IMG/VR virus record: IMGVR_UViG_3300010334_006366
Location: 1 to 45,777 of that record
Strand: one strand, 5' to 3'
Length of the DNA: 45,777 bases
Source of the DNA: a virus
Shown here piece after piece: positions 1 to 45,777 of the stretch. Position numbers and translations under genes: made by a program. Numbering within the stretch: position 1 is the stretch's first letter; each line of letters begins with the position of its first letter. The notes under the pieces are model-generated. The model saw only the letters and a list, made by a program, of their open reading frames with translations. It was not told the DNA's origin and searched no databases.

Positions 1-66
1 AATACCGGGGCTTCAATCAAAATACTACCGCCTAGCTTTAGGGCTGTGGCGACTAAGCTATTATAA
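1..66 (+). CDS. possible 3' end of a gene entering from the left edge
   Basis: Frame 1 of the plus strand is open from the first base to a TAA at 64-66 and reads as a plausible protein C-terminus (about 21 residues, ending RAVATKLL). Two hairpins with T-rich 3' flanks follow on the same strand, as expected after a gene end. The opposite strand is also open over the same bases but has no start codon near 90, so the plus-strand reading is slightly preferred. Function cannot be told. Confidence 0.3.
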   Translation, partial: NTGASIKILPPSFRAVATKLL

Positions 67-90
67 TCTGGCTTGTGTAGTATTGAGCTT

Positions 91-228
91 TTTAAAAAGA
101 GTAACCCGCCAGTTTAAGGATGCAATGCATAGCCTTGGCAGGTTTTGTATGTTAATTATAACAAAACGACCCGACACTTTGAGGATGCTTAGCATAGCCT
201 TGTCGGGTTCTGTCTTTTGTATTGTAGC
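91..228 (+). repeat. double-hairpin repeat, copy 1
   Basis: A 138-bp element, almost identical to 421-559. It holds two hairpins of the same design. The first (103-144) pairs AACCCGCCA with TGGCAGGTT and is followed by TTTT. The second (161-220) has a perfect stem ACCCGACA/TGTCGGGT. Both enclose an inner stem GGATGC..GCAT followed by AGCCTT. The stems followed by T-rich sequence look like tandem intrinsic terminators on the plus strand, but the shared inner motif suggests a defined structured element. The spacer 229-420 between the two copies shows no gene; it contains a TTGACA at 282-287 without a convincing -10. Confidence 0.7.
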
Positions 229-420
229 AAGGCTAAAGTTAGGACAAACCTATACCCTTTGCAAAACTTAACTTTTATGTTTTGACATCCTTTAGTTATA
301 TTATAAATAATTTTATTGTTATAGGCAAATTTGTAGTATTGGGCTAATCGTTTTGAATGCTTTCTGGTTCTAGCTGGATAGGACAGCCGATAATAATGTC
401 GTTCAGCATAATTAGTTGAT

Positions 421-559
421 TTTAAAAAAGAGTAACCCGCCAGTTTGAGGATGCAATGCATAGCCTTGGCAGGTTTTGTATGTTAATTATAACAAAACGA
501 CTCAACACTTTGAGGATGCTTAGCATAGCCTTGTCGGGTTCTGTCTTTTGTATTGTAGC
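421..559 (+). repeat. double-hairpin repeat, copy 2
   Basis: Second copy of the element at 91-228. The first hairpin (about 434-477) is kept. In the second hairpin the left arm reads ACTCAACA instead of ACCCGACA, giving one G-U pair and one A-C mismatch, so this copy is weaker than copy 1. It directly precedes the 22-bp tandem repeat. No open reading frame of interest overlaps it. Confidence 0.7.
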
Positions 560-564
560 TTAGC

Positions 565-711
565 TTCAAACATTCGCCCAATTAGCTCCGAACATTTGCC
601 CAATTAACTCCGAACATTTGCCCAATTAACTCCGAACATTTGCCCAATTAACTCCGAACATTTGCCCAATTAACTTCGAATATTTACTTAATTAACTCCG
701 AACATTTGCCA
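565..711. repeat. 22-bp tandem repeat, about 6.7 copies
   Basis: Head-to-tail units beginning TCCGAACATTTGCCCAATT start at 565 (degenerate), 587, 609, 631, 653, 675 (degenerate) and 697 (partial). The four from 587 to 674 are identical. The period of 22 is not a multiple of three, so this is not a coding repeat. It abuts the stop codon of the leftward gene at 713. Two helical turns per unit would suit cooperative protein binding; the role is unknown. Confidence 0.9.
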
Positions 712-712
712 G

Positions 713-1057
713 TTAATCGCGATACTCACATCTTGTTATTTGTTCAATGTAATCTTTGTAACTCTGTGCAGTTTCTTCTTCGCAGTAAATTCGATAATCT
801 TGCTCCGTTTTTTTAAGATTTTTTAATGTTTTTTTAACATATTCAATATCATTCCACTTAGAATCTTTAAATTCATTGATAATATTTTCTTGAAAATTTA
901 TCATTGCACATTTTTTGAGATAAAAATCATTAAAAAGTGTATTATCAAAACGGGCTACGGTTGAAACATAATCTATCCATTTATCAAAAAGGTCAATAAT
1001 TAATATTATTTGATCCTTAATTAAAGCTTGCTGTTGAAATAATTCTGTGTTTTTCAT
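713..1057 (-). CDS. hypothetical protein, 114 aa
   Basis: No family recognised. The protein is lysine- and glutamate-rich and probably mostly alpha-helical, with an aromatic-rich middle (DKWIDYV, FNDFYLKK). The ATG at 1057 is preceded by GAGGGA; a TTG at 1066 would overlap the stop of the upstream gene. It is the last gene of a leftward pair with 1063-1401 and ends directly at the 22-bp tandem repeat. Confidence 0.7.
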   Translation of the reverse strand: MKNTELFQQQALIKDQIILIIDLFDKWIDYVSTVARFDNTLFNDFYLKKCAMINFQENIINEFKDSKWNDIEYVKKTLKNLKKTEQDYRIYCEEETAQSYKDYIEQITRCEYRD

Positions 1058-1062
1058 TTCCC

Positions 1063-1401
1063 TCAACTCTCCCAGTGATAACCAAAAATCTTGACGCCAC
1101 CGGGGGCAAACGACATTAAAGCCAAGACGTAAGTCAGAAGAAAAAACATATCATTTGGGATATATTTCTCCTTTGGATCCTCTGACCCAAACATAAAGAC
1201 ATCGGCATAGTTGCAAATATATTCAGCTAGGCTAAGCTTTTTTTTTGAATTGTAGGGGTCTGAAAATTTCCGTTCGTTAATTTTGCTCAGACGCTCAAAA
1301 TAACCATTGTCTGGATCACGTTCAAATTCTTGCTTGAACCTTTGAATTTGGATCTTGATTGCAATATTAAGTAGCTCGATTGTAGTAGGTATGGTGTGCA
1401 T
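1063..1401 (-). CDS. hypothetical protein, 112 aa
   Basis: Unrecognised. The reading frame stays open further upstream, but those codons run through a terminator hairpin, so the ATG at 1401 is preferred even though no clear ribosome binding site precedes it. The N-terminus looks helical (TTIELLNIAIKIQIQRF), and a hydrophobic stretch near the C-terminus (MFFLLTYVLALMSFA) could be a membrane segment or a buried helix. It lies about 5 bases upstream of the next leftward gene and probably shares its transcript. Confidence 0.65.
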   Translation of the reverse strand: MHTIPTTIELLNIAIKIQIQRFKQEFERDPDNGYFERLSKINERKFSDPYNSKKKLSLAEYICNYADVFMFGSEDPKEKYIPNDMFFLLTYVLALMSFAPGGVKIFGYHWES

Positions 1402-1411
1402 ATTTTGATTG

Positions 1412-1449
1412 ATAAGACAAAGCCTGTGGGAGTTGCCAGACCACAGGCT
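1412..1449 (-). terminator. intrinsic terminator after phoH
   Basis: A perfect 9-bp inverted repeat AGCCTGTGG/CCACAGGCT (1421-1429 and 1441-1449), read leftward, is followed by TTTGTCTT. It lies about 75 bases beyond the phoH stop. Confidence 0.7.
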
Positions 1450-1525
1450 CACAATAAGACAAAAAGGTAGGGAACTCTGGACTTGCATCCACCAAATCAA
1501 TATATCAAATTGCAAAAACCGCTAT

Positions 1526-2275
1526 TTACTCCCCATAACGCTGCAAGATGGTTTTGATCAAACCGTGCCTGACAATGTCATCTTTAGTAAAGTTGACTAT
1601 ACCAATTTCGGGTATACCAGTTAAACGCTTAACCGCATCACTTAGACCGTTTACAGGGATATCAATATCCGATTGTTTGGGGTCACCCATAATCACTATT
1701 TTGCTACCTGTACCTAATCGGGTAAGCGCGGTCTTGATTGCTTCTGGAGGCACATTTTGAGCCTCATCTAAAAGGATAATTGCATTGCGATAACTTGCCC
1801 CTCGAATATTAGCAAAAAGCACTGGTTCAATATTCTTTTTTTCGATATGGTAGCGACATTCACCTTCGCTCATAAACACTGTTAAGTTGAGCTTTACCGG
1901 GTCTAGCATGGCAAAGGCTAATTTGTCTTCAGCTTCACCAGGAACAGCTCCTATATCGCGTTCCCATTTGGAGCCAACAAAGGGTTTCATATAATAGATT
2001 TTATCGATAGCTCCAGATTTTCTTTGATGAAATGCGTAGTAAAGAGCCAATAGGGTTTTGGCTGTACCTGGAGGCCCACTGGCAATAGTAATAGTGTTGT
2101 CAATTAGTGATTGTAAATACTTGCGTTGATTGTCGTTTTTGGGATGCAGAGTTTTGTATTCATTGCTTTGAGGAAAAGCTTCAGATTGCTGGAGAGAATT
2201 GGTGATAATTGCAGTTTCTTTTTTAGAGCGTCTTGTCTTTTTTTCACCAGCACTTGAGCCCTTGCGCAAAACCAT
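1526..2275 (-). CDS. phoH: PhoH-like P-loop ATPase
   Basis: PhoH family NTPase. Walker A is GPPGTAKT near residue 65, Walker B is IILLDEAQN near residue 165, and a GDPKQ motif follows, in the usual order of the helicase-superfamily-1-like PhoH core. The basic N-terminal 50 residues are not conserved in the family. The ATG at 2275 is chosen over a TTG at 2287. phoH is a very common auxiliary gene of cyanophages and other tailed phages; its cellular role is still debated (RNA or phosphate related). It diverges from the TPR gene across an intergenic palindrome and ends at a terminator. Confidence 0.93.
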   Translation of the reverse strand: MVLRKGSSAGEKKTRRSKKETAIITNSLQQSEAFPQSNEYKTLHPKNDNQRKYLQSLIDNTITIASGPPGTAKTLLALYYAFHQRKSGAIDKIYYMKPFVGSKWERDIGAVPGEAEDKLAFAMLDPVKLNLTVFMSEGECRYHIEKKNIEPVLFANIRGASYRNAIILLDEAQNVPPEAIKTALTRLGTGSKIVIMGDPKQSDIDIPVNGLSDAVKRLTGIPEIGIVNFTKDDIVRHGLIKTILQRYGE

Positions 2276-2292
2276 ATATTTAACCAAATTTT

Positions 2293-2310
2293 CTTATATT
2301 TTAATATAAG
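2293..2310. promoter_or_regulatory. palindromic operator between phoH and TPR gene
   Basis: CTTATATTTTAATATAAG is a perfect 8-2-8 palindrome in the middle of the 81-base divergent intergenic region. It is well placed for a dimeric regulator of both genes. AT-rich palindromes arise easily by chance, so confidence is moderate. Confidence 0.45.
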
Positions 2311-2356
2311 TGTATTAAGCTTATTTTTTGAGCAATCAACCCAACCGAGGTAAAAG

Positions 2357-3013
2357 ATGGATAGTGATCTTAGACAATCAATCAGAAGTCGTAGCGTTCA
2401 ATACCTGTTTAATACAGGCATGGTTTGCGCAATTGCTAGCAATCACCAAGAAGCCATAATCTATTTTGAATGCGCGGCTGCCAAGAATTTGCGGGATTGG
2501 AAAATTTATTACAACTTGGCTTTATGCTACGCGGCTTTAGAAAAACACTTTGAGGCAATAAAGCTATTTCAAGCAGCTATTGACATAGAGCCCAAAGAAG
2601 GAAGGATTTATTTTTGTCTGGCAAATTCCTATAAAGATACTAAGCAATACGTATTAGCTATTGAGTATTTTGCAAAGGTGCGGACTTTGGATCTGAACCA
2701 TTTTGCCTCTTGGGTAAATGAGGGTCAATGCTGGCAAGAATTATCACAATACTCGGTTGCTGAAAGTTGCTTTATTAACGCCTATAGGATAGATGCTACT
2801 CGCTACGAAAGCTACCATGCTTTGGGCACTTTGTTTATTAGGCAGAAAGCATACGAAAGGGCAATTCAAGTGCTAACTTATGGTCTGCAAAATATGCCAG
2901 ATCCTAGCTCTTTGCTTTATCAATGCAGAGCCAAAGTTCACCTGTTAGCCGGGGATGTTTTGGCACATCAAAGAGACCTCAACAGCGCTGAAAAATACGC
3001 CAAAAAAGCGTAA
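2357..3013 (+). CDS. tetratricopeptide repeat protein
   Basis: A 218-residue protein made almost wholly of TPR units: helical pairs with the A/G/Y/A/P spacing, for example IYYNLALCYAALEKHFEAI followed by AAIDIEPKEGRIYFCLANSY. About five repeats are visible. TPR arrays are protein-protein interaction scaffolds. The start is supported by GAGG seven bases upstream of the ATG. There is no signal peptide. It is followed after 47 bases by the WD40 gene, so the two repeat-scaffold proteins are probably co-expressed. Such genes are common in filamentous cyanobacteria and unusual in phages. Confidence 0.85.
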   Translation: MDSDLRQSIRSRSVQYLFNTGMVCAIASNHQEAIIYFECAAAKNLRDWKIYYNLALCYAALEKHFEAIKLFQAAIDIEPKEGRIYFCLANSYKDTKQYVLAIEYFAKVRTLDLNHFASWVNEGQCWQELSQYSVAESCFINAYRIDATRYESYHALGTLFIRQKAYERAIQVLTYGLQNMPDPSSLLYQCRAKVHLLAGDVLAHQRDLNSAEKYAKKA

Positions 3014-3060
3014 TTTGTGCTTGCATTAAAATTAACACTATCAATCAAAACAAGGAAATT

Positions 3061-4233
3061 ATGCTACAAGATTTTAGTTCTATAAGATGTATCAAGACAA
3101 CTGCATTAAAAAATTATAATGCTCGTGGTTGTTCAATGGTTATTACTCCAGATAATCAAAATATTATTATTGGAAATCATAATGGCACTATTAAGATTTT
3201 TAATATAATTACTGGACAATGTTTAAAAACTTTAAAAGCTCATTTTACAGATCGTGCTAATTCAGATATTGATTCAATAGCAATTACGCCAGATGGACAA
3301 AAGATAGTCAGTAGTAGTTATGATTACTGCATTAAAGTATGGGATTTTAATACTGGCAAATGTTTAAAAGACCTAGAACTTTCTCACAAAATGTCTTTTG
3401 GTTATGTAAAATCAATAGCAATTACGCCAGATGGACAAAAGATTGTCAGTGGAAATTCTGATGGCACTATTAAAATTTGGGATATAACTAATCTTGAATG
3501 TTTAAAAACTTTAGAAGGACATGGAGATTATGCTAATTCAGATGTTAATTCAATAGCAATCAGTCCAGATGGTCAATTTATTATCAGTGGTTGTGATGCT
3601 GGCACTATTAAAATTTGGGATATAGATACTGATAAATGTTTAAAAACTTTAAAAGGATATACTTCGGTAACCTCGATAGTAATCACGCCAGATAATCAAA
3701 AGATTGTTAGCAATGGTGAAAATAGATCAATCCAAATATGGGATTTAGCCAAAAGGGAAGGCTTAAAAGGGGAAGGCTTACAAACTACTTTAGGAAAACA
3801 TGACGTCAAAGTAAAATTAATAGCAATTACGCCAGAATTAATAGCAATTATGCCAGATAGTCCATCTAGCGTCATTAGTGATTTTGATTTTTTGGATTAC
3901 TCTATTACGTTATACGACATAAACACTGATAAACATTTACCTTTAGAAGGTCATACAAGTTGGGTACGTCTTGTAGCAATCACTTCAAATGGTAAATATA
4001 TTGTTAGCGCAGATTGTAATAGTAATATTAAAATTTGGGAAATCAATCAAATGAAAAACAATGAAACAATTAAACCTGCCGAAAATACATTAAACCATAG
4101 TCTACTTGAATTGCACCACAGAGTTAGCAGCGAAAAAATCTTAAGTAAAATTCAAACCAAAGAATATTCTGCTGTATTGCAAGAGCTGGCAAATCAAATT
4201 GAAGTCTACACTAAATTGCTTGAATTGCTTTAG
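3061..4233 (+). CDS. WD40 repeat beta-propeller protein
   Basis: 390 residues with seven recognisable WD40 blades, each of the form SIAITPDGQKIVS..DGTIKIWD followed by CLKTL. Blades 1-4 are regular, blades 5-6 are degenerate, and the last ends IKIWEIN. Seven blades would close one propeller. A helical tail of about 70 residues follows (from MKNNETIK on) and may be an oligomerisation or partner-binding segment. AGGA lies just upstream of the ATG. WD40 proteins are abundant in cyanobacteria; capture from a host is the simplest explanation. No enzymatic domain is attached. Confidence 0.92.
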   Translation: MLQDFSSIRCIKTTALKNYNARGCSMVITPDNQNIIIGNHNGTIKIFNIITGQCLKTLKAHFTDRANSDIDSIAITPDGQKIVSSSYDYCIKVWDFNTGKCLKDLELSHKMSFGYVKSIAITPDGQKIVSGNSDGTIKIWDITNLECLKTLEGHGDYANSDVNSIAISPDGQFIISGCDAGTIKIWDIDTDKCLKTLKGYTSVTSIVITPDNQKIVSNGENRSIQIWDLAKREGLKGEGLQTTLGKHDVKVKLIAITPELIAIMPDSPSSVISDFDFLDYSITLYDINTDKHLPLEGHTSWVRLVAITSNGKYIVSADCNSNIKIWEINQMKNNETIKPAENTLNHSLLELHHRVSSEKILSKIQTKEYSAVLQELANQIEVYTKLLELL

Positions 4234-4250
4234 TATTGCTGCATTAAAAT

Positions 4251-4553
4251 ATGAAAATTGAGCTAGATGCACTGGTAAAAAGTTTAAATATTTCTAATGT
4301 TGATGAAGTTCTTCCTCAGTTACTTAAAGACAAAGACCCTAAGCACATTGCATGGTTAGGGGAGAAATTGCAGCAGCTTAACCCTACCAAGGAACTACCT
4401 AAATTATATAGGTCTATAGTTGAATCTATCCATGGGCAAAAGCTGGAAATACTGGATAAATACGGTTTGACTATTATCCAATTAAAAGACTATGGCGCTG
4501 TTAAATTAAGCAATGACCTTACCTGTCGCAGCAGCGATTTAGTGATATATTGA
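4251..4553 (+). CDS. hypothetical protein, 100 aa
   Basis: Unrecognised and mostly helical (LVKSLNISNVDEVLPQLL). It begins 17 bases after the WD40 stop, so it is likely the third gene of the TPR-WD40 operon. A terminator follows 40 bases after its stop. No good ribosome binding site is seen, which suggests coupling to the gene before it. Confidence 0.6.
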   Translation: MKIELDALVKSLNISNVDEVLPQLLKDKDPKHIAWLGEKLQQLNPTKELPKLYRSIVESIHGQKLEILDKYGLTIIQLKDYGAVKLSNDLTCRSSDLVIY

Positions 4554-4594
4554 AAATGGGCCTGGCCTAGGGGTAGTCGTAGACTGCCGACCCA

Positions 4595-4625
4595 AACCGC
4601 ACTAAGTGGCGGTTTTGTGTTTTTT
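4595..4625 (+). terminator. intrinsic terminator of the TPR-WD40 operon
   Basis: Stem AACCGC/GCGGTT (4595-4600 and 4609-4614), extended inward by ACT/AGT, followed by TTTTGTGTTTTTT. A second small hairpin, GGTAGTC-GTA-GACTGCC, lies just upstream at about 4573-4589. Confidence 0.85.
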
Positions 4626-4638
4626 ATAATCAACTGCT

Positions 4639-4785
4639 TTAGTATTGTTGCTGGTATACTTGCTGATTTGACGGTTGTCTTGGGCAAAAATTAAACAGAG
4701 AATCCAGTAGGTAAATGCCCATAATCATTCCTAGAAATGTTATTGCTGACAATATTACAAAACTAGTAAGTTCATCTTTATTCAT
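4639..4785 (-). CDS. small single-span membrane protein, 48 aa
   Basis: A short reading frame whose ATG (4785) overlaps the TGA of the gene before it as ATGA, with GAGG five bases upstream. The protein has a hydrophilic start (MNKDELTS), one strong hydrophobic segment of about 20 residues (FVILSAITFLGMIMGIYLL), and a polar Q-rich tail. That layout suits a small inner-membrane protein. It is the last gene of the long leftward nrd operon and converges on the terminator at 4595-4625. Function unknown. Confidence 0.65.
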   Translation of the reverse strand: MNKDELTSFVILSAITFLGMIMGIYLLDSLFNFCPRQPSNQQVYQQQY

Positions 4786-5012
4786 ATTGCCTCGTTATTG
4801 TTTTTTGAATACAAATCAATTATTTCTCTAGAGAGTTCTTGTTCTTGAAATTTAGGAACTGCCCCAGTATATTGATTAATACAGCCTGATTTTTTGGCAT
4901 ATTGACAAACCTTGTATTTTAATTGCTCTGGAGTAAGTGGCTTGCCTATTGAGGTAATAAATACTCCATCAATTTGCTTAATACTACAAACGCGGCAGGT
5001 CAAATCTTTCAT
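4782..5012 (-). CDS. small cysteine-containing protein after nrdB, 76 aa
   Basis: Unrecognised. Cysteines at positions 6, 9, 36 and 44 (a CRVC pair near the N-terminus) could bind metal or act in thiol exchange. Its position directly after nrdB makes a redox partner of the reductase thinkable, but it lacks a glutaredoxin fold signature (no CPYC). The ATG at 5012 sits 1 base past the nrdB stop. Confidence 0.65.
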   Translation of the reverse strand: MKDLTCRVCSIKQIDGVFITSIGKPLTPEQLKYKVCQYAKKSGCINQYTGAVPKFQEQELSREIIDLYSKNNNEAI

Positions 5013-5013
5013 A

Positions 5014-6036
5014 TCAAAAATCCCAATTAGATACAGTGGAGCTAGCTTGATAACTGGTTACTGTTGCCTCAAAAAAGTTGGTTTTGGTGCCAGCTTCTTT
5101 GCTCAAATCGCTAAACCTTTCTAGGTGCTGATAGGGGTTGTGACTGGGGTATTCTGATATTCTATAGCCAATGGCTTTTAGCCTGATTTCGGTCAAATAA
5201 TCGACATATTGCTTAGTGCTGGTTTTGGTAATTCCTAGGATATTATCTCCACAAATTGAATTATTCCAGTCAATTTCATTTTTGCCGGCAATTGCAAATA
5301 GCGCTTCTATTTGTCCATCCCAAATATCATTTTCTGGGTATTCGTTCATGGCGGATTTTACTAATTCCTGGTATAGCCTAATATGGCTCAGTTCATCCCT
5401 GTGAATCAGCTTGATAATATCTGCCGTGCCAGACATTAAAGAGCGGCTAGCAAGGCTGTAAAAGAACATAAACCCACAGTAAAAATACAATCCCTCTAAT
5501 ATGTAATCGCTCACTAATGCTTTGAGGTAATTGTCAATATTGGGAGTATTTATAAAGTCTTGATAAGCACCTGCAATAAACTGGCATCGCTGCTCTAATA
5601 TGGGGTCATCTCTCCAGAGCTCATAGATAGAATCGCGCTCATTTGCTGGCAAAACCGACTCAATAATATATTGATAACTTGCGCTGTGAAGAGCTTCTTG
5701 TGCTGTTTGTTCTGCCAAACATAGGCTGATCTCTGGAGCAGTAATAATTGTTTTTATATAGGGAATATTGTTAATTTGTATTGAATCCAAAAATACTAAA
5801 AATCCCAATGTGCGGTTATATGCCGTACGTTCTGCCTCGCTCAGATTGGCATAATCTACCTTGTCTTGACTCAGGTCAATCTTTTGATGTTGCCAGAAAT
5901 TAGAGCGCATCTGCTCCCATAGCCTAGAAGCCCAAGGGAAATTTAGATTATTAAGTTGACAAAGTCCGGTGGTATTGCCTTCAAATACTTGGCTTTTATT
6001 AGAGCCTTGAGGGTTAAATAGTAGCGTTTTTTTCAT
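5014..6036 (-). CDS. nrdB: class I ribonucleotide reductase, small (beta) subunit
   Basis: Makes the radical used by NrdA to reduce ribonucleotides. Family landmarks are present in order: the acidic ligand in FLVFLDS; the first EXXH (EALH), followed four residues later by the radical tyrosine in SYQYI; the glutamate of DYILEGLYF; and the second EXXH (ELSH). The C-terminus ends in an aromatic, acidic tail (SNWDF), the usual docking peptide for the large subunit. A strong AGGA seven bases before the ATG at 6036 fixes the start and gives 340 residues, a normal length. It overlaps the preceding gene by 23 bases. All ligands appear intact, so it should be active. Confidence 0.95.
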   Translation of the reverse strand: MKKTLLFNPQGSNKSQVFEGNTTGLCQLNNLNFPWASRLWEQMRSNFWQHQKIDLSQDKVDYANLSEAERTAYNRTLGFLVFLDSIQINNIPYIKTIITAPEISLCLAEQTAQEALHSASYQYIIESVLPANERDSIYELWRDDPILEQRCQFIAGAYQDFINTPNIDNYLKALVSDYILEGLYFYCGFMFFYSLASRSLMSGTADIIKLIHRDELSHIRLYQELVKSAMNEYPENDIWDGQIEALFAIAGKNEIDWNNSICGDNILGITKTSTKQYVDYLTEIRLKAIGYRISEYPSHNPYQHLERFSDLSKEAGTKTNFFEATVTSYQASSTVSNWDF

Positions 6037-6352
6037 ATGTTTCCTGTTGAGTTTTGAGCATATTTGCGCTTGTGGTTTGATACCACAATGCGTCTTTAGC
6101 CATTGCAATTAACAATTCTTGGGAGCAACTAGGCAAAATCTTTTCTAGTGCAATTAAGCTAAATTGCCTTTCGTAAGATACAGCGTGTTTATCCTCAATT
6201 TGCATCAAATTTTGGTGATACAATTTGTGATTTTCAAGGATGGTTTCAATGATTTTATTAACAGGATAAGTCTTCATTTCTTGGCAAAATATCTCAATTT
6301 GTAGGGATTGTTCCAGCGTTGGTACTTGTGGATATGGAATATTTTTAAACAT
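6014..6352 (-). CDS. small protein with two NblA-like helical modules
   Basis: 112 residues that look like a tandem repeat of the NblA pattern: residues 13-52 begin LEQSLQIEIF and residues 60-101 begin YERQFSLIALE and end NMLK. NblA proteins typically read (L)EQQFSLR..., then a helix ending in LLK. NblA directs phycobilisome breakdown in cyanobacteria, and some cyanophages carry nblA. The match is by eye only; the protein is about twice normal NblA length. A strong AAGGAGG precedes the ATG. It sits between a small gene and nrdB in one operon. Confidence 0.4.
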   Translation of the reverse strand: MFKNIPYPQVPTLEQSLQIEIFCQEMKTYPVNKIIETILENHKLYHQNLMQIEDKHAVSYERQFSLIALEKILPSCSQELLIAMAKDALWYQTTSANMLKTQQETYEKNATI

Positions 6353-6719
6353 ACAGCCTCCTTTTGGGATGATTGTTAATTAAATCTGCGCATATAGACT
6401 TAGCTTGGTTGTAATAAAACACTTCTAGTAATTTATCCCCAGACTCACTATAGAAAGCAACGTCATCAGGTAAATCCATCAATTTATCTTGATACAATCT
6501 GAGCGCGTCTAAGGTCAATTGTCCCTCTGGGCTTGGATGATATTTTGCTTTCAAAAGAGTTTCTAGCCCAGCGATAATATCAAACTTAACAAGTACATAT
6601 TTTTTACTGGGATATGTATCGTCCGGGTCAATATTGAACAAAAACCAATGTAAAAAATTGATAATTTCCGTATCGTGCTGGGCAATAGTTGCCGGAGAAA
6701 TGGTGGCAGTAAGTGTCAT
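6345..6719 (-). CDS. hypothetical protein, 124 aa
   Basis: Unrecognised, with overlaps of 4 bases to the gene before and 8 bases to the gene after, so it is translationally coupled within the nrd operon. Its first codons (MTLTAT) nearly repeat those of the preceding gene (MILTAT), at DNA level too, which suggests duplication of a start region. The remainder (for example FHWFLFNIDPDD-like aromatic and acidic stretches) does not resemble the small paralogs next door. Confidence 0.65.
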   Translation of the reverse strand: MTLTATISPATIAQHDTEIINFLHWFLFNIDPDDTYPSKKYVLVKFDIIAGLETLLKAKYHPSPEGQLTLDALRLYQDKLMDLPDDVAFYSESGDKLLEVFYYNQAKSICADLINNHPKRRLYV

Positions 6720-6934
6720 GTTTGTTGACTTAAATACTCAAATTCATTGGCTGCATCAAGTAATCTTTGAATGTACTCAGAAGGTACTTTAAAACCATCT
6801 TGGTCTTTCAGTAATTCTAAGCGAGGAAACATTTCGTTGCAAGTATGGATAATATTGCATATACAAATTAATCTTCTTTCATAAATTAATTGTTTTTTAT
6901 TTTGATCGTCTTGATTGGTGGCAGTAAGTATCAT
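6716..6934 (-). CDS. small 'IPSEY' family protein, 72 aa
   Basis: One of three adjacent paralogs (with 6934-7161 and 7178-7501). They share a helical body (RLICICNIIHTCNEM here) and a C-terminal signature, here FKVPSEYIQRLL. It overlaps the following gene by 4 bases and touches the gene before it. A related signature recurs in the cluster at 31094-32868. Function unknown. Confidence 0.7.
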   Translation of the reverse strand: MILTATNQDDQNKKQLIYERRLICICNIIHTCNEMFPRLELLKDQDGFKVPSEYIQRLLDAANEFEYLSQQT

Positions 6935-7161
6935 TACTCTAACTTCTCCAGTTGTTGAAATAAATTTAATAGTTCTTCAATACATTCACTGGGGATTTTG
7001 CAATAAGAATAATTTTCTTTTTTCTTTAATAGCCTTGTTTTGCGTAAAAGATTACCAGAGGCATTAGTAATTTCACCTAAAAGTTCACAGATTACTCTTG
7101 GATCGGATTTTAATTTTCTTTGAGATTGATCATCGTGATTGGTACGGATAAAATGAAACAT
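6934..7161 (-). CDS. small 'IPSEY' family protein, 75 aa
   Basis: Second paralog of the trio; signature CKIPSECIEELL. The ATG at 7161 is preferred to a TTG at 7194 because AGGAG lies eight bases upstream of it. The body contains LLGEITNASGNLL, aligning with the equivalent helix of its neighbours. Function unknown. Confidence 0.7.
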   Translation of the reverse strand: MFHFIRTNHDDQSQRKLKSDPRVICELLGEITNASGNLLRKTRLLKKKENYSYCKIPSECIEELLNLFQQLEKLE

Positions 7162-7177
7162 TGTTGTATCTCCTAAA

Positions 7178-7501
7178 TCAATTTTCTTCTGCAAGCATAT
7201 CTAAATTGGCATACAACTCATCCAGCTTTGTAATATATTTGCTGGGAATTTTGTAATTATAGATATCGCCATTTTGCTCCAGTGATTCGACATTTTCTAG
7301 TAAATCAGCGCAGCTATTGACAATATCTTGCATAATTGTTAGCAACTCTTGCCCAATTTCCGGGTCATCATCGTCGCTGCTGTTGTCAATTTTTTTTAAT
7401 GCGTTGAATATTTGTATTTGCTGTCGGTCTAGGTAATATTTGAACAGAAACCCTATAGCAAACCACAAAATAGCACTCAGGCTAAAAATTAAAAAAGTCA
7501 T
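7178..7501 (-). CDS. membrane-anchored 'IPSEY' family protein, 107 aa
   Basis: Third paralog, with an added N-terminal hydrophobic segment (FLIFSLSAILWFAIGFLF) that should anchor it in the membrane. An acidic linker (SSDDDDPE) and the common body and signature (YKIPSKYITKLDEL) follow. Its ATG overlaps the stop of the 58-residue membrane protein before it, so the two are probably made together. Confidence 0.7.
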   Translation of the reverse strand: MTFLIFSLSAILWFAIGFLFKYYLDRQQIQIFNALKKIDNSSDDDDPEIGQELLTIMQDIVNSCADLLENVESLEQNGDIYNYKIPSKYITKLDELYANLDMLAEEN

Positions 7502-7674
7502 TTGCGTTCGTAATAATCATTTATTTTTGTAACAATAGAACCAAAATTAGAGATAATTTCCAATCTTAGTGTTTTGTCTTTAATACCTGCTATTCGAAAG
7601 CTTAAGTAACAAACTCCAAATAGAAAACCAATTACCCATCCCAAACCAATTCCAAACAAAAACCACCAGCCCAT
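7498..7674 (-). CDS. small membrane protein, 58 aa
   Basis: The ATG at 7674 has AAGGAG nine bases upstream, between it and the nrdA stop. The N-terminal half is one long hydrophobic glycine-rich segment (WWFLFGIGLGWVIGFLFGV); the C-terminal half is charged. Probably a single-span membrane protein. Function unknown. Confidence 0.7.
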   Translation of the reverse strand: MGWWFLFGIGLGWVIGFLFGVCYLSFRIAGIKDKTLRLEIISNFGSIVTKINDYYERK

Positions 7675-7685
7675 TTTAATTCTCC

Positions 7686-9877
7686 TTAATTTGCACAAAA
7701 ACTACAATCTGGGGTGAAATCATCTTTTTGAATTGTTCGCACATAATATACCGCTTTTACTCCAAATTCCCAGGCAAGAAATAGCGTCTCAAATATGTGC
7801 TTAGCATCAACCTTATTGAGGTTAAAAAGCAGTTCCATAGAGATTCCAGCGTCGATATATTGCTGAATATATGCCACGGTTTTTACTATTACCTTTTGGT
7901 CTAATTGTGAATTTTCTTCATAATACCAAAGCGCTTGGTCATAAAATGGCGGTGCAATTGGCGCTGAACCTTTGGCTTTATCGTAGAAAAACTTGCTATA
8001 CACTGGCAAAATTGAAGCTGTACATCCTTGAATTAAACTACTACTAGTATTGGGAGCTATTGCCAAAAGCTGGCTGTTTCTAATGCCAAACAATTTAAGC
8101 TCCTCAAATAGTCTTTCCCATTTAGCTTTTTCCTCTAGGGAATTAGTTTGATTTTTATGCCAATTGAGTGTTCTGCTATTAATAAGTCCTTTGCTCCAGA
8201 GTGAGCCTTTATAAGCAGGATATGCTCCTCTGAGCTTAGCTAGTTTAACGGAAGCTTTAGTGGCACTATACAAAATTGACCTAAACAAATCTTGTATTTC
8301 CTGTTGGTTATCCTTGTAAGAGTAGCGACGTATTGCTAACCAATCAGCCAGTCCCATGGCACCTAAGCCTAATACTCTGTATTTGCTGTGATGAGCTTGA
8401 GCTATATCTATTGGGGGATTGCCAAGCTCTAGGCTATTGTCTAGAAGCTCTACGCAAATGCCAGTAATTCTCTCCAATTCACTATCAGCTATATTGGCAA
8501 GATTGAGACTGATTAAATCGCAACAATGCGCCTCAGTTGCAGAGACGTTGCTAAAGCTTTCTGTGCAAAGATTGACACAGGGAATTAGCCCAGCGTGTTG
8601 ATTAGGATTTGCTTGGTTTATTGTGTCTTTGAAAGCCAAGTAGGGCAATCCAGTTTCTATCTGGGTGCGCATAATTTGCTTGAACAAATCTTTGGCATTT
8701 ACTTTCTTGTAGAGTGTGATTTTTCCATCCGCAATTGCCTTTTCTACCAAGGTGTAAGCTGAGGTGAAATCATCACCCCAAATCTGTGGCAAATCTAGAT
8801 TAAGCTTTTGCTTGACCTCAAAAGGATCTACTAAGTACCAATTTGCATTAAAGCGCACCCGGTTCATGAACGCATCGGGTATTACTAGCTGAGGGAAAAT
8901 ATCAAAAGCCTTGAGCCTTTGGTCTCCGTGCTCGGATTGCATCTCTAGAAAAGCTGGCACATCTAGGTGCCAAATATCTAAAGCTACCGTAACCGCGCCT
9001 GCTCTTTTACCACCTTGGTTGACTGCCTGGGCAATATCGTTAAGAATTTTTACCCAAGGTACAACCCCACCAGAGCTGTTAGCTCTGCCAGCAACTGTAG
9101 CGCCGGTGGCTCTGATTTTGCTTAATCTGATTCCTATCCCACCGCCACGCTTGGATATGGATGCAGCCTGCGCCCAAGTTTGGCTAATATGCTCTAAATT
9201 ATCCTCAGTATCCAAAATAAAGCAGCTAGTTACTGATGGGTTTGGCAGTCTCAAATTAGCCAACATTGGAGTAGCTAAAGAGATTTTTCTTAGAGCGATT
9301 AGCTGGTAAACTTCCTTAGCAAAAGCTAACTTGTCTCCCTCATGTTTAGCTGCTAGTAAAAGAGCGCTGACTAAAAAACATTCTTGGGGTAATTCGTCTT
9401 TTATTAAGTAGCGAGTAGTTAGCAGTTTTGCTCCGGCATAATCGTAATCTTTGTCCAAATCCGGGTCTATCCAATTGGTGGAAAGTTCAATTTCTTCTAA
9501 GGTGTAAACCTGTAAAAGCTCTTGATTGTAAATACCCTTGGCAAGCTTGGAGCGTATGGCTTTAGCGCTGGTATTGTAGACGTCGCCTTGGTCATAAAAC
9601 CTATTGGCTCTAATGGTTTTCCACAAATCCCAAATTAGCAATCTGCCGGCAACATAGCGCCATTTAGCTTCTTGTGGAGTAGTCAGCTCTAGCGCGTGTG
9701 CTATTAAATCCCCCTGGATTTTAATAGTAGTGATTTGATTTTCTTGCTTGGCACTAAAAAGAGATTCAAGCTCTAGTGGATTGGTCAAACCATCGCAAGC
9801 CCACTCCACTACTTGTCTGATTTTGGTGATGTCGAATTGCGTGATTGTTCCGTTACGATGAAGTACTGTTTTAGTCA
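7686..9877 (-). CDS. nrdA: class I ribonucleotide reductase, large (alpha) subunit
   Basis: Reduces ribonucleoside diphosphates with the NrdB radical. An ATP-cone-like N-terminus (VLHRNGTITQFDITKI) is followed by the catalytic barrel. Visible residues are the first redox cysteine (SVTSCFILD), the finger-loop N-x-C-x-E (PCVNLCTES), the second redox cysteine (AHCCDLISLN) and the phosphate-binding APNTSSS loop. The protein ends in a C-x2-C tail (CSFCAN) for re-reduction by thioredoxin or glutaredoxin. The ATG at 9877 gives 730 residues. It overlaps the upstream gene by 7 bases. nrdA and nrdB are split by six small genes, which is unusual. Confidence 0.95.
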
Positions 9878-10674
9878 TATTGCTGTCTAAAAAGATAAGT
9901 ATATTTATCAAGCCTTGAATCGGCATATTTGGTATGTACCAGAAAATCAGAAAACCTTAGTATTCTGATTACATAATCAATTGCTTGAGGCTCAATATCA
10001 AGCTGATAAAAGCTAATAATTGCAGTAGCATCAATTGCTTCAAATTGCTGGGCATGATCAACAATATTTTTAGGTGATAACAAGCTATTGTATCTTGCCT
10101 GCTCATTTAGCTTTTCGCCTGTATATTTCAAATATTTACGATAAAACCCGGTGGATTTTAATTCCTTAAATATTTGCTCATCGGGCCAGTTGATTTGCTT
10201 GAGATATTGGTCAATCATTTCTAGCACTCTTTGCTTATCCCATGGGTCTACCAAGGGTACAGGTTCTTCGCCTTTTTCTAGGGTTTCGTAATATTCATTG
10301 TTGTTTGGCACAAGATGATTTAGTATTTTTTGAGCAGTGATATATGATTTGTTTTGCACAAAATCACAGACTATCTGCTGCCAATTTTTGGGCAAATCCT
10401 CCAGCAATTCGTTGCAATCCCAAGGATTGTTATCCATGGGTTTCTCTTTAACGGGCAGAGCTTTTCTGGTAATAACTGTATAGAGGTATCTTTGGGCAAT
10501 CTTGGGGTCTTGAGCGCCATATAACTTGTTAAGCCTTTGAGCTTCTTTGATTTGGCTAGGAGCTGCTTTTTTGAGCAGCAATTCATAATTAATTTGACTT
10601 TTTGGAACTCTAGGTTTTTTGGTTTTTTTAGGAGCAACTGATTCAAATATCAAACTCTGTTGTACTGCAAACAT
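9871..10674 (-). CDS. hypothetical protein sharing an N-terminal module with its neighbour
   Basis: 267 residues, no known family. Near residue 40 it has a motif (LNKLYGAQDPKIAQRYL) that matches one at the start of the zinc-ribbon protein encoded just upstream (LEKTYGHEAPGIGERYL). The two genes therefore share a small domain. The rest is helical with conserved-looking aromatic patches (WDKQRVLEMIDQYLKQINW). The ATG at 10674 lies two bases after the previous stop. Likely part of the replication operon. Confidence 0.7.
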   Translation of the reverse strand: MFAVQQSLIFESVAPKKTKKPRVPKSQINYELLLKKAAPSQIKEAQRLNKLYGAQDPKIAQRYLYTVITRKALPVKEKPMDNNPWDCNELLEDLPKNWQQIVCDFVQNKSYITAQKILNHLVPNNNEYYETLEKGEEPVPLVDPWDKQRVLEMIDQYLKQINWPDEQIFKELKSTGFYRKYLKYTGEKLNEQARYNSLLSPKNIVDHAQQFEAIDATAIISFYQLDIEPQAIDYVIRILRFSDFLVHTKYADSRLDKYTYLFRQQYD

Positions 10675-10676
10675 AT

Positions 10677-11600
10677 TTAATCTAGTTTCAATGGTAATTT
10701 TTTTGTGTAATTTCTTCGCACATATTGCTCGCAATTAAAGCAAAAAATGTTTAATTTGCCGCGAGATGCAGTTTCGAATCCTGAGCATTTTGGACATTGC
10801 GCTTTAATATTAAATTTGAGTTTGCTGGGATCCTTGTGGCTATACATATTGCAATTTTTGCAGTACATGTAATCTTTGCCGTGTGATTTGGTATTGTGGC
10901 TAAAACACTTTGAGCATTGTAGGGCAGTTGAAGATTTAATTTTGCTGGGATCCTTGTGGCTATACTTATTGCAATCCCTGCAATGGATTTGATCTTTATT
11001 TATAAGTCTGGTATTGTGACTAGTGCATTTTGGACATTGTATTTTAGGTTTAATCCGGCTGGGGTTCCTTTGACTATGAGTATTGCAATCTTTGCAATAG
11101 ATTTGTATTCGACCGTCAAATCGGGTATTGTGACTATTGCATTTTGGACATTGCAGTGTGGTTTTAGATTTATGTTTGCTGGGATCCTTGTAATTGTACT
11201 TATTACAATCTTTGCAATATATGGAATTTTTGCCGTTTGATTTAGTATTGTGATTGGAGCATTTTGGGCATTGTATTGCAGGTTTTACTGCATGCTTTGG
11301 CTTTTCTTCCGTAATATATTTTTTGCAATCATGACAGTACATCCTAGGGTTTCCCGCGGTTGTCTCAGTATGCTTACGTGTGTGGGTACTTTGGCAATCT
11401 GGGCAAGGTTTGCCAGGGGTAAAAGTAGGCAAACCAAGATTGCTAAGTTTTGCTGGAGGGGTAGACATCACTTGCAGATATCTCTCTCCAATGCCTGGCG
11501 CTTCATGCCCGTAGGTTTTCTCAAGATAAGCCACCATTTGAGCTATGGTTGGCTCTAGTAATAAATGTGTTTTTACGCTGCTGCGCTGTTTGGCAACCAT
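10677..11600 (-). CDS. protein with six tandem zinc ribbons
   Basis: 307 residues. After a 50-residue N-terminal module, six zinc ribbons follow with a near-constant 40-residue period. Their CxxC pairs lie at about 66/69 with 89/92, 111/114 with 129/132, 151/154 with 169/172, 189/192 with 207/210, 229/232 with 247/250, and 269/272 with 287/290. Linkers are basic (KDPSKHKSK-like). Ribbons 2-5 are closely similar, showing recent internal duplication. The ribbons resemble those of InsA-like transposase proteins and probably bind nucleic acid. It starts inside the end of the primase gene (28-base overlap), which suggests a replication-linked role. Confidence 0.8.
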   Translation of the reverse strand: MVAKQRSSVKTHLLLEPTIAQMVAYLEKTYGHEAPGIGERYLQVMSTPPAKLSNLGLPTFTPGKPCPDCQSTHTRKHTETTAGNPRMYCHDCKKYITEEKPKHAVKPAIQCPKCSNHNTKSNGKNSIYCKDCNKYNYKDPSKHKSKTTLQCPKCNSHNTRFDGRIQIYCKDCNTHSQRNPSRIKPKIQCPKCTSHNTRLINKDQIHCRDCNKYSHKDPSKIKSSTALQCSKCFSHNTKSHGKDYMYCKNCNMYSHKDPSKLKFNIKAQCPKCSGFETASRGKLNIFCFNCEQYVRRNYTKKLPLKLD

Positions 11601-14600
11601 GACCGCACCTCCAATATTTCTACAAATTGACTAATAGCTTTGCCATTTACTGGCAAGATTTCAACTGCGTTTTTCCCCCTGAGACTGGGAATTTCGCAAT
11701 CAGCACCGGCAACTCCAACTAACCAGTAGGTACGACCGCGATAAATCACCAATTGCCCCGACTCCCAATCAAGCCAGGGGGGTCTTGGGATAATCGGTCT
11801 AAATTCTTTAATTGCGGATATCTCACCTAGGTCTAGTGCTAGTATTCGATCTTGCACTTCTTTAGCGCTGTGATGCCACGCTAGGTTAAACTCAGCTTTA
11901 TTGTCTTTGTACTTAGTTAGTAATTCACCATAACGACCGCTAGATCGGATAGCCTCGAGCTCATCAATAATTTCTCCTACCAAGTCGTCATCAATTTCAT
12001 GCTCAATGGCTTGAGCATTTGAAGGCTCGGGTTTGGGTATTTCCGGCAAAGTAATATCCGGCTCAGGATTGACTATCTCTGGCAGGCTATCTATTGGTTC
12101 TACGGGTTTAGGCATTTTTGGCTCAGCGTTGATATTTTGTTCATAACGAGTGCTAAAAGGTATCTCCAGATTTTCGGCAGGATCATCCTGCTCAAAGGGT
12201 TCTGGAGAAATATCAAATTTATCTAGCCTGATTTCAATACATCTAGTATTTTTGGATTGATAGAGCTTCTGATTACTATCAGGGTTAAGGTTGTTTACCT
12301 CCCAAGCCTGAAACTCCCTTTGGCTAGTGGCTAGCAGTTGCCAGCCATCGTTGCGACCGTTATTCTGCTCGTTGTCTGCCTTGATTTGCTGAACGTCGTA
12401 TTGCACCTGATAAATACGCTCAAAAATGGGCCAGACCGATTGGAGCTTGATTGCTGCTATCCTCTGCCCATTTTGTTTTTGAATCTCACGGTAATTCCAC
12501 GGGCCAATTAATGAACGAGATTCCAAGTCCCTCAGTTTCTCCACAAAATCTTGCAGTGAAGATTTGCCGCTATCTTGGTCGTTTGCCACGCGACACAATA
12601 CAGTACTAACATAGTTCATAATTTGCTCTTCAGATAGCCCAGCATAAGGAGCTAATTTGAGAGCGTAAAAAGTCAAGATAGAAAGGTTTGGACTAATCCT
12701 TCTGTGAGCCTGTGGTAGAAACTTGTCAATTCTTTGTCGTATGGTTTCGACCTGAGTATTGTCGTAACCAAATTTAAGCAGCAGTTGAAACGCGCCACTG
12801 GCTTGGTCTAGCAGATCCATGGTGAGATCGTCAAAATCACTTTGATCTTTACCAATCTCGGCATCTCTAAAAAAAGGAATCCTGTTGAAGCGCGTCATTA
12901 TCGCCGCACCATCACGTCCAATGGCGTGGTTACTGGTAACAATGATCGAGCTCAAAGGCTTTTGATAGTTGCCCCTTTTGACCCTTGCCTCACCGTCGTA
13001 GATCTTTTTAGTAGTCTCGTCAAATGCTGGATCTTTTTTGGGATCTTCAATTGTGTAGGAGAGACCGCCCAAGTATTTCAGGTTTTCAAATAGGGCGCTA
13101 TCGCTGCAATCCCCAGCAGACCCGGTTTTGTGCAATCCGAGTAAAGCTCTGGCAACTTTGGAGGCTGTGGATTTACCGCCACCGCTATCGCCAATTGCGT
13201 TAGTCATGGGCACATGCCCGCGCGCGCGATGGATTTTCTGGTAATGCAAACCCATCACCTGAGAGGCTACTAGAAACAGAGCTGGGTAAACGTTCTGCTC
13301 CCTTAGTGCTCTACGCATTGCCCTAAGCACCTTGCCCAAAATATCAGGATTTGGTGGCAGGATTTTAGGGTTAGGAATCTCATCTCCTTCTCCGTAGGTT
13401 TTGTTAAAAATTACGCCTGAACGCTCAGAGCTACAGACTTCACCTTCTGGAGTAAATTGAATATCTTCAAATACCCAGTAACCCTCTTTGCCATCTGAGC
13501 TTCTGGGCTGTTGACCCCGGCAAGCTGAAAGGATATGGCGCTTACCTCCATTTTTTATATAGTCCTCCTTCTTGGCTGCAATCAATTCACTTAGCTGATC
13601 CAGCTTGAGGTTATTCATCAGGGTTGAACCGTAGCCTGAAGAAAAAGCCCTGGTCAAATCAGCCAATCGGTGCATTGAGGTATCTCTAATCAGCACCCTT
13701 GCTTTTTTTGGATTTTCCACCTCTTGGATTTCTACCAGTAGTCCGGGGTTTTGGGAGTATTCGTCATCCAAAATATCAACTACATCAAAAGTAAAATTGG
13801 TATAAGGCTTGAACTTCTGGACTAAAATCTTCTTGATTTTGTTTTTGGCGTCAAGCTCTGGAGTTCTCGATCCGTCTGATTCGAGGGTGTATTTAGGCTC
13901 TAATTTATCTTCAATTCTGCCAATTCGTCCGTCGACTACCACAAAACCGTGAGGCTCAATTGGAAAGGTTTCCTCTCTGATTTCTCCTGAGACTGTGGCT
14001 ACTTGCACAGTGGCTACCTTGTGAGCTGGAGCCATCTGCTTGCGAGTCCACGCGCTCAGCACATTATCCCAAGCCTCACTATCTAAGCAAGAATTAGGAT
14101 CTCCTTTTTCGGCAGAGCGCCAAATAGTTTTGAGCTCCATTTGAGGTAATGGAGGGTTACACCTCAAACTGGCAATATGAAATAATTCTCTAGCGCTCTC
14201 GGTATAATCGACCCCTTGGCTTTGAGCTCGGTTTTCTGCTCCAATCAAATCTCTGGCAAGAGCAGCTAAACCATTGTTGCGTCCACCTTCCCCAACCCCG
14301 CTATTGATAATTTCTTGGTGCTTTTTGGAAATCAGCTTAGATAGAGGGATTGCCCCTACTGCGTAAACTTGAGAAGCTAGGCTAGGTTTGCTCACTGGAT
14401 CAGTTGGAGCGCTGTTAAAACTTAATAAAAAATCTATTATCCACTGGGGGCAATCAGCAATAGATGCTTCACTAGGTGAGCATCCATCAACCCATCGATA
14501 TCTACCTGTGTGGGGATGCTTGCCAGCGATAACCGATTGCATTCCCTTTAAACGAAATTCTAATAATTCTTCTGGTGCGCAAGAAATTTGTTTAGAAGAT

Positions 14601-14950
14601 ATTTTTATTTCTTCGGGGTATTTATAAAGCAGTTGCCTGCGATGAGGCTTACCACTACTAAAAGAAACTGTATGTGCTAATGGCTCATTTAGACCGGATA
14701 TCTCGCAAGCTTTAGCAAAAGCGCTTTCACCGTCCAAATCAATAGCAATCAGACCAGTTCCTAAGACTACTCCAATTGCCTCAACTTTTCTGTAAGTTTT
14801 AAATCCGTTGCTCTGATAAAGCTCAATAAATCTCTCTAGCGTATAGCCAGAATTCTGCCATCCTCCTTCACAAGGTGTTTTATTGCCCTGTACGGGGATA
14901 AACCTTGAGCCAAGGTTGAGTAATTCTAGCTGCGATCCCTCTAAAAACAT
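11573..14950 (-). CDS. PrimPol-type primase fused to a P-loop helicase/ATPase
   Basis: 1125 residues. The N-terminal region is an archaeo-eukaryotic primase (PrimPol): acidic motif IAIDLDGES (D71, D73), SSGKPHRR near 98-105, and the third motif around LLEFRLKG (129-136). A linker with a PriCT-like stretch (NNGLAALARDLI) follows. The C-terminal half holds a P-loop ATPase with Walker A GDSGGGKST (587-595) and a Walker B-like GGLSYTIEDP (628-637), as in plasmid and phage replicative helicases. The proline-rich segment near 960-1000 is a likely flexible linker. It should prime and unwind phage DNA, and it lies next to the probable origin at 15748-16058. Confidence 0.88.
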   Translation of the reverse strand: MFLEGSQLELLNLGSRFIPVQGNKTPCEGGWQNSGYTLERFIELYQSNGFKTYRKVEAIGVVLGTGLIAIDLDGESAFAKACEISGLNEPLAHTVSFSSGKPHRRQLLYKYPEEIKISSKQISCAPEELLEFRLKGMQSVIAGKHPHTGRYRWVDGCSPSEASIADCPQWIIDFLLSFNSAPTDPVSKPSLASQVYAVGAIPLSKLISKKHQEIINSGVGEGGRNNGLAALARDLIGAENRAQSQGVDYTESARELFHIASLRCNPPLPQMELKTIWRSAEKGDPNSCLDSEAWDNVLSAWTRKQMAPAHKVATVQVATVSGEIREETFPIEPHGFVVVDGRIGRIEDKLEPKYTLESDGSRTPELDAKNKIKKILVQKFKPYTNFTFDVVDILDDEYSQNPGLLVEIQEVENPKKARVLIRDTSMHRLADLTRAFSSGYGSTLMNNLKLDQLSELIAAKKEDYIKNGGKRHILSACRGQQPRSSDGKEGYWVFEDIQFTPEGEVCSSERSGVIFNKTYGEGDEIPNPKILPPNPDILGKVLRAMRRALREQNVYPALFLVASQVMGLHYQKIHRARGHVPMTNAIGDSGGGKSTASKVARALLGLHKTGSAGDCSDSALFENLKYLGGLSYTIEDPKKDPAFDETTKKIYDGEARVKRGNYQKPLSSIIVTSNHAIGRDGAAIMTRFNRIPFFRDAEIGKDQSDFDDLTMDLLDQASGAFQLLLKFGYDNTQVETIRQRIDKFLPQAHRRISPNLSILTFYALKLAPYAGLSEEQIMNYVSTVLCRVANDQDSGKSSLQDFVEKLRDLESRSLIGPWNYREIQKQNGQRIAAIKLQSVWPIFERIYQVQYDVQQIKADNEQNNGRNDGWQLLATSQREFQAWEVNNLNPDSNQKLYQSKNTRCIEIRLDKFDISPEPFEQDDPAENLEIPFSTRYEQNINAEPKMPKPVEPIDSLPEIVNPEPDITLPEIPKPEPSNAQAIEHEIDDDLVGEIIDELEAIRSSGRYGELLTKYKDNKAEFNLAWHHSAKEVQDRILALDLGEISAIKEFRPIIPRPPWLDWESGQLVIYRGRTYWLVGVAGADCEIPSLRGKNAVEILPVNGKAISQFVEILEVRSWLPNSAAA

Positions 14951-15016
14951 GTTTAAAAATAATTAGGCTTTACAGAAATAATTCACTGTAGTAAAAATCT
15001 TACTCTATTACAGAGC

Positions 15017-15046
15017 AAAAAAAAAGGCCCACCTTGGGAGATGGGC
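15017..15046 (-). terminator. intrinsic terminator after the 110-aa gene
   Basis: Read leftward, GCCCA...TGGGC is followed by nine T residues. It lies between the stop at 15055 and the start of the primase gene at 14950, so the primase operon probably has its own promoter. Confidence 0.8.
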
Positions 15047-15054
15047 AAAAAACA

Positions 15055-15387
15055 TTAAACCCGCTCTGCATCATATTGAGCCTGAGCTTTTTCTAGAGAC
15101 ATGCCTCTAAGCGCATACTCAAGCAGATAAGGTTTGACTTGAAGAGCTTGGGCAAACTCAACAAAAATTTCTCTAGCCTTGGCAAATTCAAAGCCACGGG
15201 GGAAAACGTAACGTTTAATTAACACTGGCTCATCATTGTTGAAAAAGAGGCAATACTGCTTTTCAAATATCCCGAGGTGCACTTCAGTAGTGGAATTTAA
15301 TCTGACTCCACAAATAAAACTAGGGGTAAAAGCTTTAACATGAACAACTGTATTAGACGCGGGTTTGACTTTTAGTAAAGTAGGCAT
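15055..15387 (-). CDS. hypothetical protein, 110 aa
   Basis: Unrecognised; an alpha/beta-looking protein with an FEKQYCLFFNN strand region and a helical C-terminus (EKAQAQYDAERV). It is single-gene, ended by its own terminator, and diverges from the small regulator at 15477 over a shared palindrome. It could therefore be under that regulator's control. Confidence 0.7.
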   Translation of the reverse strand: MPTLLKVKPASNTVVHVKAFTPSFICGVRLNSTTEVHLGIFEKQYCLFFNNDEPVLIKRYVFPRGFEFAKAREIFVEFAQALQVKPYLLEYALRGMSLEKAQAQYDAERV

Positions 15388-15429
15388 GGTAGTATTGAAT
15401 GTAGGTTACTGTAATAAATATACAAGAGC

Positions 15430-15446
15430 TTGCATAATAAATGCAA
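15430..15446. promoter_or_regulatory. palindrome between divergent regulator and 110-aa gene
   Basis: TTGCAT-aataa-ATGCAA is a perfect 6-5-6 inverted repeat, 31 bases before the regulator ATG. It is a good candidate binding site for the neighbouring HTH protein. Confidence 0.45.
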
Positions 15447-15476
15447 TAGTTTAAACAAATATTGTTACAAAAGTTA

Positions 15477-15680
15477 ATGAAAAGGATACATACCAAAATT
15501 AGGGTATTGCTAGCGCAACGAGATCTTACCCAAGAGGAATTAGCTAAAAACTCTGGCGTGGCATATGGAACTATTAACCGTCTCTCTCAAAACAAAATTA
15601 AAGGAGTGACTTTTGAAGTCCTAGAAAAACTTTGTGCTTACCTAGAATGTGACATAACAGATATTCTTGAACTAAAGTAA
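15477..15680 (+). CDS. Cro/CI-type helix-turn-helix regulator
   Basis: 67 residues from the ATG at 15477. A single HTH_3 domain: LAQRDLTQEELAKNSGVAY (helices 2-3) and TINRLSQNK, then the usual VLEKLCAYLECDITDILE ending. Length and form fit small Cro-like repressors. A TTG at 15462 would add five residues. It diverges from the 110-aa gene, and a terminator follows its stop. Confidence 0.88.
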   Translation: MKRIHTKIRVLLAQRDLTQEELAKNSGVAYGTINRLSQNKIKGVTFEVLEKLCAYLECDITDILELK

Positions 15681-15703
15681 TTATACTCCAATCACAATAT
15701 TAA

Positions 15704-15731
15704 TCCCGGGGGCTACCACCTCGGTTTTTTT
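15704..15731 (+). terminator. intrinsic terminator after the HTH gene
   Basis: An imperfect GC-rich hairpin, CCGGGG...CCTCGG (six pairs, one of them G-U), is followed by seven T residues. Confidence 0.7.
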
Positions 15732-15747
15732 GTGTCTATCCAATTGG

Positions 15748-16058
15748 TCTTCACAGCATCTTCACAGTCTTCACGCGTCTTCACCTCGATTTGTGAAGAT
15801 GGAAAACTCGCTCTAGGCAAGGCTTTTAATTCTCTTTTACTTTACTCTTCACTATCTTCACAAGAAAATATATATATATAAGAATAAAAAAGGAAATCAG
15901 AAAAATACATAAAGCCCCTACGTGTAAGAGTATTTTTATTTTTCTGTGAAGAGCGTGAAGATGACTTTAAAAAGTCCTAAAAAGCTTACCTTGTATGGAT
16001 TGCAGCTCTTCACAGAACGAAGTGAAGACGCGTGAAGACTGTGAAGACGTTGTGAAGA
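15748..16058. other. probable replication origin: inverted TCTTCAC iterons around an AT-rich core
   Basis: About 14 copies of TCTTCAC or its complement GTGAAGA. The outer blocks (15748-15784 and 16022-16058) are each four motifs long and are near-perfect inverted copies of one another over 37 bases. An inner inverted pair of double motifs lies at about 15846-15862 and 15944-15961. Between them is an AT-rich tract with ATATATATAT near 15870-15880. Iterons flanking an unwinding region, close to the primase-helicase gene, fit a replication origin. An operator array is an alternative. No gene is seen in 15732-16209. Confidence 0.6.
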
Positions 16059-16209
16059 TAACCCCAGCTAATACACAAATTAATTGATCCATACGTTCGC
16101 TAGTATGTACACATTGGTCTAGAATAAAATTGGACTGTGAGGCGATTTGCTTTACTTCCAAACAAAAATAATTAAAATTGTAATTACGGCAACAAATAGG
16201 AGAATAATC

Positions 16210-16578
16210 ATGCTCAATCAAATTGAGGTCAAAAACTTTAGCCAGCTAGTGGGTTTTTTTCGAGACAACGGTGGGCATCCCAATTCAGCAGTTATTTTGG
16301 GCAGTCAGCTTAATCACTGCACTTACTTTTCTGGCAAGCAGATAGCAGATGCTTCACGCCAAAGCGCCAATCTAATCTCGATGCTCAAGAAAGCCAAGCT
16401 TACCGAGATTAAGACTACCCAGTTGGATAAAATCCTAACTGCGCTTCCTTGGGAAATGAGGATCGCTTTTTTTGGAGAGTGGTTATCCCAACTGGACAAA
16501 TTTGATCAAGTAGTAAAAAAAGACCCTAGCTTACTAGAGTCCTTTTTAGGTTCGCAACCACCAGAAATTGGCGGTTAG
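16210..16578 (+). CDS. hypothetical protein next to the iteron region, 122 aa
   Basis: Unrecognised. AGGAGA nine bases before the ATG at 16210 fixes the start. It contains a possible helix-turn-helix-like segment (GKQIADASRQSANLISMLKKA) and a C-terminal acidic part. Being the first gene after the iterons on the plus strand makes an origin-binding or copy-control role possible, but that is inference from position only. It ends overlapping the convergent gene by 4 bases. Confidence 0.65.
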   Translation: MLNQIEVKNFSQLVGFFRDNGGHPNSAVILGSQLNHCTYFSGKQIADASRQSANLISMLKKAKLTEIKTTQLDKILTALPWEMRIAFFGEWLSQLDKFDQVVKKDPSLLESFLGSQPPEIGG

Positions 16579-16877
16579 CATGCTTTATTTAGCAAAGCTT
16601 GCCTGAACTCCAATAGCTCTAGTGTTGCCTCCAGATTCCTATTGCACAGGAGAGCAGCAGAGCGAAACGCGTCGCCACCCCAAATATCGATTTCCCTATC
16701 AATTGCTACTAGAGTTGCAAAATCTTCGTGAGCATCAATTGTCACTGGGAACGTATGCTCTATGATTTGATATTCTTGCTTAGGTCGCTCTATTGCTGTG
16801 AGCATTTCTTCCTCTTGAGTTACTTCAACCCAGATAGTTGCACCTGTGATCACGTGTTCTAATTTGATTGCAAACAT
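16575..16877 (-). CDS. hypothetical acidic protein, 100 aa
   Basis: Unrecognised. Rich in glutamate and aspartate, with a beta-looking N-terminal half (MFAIKLEHVITGATIWVEV) and a helical C-terminus. It could be a small DNA-mimic or inhibitor, but nothing decisive is visible. A good promoter (TTGACA, 17-base spacer, CAAAAT at 16917-16945) and two TTCCCTAA sites lie immediately upstream. Confidence 0.7.
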   Translation of the reverse strand: MFAIKLEHVITGATIWVEVTQEEEMLTAIERPKQEYQIIEHTFPVTIDAHEDFATLVAIDREIDIWGGDAFRSAALLCNRNLEATLELLEFRQALLNKAC

Positions 16878-17091
16878 TTCCCTAAATTTTCCCTAAACTA
16901 AATTAAATAGATTGATATTTTGAGTAGTAGACAAAATTGTGTCAATACCAAAATAAGCTTTCCAGCTAGGTTTCAACGGATTAGGGAAGGTTGAAGATGT
17001 TTTGTTGATGAATTGTGAGTAAATTAAGACAAATGCCTCAAAGCCTTACACACCAATACCCTTAAAACCATCTTCCCTAAACCTTCCCTAA
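16878..17091. promoter_or_regulatory. TTCCCTAA site cluster and promoter; candidate attachment/operator region
   Basis: This gene-free stretch (16878-17204) carries five TTCCCTAA octamers: 16878-16885 and 16889-16896 (11 apart), 16981-16988 (inverted), then 17073-17080 and 17084-17091 (11 apart). The inverted copy and the last one extend to a perfect 12-bp inverted repeat, TTAGGGAAGGTT/AACCTTCCCTAA. A leftward promoter (-35 TTGACA at 16940-16945, -10 CAAAAT at 16917-16922) sits among them. Lying beside the integrase gene, the sites could be integrase arm-type sites (attP) or operators for the 100-aa gene. Confidence 0.45.
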
Positions 17092-17194
17092 CTCTATTTT
17101 TTCAAAAATCAATCAACTTGCTGTGGAATCAATCAAAAAATCAATAAGTTTACTCGTGTTATAGTAAATTTGTTTGGTTGTTTTGATTGATGTT

Positions 17195-17219
17195 GGGGCT
17201 GGTATTAAAGCCCCTTTTT
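17195..17219 (+). terminator. hairpin with T tail at the integrase 3' end
   Basis: GGGGCT...AGCCCC followed by TTTTT on the plus strand, overlapping the last codons of the leftward integrase. It would stop rightward transcription entering the integrase gene. Confidence 0.5.
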
Positions 17220-18314
17220 AGATTTTGATTTAATATTCTTGTTCATCTCCATCCAAGCTTGATTATGATGGCTTTCATCAAAGAATCTTAAATAGGATTC
17301 CCAGTGAATTTTTAAGCTGTGCCCCATCCACTTTGAGGCAATAGCGGCATCTACTCCCAATAAAGAGCAACGCACCGCATACGCGTCTCTAAAATGATAT
17401 GGACTCATTGTCCTTATTTTAAGTCGTTTTGTTTCTCTTAGAAAGAGTTTGTATATTCTAGTGCCGTAATCGTAGTTAATAAATCGTGTTTTGTATATCG
17501 GATCATGCTTTTCGTATAATTTCCAGCGATTTACCCAATCCCCAGGTACAGGATAAACTAACCGAGCGCCAGTTTTTGTATTGTCGCTTACCTTCACAAC
17601 ATAAGGCTCTATATGCGCTCTGGAAAGATCTAATTCTATTAACTCATGACTGCGTAAACCATAGGCTGCAAGTGTGCCAAAAATCCACCTGTAATCCTCC
17701 TTGACTGAATCGACAAAATCAATTAGTTCTAAATCACTGGGAAGTTCTCGTTTGACTTTCACTTTCCAACTCACTTTTAATTGGTGTAAAGTGTTTGCTA
17801 TGCCAGCAAATTTGAACAATTGAATATAGTAATTGAGCAGCATATCACGCCTAGGAGCATCTACCTGATAAGCGCTAATAATTGGAATTATGGCTTTTTC
17901 GCTTAAGGGCTCATCTGGAGCAAGTCGACTAAATGCGTTCCCATAACTAATCCCGTAAACATACTCTCGTTTAATGTTTTTTTGATGAGTAAGCCAGTAA
18001 TGTTCTTCAAATTCTGCAATCCATTGAGACGCTGGCTTAGTGCCTAGTATGCCGTTTTGCAGGTAATCACCCCAGCTAAATTGATTGAGCACTAACCTAG
18101 ATTCAATCTCTTGAGCTCTAGCTAGAGCTATTTTTAATCCCTGTGGGTTGGCAGCTAAACCAGTGCTTAGCTCATATTGTCGAGGTAATACTCCCTCATT
18201 GGGTTTAGGCGGTAAAGTGCCCCTCAGATATACTCGATTATTTTTAATTCTTAATTTGATTTTGCTTAATCGCAGGTTGATTTTTATCAGTTCCTCTGTC
18301 AGCTTTTTGTCCAT
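17205..18314 (-). CDS. int: tyrosine recombinase / integrase
   Basis: 369 residues. The C-terminal catalytic half shows GLRSHELIELD (first Arg), a Lys in DNTKTGAR, YHFRDAYAVR (box II Arg; the usual His is replaced by Tyr, as I recall for cyanobacterial integrases of this group), WMGHS (His), and ESYLRF (nucleophile Tyr). The N-terminal part includes a basic beta-strand arm-binding-like region. It should catalyse site-specific integration or dimer resolution. The gene diverges from the putative excisionase over a shared inverted repeat. Confidence 0.9.
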   Translation of the reverse strand: MDKKLTEELIKINLRLSKIKLRIKNNRVYLRGTLPPKPNEGVLPRQYELSTGLAANPQGLKIALARAQEIESRLVLNQFSWGDYLQNGILGTKPASQWIAEFEEHYWLTHQKNIKREYVYGISYGNAFSRLAPDEPLSEKAIIPIISAYQVDAPRRDMLLNYYIQLFKFAGIANTLHQLKVSWKVKVKRELPSDLELIDFVDSVKEDYRWIFGTLAAYGLRSHELIELDLSRAHIEPYVVKVSDNTKTGARLVYPVPGDWVNRWKLYEKHDPIYKTRFINYDYGTRIYKLFLRETKRLKIRTMSPYHFRDAYAVRCSLLGVDAAIASKWMGHSLKIHWESYLRFFDESHHNQAWMEMNKNIKSKSKKGL

Positions 18315-18328
18315 TTTTTGCAGTTTTT

Positions 18329-18360
18329 TTGATTGTGATATTTTTTAGGATATCAATCAA
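18329..18360. promoter_or_regulatory. inverted repeat between int and xis
   Basis: TTGATTGTGATAT and GATATCAATCAA form an imperfect inverted repeat (one-base bulge) centred between the divergent starts at 18314 and 18373. Candidate operator controlling the integration/excision switch. Confidence 0.4.
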
Positions 18361-18372
18361 ATACACCAATAA

Positions 18373-18588
18373 ATGAAAAGTTTTACAATACAAGTACAAT
18401 GGATCGACGTGGCAACTGCTGCGCAATTATCAGGGATCAAGCAACATTTATTCTATTTGCAAATCCGCAAGGCTAAAAACTTTCCAGGACATAGCCCGTT
18501 TAAACGAGGTGAACATTGGCGCCAAGTCAGCGATAAAAAGCTTCAGATAAATATAGAAAAATGGCTGGAGGCTTTAGATAAACTGTAA
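18373..18588 (+). CDS. excisionase-like small winged-helix protein
   Basis: 71 residues, basic. The order WIDVATAAQLSGIKQHLFYLQ, a short turn (HSPFKRGEHWRQV), then DKKLQINIEKWLEAL matches the layout of Xis/MerR-like winged-helix DNA-binding proteins. It diverges from the integrase, the classic arrangement. The stop overlaps the next start as TAATG. Could also be a small regulator. Confidence 0.7.
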   Translation: MKSFTIQVQWIDVATAAQLSGIKQHLFYLQIRKAKNFPGHSPFKRGEHWRQVSDKKLQINIEKWLEALDKL

Positions 18589-19232
18589 TGCAAGATATAC
18601 CCAAACGCCAATATCCTTTTGTTCACCCCAGTTGGATTAGCAGCTATTTAGCTGGAGATAATCAATGTCAGCTAGCGATGTATTTTAAATCAAACTATTT
18701 CCTCCCCAAGCGTCAATCGGATTTTAATTTGGAGGCTTACAAAATCAAACACAATACTCTGCTTGACCAGAGCGCACGTGAACTTACAGAGCAGGGCTAT
18801 GACGTTTTTAGGGAGCATGAAAACGAGTACAGAGTCAACACTGAATCTGGGGTCATTCTTGCCTGCAAACCAGATATTGTAGCCAAAATGTTTGACAAAT
18901 ATTTGGTGGTAGATATAAAAACTGGTAAACCCAGAGCCAAAGACATAGCACAAGTGCAATTGTATATGTGCACAATTCCTACTGTGACGCTTCACGGAAT
19001 TAAAACTATACCAAGCGGACTAATAGTCTATCCTGACCATAGTTTTGAGGTTTATCCAAATTCTATTTCTACCAAATGGAAACGTTTTGTTACTAGGCTG
19101 TTAAAAACTGCAACGCAATCCGAATTACCACCAGCTAGCCCATCTTGCCATGAATGCAAATATTGCGCTGTGGCTTCGTTTTGTGATAAGAAAAGCAAAT
19201 TAATACCGGAGGCTCAGGTAAGCTTTGAATAG
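18588..19232 (+). CDS. Cas4/RecB-type PD-(D/E)XK nuclease with Fe-S cluster cysteines
   Basis: 214 residues. Core nuclease motifs: H55, ACKPDIV (D96), VVDIKTGK (D109, K111) and QVQLY (Q122, Q124). One cysteine near the N-terminus (C27) and three to four at the C-terminus (C187, C190, C193, C199) match the split 4Fe-4S cluster of Cas4 and AddB-like nucleases. Phage Cas4-like proteins are usually recombination or DNA-end nucleases. It lies in the integration module, about 19 kb from the type IV genes, so a CRISPR adaptation role is not implied. Confidence 0.85.
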   Translation: MQDIPKRQYPFVHPSWISSYLAGDNQCQLAMYFKSNYFLPKRQSDFNLEAYKIKHNTLLDQSARELTEQGYDVFREHENEYRVNTESGVILACKPDIVAKMFDKYLVVDIKTGKPRAKDIAQVQLYMCTIPTVTLHGIKTIPSGLIVYPDHSFEVYPNSISTKWKRFVTRLLKTATQSELPPASPSCHECKYCAVASFCDKKSKLIPEAQVSFE

Positions 19233-19575
19233 CCCTGTTTTGACATTATCTAAATTGACCGCAATTACTATTATCAGTGGGATTACTCCAGAAAAAACAG
19301 AGTTTTTTGAAAAAGCTAGTTTTTATTGGAGCTACCCAGAGCACCACTGGGTAAAACCTTGTAATAAATTTTCAGGAACCCTAAAATACTTGATCGAACA
19401 TAATATGAAAACTGTTATCTGGACGGAAGTACTAGAAGTTATTGATTTAACTTTAAAATCCGAACCAGATGATGACAAGATTATGTTTTACCGATTAAGC
19501 AAATTTGGAACTCAAGCTTGTCACGGAAATTTACTTCGCAGGTTGCGATTTGAGCGCGGACTAGACGTTAGGTAA
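19225..19575 (+). CDS. hypothetical protein, 116 aa
   Basis: Unrecognised. It begins with a TTG (19225) inside the end of the nuclease gene (8-base overlap), with GGAGG about 12 bases upstream. Basic at the C-terminus (RRLRFERGLDVR) with an aromatic-rich middle (FYWSYPEHHWVKP). It ends the rightward xis-nuclease operon. Confidence 0.6.
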   Translation: MNSPVLTLSKLTAITIISGITPEKTEFFEKASFYWSYPEHHWVKPCNKFSGTLKYLIEHNMKTVIWTEVLEVIDLTLKSEPDDDKIMFYRLSKFGTQACHGNLLRRLRFERGLDVR

Positions 19576-19590
19576 TTTAATTTTAAATTT

Positions 19591-19962
19591 TTATATAAAA
19601 TCTTTAAAATATTTAATTACACTTTCAGTTGTTAGGAAAACTTCTTTAGGATAAACAGCGCAATTAATAGAATTTATTTTAAAATTATCTATAAAAAAAT
19701 TCATATCATGAACTGTCCTAGACTCTGGTTTTTTTCCAGACTTTTTAAGATGTTCAGATTGAAAAAGTCTCATTGCAGCAGTTAAAGGTATAGTAAATAC
19801 CCAAGATATGCAGTTTTTATGGTTACAAGCGGTAAGTTTATCAATATCGACGCTGCCAATAATATAACTTAAATTTTCTATAAATTGACTTTGTTTTAAT
19901 TCAATATCTTCATAATTTAAATTAGTTTTAATAATTATTGTTATATATTTTTCGGTTAACAT
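19591..19962 (-). CDS. hypothetical protein, 123 aa
   Basis: Unrecognised. An alpha/beta look with a long N-terminal beta strand (KYITIIIKTNLNY). Its start codon and upstream sequence lie in a 50-bp repeat that also forms the end of the thymidylate synthase gene, so it was probably once directly downstream of thyA. AAGGA precedes the ATG. Confidence 0.65.
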   Translation of the reverse strand: MLTEKYITIIIKTNLNYEDIELKQSQFIENLSYIIGSVDIDKLTACNHKNCISWVFTIPLTAAMRLFQSEHLKKSGKKPESRTVHDMNFFIDNFKINSINCAVYPKEVFLTTESVIKYFKDFI

Positions 19963-20009
19963 ATGTTCCTTTATTTATCCTGTTTGTACTTGTAGCCTAA
20001 TCTATATGC
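19960..20009. repeat. 50-bp direct repeat, copy 1 (downstream of the ASCH gene)
   Basis: Identical over 50 bases to 20414-20463. In the other copy it encodes the last residues of the thymidylate synthase plus the Shine-Dalgarno and start of the next gene. This copy serves the 123-aa gene and also supplies the last codons and TAG of the ASCH gene in a different frame. Confidence 0.9.
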
Positions 20010-20416
20010 CCTAATCTTCTAAAGTTTATTAGTAGAAAAAACTTTGGACAAGCTTTTTCTTTTTTTATATCTTTCCAAAGCTTTAAATAAAAATCCTTTT
20101 CTTTTGGTTCTAAAAAAAAATAAATATCTGGATATCTATTGAAAATATCCTTATGTAATTCCCCTAAATTATTAAAATTTCCGCTTGCAACATCTTCATC
20201 CCCTATTTTAGTTAATTCCACCATTTTTAGATTAGTAACTACAACGTCTAAATACTTACAAAAAGGATCGATACCAACACGAGTTTTTGGACAAAATCTT
20301 ATTACACTATTTACTGAAAACCACATACTGTCCCCTGTTGGCTTTTGTAAAATTGAAGTTTTTTTGCCGTTTGCAATATCAGCAAAATATTCATTAGGTA
20401 GCATTAAATGTCTCAT
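19997..20416 (-). CDS. ASCH-domain protein
   Basis: 139 residues. The N-terminus MRHLMLPNEYFADIANGKKT is the ASCH signature (hydrophobic strand, Y/F, then GxKxT), followed by a beta barrel with VVVTNLKMVELTKIGDEDV and a YPDI near the end of the domain. ASCH domains are RNA-binding or hydrolytic (some cleave N4-acetylcytidine). Its reading frame is bracketed by the 50-bp repeat, and its C-terminal HID-stop is read from repeat sequence, so it looks inserted between thyA and the 123-aa gene. Confidence 0.75.
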   Translation of the reverse strand: MRHLMLPNEYFADIANGKKTSILQKPTGDSMWFSVNSVIRFCPKTRVGIDPFCKYLDVVVTNLKMVELTKIGDEDVASGNFNNLGELHKDIFNRYPDIYFFLEPKEKDFYLKLWKDIKKEKACPKFFLLINFRRLGHID

Positions 20417-20463
20417 ATGTTCCTTTATTTATCCTGTTTGTACTTGTAGCCTAATCTATATGC
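20414..20463. repeat. 50-bp direct repeat, copy 2 (end of thymidylate synthase)
   Basis: Copy in its coding context: on the minus strand it encodes the final residues (AYRLGYKYKQDK, stop) of the thymidylate synthase, then AAGGA and the ATG of the ASCH gene. See copy 1 at 19960-20009. Confidence 0.9.
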
Positions 20464-21981
20464 TTCTTTTAGTTCTTTATCTTGTTCGTACGCGCGGTTT
20501 AATGTATAAGCTTTTTCTAGCTCGATGCCCAAATATCCTAAATGGTCTGGAGCAATTGTAGGGTTATCTGCTGCTATCTCTCTGACAATCGTCAATGGCA
20601 ATTTACCACGGTAAGTATTGAGAAGTTCGCCATTGCCAGCAGTTGTTTGGTGCACTATGATTTCTTGCAGATTGAACTCAACAATAAAGCTACCCACAGG
20701 ATCTGCAAAATTGGGCTTGCATAATTTCCTGTATTGCCTCTTTACAATTGCTTGGGCATCGTGCCAATCGTCTTGGTAAATATGGGCGCTCTGGCTAATT
20801 GTAATCAATTCCCCTGCCGATATATCAAGCTTTTGGGCTACCTCAATCTGAAGGCATCTAAGCGCCATGGTATTGGCTACCCAAGCGCTGTACATGTCGT
20901 TACTTCTGAAAGTGGCAGTCAAGGTTAATTTCCCCTGAACAACTCTAAACCAAAGGTGATTTAGACAAGGCGTATTCTTGGTTTGCTTGCCGTCAATTGT
21001 TGGATCCCACAAGGAAATCGCAGCATTAGAGCAATTGAAATCTCCTCCACTTTTAGCGTCAGCGTTTAATTTTTCAATCACCTGCTCAACCTGATCCACG
21101 CCAAAATGTGACCTGATCCTTTGCCCGTAAGTATAGCTCACATCCCCAAGATTAGCAGGGTCTGAAAATTCAGCTAGATAGTTTTGAAAAAACTCTGGAG
21201 CAATTGGCAAGTAATCAGCAAACTCTAACCCATCTGGCTCTTCTGTAATCACTACAACCAAATCTATCAACTCACGCCACAACCCGTAACTACTTTCTCG
21301 GATTAATCCAGAAGTCGTTATCCTGTGGAGAATTTTAACCCAAGCTTGAGCTATGGTTTTTGTCTCAATTCTGTGAGCAAATGGAGAAGCTGGTAAAACC
21401 TTACTAGGAACAAACTCAGTCTCAGGATACGCTCTAGGATAAGCCCAGTGAGTTTTGATTTTGGTGATAGCATTGTTAACAACAAATGTTCTTGTGACAC
21501 AAGCTTCCACGCTGTAATTGAGTATGCAACTCACGTTCTGCCTGATATCCTCTAAAGCTTCACTAGGAATTTCAATATCAATATAAGCCCGGACTTGAGA
21601 ATTCACTACCCAGCAGGGCTTACCAAGATCGCTAGATCCTTCTTCAAAACCCTTAACAAAAAAATCATACAAAGCTTGAACCCCACCGGCATTAACATCC
21701 TCTTTGGTGCATCCCACACACAAAATATGAGTGATATAGGGATTGGCTAGGATATTGCGCAATAGTGGAGATAGACCGCGAGTAGGGCTATACAAATTAC
21801 CAATAGCAGCGTAATAGTCCGGGTCAAGTTGCTTGGCTATTATTGCCGCTGGCGTCCATCCAGTTACTACCACAATAGAGCCATGTCCGCAAATTACCTG
21901 ATTACCCTGGTATAGCGGACGGTAGGTTTGATTTACTATCTGTTGATCCGAATCCGCCACGTTTGTTAAATCTGGGGTCAT
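20425..21981 (-). CDS. thymidylate synthase (ThyA type) with N-terminal MtrA/DUF4346-like domain
   Basis: 518 residues. The N-terminal third (HGSIVVVTGWTPAAIIAKQL, then LCVGCTKEDVNAGG) resembles the MtrA/DUF4346 domain that is fused to thymidylate synthases in archaea and some phages. The C-terminal part is ThyA-like: catalytic cysteine in NTPCLNHLWF, RSNDMYSAWVANT with the Asn that selects dUMP over dCMP, and the AHIY motif. It should make dTMP from dUMP. It starts at the ATG at 21981 inside the end of the dUTPase gene (80-base overlap), a fitting pair because dUTPase supplies dUMP. Confidence 0.85.
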   Translation of the reverse strand: MTPDLTNVADSDQQIVNQTYRPLYQGNQVICGHGSIVVVTGWTPAAIIAKQLDPDYYAAIGNLYSPTRGLSPLLRNILANPYITHILCVGCTKEDVNAGGVQALYDFFVKGFEEGSSDLGKPCWVVNSQVRAYIDIEIPSEALEDIRQNVSCILNYSVEACVTRTFVVNNAITKIKTHWAYPRAYPETEFVPSKVLPASPFAHRIETKTIAQAWVKILHRITTSGLIRESSYGLWRELIDLVVVITEEPDGLEFADYLPIAPEFFQNYLAEFSDPANLGDVSYTYGQRIRSHFGVDQVEQVIEKLNADAKSGGDFNCSNAAISLWDPTIDGKQTKNTPCLNHLWFRVVQGKLTLTATFRSNDMYSAWVANTMALRCLQIEVAQKLDISAGELITISQSAHIYQDDWHDAQAIVKRQYRKLCKPNFADPVGSFIVEFNLQEIIVHQTTAGNGELLNTYRGKLPLTIVREIAADNPTIAPDHLGYLGIELEKAYTLNRAYEQDKELKEAYRLGYKYKQDK

Positions 21982-22399
21982 TTTCAATTAGGTTAAATTC
22001 TGTAGTGATGTTGTGATGTATTACTAGTTGAGCTATAGCTTTTTCAGCTTTGAGCAGAATTGGCTTGTGCAAACTATATAAAGCCAGCAGTAGCTCTCCA
22101 GTGTAAGTGGGGTCGATAATGCCTACTGTATTAGCTAGCGCAACTCCCTTTTTTATTGTGGAGCTCCTAGGGTAAAGCCCAAACCAGTGATCAGTAGTTG
22201 GAGGGGCTAATATCACTCCAGTAGGCTGTAATGGTACGCGATACTCGTCCCGCTCATTGTCGTAGGGAATTTGGCTATAGGGATAGACCCAAGTGTCATG
22301 GGTCAGGTAAATATCAAAACCAACATCAGTAGGATTGTGCTTGATTAGTTGCTTCCCTGGACAATGCGGCAAGCGCAAATAATCTATTGAAATTGCCAT
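21902..22399 (-). CDS. dut: dUTPase
   Basis: 165 residues. All five trimeric dUTPase motifs are visible in order: DVGFDIYL, PRSSTIKKG, GIIDPTYTGELLLALY, a degenerate AIAQLVI, and the C-terminal RGGFGSTD arm. It hydrolyses dUTP to dUMP, feeding the thymidylate synthase encoded immediately downstream and keeping uracil out of DNA. GGAGAG precedes the ATG at 22399. About 11 residues extend past motif five, within the overlap with thyA. Confidence 0.93.
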   Translation of the reverse strand: MAISIDYLRLPHCPGKQLIKHNPTDVGFDIYLTHDTWVYPYSQIPYDNERDEYRVPLQPTGVILAPPTTDHWFGLYPRSSTIKKGVALANTVGIIDPTYTGELLLALYSLHKPILLKAEKAIAQLVIHHNITTEFNLIENDPRFNKRGGFGSTDSKSNLPSAIPG

Positions 22400-22453
22400 A
22401 GCTCTCCACAAATTTGATTGATTTCTGTTCAATTTTATCAATAAGCTTAAACA

Positions 22454-22480
22454 GCAAAAAACCCCAGAAAAATTGGGGTT
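22454..22480 (-). terminator. intrinsic terminator after the 138-aa gene
   Basis: Read leftward, AACCCC...GGGGTT is followed by TTTTTTGCTG. It separates the 138-aa gene from dut. Confidence 0.85.
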
Positions 22481-22507
22481 GTAAGTATATTTTGTTAGCA
22501 ATAAATT

Positions 22508-22924
22508 TTAATTATATGCAAAGTTTTTAACTACTTGATTGCACCATTGGCTTCTTTCTTCAGGATCGTAACCACAAACTAAACACACGTCTAAAACCTC
22601 ACCAATTGGATTGACTGTCCACCAATAAAATTTTGTGTTTCCCAGCAAGGTTGTTTCGTTGTCTTCTGGCAACGTCGTATAGAATTTGACCTCTCCTTTT
22701 GGTGTGTTGACAACGCTTTTTAGAATTGCATAAAGATTTAATATTTCTGGAGTAACTTCATATTTGAATGCCGTATAAAGCAAATCTCCAGCTTGTATTA
22801 CGCCAACCTCCACCGGTTCTAATTCTTGTCTTGGGTGATTAATTTTGTTTAACGTGCACAAACGTGGTTGGCTGCCAATTACCCAAGACCATAACCTATC
22901 GGATTTTTGCATTTTAATCCACAT
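22508..22924 (-). CDS. hypothetical protein, 138 aa
   Basis: Unrecognised. Tryptophan-rich beta-looking protein with LVCGYDPEE and WCNQVVKN near the C-terminus. ATG at 22924, with GGAGA a little further upstream. A clear promoter of the shared TTGACT type lies at 22964-22992, and a terminator follows, so it is a single-gene unit. Confidence 0.7.
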   Translation of the reverse strand: MWIKMQKSDRLWSWVIGSQPRLCTLNKINHPRQELEPVEVGVIQAGDLLYTAFKYEVTPEILNLYAILKSVVNTPKGEVKFYTTLPEDNETTLLGNTKFYWWTVNPIGEVLDVCLVCGYDPEERSQWCNQVVKNFAYN

Positions 22925-22963
22925 TGATGTTCATTTCTAATCTCCTAATCTTTAACTTTTTGT

Positions 22964-22999
22964 AGTTTATGCGATATTTTTCAGAAAGTCAATACCTAT
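22964..22999 (-). promoter_or_regulatory. promoter with abutting GGTAT half-site
   Basis: Read leftward: -35 TTGACT (22987-22992), 17-base spacer, -10 TAAACT (22964-22969). The -35 is directly preceded by TAGGTA, half of the palindrome found in full at three other promoters of the window. Confidence 0.7.
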
Positions 23000-23052
23000 T
23001 TTAAAGATTTTTCAATCAAGGTATACTAATAATATTTAATACTATTACAAAG

Positions 23053-23619
23053 ATGGTCTCTAAGCTACCAGAAGAAAATAAATCTTGGGCTCAGCTTGAT
23101 AAGGAGCCACTTGATTGGTATTTAAAATTTATTGCCTATTACCTGCCTGGGGTGATAGATGAAAGCGACTCTCTTCAAAGCGCTTATTATAATTATCTGC
23201 TATCTACCGGCAAAAAACCGGGGTCTCTCAGCGCTCTAAAGATTCCTAGAGAATGGATAAAAGTTTGCACTGATTACCAGTGGAGACAACGAGCTATTGA
23301 CTTCAAACGGGCTCAGGCTGCTGAAATAGTCGAGCGCGAATCAGCATTAATTTTCGATATTATCAAAAAACGAATAGAACTAGTCCAACTTGATACAGAG
23401 CGCGTTGGCTATCTTGCCGAGCAATTTGATCAGGCTTATAGAGGTACCCATCTAGGTTTTAAGCGTCCAATCGATACTTTAAATTGTATCAAGGCAGCCC
23501 AAGCCCTGACCGAAAACAACCAACTGGCTATCAACCTGCTAGCTGAGCTCACTGGTATTAAAGAGCTGTTGGCAGAAAAAGAAAAACAACTCAGGGCTGC
23601 CGGTGAAACTAACTCTTAA
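23053..23619 (+). CDS. probable terminase small subunit
   Basis: 188 residues, helical and charged. It lies directly before terL with a 17-base overlap and ends in a long coiled-coil-like helix (AELTGIKELLAEKEKQLRAAG). Position, size and the DNA-binding-like N-terminal half (WIKVCTDYQWRQRAIDFKRAQ) fit a TerS that recognises phage DNA for packaging. No sequence signature is decisive. Confidence 0.6.
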   Translation: MVSKLPEENKSWAQLDKEPLDWYLKFIAYYLPGVIDESDSLQSAYYNYLLSTGKKPGSLSALKIPREWIKVCTDYQWRQRAIDFKRAQAAEIVERESALIFDIIKKRIELVQLDTERVGYLAEQFDQAYRGTHLGFKRPIDTLNCIKAAQALTENNQLAINLLAELTGIKELLAEKEKQLRAAGETNS

Positions 23620-25042
23620 AGATTGGGGGCAACGGGTTTATCTAGATCGGACTTACCGTAACAGTCCCTCGCAAGCCAACAAATCTCACTTGTTACCTAT
23701 CCCCACAACTTGGCTAGAGTTTGCCAAGATTTGCAAGATTCGTTCTGGCGATGGGATTATATTTTTTGATCCCTATGAGTATCAAGTCAGGTTAATACAG
23801 CAAATTGAGACTCATCCTACTACAGTAATTACCAAAACTCGGCAGCTAGGAATCACCGAAACAATAATCAACTATTTTCTATTCAAAGCTTTAAGCAACC
23901 CCGGATACCTAGCAGTAGTATTTTCCAAATCCCAATCTGATACCAGTAATATCGCTAAAAGACTTAGGCGGACTATTGAGTTTTTGTATCAGTACTGCGA
24001 AACTAAAACCGACTCACTGACCGATATTGAATTTAAAAACGGTGGCAGAATCCTTTTTAGAAACTCTACTCCCAATGGCGCCAGGGGACTAGAATCTGTA
24101 TCCGACATTTTATTTGACGAATCGGCATTTGTGGAGGAAATAGAGGAAATCTACAAAGCGTCGATCCCCTGTACCACGATGATGGGCGACCGTGCCAAAA
24201 TTATCATCCTCTCTACCCCTAACGGGCAGTCAGGCTGGTATTGGGACAAGCTGGCTAACAATAACGATAACGTGGACATATTGGAGCTTTGCGAGAAAAT
24301 CAAAGCTGAGGAAGTGGTACCCTGCCAATACTGGACTGATAAAAACAATTGGTGCAAATTTGTCCTTCACTGGTTAGATCATCCTAAATTTAAGCTCAAA
24401 AAAGCCACTTATTTGGAGGATTTACAAAAGCAGTATGGCGCTCCGATGGAAGTAATCGAGCAGGAATATAATTTGTCGTTTACCAGTGCCGAGTCCATAA
24501 TATTTAGTAATGATTTAATACGCACTGTCAATACAGGTAACTGGGAAAAAGAAGTAGACCTCGACGCGTCTTACTATATCGGCATTGATACTAGCTTATT
24601 GGGCTTAGATTATTGCGTGGCAACTGTTTTAAAATCCACTGGGGATAAATTGTATTTGGTGGATATGTATCGCAAACGCAAGCAAACTAACGATTATCAT
24701 ATTTACCAGTTAACCGAATTAATACAAAAATATAACCCTGTAGCTGTGGGAATTGAGGTGAATAGCGGAGGACAAATTTATTTTGAACAGCTTACAAAAT
24801 CTAACATCAATACCAATATTGAGCCAGTAAAAACCACTGCTGTGTCCAAGCCAGTGTTTATTAACAGGCTACTGCTAATACTGGAAAAAACGCAGCTTAT
24901 AATCCCTAATGACCGGGTTGTGATAGAGGAATTCCTAAGCTTTAGAAATACCGATGGGAAGCTTCAAGCCATCGCTGGCAGGCACGATGATATCATTATG
25001 AGCTTAGCTTTTGCATTGTCAATAACTCAGGTTGTTGTGTAA
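23603..25042 (+). CDS. terL: terminase large subunit
   Basis: 479 residues from a GTG inside the previous gene. The ATPase domain has a non-classical Walker A (TKTRQLGITET), Walker B SDILFDESAF, and the coupling motif STPNGQSGWY. The nuclease domain has the RNase H-like acidic triad: D in YYIGIDTSLL, E in VGIEVNSGG, D in GRHDDIIM. It should power DNA translocation into the capsid and cut the concatemer. Portal and major capsid genes are not adjacent, so the head module lies outside this window. Confidence 0.95.
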   Translation: MKLTLKDWGQRVYLDRTYRNSPSQANKSHLLPIPTTWLEFAKICKIRSGDGIIFFDPYEYQVRLIQQIETHPTTVITKTRQLGITETIINYFLFKALSNPGYLAVVFSKSQSDTSNIAKRLRRTIEFLYQYCETKTDSLTDIEFKNGGRILFRNSTPNGARGLESVSDILFDESAFVEEIEEIYKASIPCTTMMGDRAKIIILSTPNGQSGWYWDKLANNNDNVDILELCEKIKAEEVVPCQYWTDKNNWCKFVLHWLDHPKFKLKKATYLEDLQKQYGAPMEVIEQEYNLSFTSAESIIFSNDLIRTVNTGNWEKEVDLDASYYIGIDTSLLGLDYCVATVLKSTGDKLYLVDMYRKRKQTNDYHIYQLTELIQKYNPVAVGIEVNSGGQIYFEQLTKSNINTNIEPVKTTAVSKPVFINRLLLILEKTQLIIPNDRVVIEEFLSFRNTDGKLQAIAGRHDDIIMSLAFALSITQVVV

Positions 25043-25111
25043 TTTCTGGTAAAAATTGGGGTTTTTAGGTCTTGATATTATTGAGGTTATCAATCATACC
25101 GACAACCATAT

Positions 25112-25822
25112 ATGAGCAATCTTACAGCTTTTGATTTTAACTCCAATCAAGTCCGCACAGTGTCTATTGAAGGACAACCTTGGTTTGTTGCCAAGGATGT
25201 GTGCAATGCTTTGGACATTCTCAATACCAGTCAGGTTGTGTCCAAATTAGATGAAGACGAAAAGCTGCTATATCTAATGTATATAGCAGGTCAACAACGA
25301 GAAACAGTTTTGGTTTCAGAATCCGGCATGTATTCTCTCGTTCTCAAATCTCGCAAACCCGAAGCCAAAGCCTTTAAGAAATGGATTACCGCAGTAGTGC
25401 TCCCCTCAATCCGTCAAACTGGAGGCTATCAAGTTGAGCCTCAAACCCCTAGGCAGTTGCCACCGGTAAGAGACGTAGTGGATTATGCCAAATCGCTGGC
25501 TGTAATAACCACTACTGCCATGCCAGCAGCACTCAAGCAAGCTTTCCTAGATCGCCTTGGGGATGAGATGATTACTACTAAAATCCCTGGGCAAATAGCC
25601 ACCGCACCTAGATTAGTAGGAGTAGTGCAAAAAGCAGAAGAGCTAGGCTACAAATTGGATCACAGTCAGAGGGTGCGGATTGGCAAATTAGTAAAAGACA
25701 CTGGACTTTCATATACCAGAGAGGAAAGATATTGCAACGGGCAAATGCGACCGATCAATTGCTACGAGGACGGGCCCGAACTAGAAAGCGCAATACACAG
25801 TGTTTTTGCCCAACTGAACTAA
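25112..25822 (+). CDS. BRO-N antirepressor-like protein
   Basis: 236 residues. The N-terminal BRO domain is clear: VRTVSIEGQPWFVAKDVCNAL, LVSESGMYSLVLKSRKPEAK, AFKKWITAVVLPSIRQTGGY. The C-terminal half is a different domain (VGVVQKAEELGYKLDHSQRV). Such proteins are antirepressors or DNA-binding switches of temperate phages. It precedes the iteron region at 25926-26319 and could act there. Confidence 0.93.
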   Translation: MSNLTAFDFNSNQVRTVSIEGQPWFVAKDVCNALDILNTSQVVSKLDEDEKLLYLMYIAGQQRETVLVSESGMYSLVLKSRKPEAKAFKKWITAVVLPSIRQTGGYQVEPQTPRQLPPVRDVVDYAKSLAVITTTAMPAALKQAFLDRLGDEMITTKIPGQIATAPRLVGVVQKAEELGYKLDHSQRVRIGKLVKDTGLSYTREERYCNGQMRPINCYEDGPELESAIHSVFAQLN

Positions 25823-25841
25823 GCTATACTATACACAACAC

Positions 25842-25891
25842 AACTCACCCAGCTATGTCGCAATAGGTACCTGCAAACGGTGGGTTCTTTT
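25842..25891 (+). terminator. probable terminator after the BRO gene
   Basis: AACTCACC pairs with GGTGGGTT (25842-25849 and 25879-25886, one G-U pair), followed by CTTTTG. The long loop contains GGTACC. Confidence 0.5.
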
Positions 25892-25925
25892 GTGCTTATA
25901 CACAAACGCACTACAGATCAATTAT

Positions 25926-26319
25926 CCATACAGTAGATTGTACAGATATCAATACACTAAGTATATTTGCCTATAAAACAAGATATATGGAAACCTGATA
26001 AATCCGGCTGCTGGCGACAGAATATCTTATATATTCTATTTCAATACGATTACCGGTACGACACTCGATACGATTATCAATACAATATCCATACGGAAAC
26101 CTGATGAATCCGGCTGCTATCGACAGAATATCTTATATATTCCCTTGTCGGTACGATTACCGGTACGATAACCCGTACAAATACCCGTACAGTATATATA
26201 CGAATTCCTGATAATTTCTGGCAAAATCGACAAAATATCTTATGTATTTCCCGGGTATCCGTACGTTTATCAATACGATTACCGACACATATAAGTAAAA
26301 TCTCAAAATATCTAGAAAT
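25926..26319. repeat. phased 12-bp iterons interleaved with three 48-bp repeats
   Basis: The 48-bp repeat (GGAAACCTGAT...CGACA.AATATCTTATATATT) occurs at about 25989-26036, 26096-26142 and 26200-26248; the first two are nearly identical and the third is diverged. Each is followed by 12-bp units of consensus RRTACGATTAYC: about four after the first, four after the second and two to three after the third. Degenerate units also precede the first (25926-25960). Total period is about 105 bp. The 605-base gap 25823-26427 holds no gene. An origin, partition site or multi-operator switch are the main possibilities. Confidence 0.8.
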
Positions 26320-26352
26320 ATATAAGAAAGTTTATAGAAAAATACCCAAAAT

Positions 26353-26397
26353 TAGGTATAAATACCTATTGATTTTCTAGGGTATATCGCATATTAT
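26353..26397 (+). promoter_or_regulatory. promoter with full palindromic operator, for the 82-aa gene
   Basis: TAGGTATAAATACCTA (26353-26368) directly abuts -35 TTGATT (26369-26374), then a 17-base spacer and -10 TATTAT (26392-26397). The same palindrome with flanks occurs at 37315-37330 and 41969-41984. Confidence 0.75.
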
Positions 26398-26427
26398 ATA
26401 TATATAAGCCCGATAAGGAGGTTCGTT

Positions 26428-26676
26428 ATGTCCCAGTCCACCCAGTCCGTTTCCGAGTTCGTTCAAGCGCTTCGCGCTTCCCGCCAGCCCGAGTGGGCAG
26501 AGGCCGGTTTCTCCTCTTTTGAGGAGTTTGCAGCCCGTGAGTCTGCTCTTATGAGCACTCCCGTGCGCGTGTGGATCGAGTGGAAGCGTTTGTCCGCTAT
26601 TGATACCGCCGCTGCGGATGCGTATATCCTTAGCGCGCCCATGATCGACGAAGATGGCGAGGAGTATTATCCCTAG
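26428..26676 (+). CDS. GC-rich small acidic protein of unknown function, 82 aa
   Basis: Base composition and codon use differ sharply from all neighbours: C- and G-ending codons (TCC, CGC, GAG, GTT/GTG) dominate. The protein is acidic, ends DEDGEEYYP, and has a helical centre (FVQALRASRQPEWAEAG). Expression signals are unusually strong: a consensus promoter, AAGGAGG seven bases before the ATG, and two stacked terminators after the stop. It may be a recently acquired or codon-optimised, highly expressed protein, for example a host-takeover or inhibitor protein. No family recognised. Confidence 0.8.
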   Translation: MSQSTQSVSEFVQALRASRQPEWAEAGFSSFEEFAARESALMSTPVRVWIEWKRLSAIDTAAADAYILSAPMIDEDGEEYYP

Positions 26677-26686
26677 GGGTTCGCCC

Positions 26687-26743
26687 TCCCCCGAAAGGGG
26701 GATTTTTTTTTGCTCATAGGTAGGAATGCCTATGGGGTTTTTT
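26687..26743 (+). terminator. tandem intrinsic terminators
   Basis: First hairpin CCCCC-GAAA-GGGGG (about 26688-26701) has a GNRA tetraloop and nine T residues. Second hairpin CATAGG/CCTATG (26715-26720 and 26729-26734) is followed by GGGTTTTTT. Confidence 0.9.
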
Positions 26744-26822
26744 ATGGGCAATAGTATATATGCTGTTAGTAGTTGCGCACCAATGCCGTTTGACTGCTGC
26801 TATACATAAATCTCCTATTAAT

Positions 26823-27173
26823 TTAAAGCACTTTGTGCAACTCGGCAGCGGCCGCATCAACCCAAGGTCTAGCTGGAATTACCGTACCGCTTGCCAGTGT
26901 CGCGCCCTCATGTACTATGATCGCATGATCGCACTGATAGCTATAGACTACCTCGGTAGGAGATACTCGAGATACGTTTAGGCTATCGCGCAGCTCTCCA
27001 GTATCGACTATATCCCTGGGTGAACCTACTATAGAACCGTTGCGCCTGTGGGTATCGTTGGGCCATCCCCATTTTTGCTGGTCAATTTGGGCTAGTTGCT
27101 CTTGCTCAAACAATTCGACCACAGCTTGAAAATTTTGCTCTATTACGCTCTCTGCAAATTCCCAGTTAATCAC
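26823..27173 (-). CDS. HK97 gp10-like head-tail joining protein
   Basis: 116 residues. The family pattern is present: an N-terminal helix, GSPRDIVDTGELRDSL in the middle, a VYSYQCDHAIIVHEGA strand-turn, and IPARPWVDAAAAE at the end. Such proteins (gp10/tail-completion group) join head and tail in siphophages. It overlaps the upstream gene by 4 bases (ATGA). Confidence 0.8.
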   Translation of the reverse strand: MINWEFAESVIEQNFQAVVELFEQEQLAQIDQQKWGWPNDTHRRNGSIVGSPRDIVDTGELRDSLNVSRVSPTEVVYSYQCDHAIIVHEGATLASGTVIPARPWVDAAAAELHKVL

Positions 27174-27436
27174 GTTGTCAGTAGCTCCTTAAGTTTGATT
27201 TTCTCGTCATCTGATAAAAGCTTGGCTGCCATCTGCAATGCGTCTTTGGGGTAGACCTGCCTAAAAATATTTAGCTGTTTTTGGCTGTTAAATTTTTGAT
27301 AGATTTTGTCTTTGTAGATAGCTCCTTCTGGAGGCTCAACAGGCTCAAACAAATCAGGATTGATACAAATGCGCAGATCTTGAGCTATCGCTTCAATTGT
27401 CTCTGTTGCCAGCCATTGCGCTCTAGATAAAATCAT
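27170..27436 (-). CDS. hypothetical structural-module protein, 88 aa
   Basis: Unrecognised. Helical, charged, with a hydrophobic patch (LRICINPDLFEPVEPPEGAI). It lies between the gp10-like gene and the 177-aa gene with short overlaps on both sides, so it is probably part of the same head-tail operon. Confidence 0.65.
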   Translation of the reverse strand: MILSRAQWLATETIEAIAQDLRICINPDLFEPVEPPEGAIYKDKIYQKFNSQKQLNIFRQVYPKDALQMAAKLLSDDEKIKLKELLTT

Positions 27437-27956
27437 TAATTTTAGGAGTATTTACAGGTTTTTCTACAGCCAAATCATATATTCGTGGAGGTCTAGCAGT
27501 GGCAACTATCAAAGATTGCGTGATTGCGTCAGACTGGTTGACTATGGCTCGTTCTAAAATTTCCTTGTCGGTCTTGGATAGCTTGTCTAGTTTGAGGTAC
27601 TGGCAAGATAGCGATTCAATTAAGACAGCATAGGCAGCCGCAGGATCAAAAATGTAATTCTTGTTGTCTTCTAGATTTAAAACCTTACAATTTGCTGGCA
27701 AATCTTGCCGGTAATTTGCTTTAAAAAAGTCAGCTATTTTTTTGCTTTTAAATACTATATTAATTTTACGATACAGACCAATATCTATAGGCTCAATAAA
27801 AACTTTATTTAGCTCAGTGAGATTAGCCAACCGTTTAAATTTCTTTACCTCAAATACCTTATCCTCGCCAGCAAAATCTACCTGAGCGCAGGCTAAAGAT
27901 TGAGAATTTAAATTAATGCCAGATGTGCCAATGCCCAGAACCATTACTTGCAGCAT
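27423..27956 (-). CDS. hypothetical structural-module protein, 177 aa
   Basis: Unrecognised. The start is put at ATG 27956 (or 27944), because codons further upstream run through a hairpin. A beta-rich N-terminus (MLQVMVLGIGTSG) is followed by a helical C-terminus (LDKLSKTDKEILERAIVNQS). Overlaps the next gene by 14 bases. Could be a head-tail adaptor, by position only. Confidence 0.6.
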   Translation of the reverse strand: MLQVMVLGIGTSGINLNSQSLACAQVDFAGEDKVFEVKKFKRLANLTELNKVFIEPIDIGLYRKINIVFKSKKIADFFKANYRQDLPANCKVLNLEDNKNYIFDPAAAYAVLIESLSCQYLKLDKLSKTDKEILERAIVNQSDAITQSLIVATARPPRIYDLAVEKPVNTPKINDFI

Positions 27957-27960
27957 ATTT

Positions 27961-27989
27961 AAAACAAAACCCTCTTGGGCAAAAGGGTT
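27961..27989 (-). terminator. hairpin with T tail immediately before the 177-aa gene
   Basis: Read leftward, AACCCT...AGGGTT is followed by TTGTTTT and then, after a few bases, the ATG at 27956. This is either a leaky terminator or an attenuator of the structural operon. Confidence 0.5.
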
Positions 27990-28051
27990 CAAAACATTAT
28001 TTAAAAGATGATATACCCCAAGAGGTATACACAAGTTTTATTTTATCGCAA

Positions 28052-28086
28052 AAACAAAACCCACCAATTTGTAGTTTTTGGAGGGT
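28052..28086 (-). terminator. intrinsic terminator after the 226-aa gene
   Basis: Read leftward, AACCCTCCAA pairs with TTGGTGGGTT (one mismatch), followed by TTGTTTTT. It lies about 50 bases beyond the stop at 28138. Confidence 0.7.
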
Positions 28087-28137
28087 TCTTGAAATAATAG
28101 GAGATCGCTCGATTATACCAATCAAACACCAAATCAA

Positions 28138-28818
28138 TTATACACTAACTAGCTTAGGTTTGCTTGACATACTATTAGAGACCGCTTGACGCTTGGCTTT
28201 CACCTTCTTTGCTGGCAACTGCTCATGAGTTGAAATCGTTGCTTTGTGAACCAACTGTCCATCCTCAAAATCAGCTTTGATTACTGTAAAGCTAGCTTTA
28301 ATTTTGGTCTTTTTGCTAGGTCTAAACGCTGGCTCATCCCAGCTAATCGGCAGGTAACTATTTTTAAAAAACTGCTTAACTTCAGCTTGAGCGTTGCGGT
28401 AAATTGTAAAATAATTTCCTTTGAGGATCGGCACATTTTGCCAGACTCCTTTAAGCAAAAACCCCTCTGGCTCTTGAGGCTGAGTAGGATACCAGTAAAG
28501 CAATCTAAAATAATATTCCTTGCGCACTGGATGATATTGAGGATAGACTTTGAGCCATACTGGTAGGGTTTGCTTTAGATAGTATGGGTCTTGCTGGCTT
28601 GCCATGAAATCCAACAGCTTTGATTGCATATACTGGCAATTGTTCTTAAGAAACAATTTGTATTTTTTATCAAGAAGCAGGTAAAACAAACAGACATCCT
28701 TGCCGTCTTTTTGCTCTATTCTGTATGAGATTGCTCCTTGAATCAAGCCAATTGCCTGATAGAAATGATCCTCTGGCGGGGTAATCTTGCGCTTAATTGG
28801 TTTAGGTAATTTGCTCAT
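28138..28818 (-). CDS. hypothetical protein co-transcribed with dnaN, 226 aa
   Basis: Unrecognised. Rich in aromatic residues (KEYYFRLLYWYPTQPQ) with a beta-strand look and a basic C-terminal tail (KKVKAKRQAVSNS). Its ATG overlaps the dnaN stop, so it is coupled to the clamp. A nucleic-acid-binding or clamp-partner role is possible from context only. Confidence 0.7.
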   Translation of the reverse strand: MSKLPKPIKRKITPPEDHFYQAIGLIQGAISYRIEQKDGKDVCLFYLLLDKKYKLFLKNNCQYMQSKLLDFMASQQDPYYLKQTLPVWLKVYPQYHPVRKEYYFRLLYWYPTQPQEPEGFLLKGVWQNVPILKGNYFTIYRNAQAEVKQFFKNSYLPISWDEPAFRPSKKTKIKASFTVIKADFEDGQLVHKATISTHEQLPAKKVKAKRQAVSNSMSSKPKLVSV

Positions 28819-29933
28819 TATTTTACAATGTCTATTGGCATAATCAAAATTAAGGAATTGGTGTTTTCTTCTTCTTGCTCTGGAGTGATAATTACTGGCT
28901 TGGTAGACTGATTTAATTTAATTCGTATTGAATCAGAACTGACAGATTGAATAGCCTCAATCAAATATTTGATATTGAAGGCGATAATCAAAGAAGTCAG
29001 CCCATTGCCCTTAGCTGGTTCAATTGCCATAACTTCTTGACTGGAGTTAACTTCATTTTTCGCGCTGAGCTCTAATTCCCTGTGGCTAATACTAAATTCA
29101 ACTATATTTTTATTAGAAAATAATGCCACGCGTTCTAGTGAGCTCAATAGCTCCTTGCGGTTGATTGTAAATTCTAATTCAAATTTCTTAGGCACTAGGG
29201 ACTCATATTGAGGATAATTTCCCTCAAGCTTTCTGGTAATCACAATATCTCCAGAAGCTAGGGTTATGCGCAGCCATGCCGAATCTATCTCTAGAGAAAC
29301 CACCGAGCCTTCTAGTAGTCGGTTGATTTTTTGCAAGCTAGCTCCTGGTATCACTACCTCAAAAGCTTTTTCCCCAGAATCACAACTGCTTGCTTGCACA
29401 GCCAATTTGTGACTATCAGTAGCGGCTGCTACAAGACTTTGCTGCTCAGATAAATATTTAAAATCAACACCAGTGAGAATCTGTTTACTCGGCTCATTAG
29501 TATAGAAAGAACCAGTAAATTTTATAAGTTGCTTGAGCAACTTGGGATCTATATCAAATTTGATTTCTGGCGTGATAGCAGGCAGGCTTATATAGTCTTT
29601 GTAATTGCCTCCGGCAATTTGATAGCTGCCAGTAGAAGCTGTGATTGTCGTTAAACATTTTTCATCCACATGGAATCTGATATCTCCAGAGAGGCGGCTC
29701 ATCAAATCGCTCAATATCTGCTTATTTATCGCTACAGAGCCCGGTTTAACTACAGTGGCTTGAGATTGTGCCACGCATCCTGATTGTAGGTCAAACCCTG
29801 TAAAAGTGACTTGTTTGTCTTTTGCTTCAATCAGGACTGTTTTGAGAATTGGGTTATTGGGATTGGCTGGAACAAAGGCAGCAGCTTTGCTCAATGCTTG
29901 ATACAGTAGTGCTTTAGTGGTTATAAATTCCAT
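28818..29933 (-). CDS. dnaN: DNA polymerase III beta subunit (sliding clamp)
   Basis: 371 residues, the normal bacterial length. Typical landmarks are visible: AAAFVPANPNNPILKTVLIEA near the N-terminus, VAIN..ILSDLMSRLSGD, AATDSHKLA(V), a GNYPQYESLVPK segment, and the C-terminal YLIEAIQS...VIITP...LILIMPI. The clamp tethers polymerase to DNA. A phage-encoded bacterial-type clamp is uncommon; it suggests the phage customises the host replicase. It diverges from the SSB-like gene. Confidence 0.93.
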   Translation of the reverse strand: MEFITTKALLYQALSKAAAFVPANPNNPILKTVLIEAKDKQVTFTGFDLQSGCVAQSQATVVKPGSVAINKQILSDLMSRLSGDIRFHVDEKCLTTITASTGSYQIAGGNYKDYISLPAITPEIKFDIDPKLLKQLIKFTGSFYTNEPSKQILTGVDFKYLSEQQSLVAAATDSHKLAVQASSCDSGEKAFEVVIPGASLQKINRLLEGSVVSLEIDSAWLRITLASGDIVITRKLEGNYPQYESLVPKKFELEFTINRKELLSSLERVALFSNKNIVEFSISHRELELSAKNEVNSSQEVMAIEPAKGNGLTSLIIAFNIKYLIEAIQSVSSDSIRIKLNQSTKPVIITPEQEEENTNSLILIMPIDIVK

Positions 29934-30002
29934 GAGACATTATTTGTGTTGATTGATTTACCTTGATTGTACAATAAGCTAGCGATTAGCCAAGTGATCC
30001 AT

Positions 30003-30039
30003 ATACCTATTGACAAGGGAGATAACAACCCTTTAGAAT
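30003..30039 (+). promoter_or_regulatory. promoter with ATACCTA half-site, for the SSB-like gene
   Basis: ATACCTA (30003-30009) directly abuts -35 TTGACA (30010-30015); 17-18 bases later comes TTAGAAT (30033-30039). Same design as the promoters at 26353, 37286 and 41940. Confidence 0.65.
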
Positions 30040-30086
30040 CAAAATTACTCAACAGAGTAAAAATAACATTACGAGCAACAAATACC

Positions 30087-31034
30087 GTGAGCAACACTAC
30101 TGGCAACTTTAACGAGTTTGAAAACGAAATCGCCCAGCCCCTAGTCCGCCCTTGGGTTCAGGTAGTGAACGTCAAAAACGATTCACTAAAAAACATTGCA
30201 AAAGACAACAAACCTTGGGGGTTTTTCCTAGCGCAAGAGCAAGCCACTGATGTGGGATTTGAGCCTGATAACAATTGGGATGATATTGATATAGAATTTG
30301 TTGACGATGAACCAACACATGGGTATCTAACCAAATCGCCAAGGTTTGTTGTAATTCAGCGTTCACGTCCCGAAGCATACAAAAAAAATTCTTATGGAAA
30401 TTGGCGATACGAAGGGCTGTATTTTGGAGATTCTGCCAATTCAGCATCAACCAATTACCACGAATTAATTAAAGGTCTCAGCTCCGATGATCAAAAAAGC
30501 TGGCGTTCAATCACGCGATACCTTTTGATGTTTGTTGATGAAAAAAATCAGCCTCTTCACAGCAAACCATTACAACTCAAATTAAAGGGCGCTGGAGGAT
30601 ACGCAATTGGACAAGCTATTGTAGATACTTATGTCAATTTTGAAAAGTCCTATTTTGCCAGCATCAAAAAACCGCATTCTATAATCTCACCGGCTGGCAG
30701 AGCTCGCATTGTGATTGACCTAAAACTGGGTTTGGAAAAGCCCGGCGCCAACAGTCCTCAGATTGTTGTTGAGACCCTATCTACTCCTAGCGTTGCTCTG
30801 GGCAAATTTCAAGAAGTTGACAGCAAGGGTAAAACTGTCAAGCATTTTGGGGTGAGCCTTGATTCTATGCTTGTTAGCGCTTCTACTAGCTTTGGTGCTC
30901 AGCTTAGGGATTTGCACCAAGACAATTTAGAATTTGCCTTGCCCGGTGGCAAAAAGGCTCAAGCTATTGTTAATACGGTTGATGATGAACTAGAAACTGT
31001 TGACGATGAAAATGCTGATTTGATGCCGTTCTAA
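30087..31034 (+). CDS. candidate single-stranded DNA-binding protein with acidic C-terminal tail (DUF5895-like)
   Basis: About 315 residues from a GTG at 30087; the frame is open further left, but those codons lie in the promoter. The body is beta-rich with WGFFLAQEQ, RPWVQVV and YGNWRYEGLYF, resembling the cyanobacterial DUF5895 group as I remember it. The C-terminus is an acidic tail (DDELETVDDENADLMPF) ending in Pro-Phe, the hallmark of bacterial SSB tails that recruit replication proteins. It lies divergently beside dnaN. The SSB role is inference from tail and context. Confidence 0.65.
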   Translation: MSNTTGNFNEFENEIAQPLVRPWVQVVNVKNDSLKNIAKDNKPWGFFLAQEQATDVGFEPDNNWDDIDIEFVDDEPTHGYLTKSPRFVVIQRSRPEAYKKNSYGNWRYEGLYFGDSANSASTNYHELIKGLSSDDQKSWRSITRYLLMFVDEKNQPLHSKPLQLKLKGAGGYAIGQAIVDTYVNFEKSYFASIKKPHSIISPAGRARIVIDLKLGLEKPGANSPQIVVETLSTPSVALGKFQEVDSKGKTVKHFGVSLDSMLVSASTSFGAQLRDLHQDNLEFALPGGKKAQAIVNTVDDELETVDDENADLMPF

Positions 31035-31044
31035 TAACTTTACA

Positions 31045-31065
31045 AGCTGGGCTAATCACCCAGCT
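31045..31065 (+). repeat. intergenic hairpin repeat AGCTGGG/CCCAGCT, copy 1
   Basis: Perfect 7-bp hairpin inside a longer conserved leader (TTTACAAGCTGGGCTAATCA... then CTTAGGAGAAT) before the 97-aa gene. Copies follow at 31396-31415 and 31857-31877. No T tail, so it is not a terminator; RNA stability or processing between cistrons is likelier. Confidence 0.85.
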
Positions 31066-31093
31066 AAAACTATCAATCTTAGGAGAATACCCC

Positions 31094-31387
31094 ATGAATA
31101 ATACCGCTTATGCGCTTGATGCAATGGCGCGTACATTTGCAAGCCACTGGTTAGAAAAATGCGAATTTACAAAGCAAAATAATGATTATGTTGCATTTTC
31201 TAAAACATTAATGCCTTTTATGCAAGAGTTAACCGGCATCAAATCAAATGTTTGGGTATTAGCATCAACAAAAGAAATTGTAAATGCGTTAATTGATGTT
31301 TACAATAATGCATCGCACAATGAAGATATTTGTTTAATTTCAACAGAATACTATCAAAAAGTATCTGATTTATTGGAACAAATATAA
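31094..31387 (+). CDS. tandem small paralog 1, 97 aa
   Basis: First of five adjacent small proteins sharing an N-terminal W-[LI]-x2-C motif (here ASHWLEKCEF) and a helical C-terminal half with an EYYQKVSDLL-type ending. AGGAGA lies eight bases before the ATG. The family is not recognised. Acidic and helical; probably cytoplasmic. Confidence 0.75.
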   Translation: MNNTAYALDAMARTFASHWLEKCEFTKQNNDYVAFSKTLMPFMQELTGIKSNVWVLASTKEIVNALIDVYNNASHNEDICLISTEYYQKVSDLLEQI

Positions 31388-31395
31388 CTTTTACA

Positions 31396-31415
31396 AGCTG
31401 GGCTAACCCCCAGCT
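31396..31415 (+). repeat. intergenic hairpin repeat, copy 2
   Basis: AGCTGGG-ctaacc-CCCAGCT; the loop is one base shorter than in copies 1 and 3. It is followed by the same CTTAGGAGAAT Shine-Dalgarno leader. Confidence 0.85.
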
Positions 31416-31443
31416 AAAATTATCAATCTTAGGAGAATCGCTT

Positions 31444-31845
31444 ATGTTATCAATATCACCAAAGCAAAATTTAGTGATATTAGATGTTTCTATATGGGCT
31501 AATAGCTGCAAAATAGAAGGAGATTTTTGCAAATTTACTTATGGTTTTTTGCGAAAAATTAAACAAATTCTCGTAGAACATTGTGAGTTTTCTGATGATG
31601 ATTTGCCACATTATGATGAATTAATAGAGGCTTTGTGGTTAGTAGATAAATTTGTCTACGCTGAAAATGCACTTGATGCGTACAATGCTAATTCGATTTG
31701 TATTATTCCTGTGCAATATCATGAAATGGTATTGTCTGCACTTAAAGCCAAGGTTTTAGTTGATGGAAAACTTTTAAGTCTTGAGGAAAGGTATAGGTGG
31801 CCTAAGCAACTTGGTGACTCCACTGCATTGTGGTCTTTTGATTAA
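31444..31845 (+). CDS. tandem small paralog 2, 133 aa
   Basis: Carries the shared motif as IWANSCKIEGD and a later CIIPVQYHEMVLSAL segment that matches the signature of its neighbours. A 25-residue C-terminal extension rich in basic and aromatic residues is unique to this copy. AGGAGA precedes the ATG. Function unknown. Confidence 0.7.
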   Translation: MLSISPKQNLVILDVSIWANSCKIEGDFCKFTYGFLRKIKQILVEHCEFSDDDLPHYDELIEALWLVDKFVYAENALDAYNANSICIIPVQYHEMVLSALKAKVLVDGKLLSLEERYRWPKQLGDSTALWSFD

Positions 31846-31856
31846 TTAACCTTACA

Positions 31857-31877
31857 AGCTGGGCTAATCACCCAGCT
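31857..31877 (+). repeat. intergenic hairpin repeat, copy 3
   Basis: AGCTGGG-ctaatca-CCCAGCT, identical to copy 1. The downstream Shine-Dalgarno leader has diverged here. Confidence 0.85.
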
Positions 31878-31896
31878 ATCTACATAAGAAACAATT

Positions 31897-32208
31897 ATGC
31901 CGTCAGAAGAAGAATTATTAGCTCTAGTCCACAACTGGTTAGCAGATTGTCAACTTATAGAGCCTCAAAATGAACAAGAATTGCCCTACTATATCTATCC
32001 AGTGGAGTATTCTGATCAAATATTCGATCAATTAAAACTGTGGGATGGCTATCACATCAAATGGCATTTGTTTTTTTTGTTAAAAGCTTTAGAGCAAATG
32101 CTGGACGTTTCTTGGTATGAAGATTCTAGTCCTTTGCATGTTTGTACTGAGCCCGGAATTTACCAAGACATTGTCAAATTTACAACCCCAATACAAAAAA
32201 GGATATGA
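31897..32208 (+). CDS. tandem small paralog 3, 103 aa
   Basis: Shared motif HNWLADCQLIE, then YYIYPVEYSDQIFDQL, the clearest form of the family signature. Strongly acidic. Its stop overlaps the next start (ATGA). Function unknown. Confidence 0.75.
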   Translation: MPSEEELLALVHNWLADCQLIEPQNEQELPYYIYPVEYSDQIFDQLKLWDGYHIKWHLFFLLKALEQMLDVSWYEDSSPLHVCTEPGIYQDIVKFTTPIQKRI

Positions 32209-32609
32209 CAGAATCACTAAAACAATTGTTAGACCTTGTCCAAGATTGGCTTAAGGATTGCCAAGAAGATTTTCAAAATATAGAGTATTTTGAAAACGAG
32301 GAGGATGACGAATTTATTGTCAGTAAAATCTATGTTTTTGACACAGTTTATTTGTTTGATTTGGATGAAGAATTGGATCGCTGGAAAGAAGTTGAGCTTT
32401 GCTCAGACAGTTTGACAGACCAATTATTGATCCTGCTTGTGCAGGCTTTATATGATGCTAGCTCGTGCGATCCAAATAGTTTTAATCCCTCCAAATACTA
32501 TATTGATGCAGAATATTACGACAAAATCTCCAGTATTGTAAAATCAATACATGCAGACATTAACAACACTGGCGACAATAAAATCGGCTCTCTTCAATTG
32601 GATTGCTGA
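32205..32609 (+). CDS. tandem small paralog 4, 134 aa
   Basis: Shared motif QDWLKDCQED and a later YYIDAEYYDKISSIV. Very acidic middle (EYFENEEDDEF). Coupled to the previous gene by a 4-base overlap and overlapping the next by 59 bases. Confidence 0.7.
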   Translation: MTESLKQLLDLVQDWLKDCQEDFQNIEYFENEEDDEFIVSKIYVFDTVYLFDLDEELDRWKEVELCSDSLTDQLLILLVQALYDASSCDPNSFNPSKYYIDAEYYDKISSIVKSIHADINNTGDNKIGSLQLDC

Positions 32610-32868
32610 TTGTGTTTATATCGACAAATATTACAGGTTTGATGTTAGTTATATTGCCCAGTTCAACCAGTTGATTGGGCAATTTGAAGATCATAGAATT
32701 GACGATAACTTGACCCCATATTCTCCACAGCTTAAGGGTCAAGATAAACTAGTTGATTTGTTATTGGGCATAGTTGTAAATGCCGAAATCACAGGCAAGG
32801 ATCAAGCAATAATTGCTCAAATATTTCTCAATAAAGCTAAAGAATTACTAGCTCAATCCCTTCTTTAA
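32551..32868 (+). CDS. tandem small paralog 5, 105 aa
   Basis: Shared motif FNWIADCVYID followed by YRFDVSYIAQFNQLIGQF. Starts inside the previous gene and ends overlapping the convergent gene by 21 bases. The long overlap with paralog 4 indicates that the tail of that gene is dispensable or recently extended. Confidence 0.7.
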   Translation: MQTLTTLATIKSALFNWIADCVYIDKYYRFDVSYIAQFNQLIGQFEDHRIDDNLTPYSPQLKGQDKLVDLLLGIVVNAEITGKDQAIIAQIFLNKAKELLAQSLL

Positions 32869-33132
32869 TTTAATCAACTCGACATAGTACCAAAAGGGAT
32901 CCTCTTTGGGAGCTTTATTGTGTAGTTCCTTAATTGAGCCTAGGCAAATACAATCTTTTCCAGGGATTGAAAGCCATCTGATTATATTGTCGCGGTCTAT
33001 ATAAATTTGTTTGGTGGAATCCCAGTTGTTCTCTATGCAGTCTGAAATTATTTTGTTTAGCTTTCTAGCCGCTCCGTGGATATCAACTTCAATCAGGCTC
33101 TGACTTGGTTCCCAATTTAACGATTTGGGCAT
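32848..33132 (-). CDS. hypothetical protein, 94 aa
   Basis: Unrecognised. It starts inside the end of the tail chaperone-like gene (44-base overlap) and ends convergent with paralog 5. Contains IIRWLSIPGKDCICLGS. Probably the last gene of the leftward tail operon. Confidence 0.6.
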   Translation of the reverse strand: MPKSLNWEPSQSLIEVDIHGAARKLNKIISDCIENNWDSTKQIYIDRDNIIRWLSIPGKDCICLGSIKELHNKAPKEDPFWYYVELIKLKKGLS

Positions 33133-33544
33133 GCAGTTCTGTTACTCCAGTAATCTCTTTAAAAATTCTTGGTGGCAATAGTCCGCTATCTCTAGCTTTG
33201 ATTATTATTTGCGCCGTCTTGGGATCTATTAATTCAGCCTGCTCTATTGAGCGCAGGTCAAAAGGTAGAAAATCTTGCAAGTCTTTGCCAGCAGATTTTT
33301 CATGATCCCTGATGTACTCGTACGCCATATAAGCAAGGTTTGCCGCGCTTAGCGATTGAGCGTTTATTTCTTCAGCCTTGACTTTCTTTACCCCTTGCCA
33401 AATCTTAATGATCTGGTTTTTGGGCATATTGTAAAAATCATCCAGAGGCAATCCATAGGCAATCCATTGAAAAAAAACTTGCTCCCAATCCGGCTGAGGC
33501 AGATTGTAATATTCAATCTGAGCCTCGATTAGATTGTCGCTCAG
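33089..33544 (-). CDS. tail assembly chaperone, second frame (frameshift or CTG start)
   Basis: The frame is clearly coding well upstream of any ATG, GTG or TTG: protein-like sequence (EAQIEYYNLPQPDWEQVFF) runs back to position 33544, where a CTG overlaps the TGA of the preceding gene. GAGGGG lies eight bases before that CTG. Alternatively a -1 frameshift at GGGGAAG (33550-33556) joins it to the preceding gene, as in the G/GT tail chaperones of lambda-like phages. About 151 residues. The C-terminal part (IFKEITGVTELHAQIVKL) is helical. Confidence 0.65.
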   Translation of the reverse strand: MSDNLIEAQIEYYNLPQPDWEQVFFQWIAYGLPLDDFYNMPKNQIIKIWQGVKKVKAEEINAQSLSAANLAYMAYEYIRDHEKSAGKDLQDFLPFDLRSIEQAELIDPKTAQIIIKARDSGLLPPRIFKEITGVTELHAQIVKLGTKSEPD

Positions 33545-34185
33545 TTCTGCTTCCCCTCACTAGAGCTCCATCCGTTAATCTCGTTAGTCACAAAACCAGC
33601 AAGGGCTGAGCGCAAGCCACTGTGGAGATTGCGCACATTCTCGCTGGTAAAAGCAACACTGGATTCTAATCTTTTGCCGGAGAGAAACAGGGATATTAAC
33701 GCTACGTAATAGTTATCAAAACTTGTATTGTAATTAGCTTGCACTTGATCGTACTGCTCATTATAGGGAGCTAGTCGCTCGGCAATAGCTGCGTTTTCCT
33801 GCTTTAAATCCCTTTTAGCCTGGGCAAGTTTGGCTTTATCAGACTCTAGAGAGAGCGCGTCAATTTCCTCTAAAAGCTGCGGTGAAGTACGAGATGTGAC
33901 CTCGCTAGGAGTTAAGCCAGTGCTTTCAGAGATCAGCTTGATTGTATTGAAATACTGCTTGGCACAATCTAGATAAGCCTCGTGAGTTTCTTGAATTGCC
34001 TCATCTTCGCTGGGATGAATTCCGTTGCGCTTGAGCAGGCTAAGCCCGATTGTCCCTTCTTTATTTTGATTGACTATCTTATCGAGCAGGTCAAATTCTG
34101 GAGAGTTGTAGCTAAATTCGATCCACTCCGGCTTGATTTCTAAAAAATAAGTACTTGGCTTGAATTTACTAAGCAGTGAAGTCAT
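33541..34185 (-). CDS. tail assembly chaperone-like protein, 214 aa
   Basis: Located after the tail-tube-like gene and one small gene, in the usual place of the G chaperone. Helical, with a charged coiled-coil (KAKLAQAKRDLKQENAAIAE) and a C-terminal domain ending in SSSEGKQN. No family signature is recognised; the call rests on gene order and on the possible -1 frameshift into the next frame. ATG at 34185 overlaps the previous stop. Confidence 0.55.
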   Translation of the reverse strand: MTSLLSKFKPSTYFLEIKPEWIEFSYNSPEFDLLDKIVNQNKEGTIGLSLLKRNGIHPSEDEAIQETHEAYLDCAKQYFNTIKLISESTGLTPSEVTSRTSPQLLEEIDALSLESDKAKLAQAKRDLKQENAAIAERLAPYNEQYDQVQANYNTSFDNYYVALISLFLSGKRLESSVAFTSENVRNLHSGLRSALAGFVTNEINGWSSSEGKQN

Positions 34186-34475
34186 GATTGAATTGATAGT
34201 TCAAAATTGGTGAGTAAACGCGCTGAGCTTTGATGTTGAAGCTCGCGAGGTATTACTATTTTAATACGTTGAGATTTTATCTCATCTGGGTATAAAATCA
34301 CAATATTTTGTCTGATATCTGGAGCAAAATAGCAAAAATTAACCAGGAGTTTTTGTCTGTACCTCCTGGCATTTGCTATCCAAATGAAATCGCCATCACT
34401 CCAGTGAGAGCGCAATATCTCAAATTGATTTTGTTGCTTAGTAAGTAAAATATTCAAGACCGCCACTAGGCTCAA
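34182..34475 (-). CDS. hypothetical tail-module protein, about 97 aa
   Basis: Unrecognised, beta-rich (ILYPDEIKSQRIKIVIPREL). The start is uncertain: TTG at 34475, GTG or TTG codons shortly after. All overlap the end of the tail-tube-like gene. The stop overlaps the chaperone-like start. Confidence 0.55.
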   Translation of the reverse strand: MSLVAVLNILLTKQQNQFEILRSHWSDGDFIWIANARRYRQKLLVNFCYFAPDIRQNIVILYPDEIKSQRIKIVIPRELQHQSSARLLTNFELSIQS

Positions 34476-35388
34476 GATTCACCGTCTGCTGATAAAATCC
34501 ATTTCTTTGTACAGATTCAGGCAATCCGGCAATAATCGCTTCAAAAGAGTAGCCACCGCGTTGGTTACCTTTGAGTACAGTAACATAAACATATTGTCCG
34601 GCAAGGTTGGCCTTTTGAAGGATTTTTAGCGCAGGATCCCCATAAACCTGGGTTCCTTGAGTTGAGGAGCTGGCATCAATACCCACTACAGCTTTTTGAT
34701 AAAAGAATCCAGAGCTGAAGTTGAGCTCCTGAATAATGTCGGGTTTTTGGTCAAAGTTCAGCTGATTTGCGCTCAATAGCGGAACATACGCTTTTAATTG
34801 AGCAGTAGCGGTAACAGCAATAGCGTACTGACTAGGTAGAATTGGCACACCTGCGCTACCTGCTGGAGTGTATTGAGATACGTATACAGGTTTGACTACT
34901 CCAGAATCAATAAATGGAATTCTGGTACCTTCGTAAAGATCAATTGTTGATGTGTTTTTTAAAACCAACTCGTTAGTACCAACAGAAATAGCACCAGTTG
35001 AGTTGATAAATCCGGTAATAGCAGCAGTAGTACCACTTGAGCCATAACCAGTTCCGCCAACTAAATCAGTAAAATCAGTAACCACACCGCCTACTACAAC
35101 CAAAGTGGCGCTAGCGCCCGAACCTGTGCCAGTAAAAGCGATTACCGCGCTATCAACATAACCACTTCCACCGTTGGTAATTTGAATATCAGTGATCACA
35201 CCATTGGTTACGGTAACAGTCGCGGTGGCACCTGTACCTATTGCAGTTGCATTAGCTTTTATTTCAATCAAAGTGTAAGGGACAGTGGCACCACGGGAAT
35301 ACGCAGGAGAAATCAAGAGCTTAGTATCTTGCCCAGGGGTAAAAGAGCTTTTATTACTGATAACGGTAGAATAATTTAAAACGGCCAT
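34438..35388 (-). CDS. major tail (tube) protein with an inserted GGSGY-type beta domain
   Basis: 316 residues. Ends (SFTPGQDTKLLISPAYSRG and GFYQQTVNLEPSGGLEYF) fit a siphophage tail-tube protein that closes with a strand pair. Residues about 45-125 are two degenerate repeats (ITNGGSGYVDSAVIAFTGTG and LVGGTGYGSSG), a beta-structure repeat seen in phage surface domains, so the tube is probably decorated. By position it is followed by the chaperone-like genes. No strong ribosome binding site is visible. Confidence 0.65.
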   Translation of the reverse strand: MAVLNYSTVISNKSSFTPGQDTKLLISPAYSRGATVPYTLIEIKANATAIGTGATATVTVTNGVITDIQITNGGSGYVDSAVIAFTGTGSGASATLVVVGGVVTDFTDLVGGTGYGSSGTTAAITGFINSTGAISVGTNELVLKNTSTIDLYEGTRIPFIDSGVVKPVYVSQYTPAGSAGVPILPSQYAIAVTATAQLKAYVPLLSANQLNFDQKPDIIQELNFSSGFFYQKAVVGIDASSSTQGTQVYGDPALKILQKANLAGQYVYVTVLKGNQRGGYSFEAIIAGLPESVQRNGFYQQTVNLEPSGGLEYFTY

Positions 35389-35403
35389 ATTTAATCCAAA
35401 TAC

Positions 35404-35417
35404 CTTAATCGATTAAG
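35404..35417. promoter_or_regulatory. palindrome upstream of the tail-tube gene
   Basis: CTTAATCGATTAAG, a perfect 14-bp palindrome 16 bases before the start at 35388. Possible operator or part of the leader; no tail promoter is obvious. Confidence 0.35.
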
Positions 35418-35443
35418 TTTATTTGTATTTTAACATAGGCGTA

Positions 35444-36070
35444 TTAAGTCATTAAATACCAACTAGCCGCTGTGATTTTGACTGTTGTGGTTTCGTAAAC
35501 TAGACCGCTGCTGAGCTGGGTATAAGGCACCGTTCGAGGCTGATCAATAATTATAAAAAAGTTGGAGGCGAGTAATTTAGTTACCGCCAGCTGGTTTGTT
35601 TTTCCTGTGTCGTACTGCCTGAGTGTCAGCGTGTATTTTTCGTAAAGCTCCAATACGTTACTAAAAGCCGATTGCGGTGAAAGATCGCTTTCTCTAGAAA
35701 TTATCACCTCAATTCCAGATTTTTCCTTCACCCTGTACTCTGTAGGCAAGGCTGGTGGCTCAGTCCAGATCGAAGGGAAAGTCTTAATTACTGTGTTTCC
35801 TTTAACTAATTCGTATTGCCCAAGCTCGGATTTTAAGAGTTTTTTGATTGTATCGCTGAGATATTTGAAACGAACATCAATTTGAGCTTGAGTGGGCAAT
35901 TGAGGCAAAACTAGTGGAGGTGGAGCTAACGTAACCGGATTAGCTGCTGAACTATTTAAAGATTTTAAATTAAAAATCGCTGTAACCTGTGGAGTAACCT
36001 GCTGCAAATCAGCAGTATCCACTGTGAGAATATAATCACCTGATCCGCTCAAAGTAACTCGTAAAACCAT
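35444..36070 (-). CDS. hypothetical tail-module protein, 208 aa
   Basis: No family recognised. Beta-rich N-terminus (MVLRVTLSGSGDYILTVD), a proline-rich linker (LAPPPLVLPQLPTQ), then a second domain. Position just before the tail-tube gene suggests a tail terminator or tail-associated protein. The ATG at 36070 is chosen because upstream codons lie in a hairpin. Confidence 0.65.
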   Translation of the reverse strand: MVLRVTLSGSGDYILTVDTADLQQVTPQVTAIFNLKSLNSSAANPVTLAPPPLVLPQLPTQAQIDVRFKYLSDTIKKLLKSELGQYELVKGNTVIKTFPSIWTEPPALPTEYRVKEKSGIEVIISRESDLSPQSAFSNVLELYEKYTLTLRQYDTGKTNQLAVTKLLASNFFIIIDQPRTVPYTQLSSGLVYETTTVKITAASWYLMT

Positions 36071-36114
36071 ATGTATTAAAAATATAAATAATACACTTAT
36101 CTTATCAATAACAA

Positions 36115-36136
36115 TAGCCCTGGCAATTGCCAAGGC
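36115..36136. other. hairpin AGCCTTGGCA/TGCCAGGGCT
   Basis: A 12-bp perfect palindrome (TGGCAATTGCCA) extended by AGCC/GGCT with one mismatch. It lies between two leftward genes, in the leader of the 35444-36070 gene. No T tail; possible RNA element or operator. Confidence 0.4.
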
Positions 36137-36172
36137 TACATTGTACAAATCTTAAAGTCAACTTCTATTATA

Positions 36173-36658
36173 CTAGGCAGCTAGCAGATGCGAAATCTTC
36201 CTAGTGATTGCTCTTTGAGATGCAATCGCATCTGCCACGTCAAAGCGAAAATTCTCAAATTGCAAAGTGACCTCATTGCAGTGAAATTCTACTGCCCAAG
36301 AGCGAACCGATATTGAATCCCACTTGTGAGTAATAACAATTTGGTAATTGCCACGGTTGTAACGCAAGCCTGTAACCGCGTGACCATCGCTGGCTATATC
36401 TACAAAATTCTCCAGTTTGACTGTTGTGTCTAGTGAATTAAAAACATAGCCAACCCTTTGGATTTCTTTCTGACACAGGTTGACAATTGACAACCAATCG
36501 TCTGTAGTTGTTGGTGCGAAACTGCCAATTCTGGCAAGGTAGCCTAAAAGGACATTGTCCTCTAAAGATTTAGTTAACTGGCAAATCCTCACAACTTCAG
36601 ATAGCTCAAGGTTTTGAATATAGAAATATAGCTGGCTGGTAGTATTGATTGCTTTCAT
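36173..36658 (-). CDS. hypothetical protein, 161 aa
   Basis: Unrecognised. AGGA precedes the ATG at 36658. Helical N-terminal half (LYFYIQNLELSEVVRICQLT), then a beta-rich part (YNRGNYQIVITHKWDSISV). Follows the 73-aa gene after a 16-base gap, so it is probably co-transcribed. Confidence 0.65.
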   Translation of the reverse strand: MKAINTTSQLYFYIQNLELSEVVRICQLTKSLEDNVLLGYLARIGSFAPTTTDDWLSIVNLCQKEIQRVGYVFNSLDTTVKLENFVDIASDGHAVTGLRYNRGNYQIVITHKWDSISVRSWAVEFHCNEVTLQFENFRFDVADAIASQRAITRKISHLLAA

Positions 36659-36674
36659 GGTTTTTTTCCTAAAT

Positions 36675-36896
36675 TTAAAATCCGACTTCACTGGCTGCTT
36701 CTAGAGATTCTACTAGATCAGCGATTACCTCTTTTGAGGCAATAAGATTAAATGTGTCTGTGGCGTCACAGACGGCAGAATGGACAAGGTAATTAAATGG
36801 GTTTCTGATGATTTCGTTACGTAGTCCGTTGAGGACAAATACGTCCCCTTTAGCGGTTCTGTAATAAAGCTTGCCGTCACGTACAAATAGCTCCAT
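36675..36896 (-). CDS. small protein, 73 aa, similar layout to the 80-aa protein at 41655
   Basis: Unrecognised. N-terminal strands (LFVRDGKLYYRTAKGDVFVL) and a helical end (KEVIADLVESLEAASE) resemble the 80-aa protein at 41655-41897 (ADVVENLASTIEAIE). TAGGAG precedes the ATG. A GGGGCT/AGCCCC hairpin (36920-36937) separates it from the gene before it. Confidence 0.65.
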   Translation of the reverse strand: MELFVRDGKLYYRTAKGDVFVLNGLRNEIIRNPFNYLVHSAVCDATDTFNLIASKEVIADLVESLEAASEVGF

Positions 36897-36919
36897 GATT
36901 TTCTCCTAGGTTTGATGGT

Positions 36920-36937
36920 GGGGCTATTGCAAGCCCC
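36920..36937. other. intergenic hairpin GGGGCT/AGCCCC
   Basis: Perfect 6-bp stem with a 6-base loop, just after the stop of the 100-aa gene (leftward). No T run; may protect the transcript end or weaken read-through. Confidence 0.5.
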
Positions 36938-36943
36938 TAATAT

Positions 36944-37246
36944 TTATTTCTTTAATACTGCGGTAACAAAAACGTCTGTGACGTTTCCTTCGTTGTCCTC
37001 GTAGTTTTCTATGGATTTGATCAATAGTGTCCCTTTGGAGGTTTTGTAAGTCTCTCCAACTTTTGGAAAAAGGCTAACATAGTCAAATCCAATCCCGCGC
37101 ATTGGTGGCTCTTCACAAAAAACAAACCAAGTGTCGGCAGCAGCTTTAATCGACTCACCAAACCTCTCGGTGTATTTAGCAAAGCCTTTGCCAGTAAATT
37201 TGCAAAGGACGCCTTCAAAAGTAGTAGCGGTAGTAATAGCGTTCAT
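36944..37246 (-). CDS. hypothetical protein, 100 aa
   Basis: Unrecognised. Its first codons (MNAITT) and its whole promoter-leader region are shared with the 80-aa gene at 41655-41897, although the proteins differ afterwards. Beta-rich with a WFVFCEEPPM stretch. GGAGAT precedes the ATG. Expressed from the promoter at 37286-37314. Confidence 0.7.
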   Translation of the reverse strand: MNAITTATTFEGVLCKFTGKGFAKYTERFGESIKAAADTWFVFCEEPPMRGIGFDYVSLFPKVGETYKTSKGTLLIKSIENYEDNEGNVTDVFVTAVLKK

Positions 37247-37285
37247 GTCGTATCTCCTAATTGATTTAATTTCTTAACTTTCTAT

Positions 37286-37330
37286 AGCTTATACGATTTT
37301 TTGTTGGGGGTCAATAGGTATTTATACCTA
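37286..37330 (-). promoter_or_regulatory. promoter with full palindromic operator, for the 100-aa gene
   Basis: Read leftward: TAGGTATAAATACCTA (37315-37330) abuts -35 TTGACC (37309-37314), 17-base spacer, -10 TAAGCT (37286-37291). It lies immediately after the cysH stop. Confidence 0.8.
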
Positions 37331-37332
37331 AT

Positions 37333-38058
37333 TTAAGATAAATCTCGATAATAGGGAAATTCGTTGATTAATTCTTGATAAACATCTGGGGAATCGCGTT
37401 TTAATTTAGCAACTCGCCCCCAGTTTGCGCCCAAAGTACCAAGCGCCGAACCATTTCTTGTGTTAGGGTCTAAATCGTATTGACTGGGATATTCCAACTC
37501 GAACATATTAATGTAGTGCCATATATCCTGCGTTTTCCACCATCCGACTGGGCAACAATAAGTTAATCCCCTAGCTGGATATATTAAACCTCTAGACCTT
37601 AAAGATTCGTATCTTCCTCTAGCTTCTTGCGCGCGCAAGCCCATAGCGACGCCTTTAATATTGTTGTTTTCTTGATATTCCTCCAGAGGATCATAGAAAA
37701 TTGCAGATCTATTTGAAACTTTGTTGAATTGATTAAAATCGTCTCTTTGCCTGTGTGCGGTAAACCTAGAAATGATTGGACAAAGCTCTACTGCGTTTGG
37801 CATTTTGCGCACTATTTCAATTGATTCTGCCCAGTCTCCCAAATTTCCAAATTGCCCTTTATTTACCCACACGTTGGGACAATTTGGATAAATTGTGGTG
37901 ATTAGGTGGCTAGTCACAATTGAATCTTTACCACCTGAAACCGAACAATAAACTTGATAATCACAAAGCTCTAGCCACTGCTTGATTAAATCTAGAGCTT
38001 TGTTGATTTTAGGCTTGAGCCAAGGGATTTGTAAGCCAGAGCCTTTGCTAAGAGGCAA
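37333..38058 (-). CDS. cysH: CysH-like PP-loop ATPase of a type IV-B CRISPR module
   Basis: 241 residues. PP-loop SGGKDS (41-46), then GLRAQEARGR and CPVGWWKTQDIWHYI, as in the PAPS reductase/CysH family. A TTG start at 38058 is backed by GGAG seven bases upstream and lies 11 bases inside the csf3 end. CysH-like genes adjoin most type IV-B loci; the biochemical role there is unknown. The neighbouring csf genes make a role in sulfate assimilation unlikely. Confidence 0.88.
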   Translation of the reverse strand: MPLSKGSGLQIPWLKPKINKALDLIKQWLELCDYQVYCSVSGGKDSIVTSHLITTIYPNCPNVWVNKGQFGNLGDWAESIEIVRKMPNAVELCPIISRFTAHRQRDDFNQFNKVSNRSAIFYDPLEEYQENNNIKGVAMGLRAQEARGRYESLRSRGLIYPARGLTYCCPVGWWKTQDIWHYINMFELEYPSQYDLDPNTRNGSALGTLGANWGRVAKLKRDSPDVYQELINEFPYYRDLS

Positions 38059-38728
38059 GACAATTCTCCTGCTTAATATTCACGCTTGGTACCCAGCAAA
38101 GAGTTGTAGATTCGTGGTGCCAGCTTGGTAATTTCCAAGCTGCTAGTTGTTTGTGCTCAGGCAATTTAGGAGTAAATAGCTCTACTGGAACCGGTCGTCT
38201 AAGCCTGTTGTCTGGTCCAATTATTGACCAATCCCCTGGAATTTCTTGAGCAGTCCAGCTAGTAACCAAGCCATATCCTTGGCTGCGTTTTTTGCCTAGG
38301 TGAGTTACGTTTCTGAGCAATCTTAAAATTGTCTCTTGCTCTCCTACCACGAACCAGTCAATTCTACTAATCGTACGCAAAAAAAGTGGCATATCGTAAG
38401 ACTTGAACTGCCCTTGACTTGTATCTACCTTGGCTTTCTTTTTGCCCCAGTCTAAGTGCCTATCCTGGTAGTCCCAGCGCTTACGAAAATTGACTTGCTC
38501 TTCTTTGCTGTAAAGATAGTGTGGAGAGCTACAGTGATAAAATCCCAATTTGTTTTTTAGTAGGGGTAAATCTATCTGTGTTATCTCTTCAAGTTTTTGT
38601 GGATTGGGATCTAGTAGCCCTAGTTCTTCTCTGAGCTTATATTCAATCAATCCTTCAATCGCTGGAGAAAGGCTGTCAGTAGTGGCTAAAGGTCGTGAAA
38701 GGTGCGCTGTAATTTGTAAAGGAGTCAT
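38048..38728 (-). CDS. csf3: Csf3, Cas5-like subunit of type IV effector
   Basis: 226 residues. RAMP-type protein with the C-terminal-side glycine-rich loop (GKKRSQGYG) followed by LVTSW, as in Cas5/Csf3. In type IV complexes this subunit caps the 5' end of the guide RNA. Starts with an ATGA overlap to csf2. Assigned from motif, size and gene order together. Confidence 0.78.
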   Translation of the reverse strand: MTPLQITAHLSRPLATTDSLSPAIEGLIEYKLREELGLLDPNPQKLEEITQIDLPLLKNKLGFYHCSSPHYLYSKEEQVNFRKRWDYQDRHLDWGKKKAKVDTSQGQFKSYDMPLFLRTISRIDWFVVGEQETILRLLRNVTHLGKKRSQGYGLVTSWTAQEIPGDWSIIGPDNRLRRPVPVELFTPKLPEHKQLAAWKLPSWHHESTTLCWVPSVNIKQENCLAS

Positions 38729-39882
38729 CCTAGTATACCTGCAATTTCGTTTGAATTTTGGTCTAAATATTGTTCGTATTCGTGAAGATATTGAATATAC
38801 CTAGCCTGTTGTTTGGCTGAGCGCTCAGTCAAGGTATGTTTGCCTTCTTGTACCAGCATCCAATCCCCTGTTTCACCCTCACTGGAATAATAGATTTTAG
38901 CTGCAACCTTACCACAGCCTGTATTAGCTTGCCCACCAACATAAGGTGAATCTGCCCAAGCCAATATAGCCCGAGCAATAAACCCCTCCTCGACATCTGT
39001 GATATATCCGTCCCACCGAGAATACAAAGTTGCGCCTTGCTGTATTAACCATGAACCCATAATCATCTGATTACTCTTGGGTTTTTCCTTTTTAGTTTCT
39101 CCAGAATCAAAGAGCGTTTGTTGAACTTTGCCGGCTGATGGTAAAAGGTGCTTTACCAAATTGGGGTCATGATGAGAATCCCGTCTGGTTTTTTGTATAT
39201 AGGTAAGCCAGTGTGGGTAGGGTCTAAGTTTTTGCTCTAAAAAGGGTAGCCAATATTTTAAGGTTTCCTTGTAATCTAAACCAGTACTGGTGGATTCCTT
39301 GCCAGATAAAAAAGCTTGCACTCGTTCTGCTTCTAAAGTCCTTTTGGCGTTTTCAATTTGAGTTAAAGCTTCAATTACTTCAACTGGCAAAGCTGGCTTA
39401 AAAGTATTAAAAATTGCTAATGCGCTTTCGTAGCAGACCAGCGCGGCATCACCCACATTGAGCCTACCGCCAATCATTTGGGCATCAGTAGCACCAAAAA
39501 CCCCTTTAGGTTTGGCTGTTCCTAATAAAGAAATTGGTGGTAAGAATTGCCTAATTTTTTTATCTAATTCAAGATTATTAGAAGTCCCGCCATCAAGAGC
39601 GCCCCCACAAAAAAGTGCATGATGCAAAAGTGGATTTACTGTGATTTTTAGGCGAGAGAGCATATCGTCAATTCCCACTCTGCGCAATATTCTATTTCTC
39701 AATGAATTGCCGGATAAGCAGAATATAGGAGTAGGTTCACCTTCAATATCAGTAAGTGTGACCGTCCGCAAATTGGCTTGATTGCCCACGGTCTCGCCAA
39801 TATGACTCAAAGGAGCTAAAGTTTCTAAGACAAGGTGAAAAGTAATGCGATGGCGCTTATCTGGATTGTAAGTACTAAACAT
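38725..39882 (-). CDS. csf2: Csf2, Cas7-like backbone subunit of type IV effector
   Basis: 385 residues. Hallmarks of Csf2: LSHIGE near 25-30, FCLSGNSLRNRILR near 54-66, and the glycine-rich GGQANTGCGK near 330-340, which contributes to RNA binding in Cas7 RAMP folds. It forms the helical backbone along the guide RNA. AAGGAG nine bases before the ATG; overlaps cas11 by 8 bases. Slightly longer than typical. Confidence 0.85.
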   Translation of the reverse strand: MFSTYNPDKRHRITFHLVLETLAPLSHIGETVGNQANLRTVTLTDIEGEPTPIFCLSGNSLRNRILRRVGIDDMLSRLKITVNPLLHHALFCGGALDGGTSNNLELDKKIRQFLPPISLLGTAKPKGVFGATDAQMIGGRLNVGDAALVCYESALAIFNTFKPALPVEVIEALTQIENAKRTLEAERVQAFLSGKESTSTGLDYKETLKYWLPFLEQKLRPYPHWLTYIQKTRRDSHHDPNLVKHLLPSAGKVQQTLFDSGETKKEKPKSNQMIMGSWLIQQGATLYSRWDGYITDVEEGFIARAILAWADSPYVGGQANTGCGKVAAKIYYSSEGETGDWMLVQEGKHTLTERSAKQQARYIQYLHEYEQYLDQNSNEIAGILG

Positions 39883-40390
39883 CGAAAGTGTCTCCTTGAT
39901 TTTCTTGTGTATTGTTTTGCCAATTAAGCTTCTCTTCTTCGTGCTTGAGCCTCACGTATAGAGTTACTAGTTGAGGTCTATTTAAGCAAACCTTCAGAAC
40001 GTGCCTTTCAGTAATTCCGTACTCAATGCGCCATTGGTGAATCAATTGCTCCCAATCTTGATAGGCTAAAGCTTGATCTTTGTTGAATTGTTGCAAATCA
40101 CCCAAGCTGCCATCTTCTGAAATAGCAGCTCTTAGGACAACCTGATTAGGTTGAACTATCTGGCGCCAGATATTGGGCTTGAGCGTAGGGACTGAAAGCT
40201 TGAGCGAAAGATTCACTAAATAGTCACTAAGGCTTCTTGAAGGTGTGGCAGCGTTTTGTATAGAAGACTGCATGTACTCCCAAGTTTTTAGCCCGTTTGC
40301 TGCTGAACTGGTATCTCGGCACCTAAAAACCCAATAGCTTAAAGCAGCAGCTAGTGAAGTAATCCTATCGTCTGTAGCAAATCCAAGCAT
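39875..40390 (-). CDS. cas11: putative Cas11 small subunit of type IV effector
   Basis: 171 residues, mostly helical, placed between the divergent csf1 and csf2, exactly where type IV-B loci encode the small subunit. Sequence alone is not diagnostic (helices such as RSLSDYLVNLSLKLS and YQDWEQLIHQWRIEY). First gene of the leftward cas11-csf2-csf3-cysH operon. ATG at 40390. Confidence 0.7.
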   Translation of the reverse strand: MLGFATDDRITSLAAALSYWVFRCRDTSSAANGLKTWEYMQSSIQNAATPSRSLSDYLVNLSLKLSVPTLKPNIWRQIVQPNQVVLRAAISEDGSLGDLQQFNKDQALAYQDWEQLIHQWRIEYGITERHVLKVCLNRPQLVTLYVRLKHEEEKLNWQNNTQENQGDTFDV

Positions 40391-40407
40391 ATTACTAGTA
40401 TGGTTTG

Positions 40408-40423
40408 ATTGATTTATATCAAT
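40408..40423. promoter_or_regulatory. palindrome in the divergent csf1-cas11 intergenic region
   Basis: ATTGATTTATATCAAT, a perfect 6-4-6 inverted repeat with a further ATATCAAT immediately after. It lies centrally in the 51-base gap, so one regulator could control both arms of the CRISPR module. Confidence 0.5.
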
Positions 40424-40441
40424 ATATCAATTACTAAAAAT

Positions 40442-41092
40442 ATGAATTTTTGCTATTTGTGTGGAGCTTCTGGCGCCACTAAATCACTAAGCTTAAAAGA
40501 TAGCTTTACAGCTCACTCTAGGGCCAAAGTGCCAGAATCTAAGCTTTGGTGCGATAGGTGCGCTTGGGTAATTCCCATGCGCGTCAAGTATTACAATCCC
40601 AATACCAAAAAGGAAGGGCTTTTATTTTCTCGCACCTTTAGCTGGCTGCTTTCCAACCAGCAATCCTATCCAATTTTTGAAGGTGATCGCGTGCATACTT
40701 TGCCCAATAGATCGCTAATCAGGCAGTGGCTTATAAATCCACCTGAGCCACCTTTTACAATTGCTATAGCTGAAAGTGGGCAAAAACATATTCTATTTCT
40801 AGCCCAAGAAGCTCAAGAAAAAGATAGATTCCCTGTGCTTTTCGAATTGGATTTACTGGAAATTGATCGAGCTAAATTTACAGAAAATCTAGAGCAATTT
40901 GAATTATTAATGAGCTGGGAGCTTACGAAGACAGAAATACTCAGCGGAAACTACAAATCACAAAACCTGCTCAAGCTTCACAGCAATCCTGAATTCTGGA
41001 AAGCAGAACAAGTCCTAGCACCAATTAGAGGAACTAGAGTTTTTGAATTAATTTCACACGTCGCTTGTAATAAGCAAGCAGAGATGGACTAA
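40442..41092 (+). CDS. csf1: Csf1, zinc-finger large subunit of type IV effector
   Basis: 216 residues from ATG 40442. N-terminal zinc finger of two CxxC pairs (C4/C7 in CYLCGA, C37/C40 in CDRC), the diagnostic feature of Csf1, the Cas8-like subunit. The rest is a mixed domain (WLLSNQQSYPIFEGDRV). Divergent from the other effector genes, and overlapping the convergent HTH gene by 59 bases. Confidence 0.82.
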   Translation: MNFCYLCGASGATKSLSLKDSFTAHSRAKVPESKLWCDRCAWVIPMRVKYYNPNTKKEGLLFSRTFSWLLSNQQSYPIFEGDRVHTLPNRSLIRQWLINPPEPPFTIAIAESGQKHILFLAQEAQEKDRFPVLFELDLLEIDRAKFTENLEQFELLMSWELTKTEILSGNYKSQNLLKLHSNPEFWKAEQVLAPIRGTRVFELISHVACNKQAEMD

Positions 41093-41606
41093 CTGCTATG
41101 CCTGATTTGAATTGAAACTCTCTAATGATCTCTTTATCCCGAGCGCCTCGATTTTCTCTAAGCAGTTGGCACAAGAGCTCTTGTTGCTCTTTACTAAGCA
41201 ATCTTCTAGGAGCAACAATCTTTTTATCGTGAGGTTCTACCTCAAATGCGATTGATCTGACTTGTGCTAATTTACGCCTTTGGTAGCAAACTTGATAATC
41301 TGGGTATTTTGCCCCAGTGCGCTCAAAAAGCAATTGAGCTATCTTTTTGCAGGATAGCTTAGTGTGCAACTCAAAAACCTGGCTTAATACTTGCTGCTGA
41401 TCTTTGGTCAGTATTTTCTTATTACCCTGATTAGGATGTCGTCTGAGTGCCAGCGTTCCTTCTAATTCAACTTGTCTAATAAATCGATTAAGTGTGCCAG
41501 TGCTAAGCCCTAAATCGCGCTCAGCCTGCCTAATCGACTTATCGGAATCTTTCCAGTATTGGTAAAATTTCAGCTTTTGCTCAGGTGTGTAAGATTTTCC
41601 AGGCAT
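41034..41606 (-). CDS. helix-turn-helix protein (transposase-type HTH)
   Basis: 190 residues. An N-terminal HTH of the transposase/HTH_29 type (SYTPEQKLKFYQYWKDSD, then SIRQAERDLGLSTGTLNRFI) is followed by a second homologous-looking HTH region (KEQQELLCQLLRENRG ... DKEIIREFQFKSGIA). No catalytic DDE domain, so it is likely a regulator derived from a transposase. The ATG lies directly after a terminator T run, so it is expressed by read-through or leaderlessly. Confidence 0.75.
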   Translation of the reverse strand: MPGKSYTPEQKLKFYQYWKDSDKSIRQAERDLGLSTGTLNRFIRQVELEGTLALRRHPNQGNKKILTKDQQQVLSQVFELHTKLSCKKIAQLLFERTGAKYPDYQVCYQRRKLAQVRSIAFEVEPHDKKIVAPRRLLSKEQQELLCQLLRENRGARDKEIIREFQFKSGIAVSPSLLAYYKRRVKLIQKL

Positions 41607-41632
41607 AAAAAAAACAGGCTAAGCTTAGCCTG
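41607..41632 (-). terminator. perfect palindromic terminator abutting the HTH start codon
   Basis: CAGGCTAAGCTTAGCCTG (41615-41632) is followed leftward by eight T residues, then the ATG at 41606. It ends the 80-aa gene and could act as an attenuator for the HTH gene. Confidence 0.85.
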
Positions 41633-41654
41633 TGAAAATATTTTAAATTGTAAC

Positions 41655-41897
41655 TTAAGACTCTAGCCCTTGCTGAAAAAGTTCAATAGCTTCAATTGTG
41701 GAGGCAAGGTTTTCAACAACGTCAGCGTTTAACACTTCGTCAAACGCGCTAGCGTCTGCTGGCAAATGCTTGACAACTTCCCAGCAATTGTCTGTATAGT
41801 AATTTGGTGAGGACACCAAGTAAACAGCCTTGTCGGTAACAAAATAGATTTCAGTTTCAGTGCTGTAAAATCCGGCTTCAGTAGTAATAGCGTTCAT
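41655..41897 (-). CDS. small protein, 80 aa
   Basis: Unrecognised. N-terminal strands (EIYFVTDKAVYLVSSPN) and an acidic helical end (NLASTIEAIELFQQGLES). It shares promoter, leader and first codons (MNAITT) with the 100-aa gene at 36944 and general layout with the 73-aa gene at 36675. GGAGAT precedes the ATG. A terminator follows the stop. Confidence 0.7.
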   Translation of the reverse strand: MNAITTEAGFYSTETEIYFVTDKAVYLVSSPNYYTDNCWEVVKHLPADASAFDEVLNADVVENLASTIEAIELFQQGLES

Positions 41898-41939
41898 CTC
41901 GTATCTCCTAATTGATTGATTAATTTCTTAACTTTCTAT

Positions 41940-41984
41940 AGCTTAAGCTATTTTTCGTTGAAGGTCAATAGGTATTTATACCTA
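41940..41984 (-). promoter_or_regulatory. promoter with full palindromic operator, for the 80-aa gene
   Basis: Read leftward: TAGGTATAAATACCTA (41969-41984) abuts -35 TTGACC (41963-41968), 17-base spacer, -10 TAAGCT (41940-41945). Near-identical in layout to the promoter at 37286-37330. Confidence 0.8.
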
Positions 41985-41995
41985 ATTTTGGAAAT

Positions 41996-42634
41996 TTAAA
42001 AAAACCAGCCTGCTCCAAAGTGTTTTCTTCCGCCCAAACCCTTTTGCTGCAAGGTTATTGAATCTTGCTCAGATAATCGAGAAGCAATCACGCCAAATCC
42101 CAAAATTGCCCTATCATGGATCTTGAGCGAACTGACCCTAGTAAAATCCAGTCTTGCGGTAACGCCAATTGTCTCTAGCGCTTTATTGCATGTGTGCCAA
42201 AATTTATCAACCGGAGGATTGGCGTAGTCCCAAATCCCTGGTAATTTAAAAGTCACAATTCTAGCTTGCAACCTGCTTTTTGGCTCTATCTCCTTCAGTC
42301 CGGGATTAATTAATTTTATTTGGTGATTTCTGATATTTAGAATTTTACCTGCTAAAGCTTGCTGGTAATAGGCAGTGTCGCACCCTTTGGCTCTTAGCCT
42401 GAGCCTTGATCCGTCGTTGATTTTAATTAGTCCAGGTGGATCTGATTTGCCTGGGATTGAGCAGAGCAACGCATCCTCTGGTAAATCGCCAGCGATTGCC
42501 TTGATTGCACTATATAGAGAAAATCCATTGTCTGCTGGCAAGGATGAGCCTGATACTTTAAATTCTAATTCTAGAAATTGCTCTAGCACAGAATCGGATT
42601 GTTTATTTCTTTCGGTAACTAAATTTGTAAGCAT
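41996..42634 (-). CDS. cas6: Cas6-type CRISPR RNA endonuclease, Cmx6 (MYXAN)-like
   Basis: 212 residues. The N-terminal pattern (ELEFKVSGSSLPADNGFSLY) and the C-terminal glycine-rich loop (LQQKGLGGRKHFGAGWFF) are those of the Cmx6/MYXAN Cas6 family known from cyanobacteria and myxobacteria. Intermediate features also fit: SRLRLRA, ARIVTFKLPG, LKIHDRAILGFGV. Cas6 cuts CRISPR precursor RNA within its repeat and may stay bound. Type IV-B loci normally lack a Cas6 and this window shows no array, so its RNA substrate is unclear. It begins two bases after the preceding gene. Confidence 0.8.
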   Translation of the reverse strand: MLTNLVTERNKQSDSVLEQFLELEFKVSGSSLPADNGFSLYSAIKAIAGDLPEDALLCSIPGKSDPPGLIKINDGSRLRLRAKGCDTAYYQQALAGKILNIRNHQIKLINPGLKEIEPKSRLQARIVTFKLPGIWDYANPPVDKFWHTCNKALETIGVTARLDFTRVSSLKIHDRAILGFGVIASRLSEQDSITLQQKGLGGRKHFGAGWFF

Positions 42635-42651
42635 TACTAGGTAAGGGTTTT
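42580..42651. repeat. approx. 70-bp direct repeat, copy 1 (cas6 start region)
   Basis: Covers the ribosome-binding region and first about 17 codons of cas6 (MLTNLVTERN...). It matches 42885-42956 with about seven mismatches. Confidence 0.8.
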
Positions 42652-42771
42652 GATTGATTCGTTTAGTGTTTTTAGTGCTTGAGCCATTGCCAATTTAGCC
42701 AGTTGGATGTCGACTTCGACTATCTCGCCAGCTTTGTTTTTAAGCAGTATTTTTTGCTTATTTTGTGCCAC
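42637..42771 (-). CDS. small protein, 44 aa, before cas6
   Basis: A GTG start (42771) overlapping the end of the 59-aa gene, and a TAG two bases before cas6. The sequence is basic then helical (LLKNKAGEIVEVDIQLAKLA). A longer reading frame exists upstream, but that part lies over the 59-aa gene in another frame and is probably not coding. Function unknown. Confidence 0.5.
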   Translation of the reverse strand: MAQNKQKILLKNKAGEIVEVDIQLAKLAMAQALKTLNESIKTLT

Positions 42772-42937
42772 GGCGTAAGCTCCTCTCTTGGTTAATCTGC
42801 TCAATTGTCCACAGTTGCAGACCTTGCTTGATTGCTTTTTGTCGCAATTCAACCAGCTCCTTTGCAAAATCTGATTGATAAGGGCTTAGCGCAGAATTGG
42901 TTTGGTTATTTCTTTCGGGAACTAAATTTGTAAGCAT
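42758..42937 (-). CDS. small protein with a cas6-like N-terminus, 59 aa
   Basis: ATG at 42937. The first ten residues (MLTNLVPERN) match those of Cas6 (MLTNLVTERN) through the direct repeat, but the remainder (SDFAKELVELRQKAIKQGL) is unrelated and helical. It looks like a gene whose start was swapped in, or a gene from which the cas6 start was copied. Translation is likely coupled to the upstream nuclease. Confidence 0.55.
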   Translation of the reverse strand: MLTNLVPERNNQTNSALSPYQSDFAKELVELRQKAIKQGLQLWTIEQINQERSLRRGTK

Positions 42938-42956
42938 TACTAGGCAAGGGTTTTAC
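42885..42956. repeat. approx. 70-bp direct repeat, copy 2 (start of the 59-aa gene)
   Basis: Partner of 42580-42651; the two copies bracket the 44- and 59-aa genes, as after a tandem duplication or repeat-mediated insertion. Confidence 0.8.
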
Positions 42957-43276
42957 GCAACGCCTTTGATTGTATCAGCAATTAAATTAAGCCAATCTGG
43001 GCAGATCATATCCTCTGCCAATTGAAAAACTCTCCATCCGTGAACTAAATTGAGGTTGTGTTTTTCGTAGGATTTGAGCAAGCCAGATCCGCTAGTGTGC
43101 CTCGATTTGTGCCAAATTTGTCCTTCAATCTCTATCCCCACTTTGGTGGCAGTATGGGCAAAATCTAATCTAAATTTCCTGCCGGGAATTGATTTGACCT
43201 CGCGCTCTAGGGCAATTTCTGGATAGAGCTCTCGCCAACTGCGCTCAAAATAATCCTCTAAGTGGGAGCTAGGCAT
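42953..43276 (-). CDS. VSR/DUF559-like PD-(D/E)XK nuclease, 107 aa
   Basis: The sequence KFRLDFAHTATKVGIEIEGQ has the D...ExE nuclease core, followed by WHKSRHTSGSGLLKSYEKHNL and a VHGWRVFQL strand, the layout of very-short-patch-repair and DUF559 endonucleases. The ATG at 43276 lies within the end of the tail gene (ITNA-stop). It may be a nicking or repair enzyme, or a selfish endonuclease inserted after the tail gene. Confidence 0.75.
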   Translation of the reverse strand: MPSSHLEDYFERSWRELYPEIALEREVKSIPGRKFRLDFAHTATKVGIEIEGQIWHKSRHTSGSGLLKSYEKHNLNLVHGWRVFQLAEDMICPDWLNLIADTIKGVA

Positions 43277-45777
43277 TAGTAATTTGCACCTCAGTATAAT
43301 TGCCGTAACCAGTGATTGAACTTTGCTGGTATATCCTAAAAAATTTATTGGCAACACTATTATTTAAATCGACTGATTGTTGAGCCTGAGTATAAATAAA
43401 AGAATTGACATTGCTTACGTAATAGGTATTCACTAAAACCCTATTGGTTTGATTTTGAGCGTAAATCACCCAAACTTCAATTTTAAAAGCGCTGATTTCT
43501 CCAGAAGCAAACCCAATATCAACATAGTCTAATAGACCGCCGTTTTGATATGTTCTCCTATACCAAGACAAGGTTATATCGCCGTTGCTAGCTTTAGTTT
43601 GCTTGACGCCTGTAACGTTGTATGGCGTGGCAGATTGAGCCTTATAGTTGATTGTCACAATATCTGTAATATCTGGTTCGGTTTGGTCATAAGGTACAAT
43701 TTTAAATTCTACGTTTTTGCCAATATCTCCTTGTTTTGTTGCAAGTTGAGTAACATTATTTAAAAGTATGGCGCTCTCTCCGACAACGTGAGTTCCTGTT
43801 AATCGTTCTGTCCCTTTTGCTCCTCTGATTAAATAAGAAATTTGATAAACATTATTTGGTTTAACCAGCACATCTCTAAAGGCTATAATCTCTTGCCCAA
43901 TTAAAATTAAATTTTCCCCTGCCAAAAACGCGTCATCCGTGACAGATTCAAATATAGAATTTGGCGCGTAAATATCAATTCTTGTATAGGGGTCAATTAC
44001 TCCAGTTGGACCATTTGATATAGGAGTACTGTAAACAATTCCTGTAGCGCTGCTACCTTTGACCGTGATAGATTCATTAAAAGTCAAGCCATTGTCGGTA
44101 GAGACAAATACTGTTCCTGTGGAGAAATTGGAAACGCTCTCAACCGCAAAATATATTCCTAGAGGATTGTCTGAATTTTTCAATACTGGAATATCCAATA
44201 CATGCAGAATGCCTTCAGTGTAAGAGCTGACATTAGAATATGGCTTAGCGACTTGGGGTGTGTAGTTGGAAACGACTTGTGTTATTGCGTAATAGTTATT
44301 ATCGTTTCTAGGGTCATAACTGATTGTATTACTGTCGTTAAATCCTGGTGTTGTATCGCTTGTTTGTACTGTGGCGACTATTACTCCATGATCCCAATCA
44401 AAAAGCGGAGACCCTTGGCTCCATAACGCTTGTGGTATTGCTAGTGGAGCATCTGGATAATTAATATAAATTGTGGGATCGCCAATAAAGCAACTGGTAT
44501 TAAAAACAGGAACAGGGCTAGACTGTTGAAATTCAGGAACGTTGCTAACTTCGGGAAACCCCAGCGGGTTTTGTGAGTAACTACTATTAGGACCAAATAC
44601 TAAAGAAAAAACCCCGTCGCCTCTTTGTACTCCTTGATAAATTATTTGCAAATTGTCGGCATGCCCAACAAAGGGATGAGTAGTCCGAGTGTAGTAAACT
44701 ACACTACCTGGAGGATAGGCATGCCCGTCGGACATAAAAATCCAACTGAGATTCCTAACCGCGATCCATACGAAAAAATTCTTGACAACAGAAACAATAG
44801 GACTTAAATATTGATTGCCTTCAATCTGGCAAAGGTAATCAGCGCTCAGTAGCTTTTTAGTAATCTGCAATTGCACTACTCTTGATCCTATATTGAGCCC
44901 TATGACATCGCCTAGGTGCAACTTGGTATACCAGCAAGGCAGCAAATTTATTCCGCTAAAAGTATTGCGTTGTGAGGCTACCTCGCCAATAATCCGGTTT
45001 GCAAGCCCCTCCATAAAAGTAGGATTTGCCCAGGCTCTAGTCTGAATTGAAAGTGGATTGTTAGATTTAGCCAAGGGGTTACCTGCTGAAACTACCCACT
45101 GGCTATAGTTATCACCAAGGTTTCTAAAGCTGATTTGCACTTCGGAGGGCATCTCGCGCTTGTGTTGAATTTTCTCTTGGAACAGGTCTGGAGATTTGCC
45201 GGGGGTATTGCGAGCGCCCAGATTATTTAAAGCTAGGTTGAGCGATACAGATGGTCTGGTCTTTTGGAGCAGTTTAAAAACGCCATTTTCCTCTCTGTGA
45301 GTCAGGAAAAATAATCTACAAATCTCGTTTAAATAATCAGCGTAGGTTTCGCCTGTGCGCTGAAAAAGCAGTCCTTCAATCTGCTGTCCTGCTGGCACAT
45401 CTGATAAATCTAGCTTGTTTGTATCAAACCCTGCACTAGTAAAGATATCTTGGATTATTGACCTAATTGTGGGATTAGCTCCTCCCTTGCCGTAGACAAG
45501 TACATCCACCTTGGGGAACCCCGCGCCATTAAAATCTGAAAGCGGATAACGATTAAAAGTGATATAGGATCTGCCTCTAAAAGCTGGTATCGCGTTACCT
45601 TCAACAGAAGAAATTACAGAGGAAATTGGTTGATTTAGAGTCCCTAAAAAAACCTCACTATGTCGGACAAAATTAGCTGATTTTTTCTGAACAGTCTCTT
45701 TGCTGTAGACTTGCACTCCATTGCACCAAACGCACCTGAGATCGCTAATTTCTCCACCGATCATATAAGCGCAGGTC
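43269..45777 (-). CDS. tail-tip / host-specificity protein (5' end outside window)
   Basis: The frame is open to the right edge and continues upstream (TCAYMIGGEISDLRCVWCNG), so the methionine at 45764 is internal. The start resembles the conserved N-terminal region of siphophage and GTA tail-tip proteins (DLR.VWCNGVQVY). A long beta-rich body and a fibronectin-III-like end (SATPYNVTGVKQTKASNGDITLSWYRR, in parts) suit a receptor-contacting protein. 831 residues are visible. Confidence 0.75.
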   Translation of the reverse strand, partial: TCAYMIGGEISDLRCVWCNGVQVYSKETVQKKSANFVRHSEVFLGTLNQPISSVISSVEGNAIPAFRGRSYITFNRYPLSDFNGAGFPKVDVLVYGKGGANPTIRSIIQDIFTSAGFDTNKLDLSDVPAGQQIEGLLFQRTGETYADYLNEICRLFFLTHREENGVFKLLQKTRPSVSLNLALNNLGARNTPGKSPDLFQEKIQHKREMPSEVQISFRNLGDNYSQWVVSAGNPLAKSNNPLSIQTRAWANPTFMEGLANRIIGEVASQRNTFSGINLLPCWYTKLHLGDVIGLNIGSRVVQLQITKKLLSADYLCQIEGNQYLSPIVSVVKNFFVWIAVRNLSWIFMSDGHAYPPGSVVYYTRTTHPFVGHADNLQIIYQGVQRGDGVFSLVFGPNSSYSQNPLGFPEVSNVPEFQQSSPVPVFNTSCFIGDPTIYINYPDAPLAIPQALWSQGSPLFDWDHGVIVATVQTSDTTPGFNDSNTISYDPRNDNNYYAITQVVSNYTPQVAKPYSNVSSYTEGILHVLDIPVLKNSDNPLGIYFAVESVSNFSTGTVFVSTDNGLTFNESITVKGSSATGIVYSTPISNGPTGVIDPYTRIDIYAPNSIFESVTDDAFLAGENLILIGQEIIAFRDVLVKPNNVYQISYLIRGAKGTERLTGTHVVGESAILLNNVTQLATKQGDIGKNVEFKIVPYDQTEPDITDIVTINYKAQSATPYNVTGVKQTKASNGDITLSWYRRTYQNGGLLDYVDIGFASGEISAFKIEVWVIYAQNQTNRVLVNTYYVSNVNSFIYTQAQQSVDLNNSVANKFFRIYQQSSITGYGNYTEVQITNA

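Follow-up and report, generated by a model that had tools for sequence, protein, structure and literature searches.

Cas6 binds the stem-loop of a CRISPR repeat, cuts at its base and usually remains bound, and Csf2 and Cas11 form a filament on RNA. Type IV-B systems have been described without a Cas6 and without a CRISPR array (PMC7937560, PMC8175902). The one IV-B complex that has been studied comes from such a Cas6-less system; it contained heterogeneous, non-specific RNA, and a co-expressed type I-E crRNA was not enriched in it (PMC7937560). One proposal for IV-B is that it scavenges crRNA or acts as a sponge for it (PMC8175902). The plasmid-borne IV-B system behind the Mycobacterium sp. 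JS623 structure (PMC7937560) consists of csf1, cas11, csf2, csf3 and a cysH-like gene, and has neither adaptation genes nearby nor an array beside the csf genes. The phage locus described here is alike in all these respects. Unlike the plasmid system, however, it adds a Cas6 of the Cmx6 family, and its carrier is a tailed phage, whereas IV-B is described without a crRNA-processing enzyme.

Two further systems bear comparison. Type IV-A with Csf5/Cas6 also joins a type IV effector to a Cas6-like enzyme, but has an array and DinG and lacks Cas11 (PMC8175902, PMC7937560), whereas our locus has CysH and Cas11 and no array beside it. The IV-B system of the Fuxiviruses, which are viruses of Bathyarchaeia, is likewise virus-encoded and accompanied by cysH, but has a two-repeat mini-array in the locus; the accessible part of that report does not mention Cas6 (PMC10848311). 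In the literature searched, whose coverage did not extend to Katz 2024 and Pinilla-Redondo 2020, we found no earlier report of a phage Cas6 together with IV-B.

The DNA that we analysed, hereafter the window, is the entire linear IMG/VR record IMGVR_UViG_3300010334_006366 of 45,777 bases. IMG/VR records can be fragments or chimeras, and at 45.8 kb this one is probably a fragment, with the rest of the phage genome lying outside it. Its IV-B effector is complete. PADLOC assigns csf1 (type IV Cas8-like; 40442..41092, plus strand; PDLC01721, 5.4e-28) and, all on the minus strand, cas11 (type IV small subunit; 39875..40390; PDLC01696, 9.2e-14), csf2 (type IV Cas7; 38725..39882; PDLC01724, 4.1e-38) and csf3 (type IV Cas5; 38048..38728; PDLC01727, 1.5e-45). 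A Pfam search adds the IV-B accessory gene cysH (37333..38058, minus strand; PF01507, 3.7e-11), which encodes a PP-loop protein of the alpha form with an SGGKDS motif; its PAPS-reductase/CysH domain adjoins csf3. Csf1 carries the zinc-finger cysteines CYLCG and CDRC, and its ORF has an alternative start, TTG at 40409. It matches TIGR03114 with 2.1e-11, which is under the curated cut-off, as are all matches of the window to the NCBIfam Csf models.

On the minus strand beyond csf1 lies cas6 (41996..42634), in the immediate vicinity of this IV-B locus as an earlier note on the sequence had claimed. The distance from the end of csf1 (41092) is 903 bases, against about 900 in that note, with two genes in between. 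Between csf1 and cas6 is a gene for an HTH protein with a transposase-like DNA-binding domain (41034..41606, minus strand; HTH_32, just under the cut-off). It was not detected at the corresponding place in the nearest relative, L003 (G002), and thus is probably not part of the IV-B system. No match to Csf5 was obtained in the window with Pfam, NCBIfam or PADLOC, and no array was found there. Given that a crRNA-processing gene is linked to the csf genes in the window, in further phages and in a plasmid, the system is best regarded as a variant of IV-B and not a typical one; the lack of an array at the locus agrees with IV-B.

Elsewhere in the window, similar promoter-like repeats stand ahead of small genes at 37266-37334, 41920-41988 and 26332-26400, and also in L003 (G002). 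They contain the palindrome TAGGTATAAATACCTA and boxes resembling TTGACC and TATAAG, and are probably a phage promoter with its operator. Judged by sequence, 3061-4233 encodes a WD40-repeat-like protein and 28818-29933 a protein like the DNA polymerase III beta clamp.

The product of cas6, a protein of 212 residues, is a genuine Cmx6/MYXAN Cas6. A search with the NCBIfam model TIGR02807 (cas6_cmx6, 'type I-MYXAN Cas6/Cmx6') gave 9.4e-33 and 113.8 bits (cut-off 98.85), and Pfam PF09559 gave 6.8e-41 and 140.8 bits (cut-off 26.7); six PADLOC Cas6 models also match. An AlphaFold2 model, computed from an input of 36 phage and cellular relatives, has a mean pLDDT of 91.2 and a pTM of 0.85 and shows the Cas6 fold with two RAMP domains. 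Its best PDB folds in Foldseek are the Cas6 structures of a type I-B CAST, 8fcu and 8fcj (TM 0.80-0.81), followed by other Cas6 structures including that of Pyrococcus; 8fcj is also the sole PDB match by sequence. The C-terminal glycine-rich loop GLGGRKHFGAGWF (residues 199-211; 42002..42040, minus strand) is intact, as the earlier note had read it, and G199, G201, G207, G209 and F211 are invariant across the 36 phage and cellular proteins. Residues 1-18 form an extra N-terminal helix. A 68-nt direct repeat (91%) occurs at 42584-42651, over the start of cas6, and upstream at 42887-42954; the N-terminal residues of Cas6 derive from this duplicated start.

The active site departs from the family in a way that the earlier note overlooked. 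Nearly all cellular relatives have the motif LPADHGY, and a single fetched protein has tyrosine in place of its histidine; these relatives were collected with two patterns, one spanning the site and allowing H, N or Y, the other excluding it. In the Cas6 of the window, of G001 and of G002, asparagine stands at this position (DNGF; Asn36 in the window, codon 42527..42529, minus strand, from alignments A1 and A3). A second phage clade, hereafter the Tyr clade, reads RNYHY with tyrosine at the site. The histidine is kept in the Cas6 of G004 (DHGY) and of G003, G020 and the plasmid pGMOR1 (DHNY). Because its conserved histidine is Asn36, crRNA processing by the window Cas6 is doubtful, and reduced cleavage is plausible. 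We do not, however, make a firm claim of a dead Cas6. The type I-B CAST Cas6 8fcj has asparagine at the same position, catalytic residues differ among Cas6 families, and Sulfolobus enzymes cut without a histidine (PMC3727216, PMC4041471). The missing histidine thus affects the question of activity and not membership of the Cmx6 family. This CAST protein is the nearest solved relative of the window Cas6, and CASTs reportedly take host crRNA via Cas6 (PMC11656645); the CAST Cas6 differs in being part of a I-B Cascade that guides transposition.

The linkage of cas6 to the csf genes is more than an accident of a single contig. Searching IMG/VR with Csf3 and Csf2 yielded about 29 loci, with csf2 relatives in 29, and whole records were then searched with PF09559, first 19 and afterwards ten further phage records. 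A cas6 that is full length, or nearly so at a contig end, is present in 13 of the first 19 and in one of the ten others (G020). Besides the window and pGMOR1, about 14 other phage records thus have a full-length gene beside csf genes, which makes Cas6 a recurrent partner of this IV-B lineage. In G014 and G015, cas6 is truncated to 57 residues. Over the whole records of G021, G023 (75.5 kb), G024, G027 (86 kb) and G028, csf genes are found and no PF09559 cas6; some of the remaining records end near the csf genes. The retention of IV-B in G023 and G027 without a PF09559 Cas6 means that Cas6 is dispensable for the system.

The position of cas6 varies. In the window it lies beyond csf1, in G004 the order is csf2-cas6-csf3, and in G003 and G020 it sits one gene past cysH. 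In the Tyr clade the order is cas11-csf2-csf3-cysH, then a cupin or other ORF, then cas6; we rejected a loss of csf1 from this clade, since the gene sits elsewhere in G008 and G010. The plasmid pGMOR1 of Gloeobacter morelensis (NZ_CP063846.1) reads cas11-csf2-cas6-csf3-cysH-cupin-csf1. It has a gene set like that of the window, including a Cmx6 Cas6 and cysH in the beta form, and its proteins are 34-39% (Csf), 27% (Cas6) and 26% (CysH) identical to those of the window. It differs in being a plasmid, in having cas6 inside the operon, in the kept histidine and in a C2c8-like gene with an array about 60 kb off. Its record annotates the Cas6 as Cmx6 and leaves every csf gene unnamed. A search of 386 cyanobacterial genomes for Csf2 gave essentially nothing, with one marginal match over 47 positions. 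As phages and a plasmid carry the set and the cyanobacteria essentially lack Csf2, the Cas6-IV-B module belongs to mobile elements. Among INPHARED phages no relatives of Cas6 or Csf2 were found.

Several other genes at these loci also vary. The alpha form of CysH is found in the window, G002, G014/15, G023, G024, G027 and G028, and the beta form in G003, G004, G020, the Tyr clade and pGMOR1. Full-length cas6 is present in all beta-CysH lineages, and among the alpha lineages only in that of the window. The Csf proteins of the window and G002 are 98-99% identical but their CysH proteins only 51%, so that cysH was swapped too. A small cupin protein by cysH is shared by a Tyr-clade phage (L010:11333-11692) and pGMOR1 (L184:10402-10797) at 44% identity, and a different cupin-like ORF lies close by in G023 and G028; the cupin is a possible further IV-B partner. 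The 86-kb record G027 has a second, diverged csf3-like gene (L148:14091-14714; 25% identity) about 3 kb from its complete csf set.

The histories of Cas6 and of the effector differ. We compared the five phages of clade I, i.e. the window, G002, G004, G003 and G020. In the Cas6 tree, the proteins of window/G002 and G004 fall into one fully supported clade with cyanobacterial Cas6, the best of which is 55% identical to that of G004, and those of G003 and G020 lie across a fully supported branch with Cas6 from Oscillatoriales and others. A single clade of the five Cas6 proteins is rejected (AU test, p = 1.75e-5); one of window/G002 with G004 is not (p = 0.67). The five Csf2 proteins, by contrast, form one clade with 100/100 support, in the order G003, G020, G004, window plus G002. 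Built from short proteins with long branches, the trees call for the customary caution, and where the Tyr clade belongs among the Cas6 proteins is uncertain. Since a single origin is rejected for Cas6 and Csf2 is monophyletic, at least two captures or replacements of Cas6 follow: a vertically inherited effector had its Cas6 exchanged one or more times, or took up the gene on more than one occasion. The phages exchange Cas6 for host versions, and the effector stays. The phage Cas6 is of cyanobacterial origin and not a Csf5, in line with the family assignment in the earlier note. The dN/dS of cas6 is 0.11 at a dS of 0.31 between the window and G002 and 0.07-0.42 within the Tyr clade, values that indicate purifying selection.

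Which RNA might such a Cas6 recognise? Many of its cellular relatives are encoded less than 10 kb from arrays of one 36-nt repeat class with a consensus near GTGNNNNAACCTTTGATGCCGTAAGGCGTTGAGCAC, and the same class lies by Cas6 relatives from Acidobacteria, Planctomycetes and Synergistaceae. The repeat core GATGCCGNNAGGCGTTGAGCAC is present in 27/386 cyanobacteria, compared with 1/386 for the reversed control; GUGAUUAAACCUUUGAUGCCGUAAGGCGUUGAGCAC is one such cyanobacterial repeat. Direct-repeat, 18-mer and degenerate scans revealed no CRISPR array in the window. A 22-bp head-to-tail tandem at 538-735 is not an array, as spacers are absent, and the other matches of these scans are promoter-like and gene-internal repeats, neither arrays nor solitary repeats. 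No array of the cognate repeat accompanies cas6 in the window or in G002 (79.7 kb), in a scan that requires three copies at 20/26 identical bases and that single or decayed repeats may escape. With a weight matrix of the host repeat, the best sites in the window and G002 were within the shuffled range, and no clear phage copy emerged. One site in G008, with a score of 18.6, exceeded the highest shuffled value of 13.6; being single and without a partner, it was taken as a chance match. Because cyanobacterial arrays contain the cognate repeat class and no clear copy of it was found in the phages, the best explanation is still an action on host CRISPR RNA, which the earlier note had suggested as processing, capture or sequestration of host guides.

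Some relatives do have arrays, a point missing from the earlier note. Its description of the locus as array-less applies to the window and G002 but fails for three phage relatives, G004 (42.0-42.6 kb, eight repeats GTTGCAAATAGGTTAAGAAGGCAACAGGTTAGAAAC, with more repeats around an IscB gene), G003 (17.2-17.5 kb, five repeats) and G010 (46.6-46.9 kb, five repeats). In pGMOR1, an array follows the C2c8-like gene, which is annotated as a transposase. This raises the possibility that Cas6 processes arrays borne by the phages and plasmids themselves. IV-B would then be a conventional crRNA-guided type IV system, with an array at another place in the genome that it shares with a V-U or IscB effector. 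Among records that are longer than 70 kb or complete, arrays occur in four of six with cas6 and in neither of the two without; as arrays thus accompany only cas6 in long records, they could still be a source of guides. Yet every array adjoins the gene of an RNA-guided nuclease: IscB (NF040563, 3.7e-136), a TnpB/Cas12f-like protein or a C2c8/Cas12u2-like (V-U2) protein. TnpB zinc ribbons are present in exactly the three array-bearing phages of the 20 records searched. The repeats of G003 and G010, when scored, did not match the Cmx6-cognate repeat, and that of G004 differs from it by eye. Moreover, no array was found in G002, in G008 (80 kb) or in the window, all of which carry cas6. The arrays seem to belong to the adjoining nucleases, and we do not take them as first choice for cognate arrays of cas6. 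We therefore consider processing of the elements' own arrays unlikely. The spacers of the phage arrays found no targets in the phage set.

The nuclease loci themselves deserve a brief description. In G004 (42010-45470; L053:2010-5470), two arrays that share one 36-nt repeat flank the phage IscB gene, as does a duplicated segment of about 300 bases, a possible omega-RNA; the locus is a CRISPR-associated IscB in a cyanophage. C2c8/Cas12u2-like proteins by an array are encoded in G010 (46614-48643; L058:6614-8643) and pGMOR1 (140572-142850; L190:40572-42850), both of which also have IV-B and Cas6. In G003, the array repeat recurs as two decayed copies, which are separated by 71 bases and lie over the start of csf1 (45940-46046; L043:5940-6046), less than 1 kb from a TnpB remnant.

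We propose that a IV-B effector of cyanobacterial phages (Csf1, Cas11, Csf2, Csf3 and CysH) recruited a host-derived Cas6 of the Cmx6 family. In host pre-crRNA or crRNA, Cas6 would bind the 36-nt CRISPR repeats (core GATGCCGNNAGGCGTTGAGCAC) at their stem-loop, and the Csf2/Cas11 filament, by itself indifferent to sequence, would thereby be directed to host CRISPR RNA. Host guides would then be withheld from the host complex, or be used by the phage complex. Since its conserved histidine is Asn, the Cas6 of the window lineage may bind more than it cuts. The repeated uptake of Cas6 suggests that the IV-B complex is aimed at CRISPR RNA, probably that of the host. A host substrate is the best explanation because a host-derived Cas6 is swapped as the phages diverge and no cognate repeat was found in them. 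Mobile elements are reported to use host crRNA via Cas6 in the case of CASTs (PMC11656645), and a phage anti-CRISPR RNA that traps Cas6 and Cas7 blocks type I-F immunity (PMC10651486). The RNA substrate, the loading of Csf2 and the outcome are inferences. We put the probability that Cas6 makes an otherwise promiscuous IV-B filament specific for host CRISPR RNA, for sequestration or reuse, at roughly 45%. The data fit reuse of guides as well as they fit a decoy or sequestration.

Several observations weigh against this proposal. The 463 spacers taken from the host arrays that we fetched include none with a convincing match in the phages, cas6 is separated from csf1 by two genes in the window, some relatives own arrays, and G023 and G027 maintain IV-B without this Cas6. 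The purified IV-B complex showed no enrichment of I-E crRNA (PMC7937560), but it came from a system that lacks a Cas6.

Cas6 could also work by itself, as a dominant-negative anti-CRISPR that binds host repeats or joins the host Cascade in a non-functional form, independently of the Csf proteins. The replacement of the histidine, by Asn in the clade of the window and by Tyr in the second clade, both under purifying selection, would fit such a role. Cas homologues are known as anti-CRISPRs; like our Cas6, AcrIB3 is a host-derived cas gene in a phage, and it mimics Cas5 (Katz et al. 2024, as described in PMC13131331). In contrast to AcrIB3 as described there, the window Cas6 is retained alongside an entire type IV effector. 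The gene has been captured repeatedly into the csf locus, in G004 and pGMOR1 even inside the operon (csf2-cas6-csf3), which points to a function together with Csf. In addition, the histidine persists in G003, G004, G020 and pGMOR1, and its loss is no proof of inactivity (PMC3727216, PMC4041471). A role separate from the effector is thus improbable.

Less probable again is that Cas6 processes a non-CRISPR RNA, such as a phage or host transcript with a hairpin, into a guide or scaffold for IV-B. The purified complex did assemble on heterogeneous RNA of regular length (PMC7937560), and our search for RNA elements in the phages covered repeat-like sequence. However, the replacement of Cas6 by host versions fits a repeat that is determined by the host better than a fixed phage RNA. 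That Cas6 is a host-derived passenger without function in IV-B would suit its frequent gain and loss (truncated in G014/G015, absent from G021, G023, G024, G027 and G028), but is very hard to reconcile with at least two independent captures beside the same effector, purifying selection and the presence of cas6 in 5/5 clade-I phages.

Within the proposed action on host CRISPR RNA, one specific form is tentative and on balance somewhat unlikely: a guided RNA trap, in which a weakly cleaving or non-cleaving Cas6, re-captured to match host repeats, would nucleate Csf2/Cas11 on host pre-crRNA and so disarm immunity. If true, the trap would amount to an anti-CRISPR made by repurposing a CRISPR effector, and it would explain why IV-B systems are without arrays and nucleases.

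The function of IV-B depends on the RNA that it binds. A lineage that has repeatedly acquired Cas6 of host type points to CRISPR RNA as the natural cargo, and our data add a genetic link between IV-B and CRISPR RNA. The GATGCCGNNAGGCGTTGAGCAC repeat class provides a defined candidate substrate for testing the function of IV-B. The system would also be a candidate counter-defence, with an entire CRISPR effector turned by a phage on the guides of its host.
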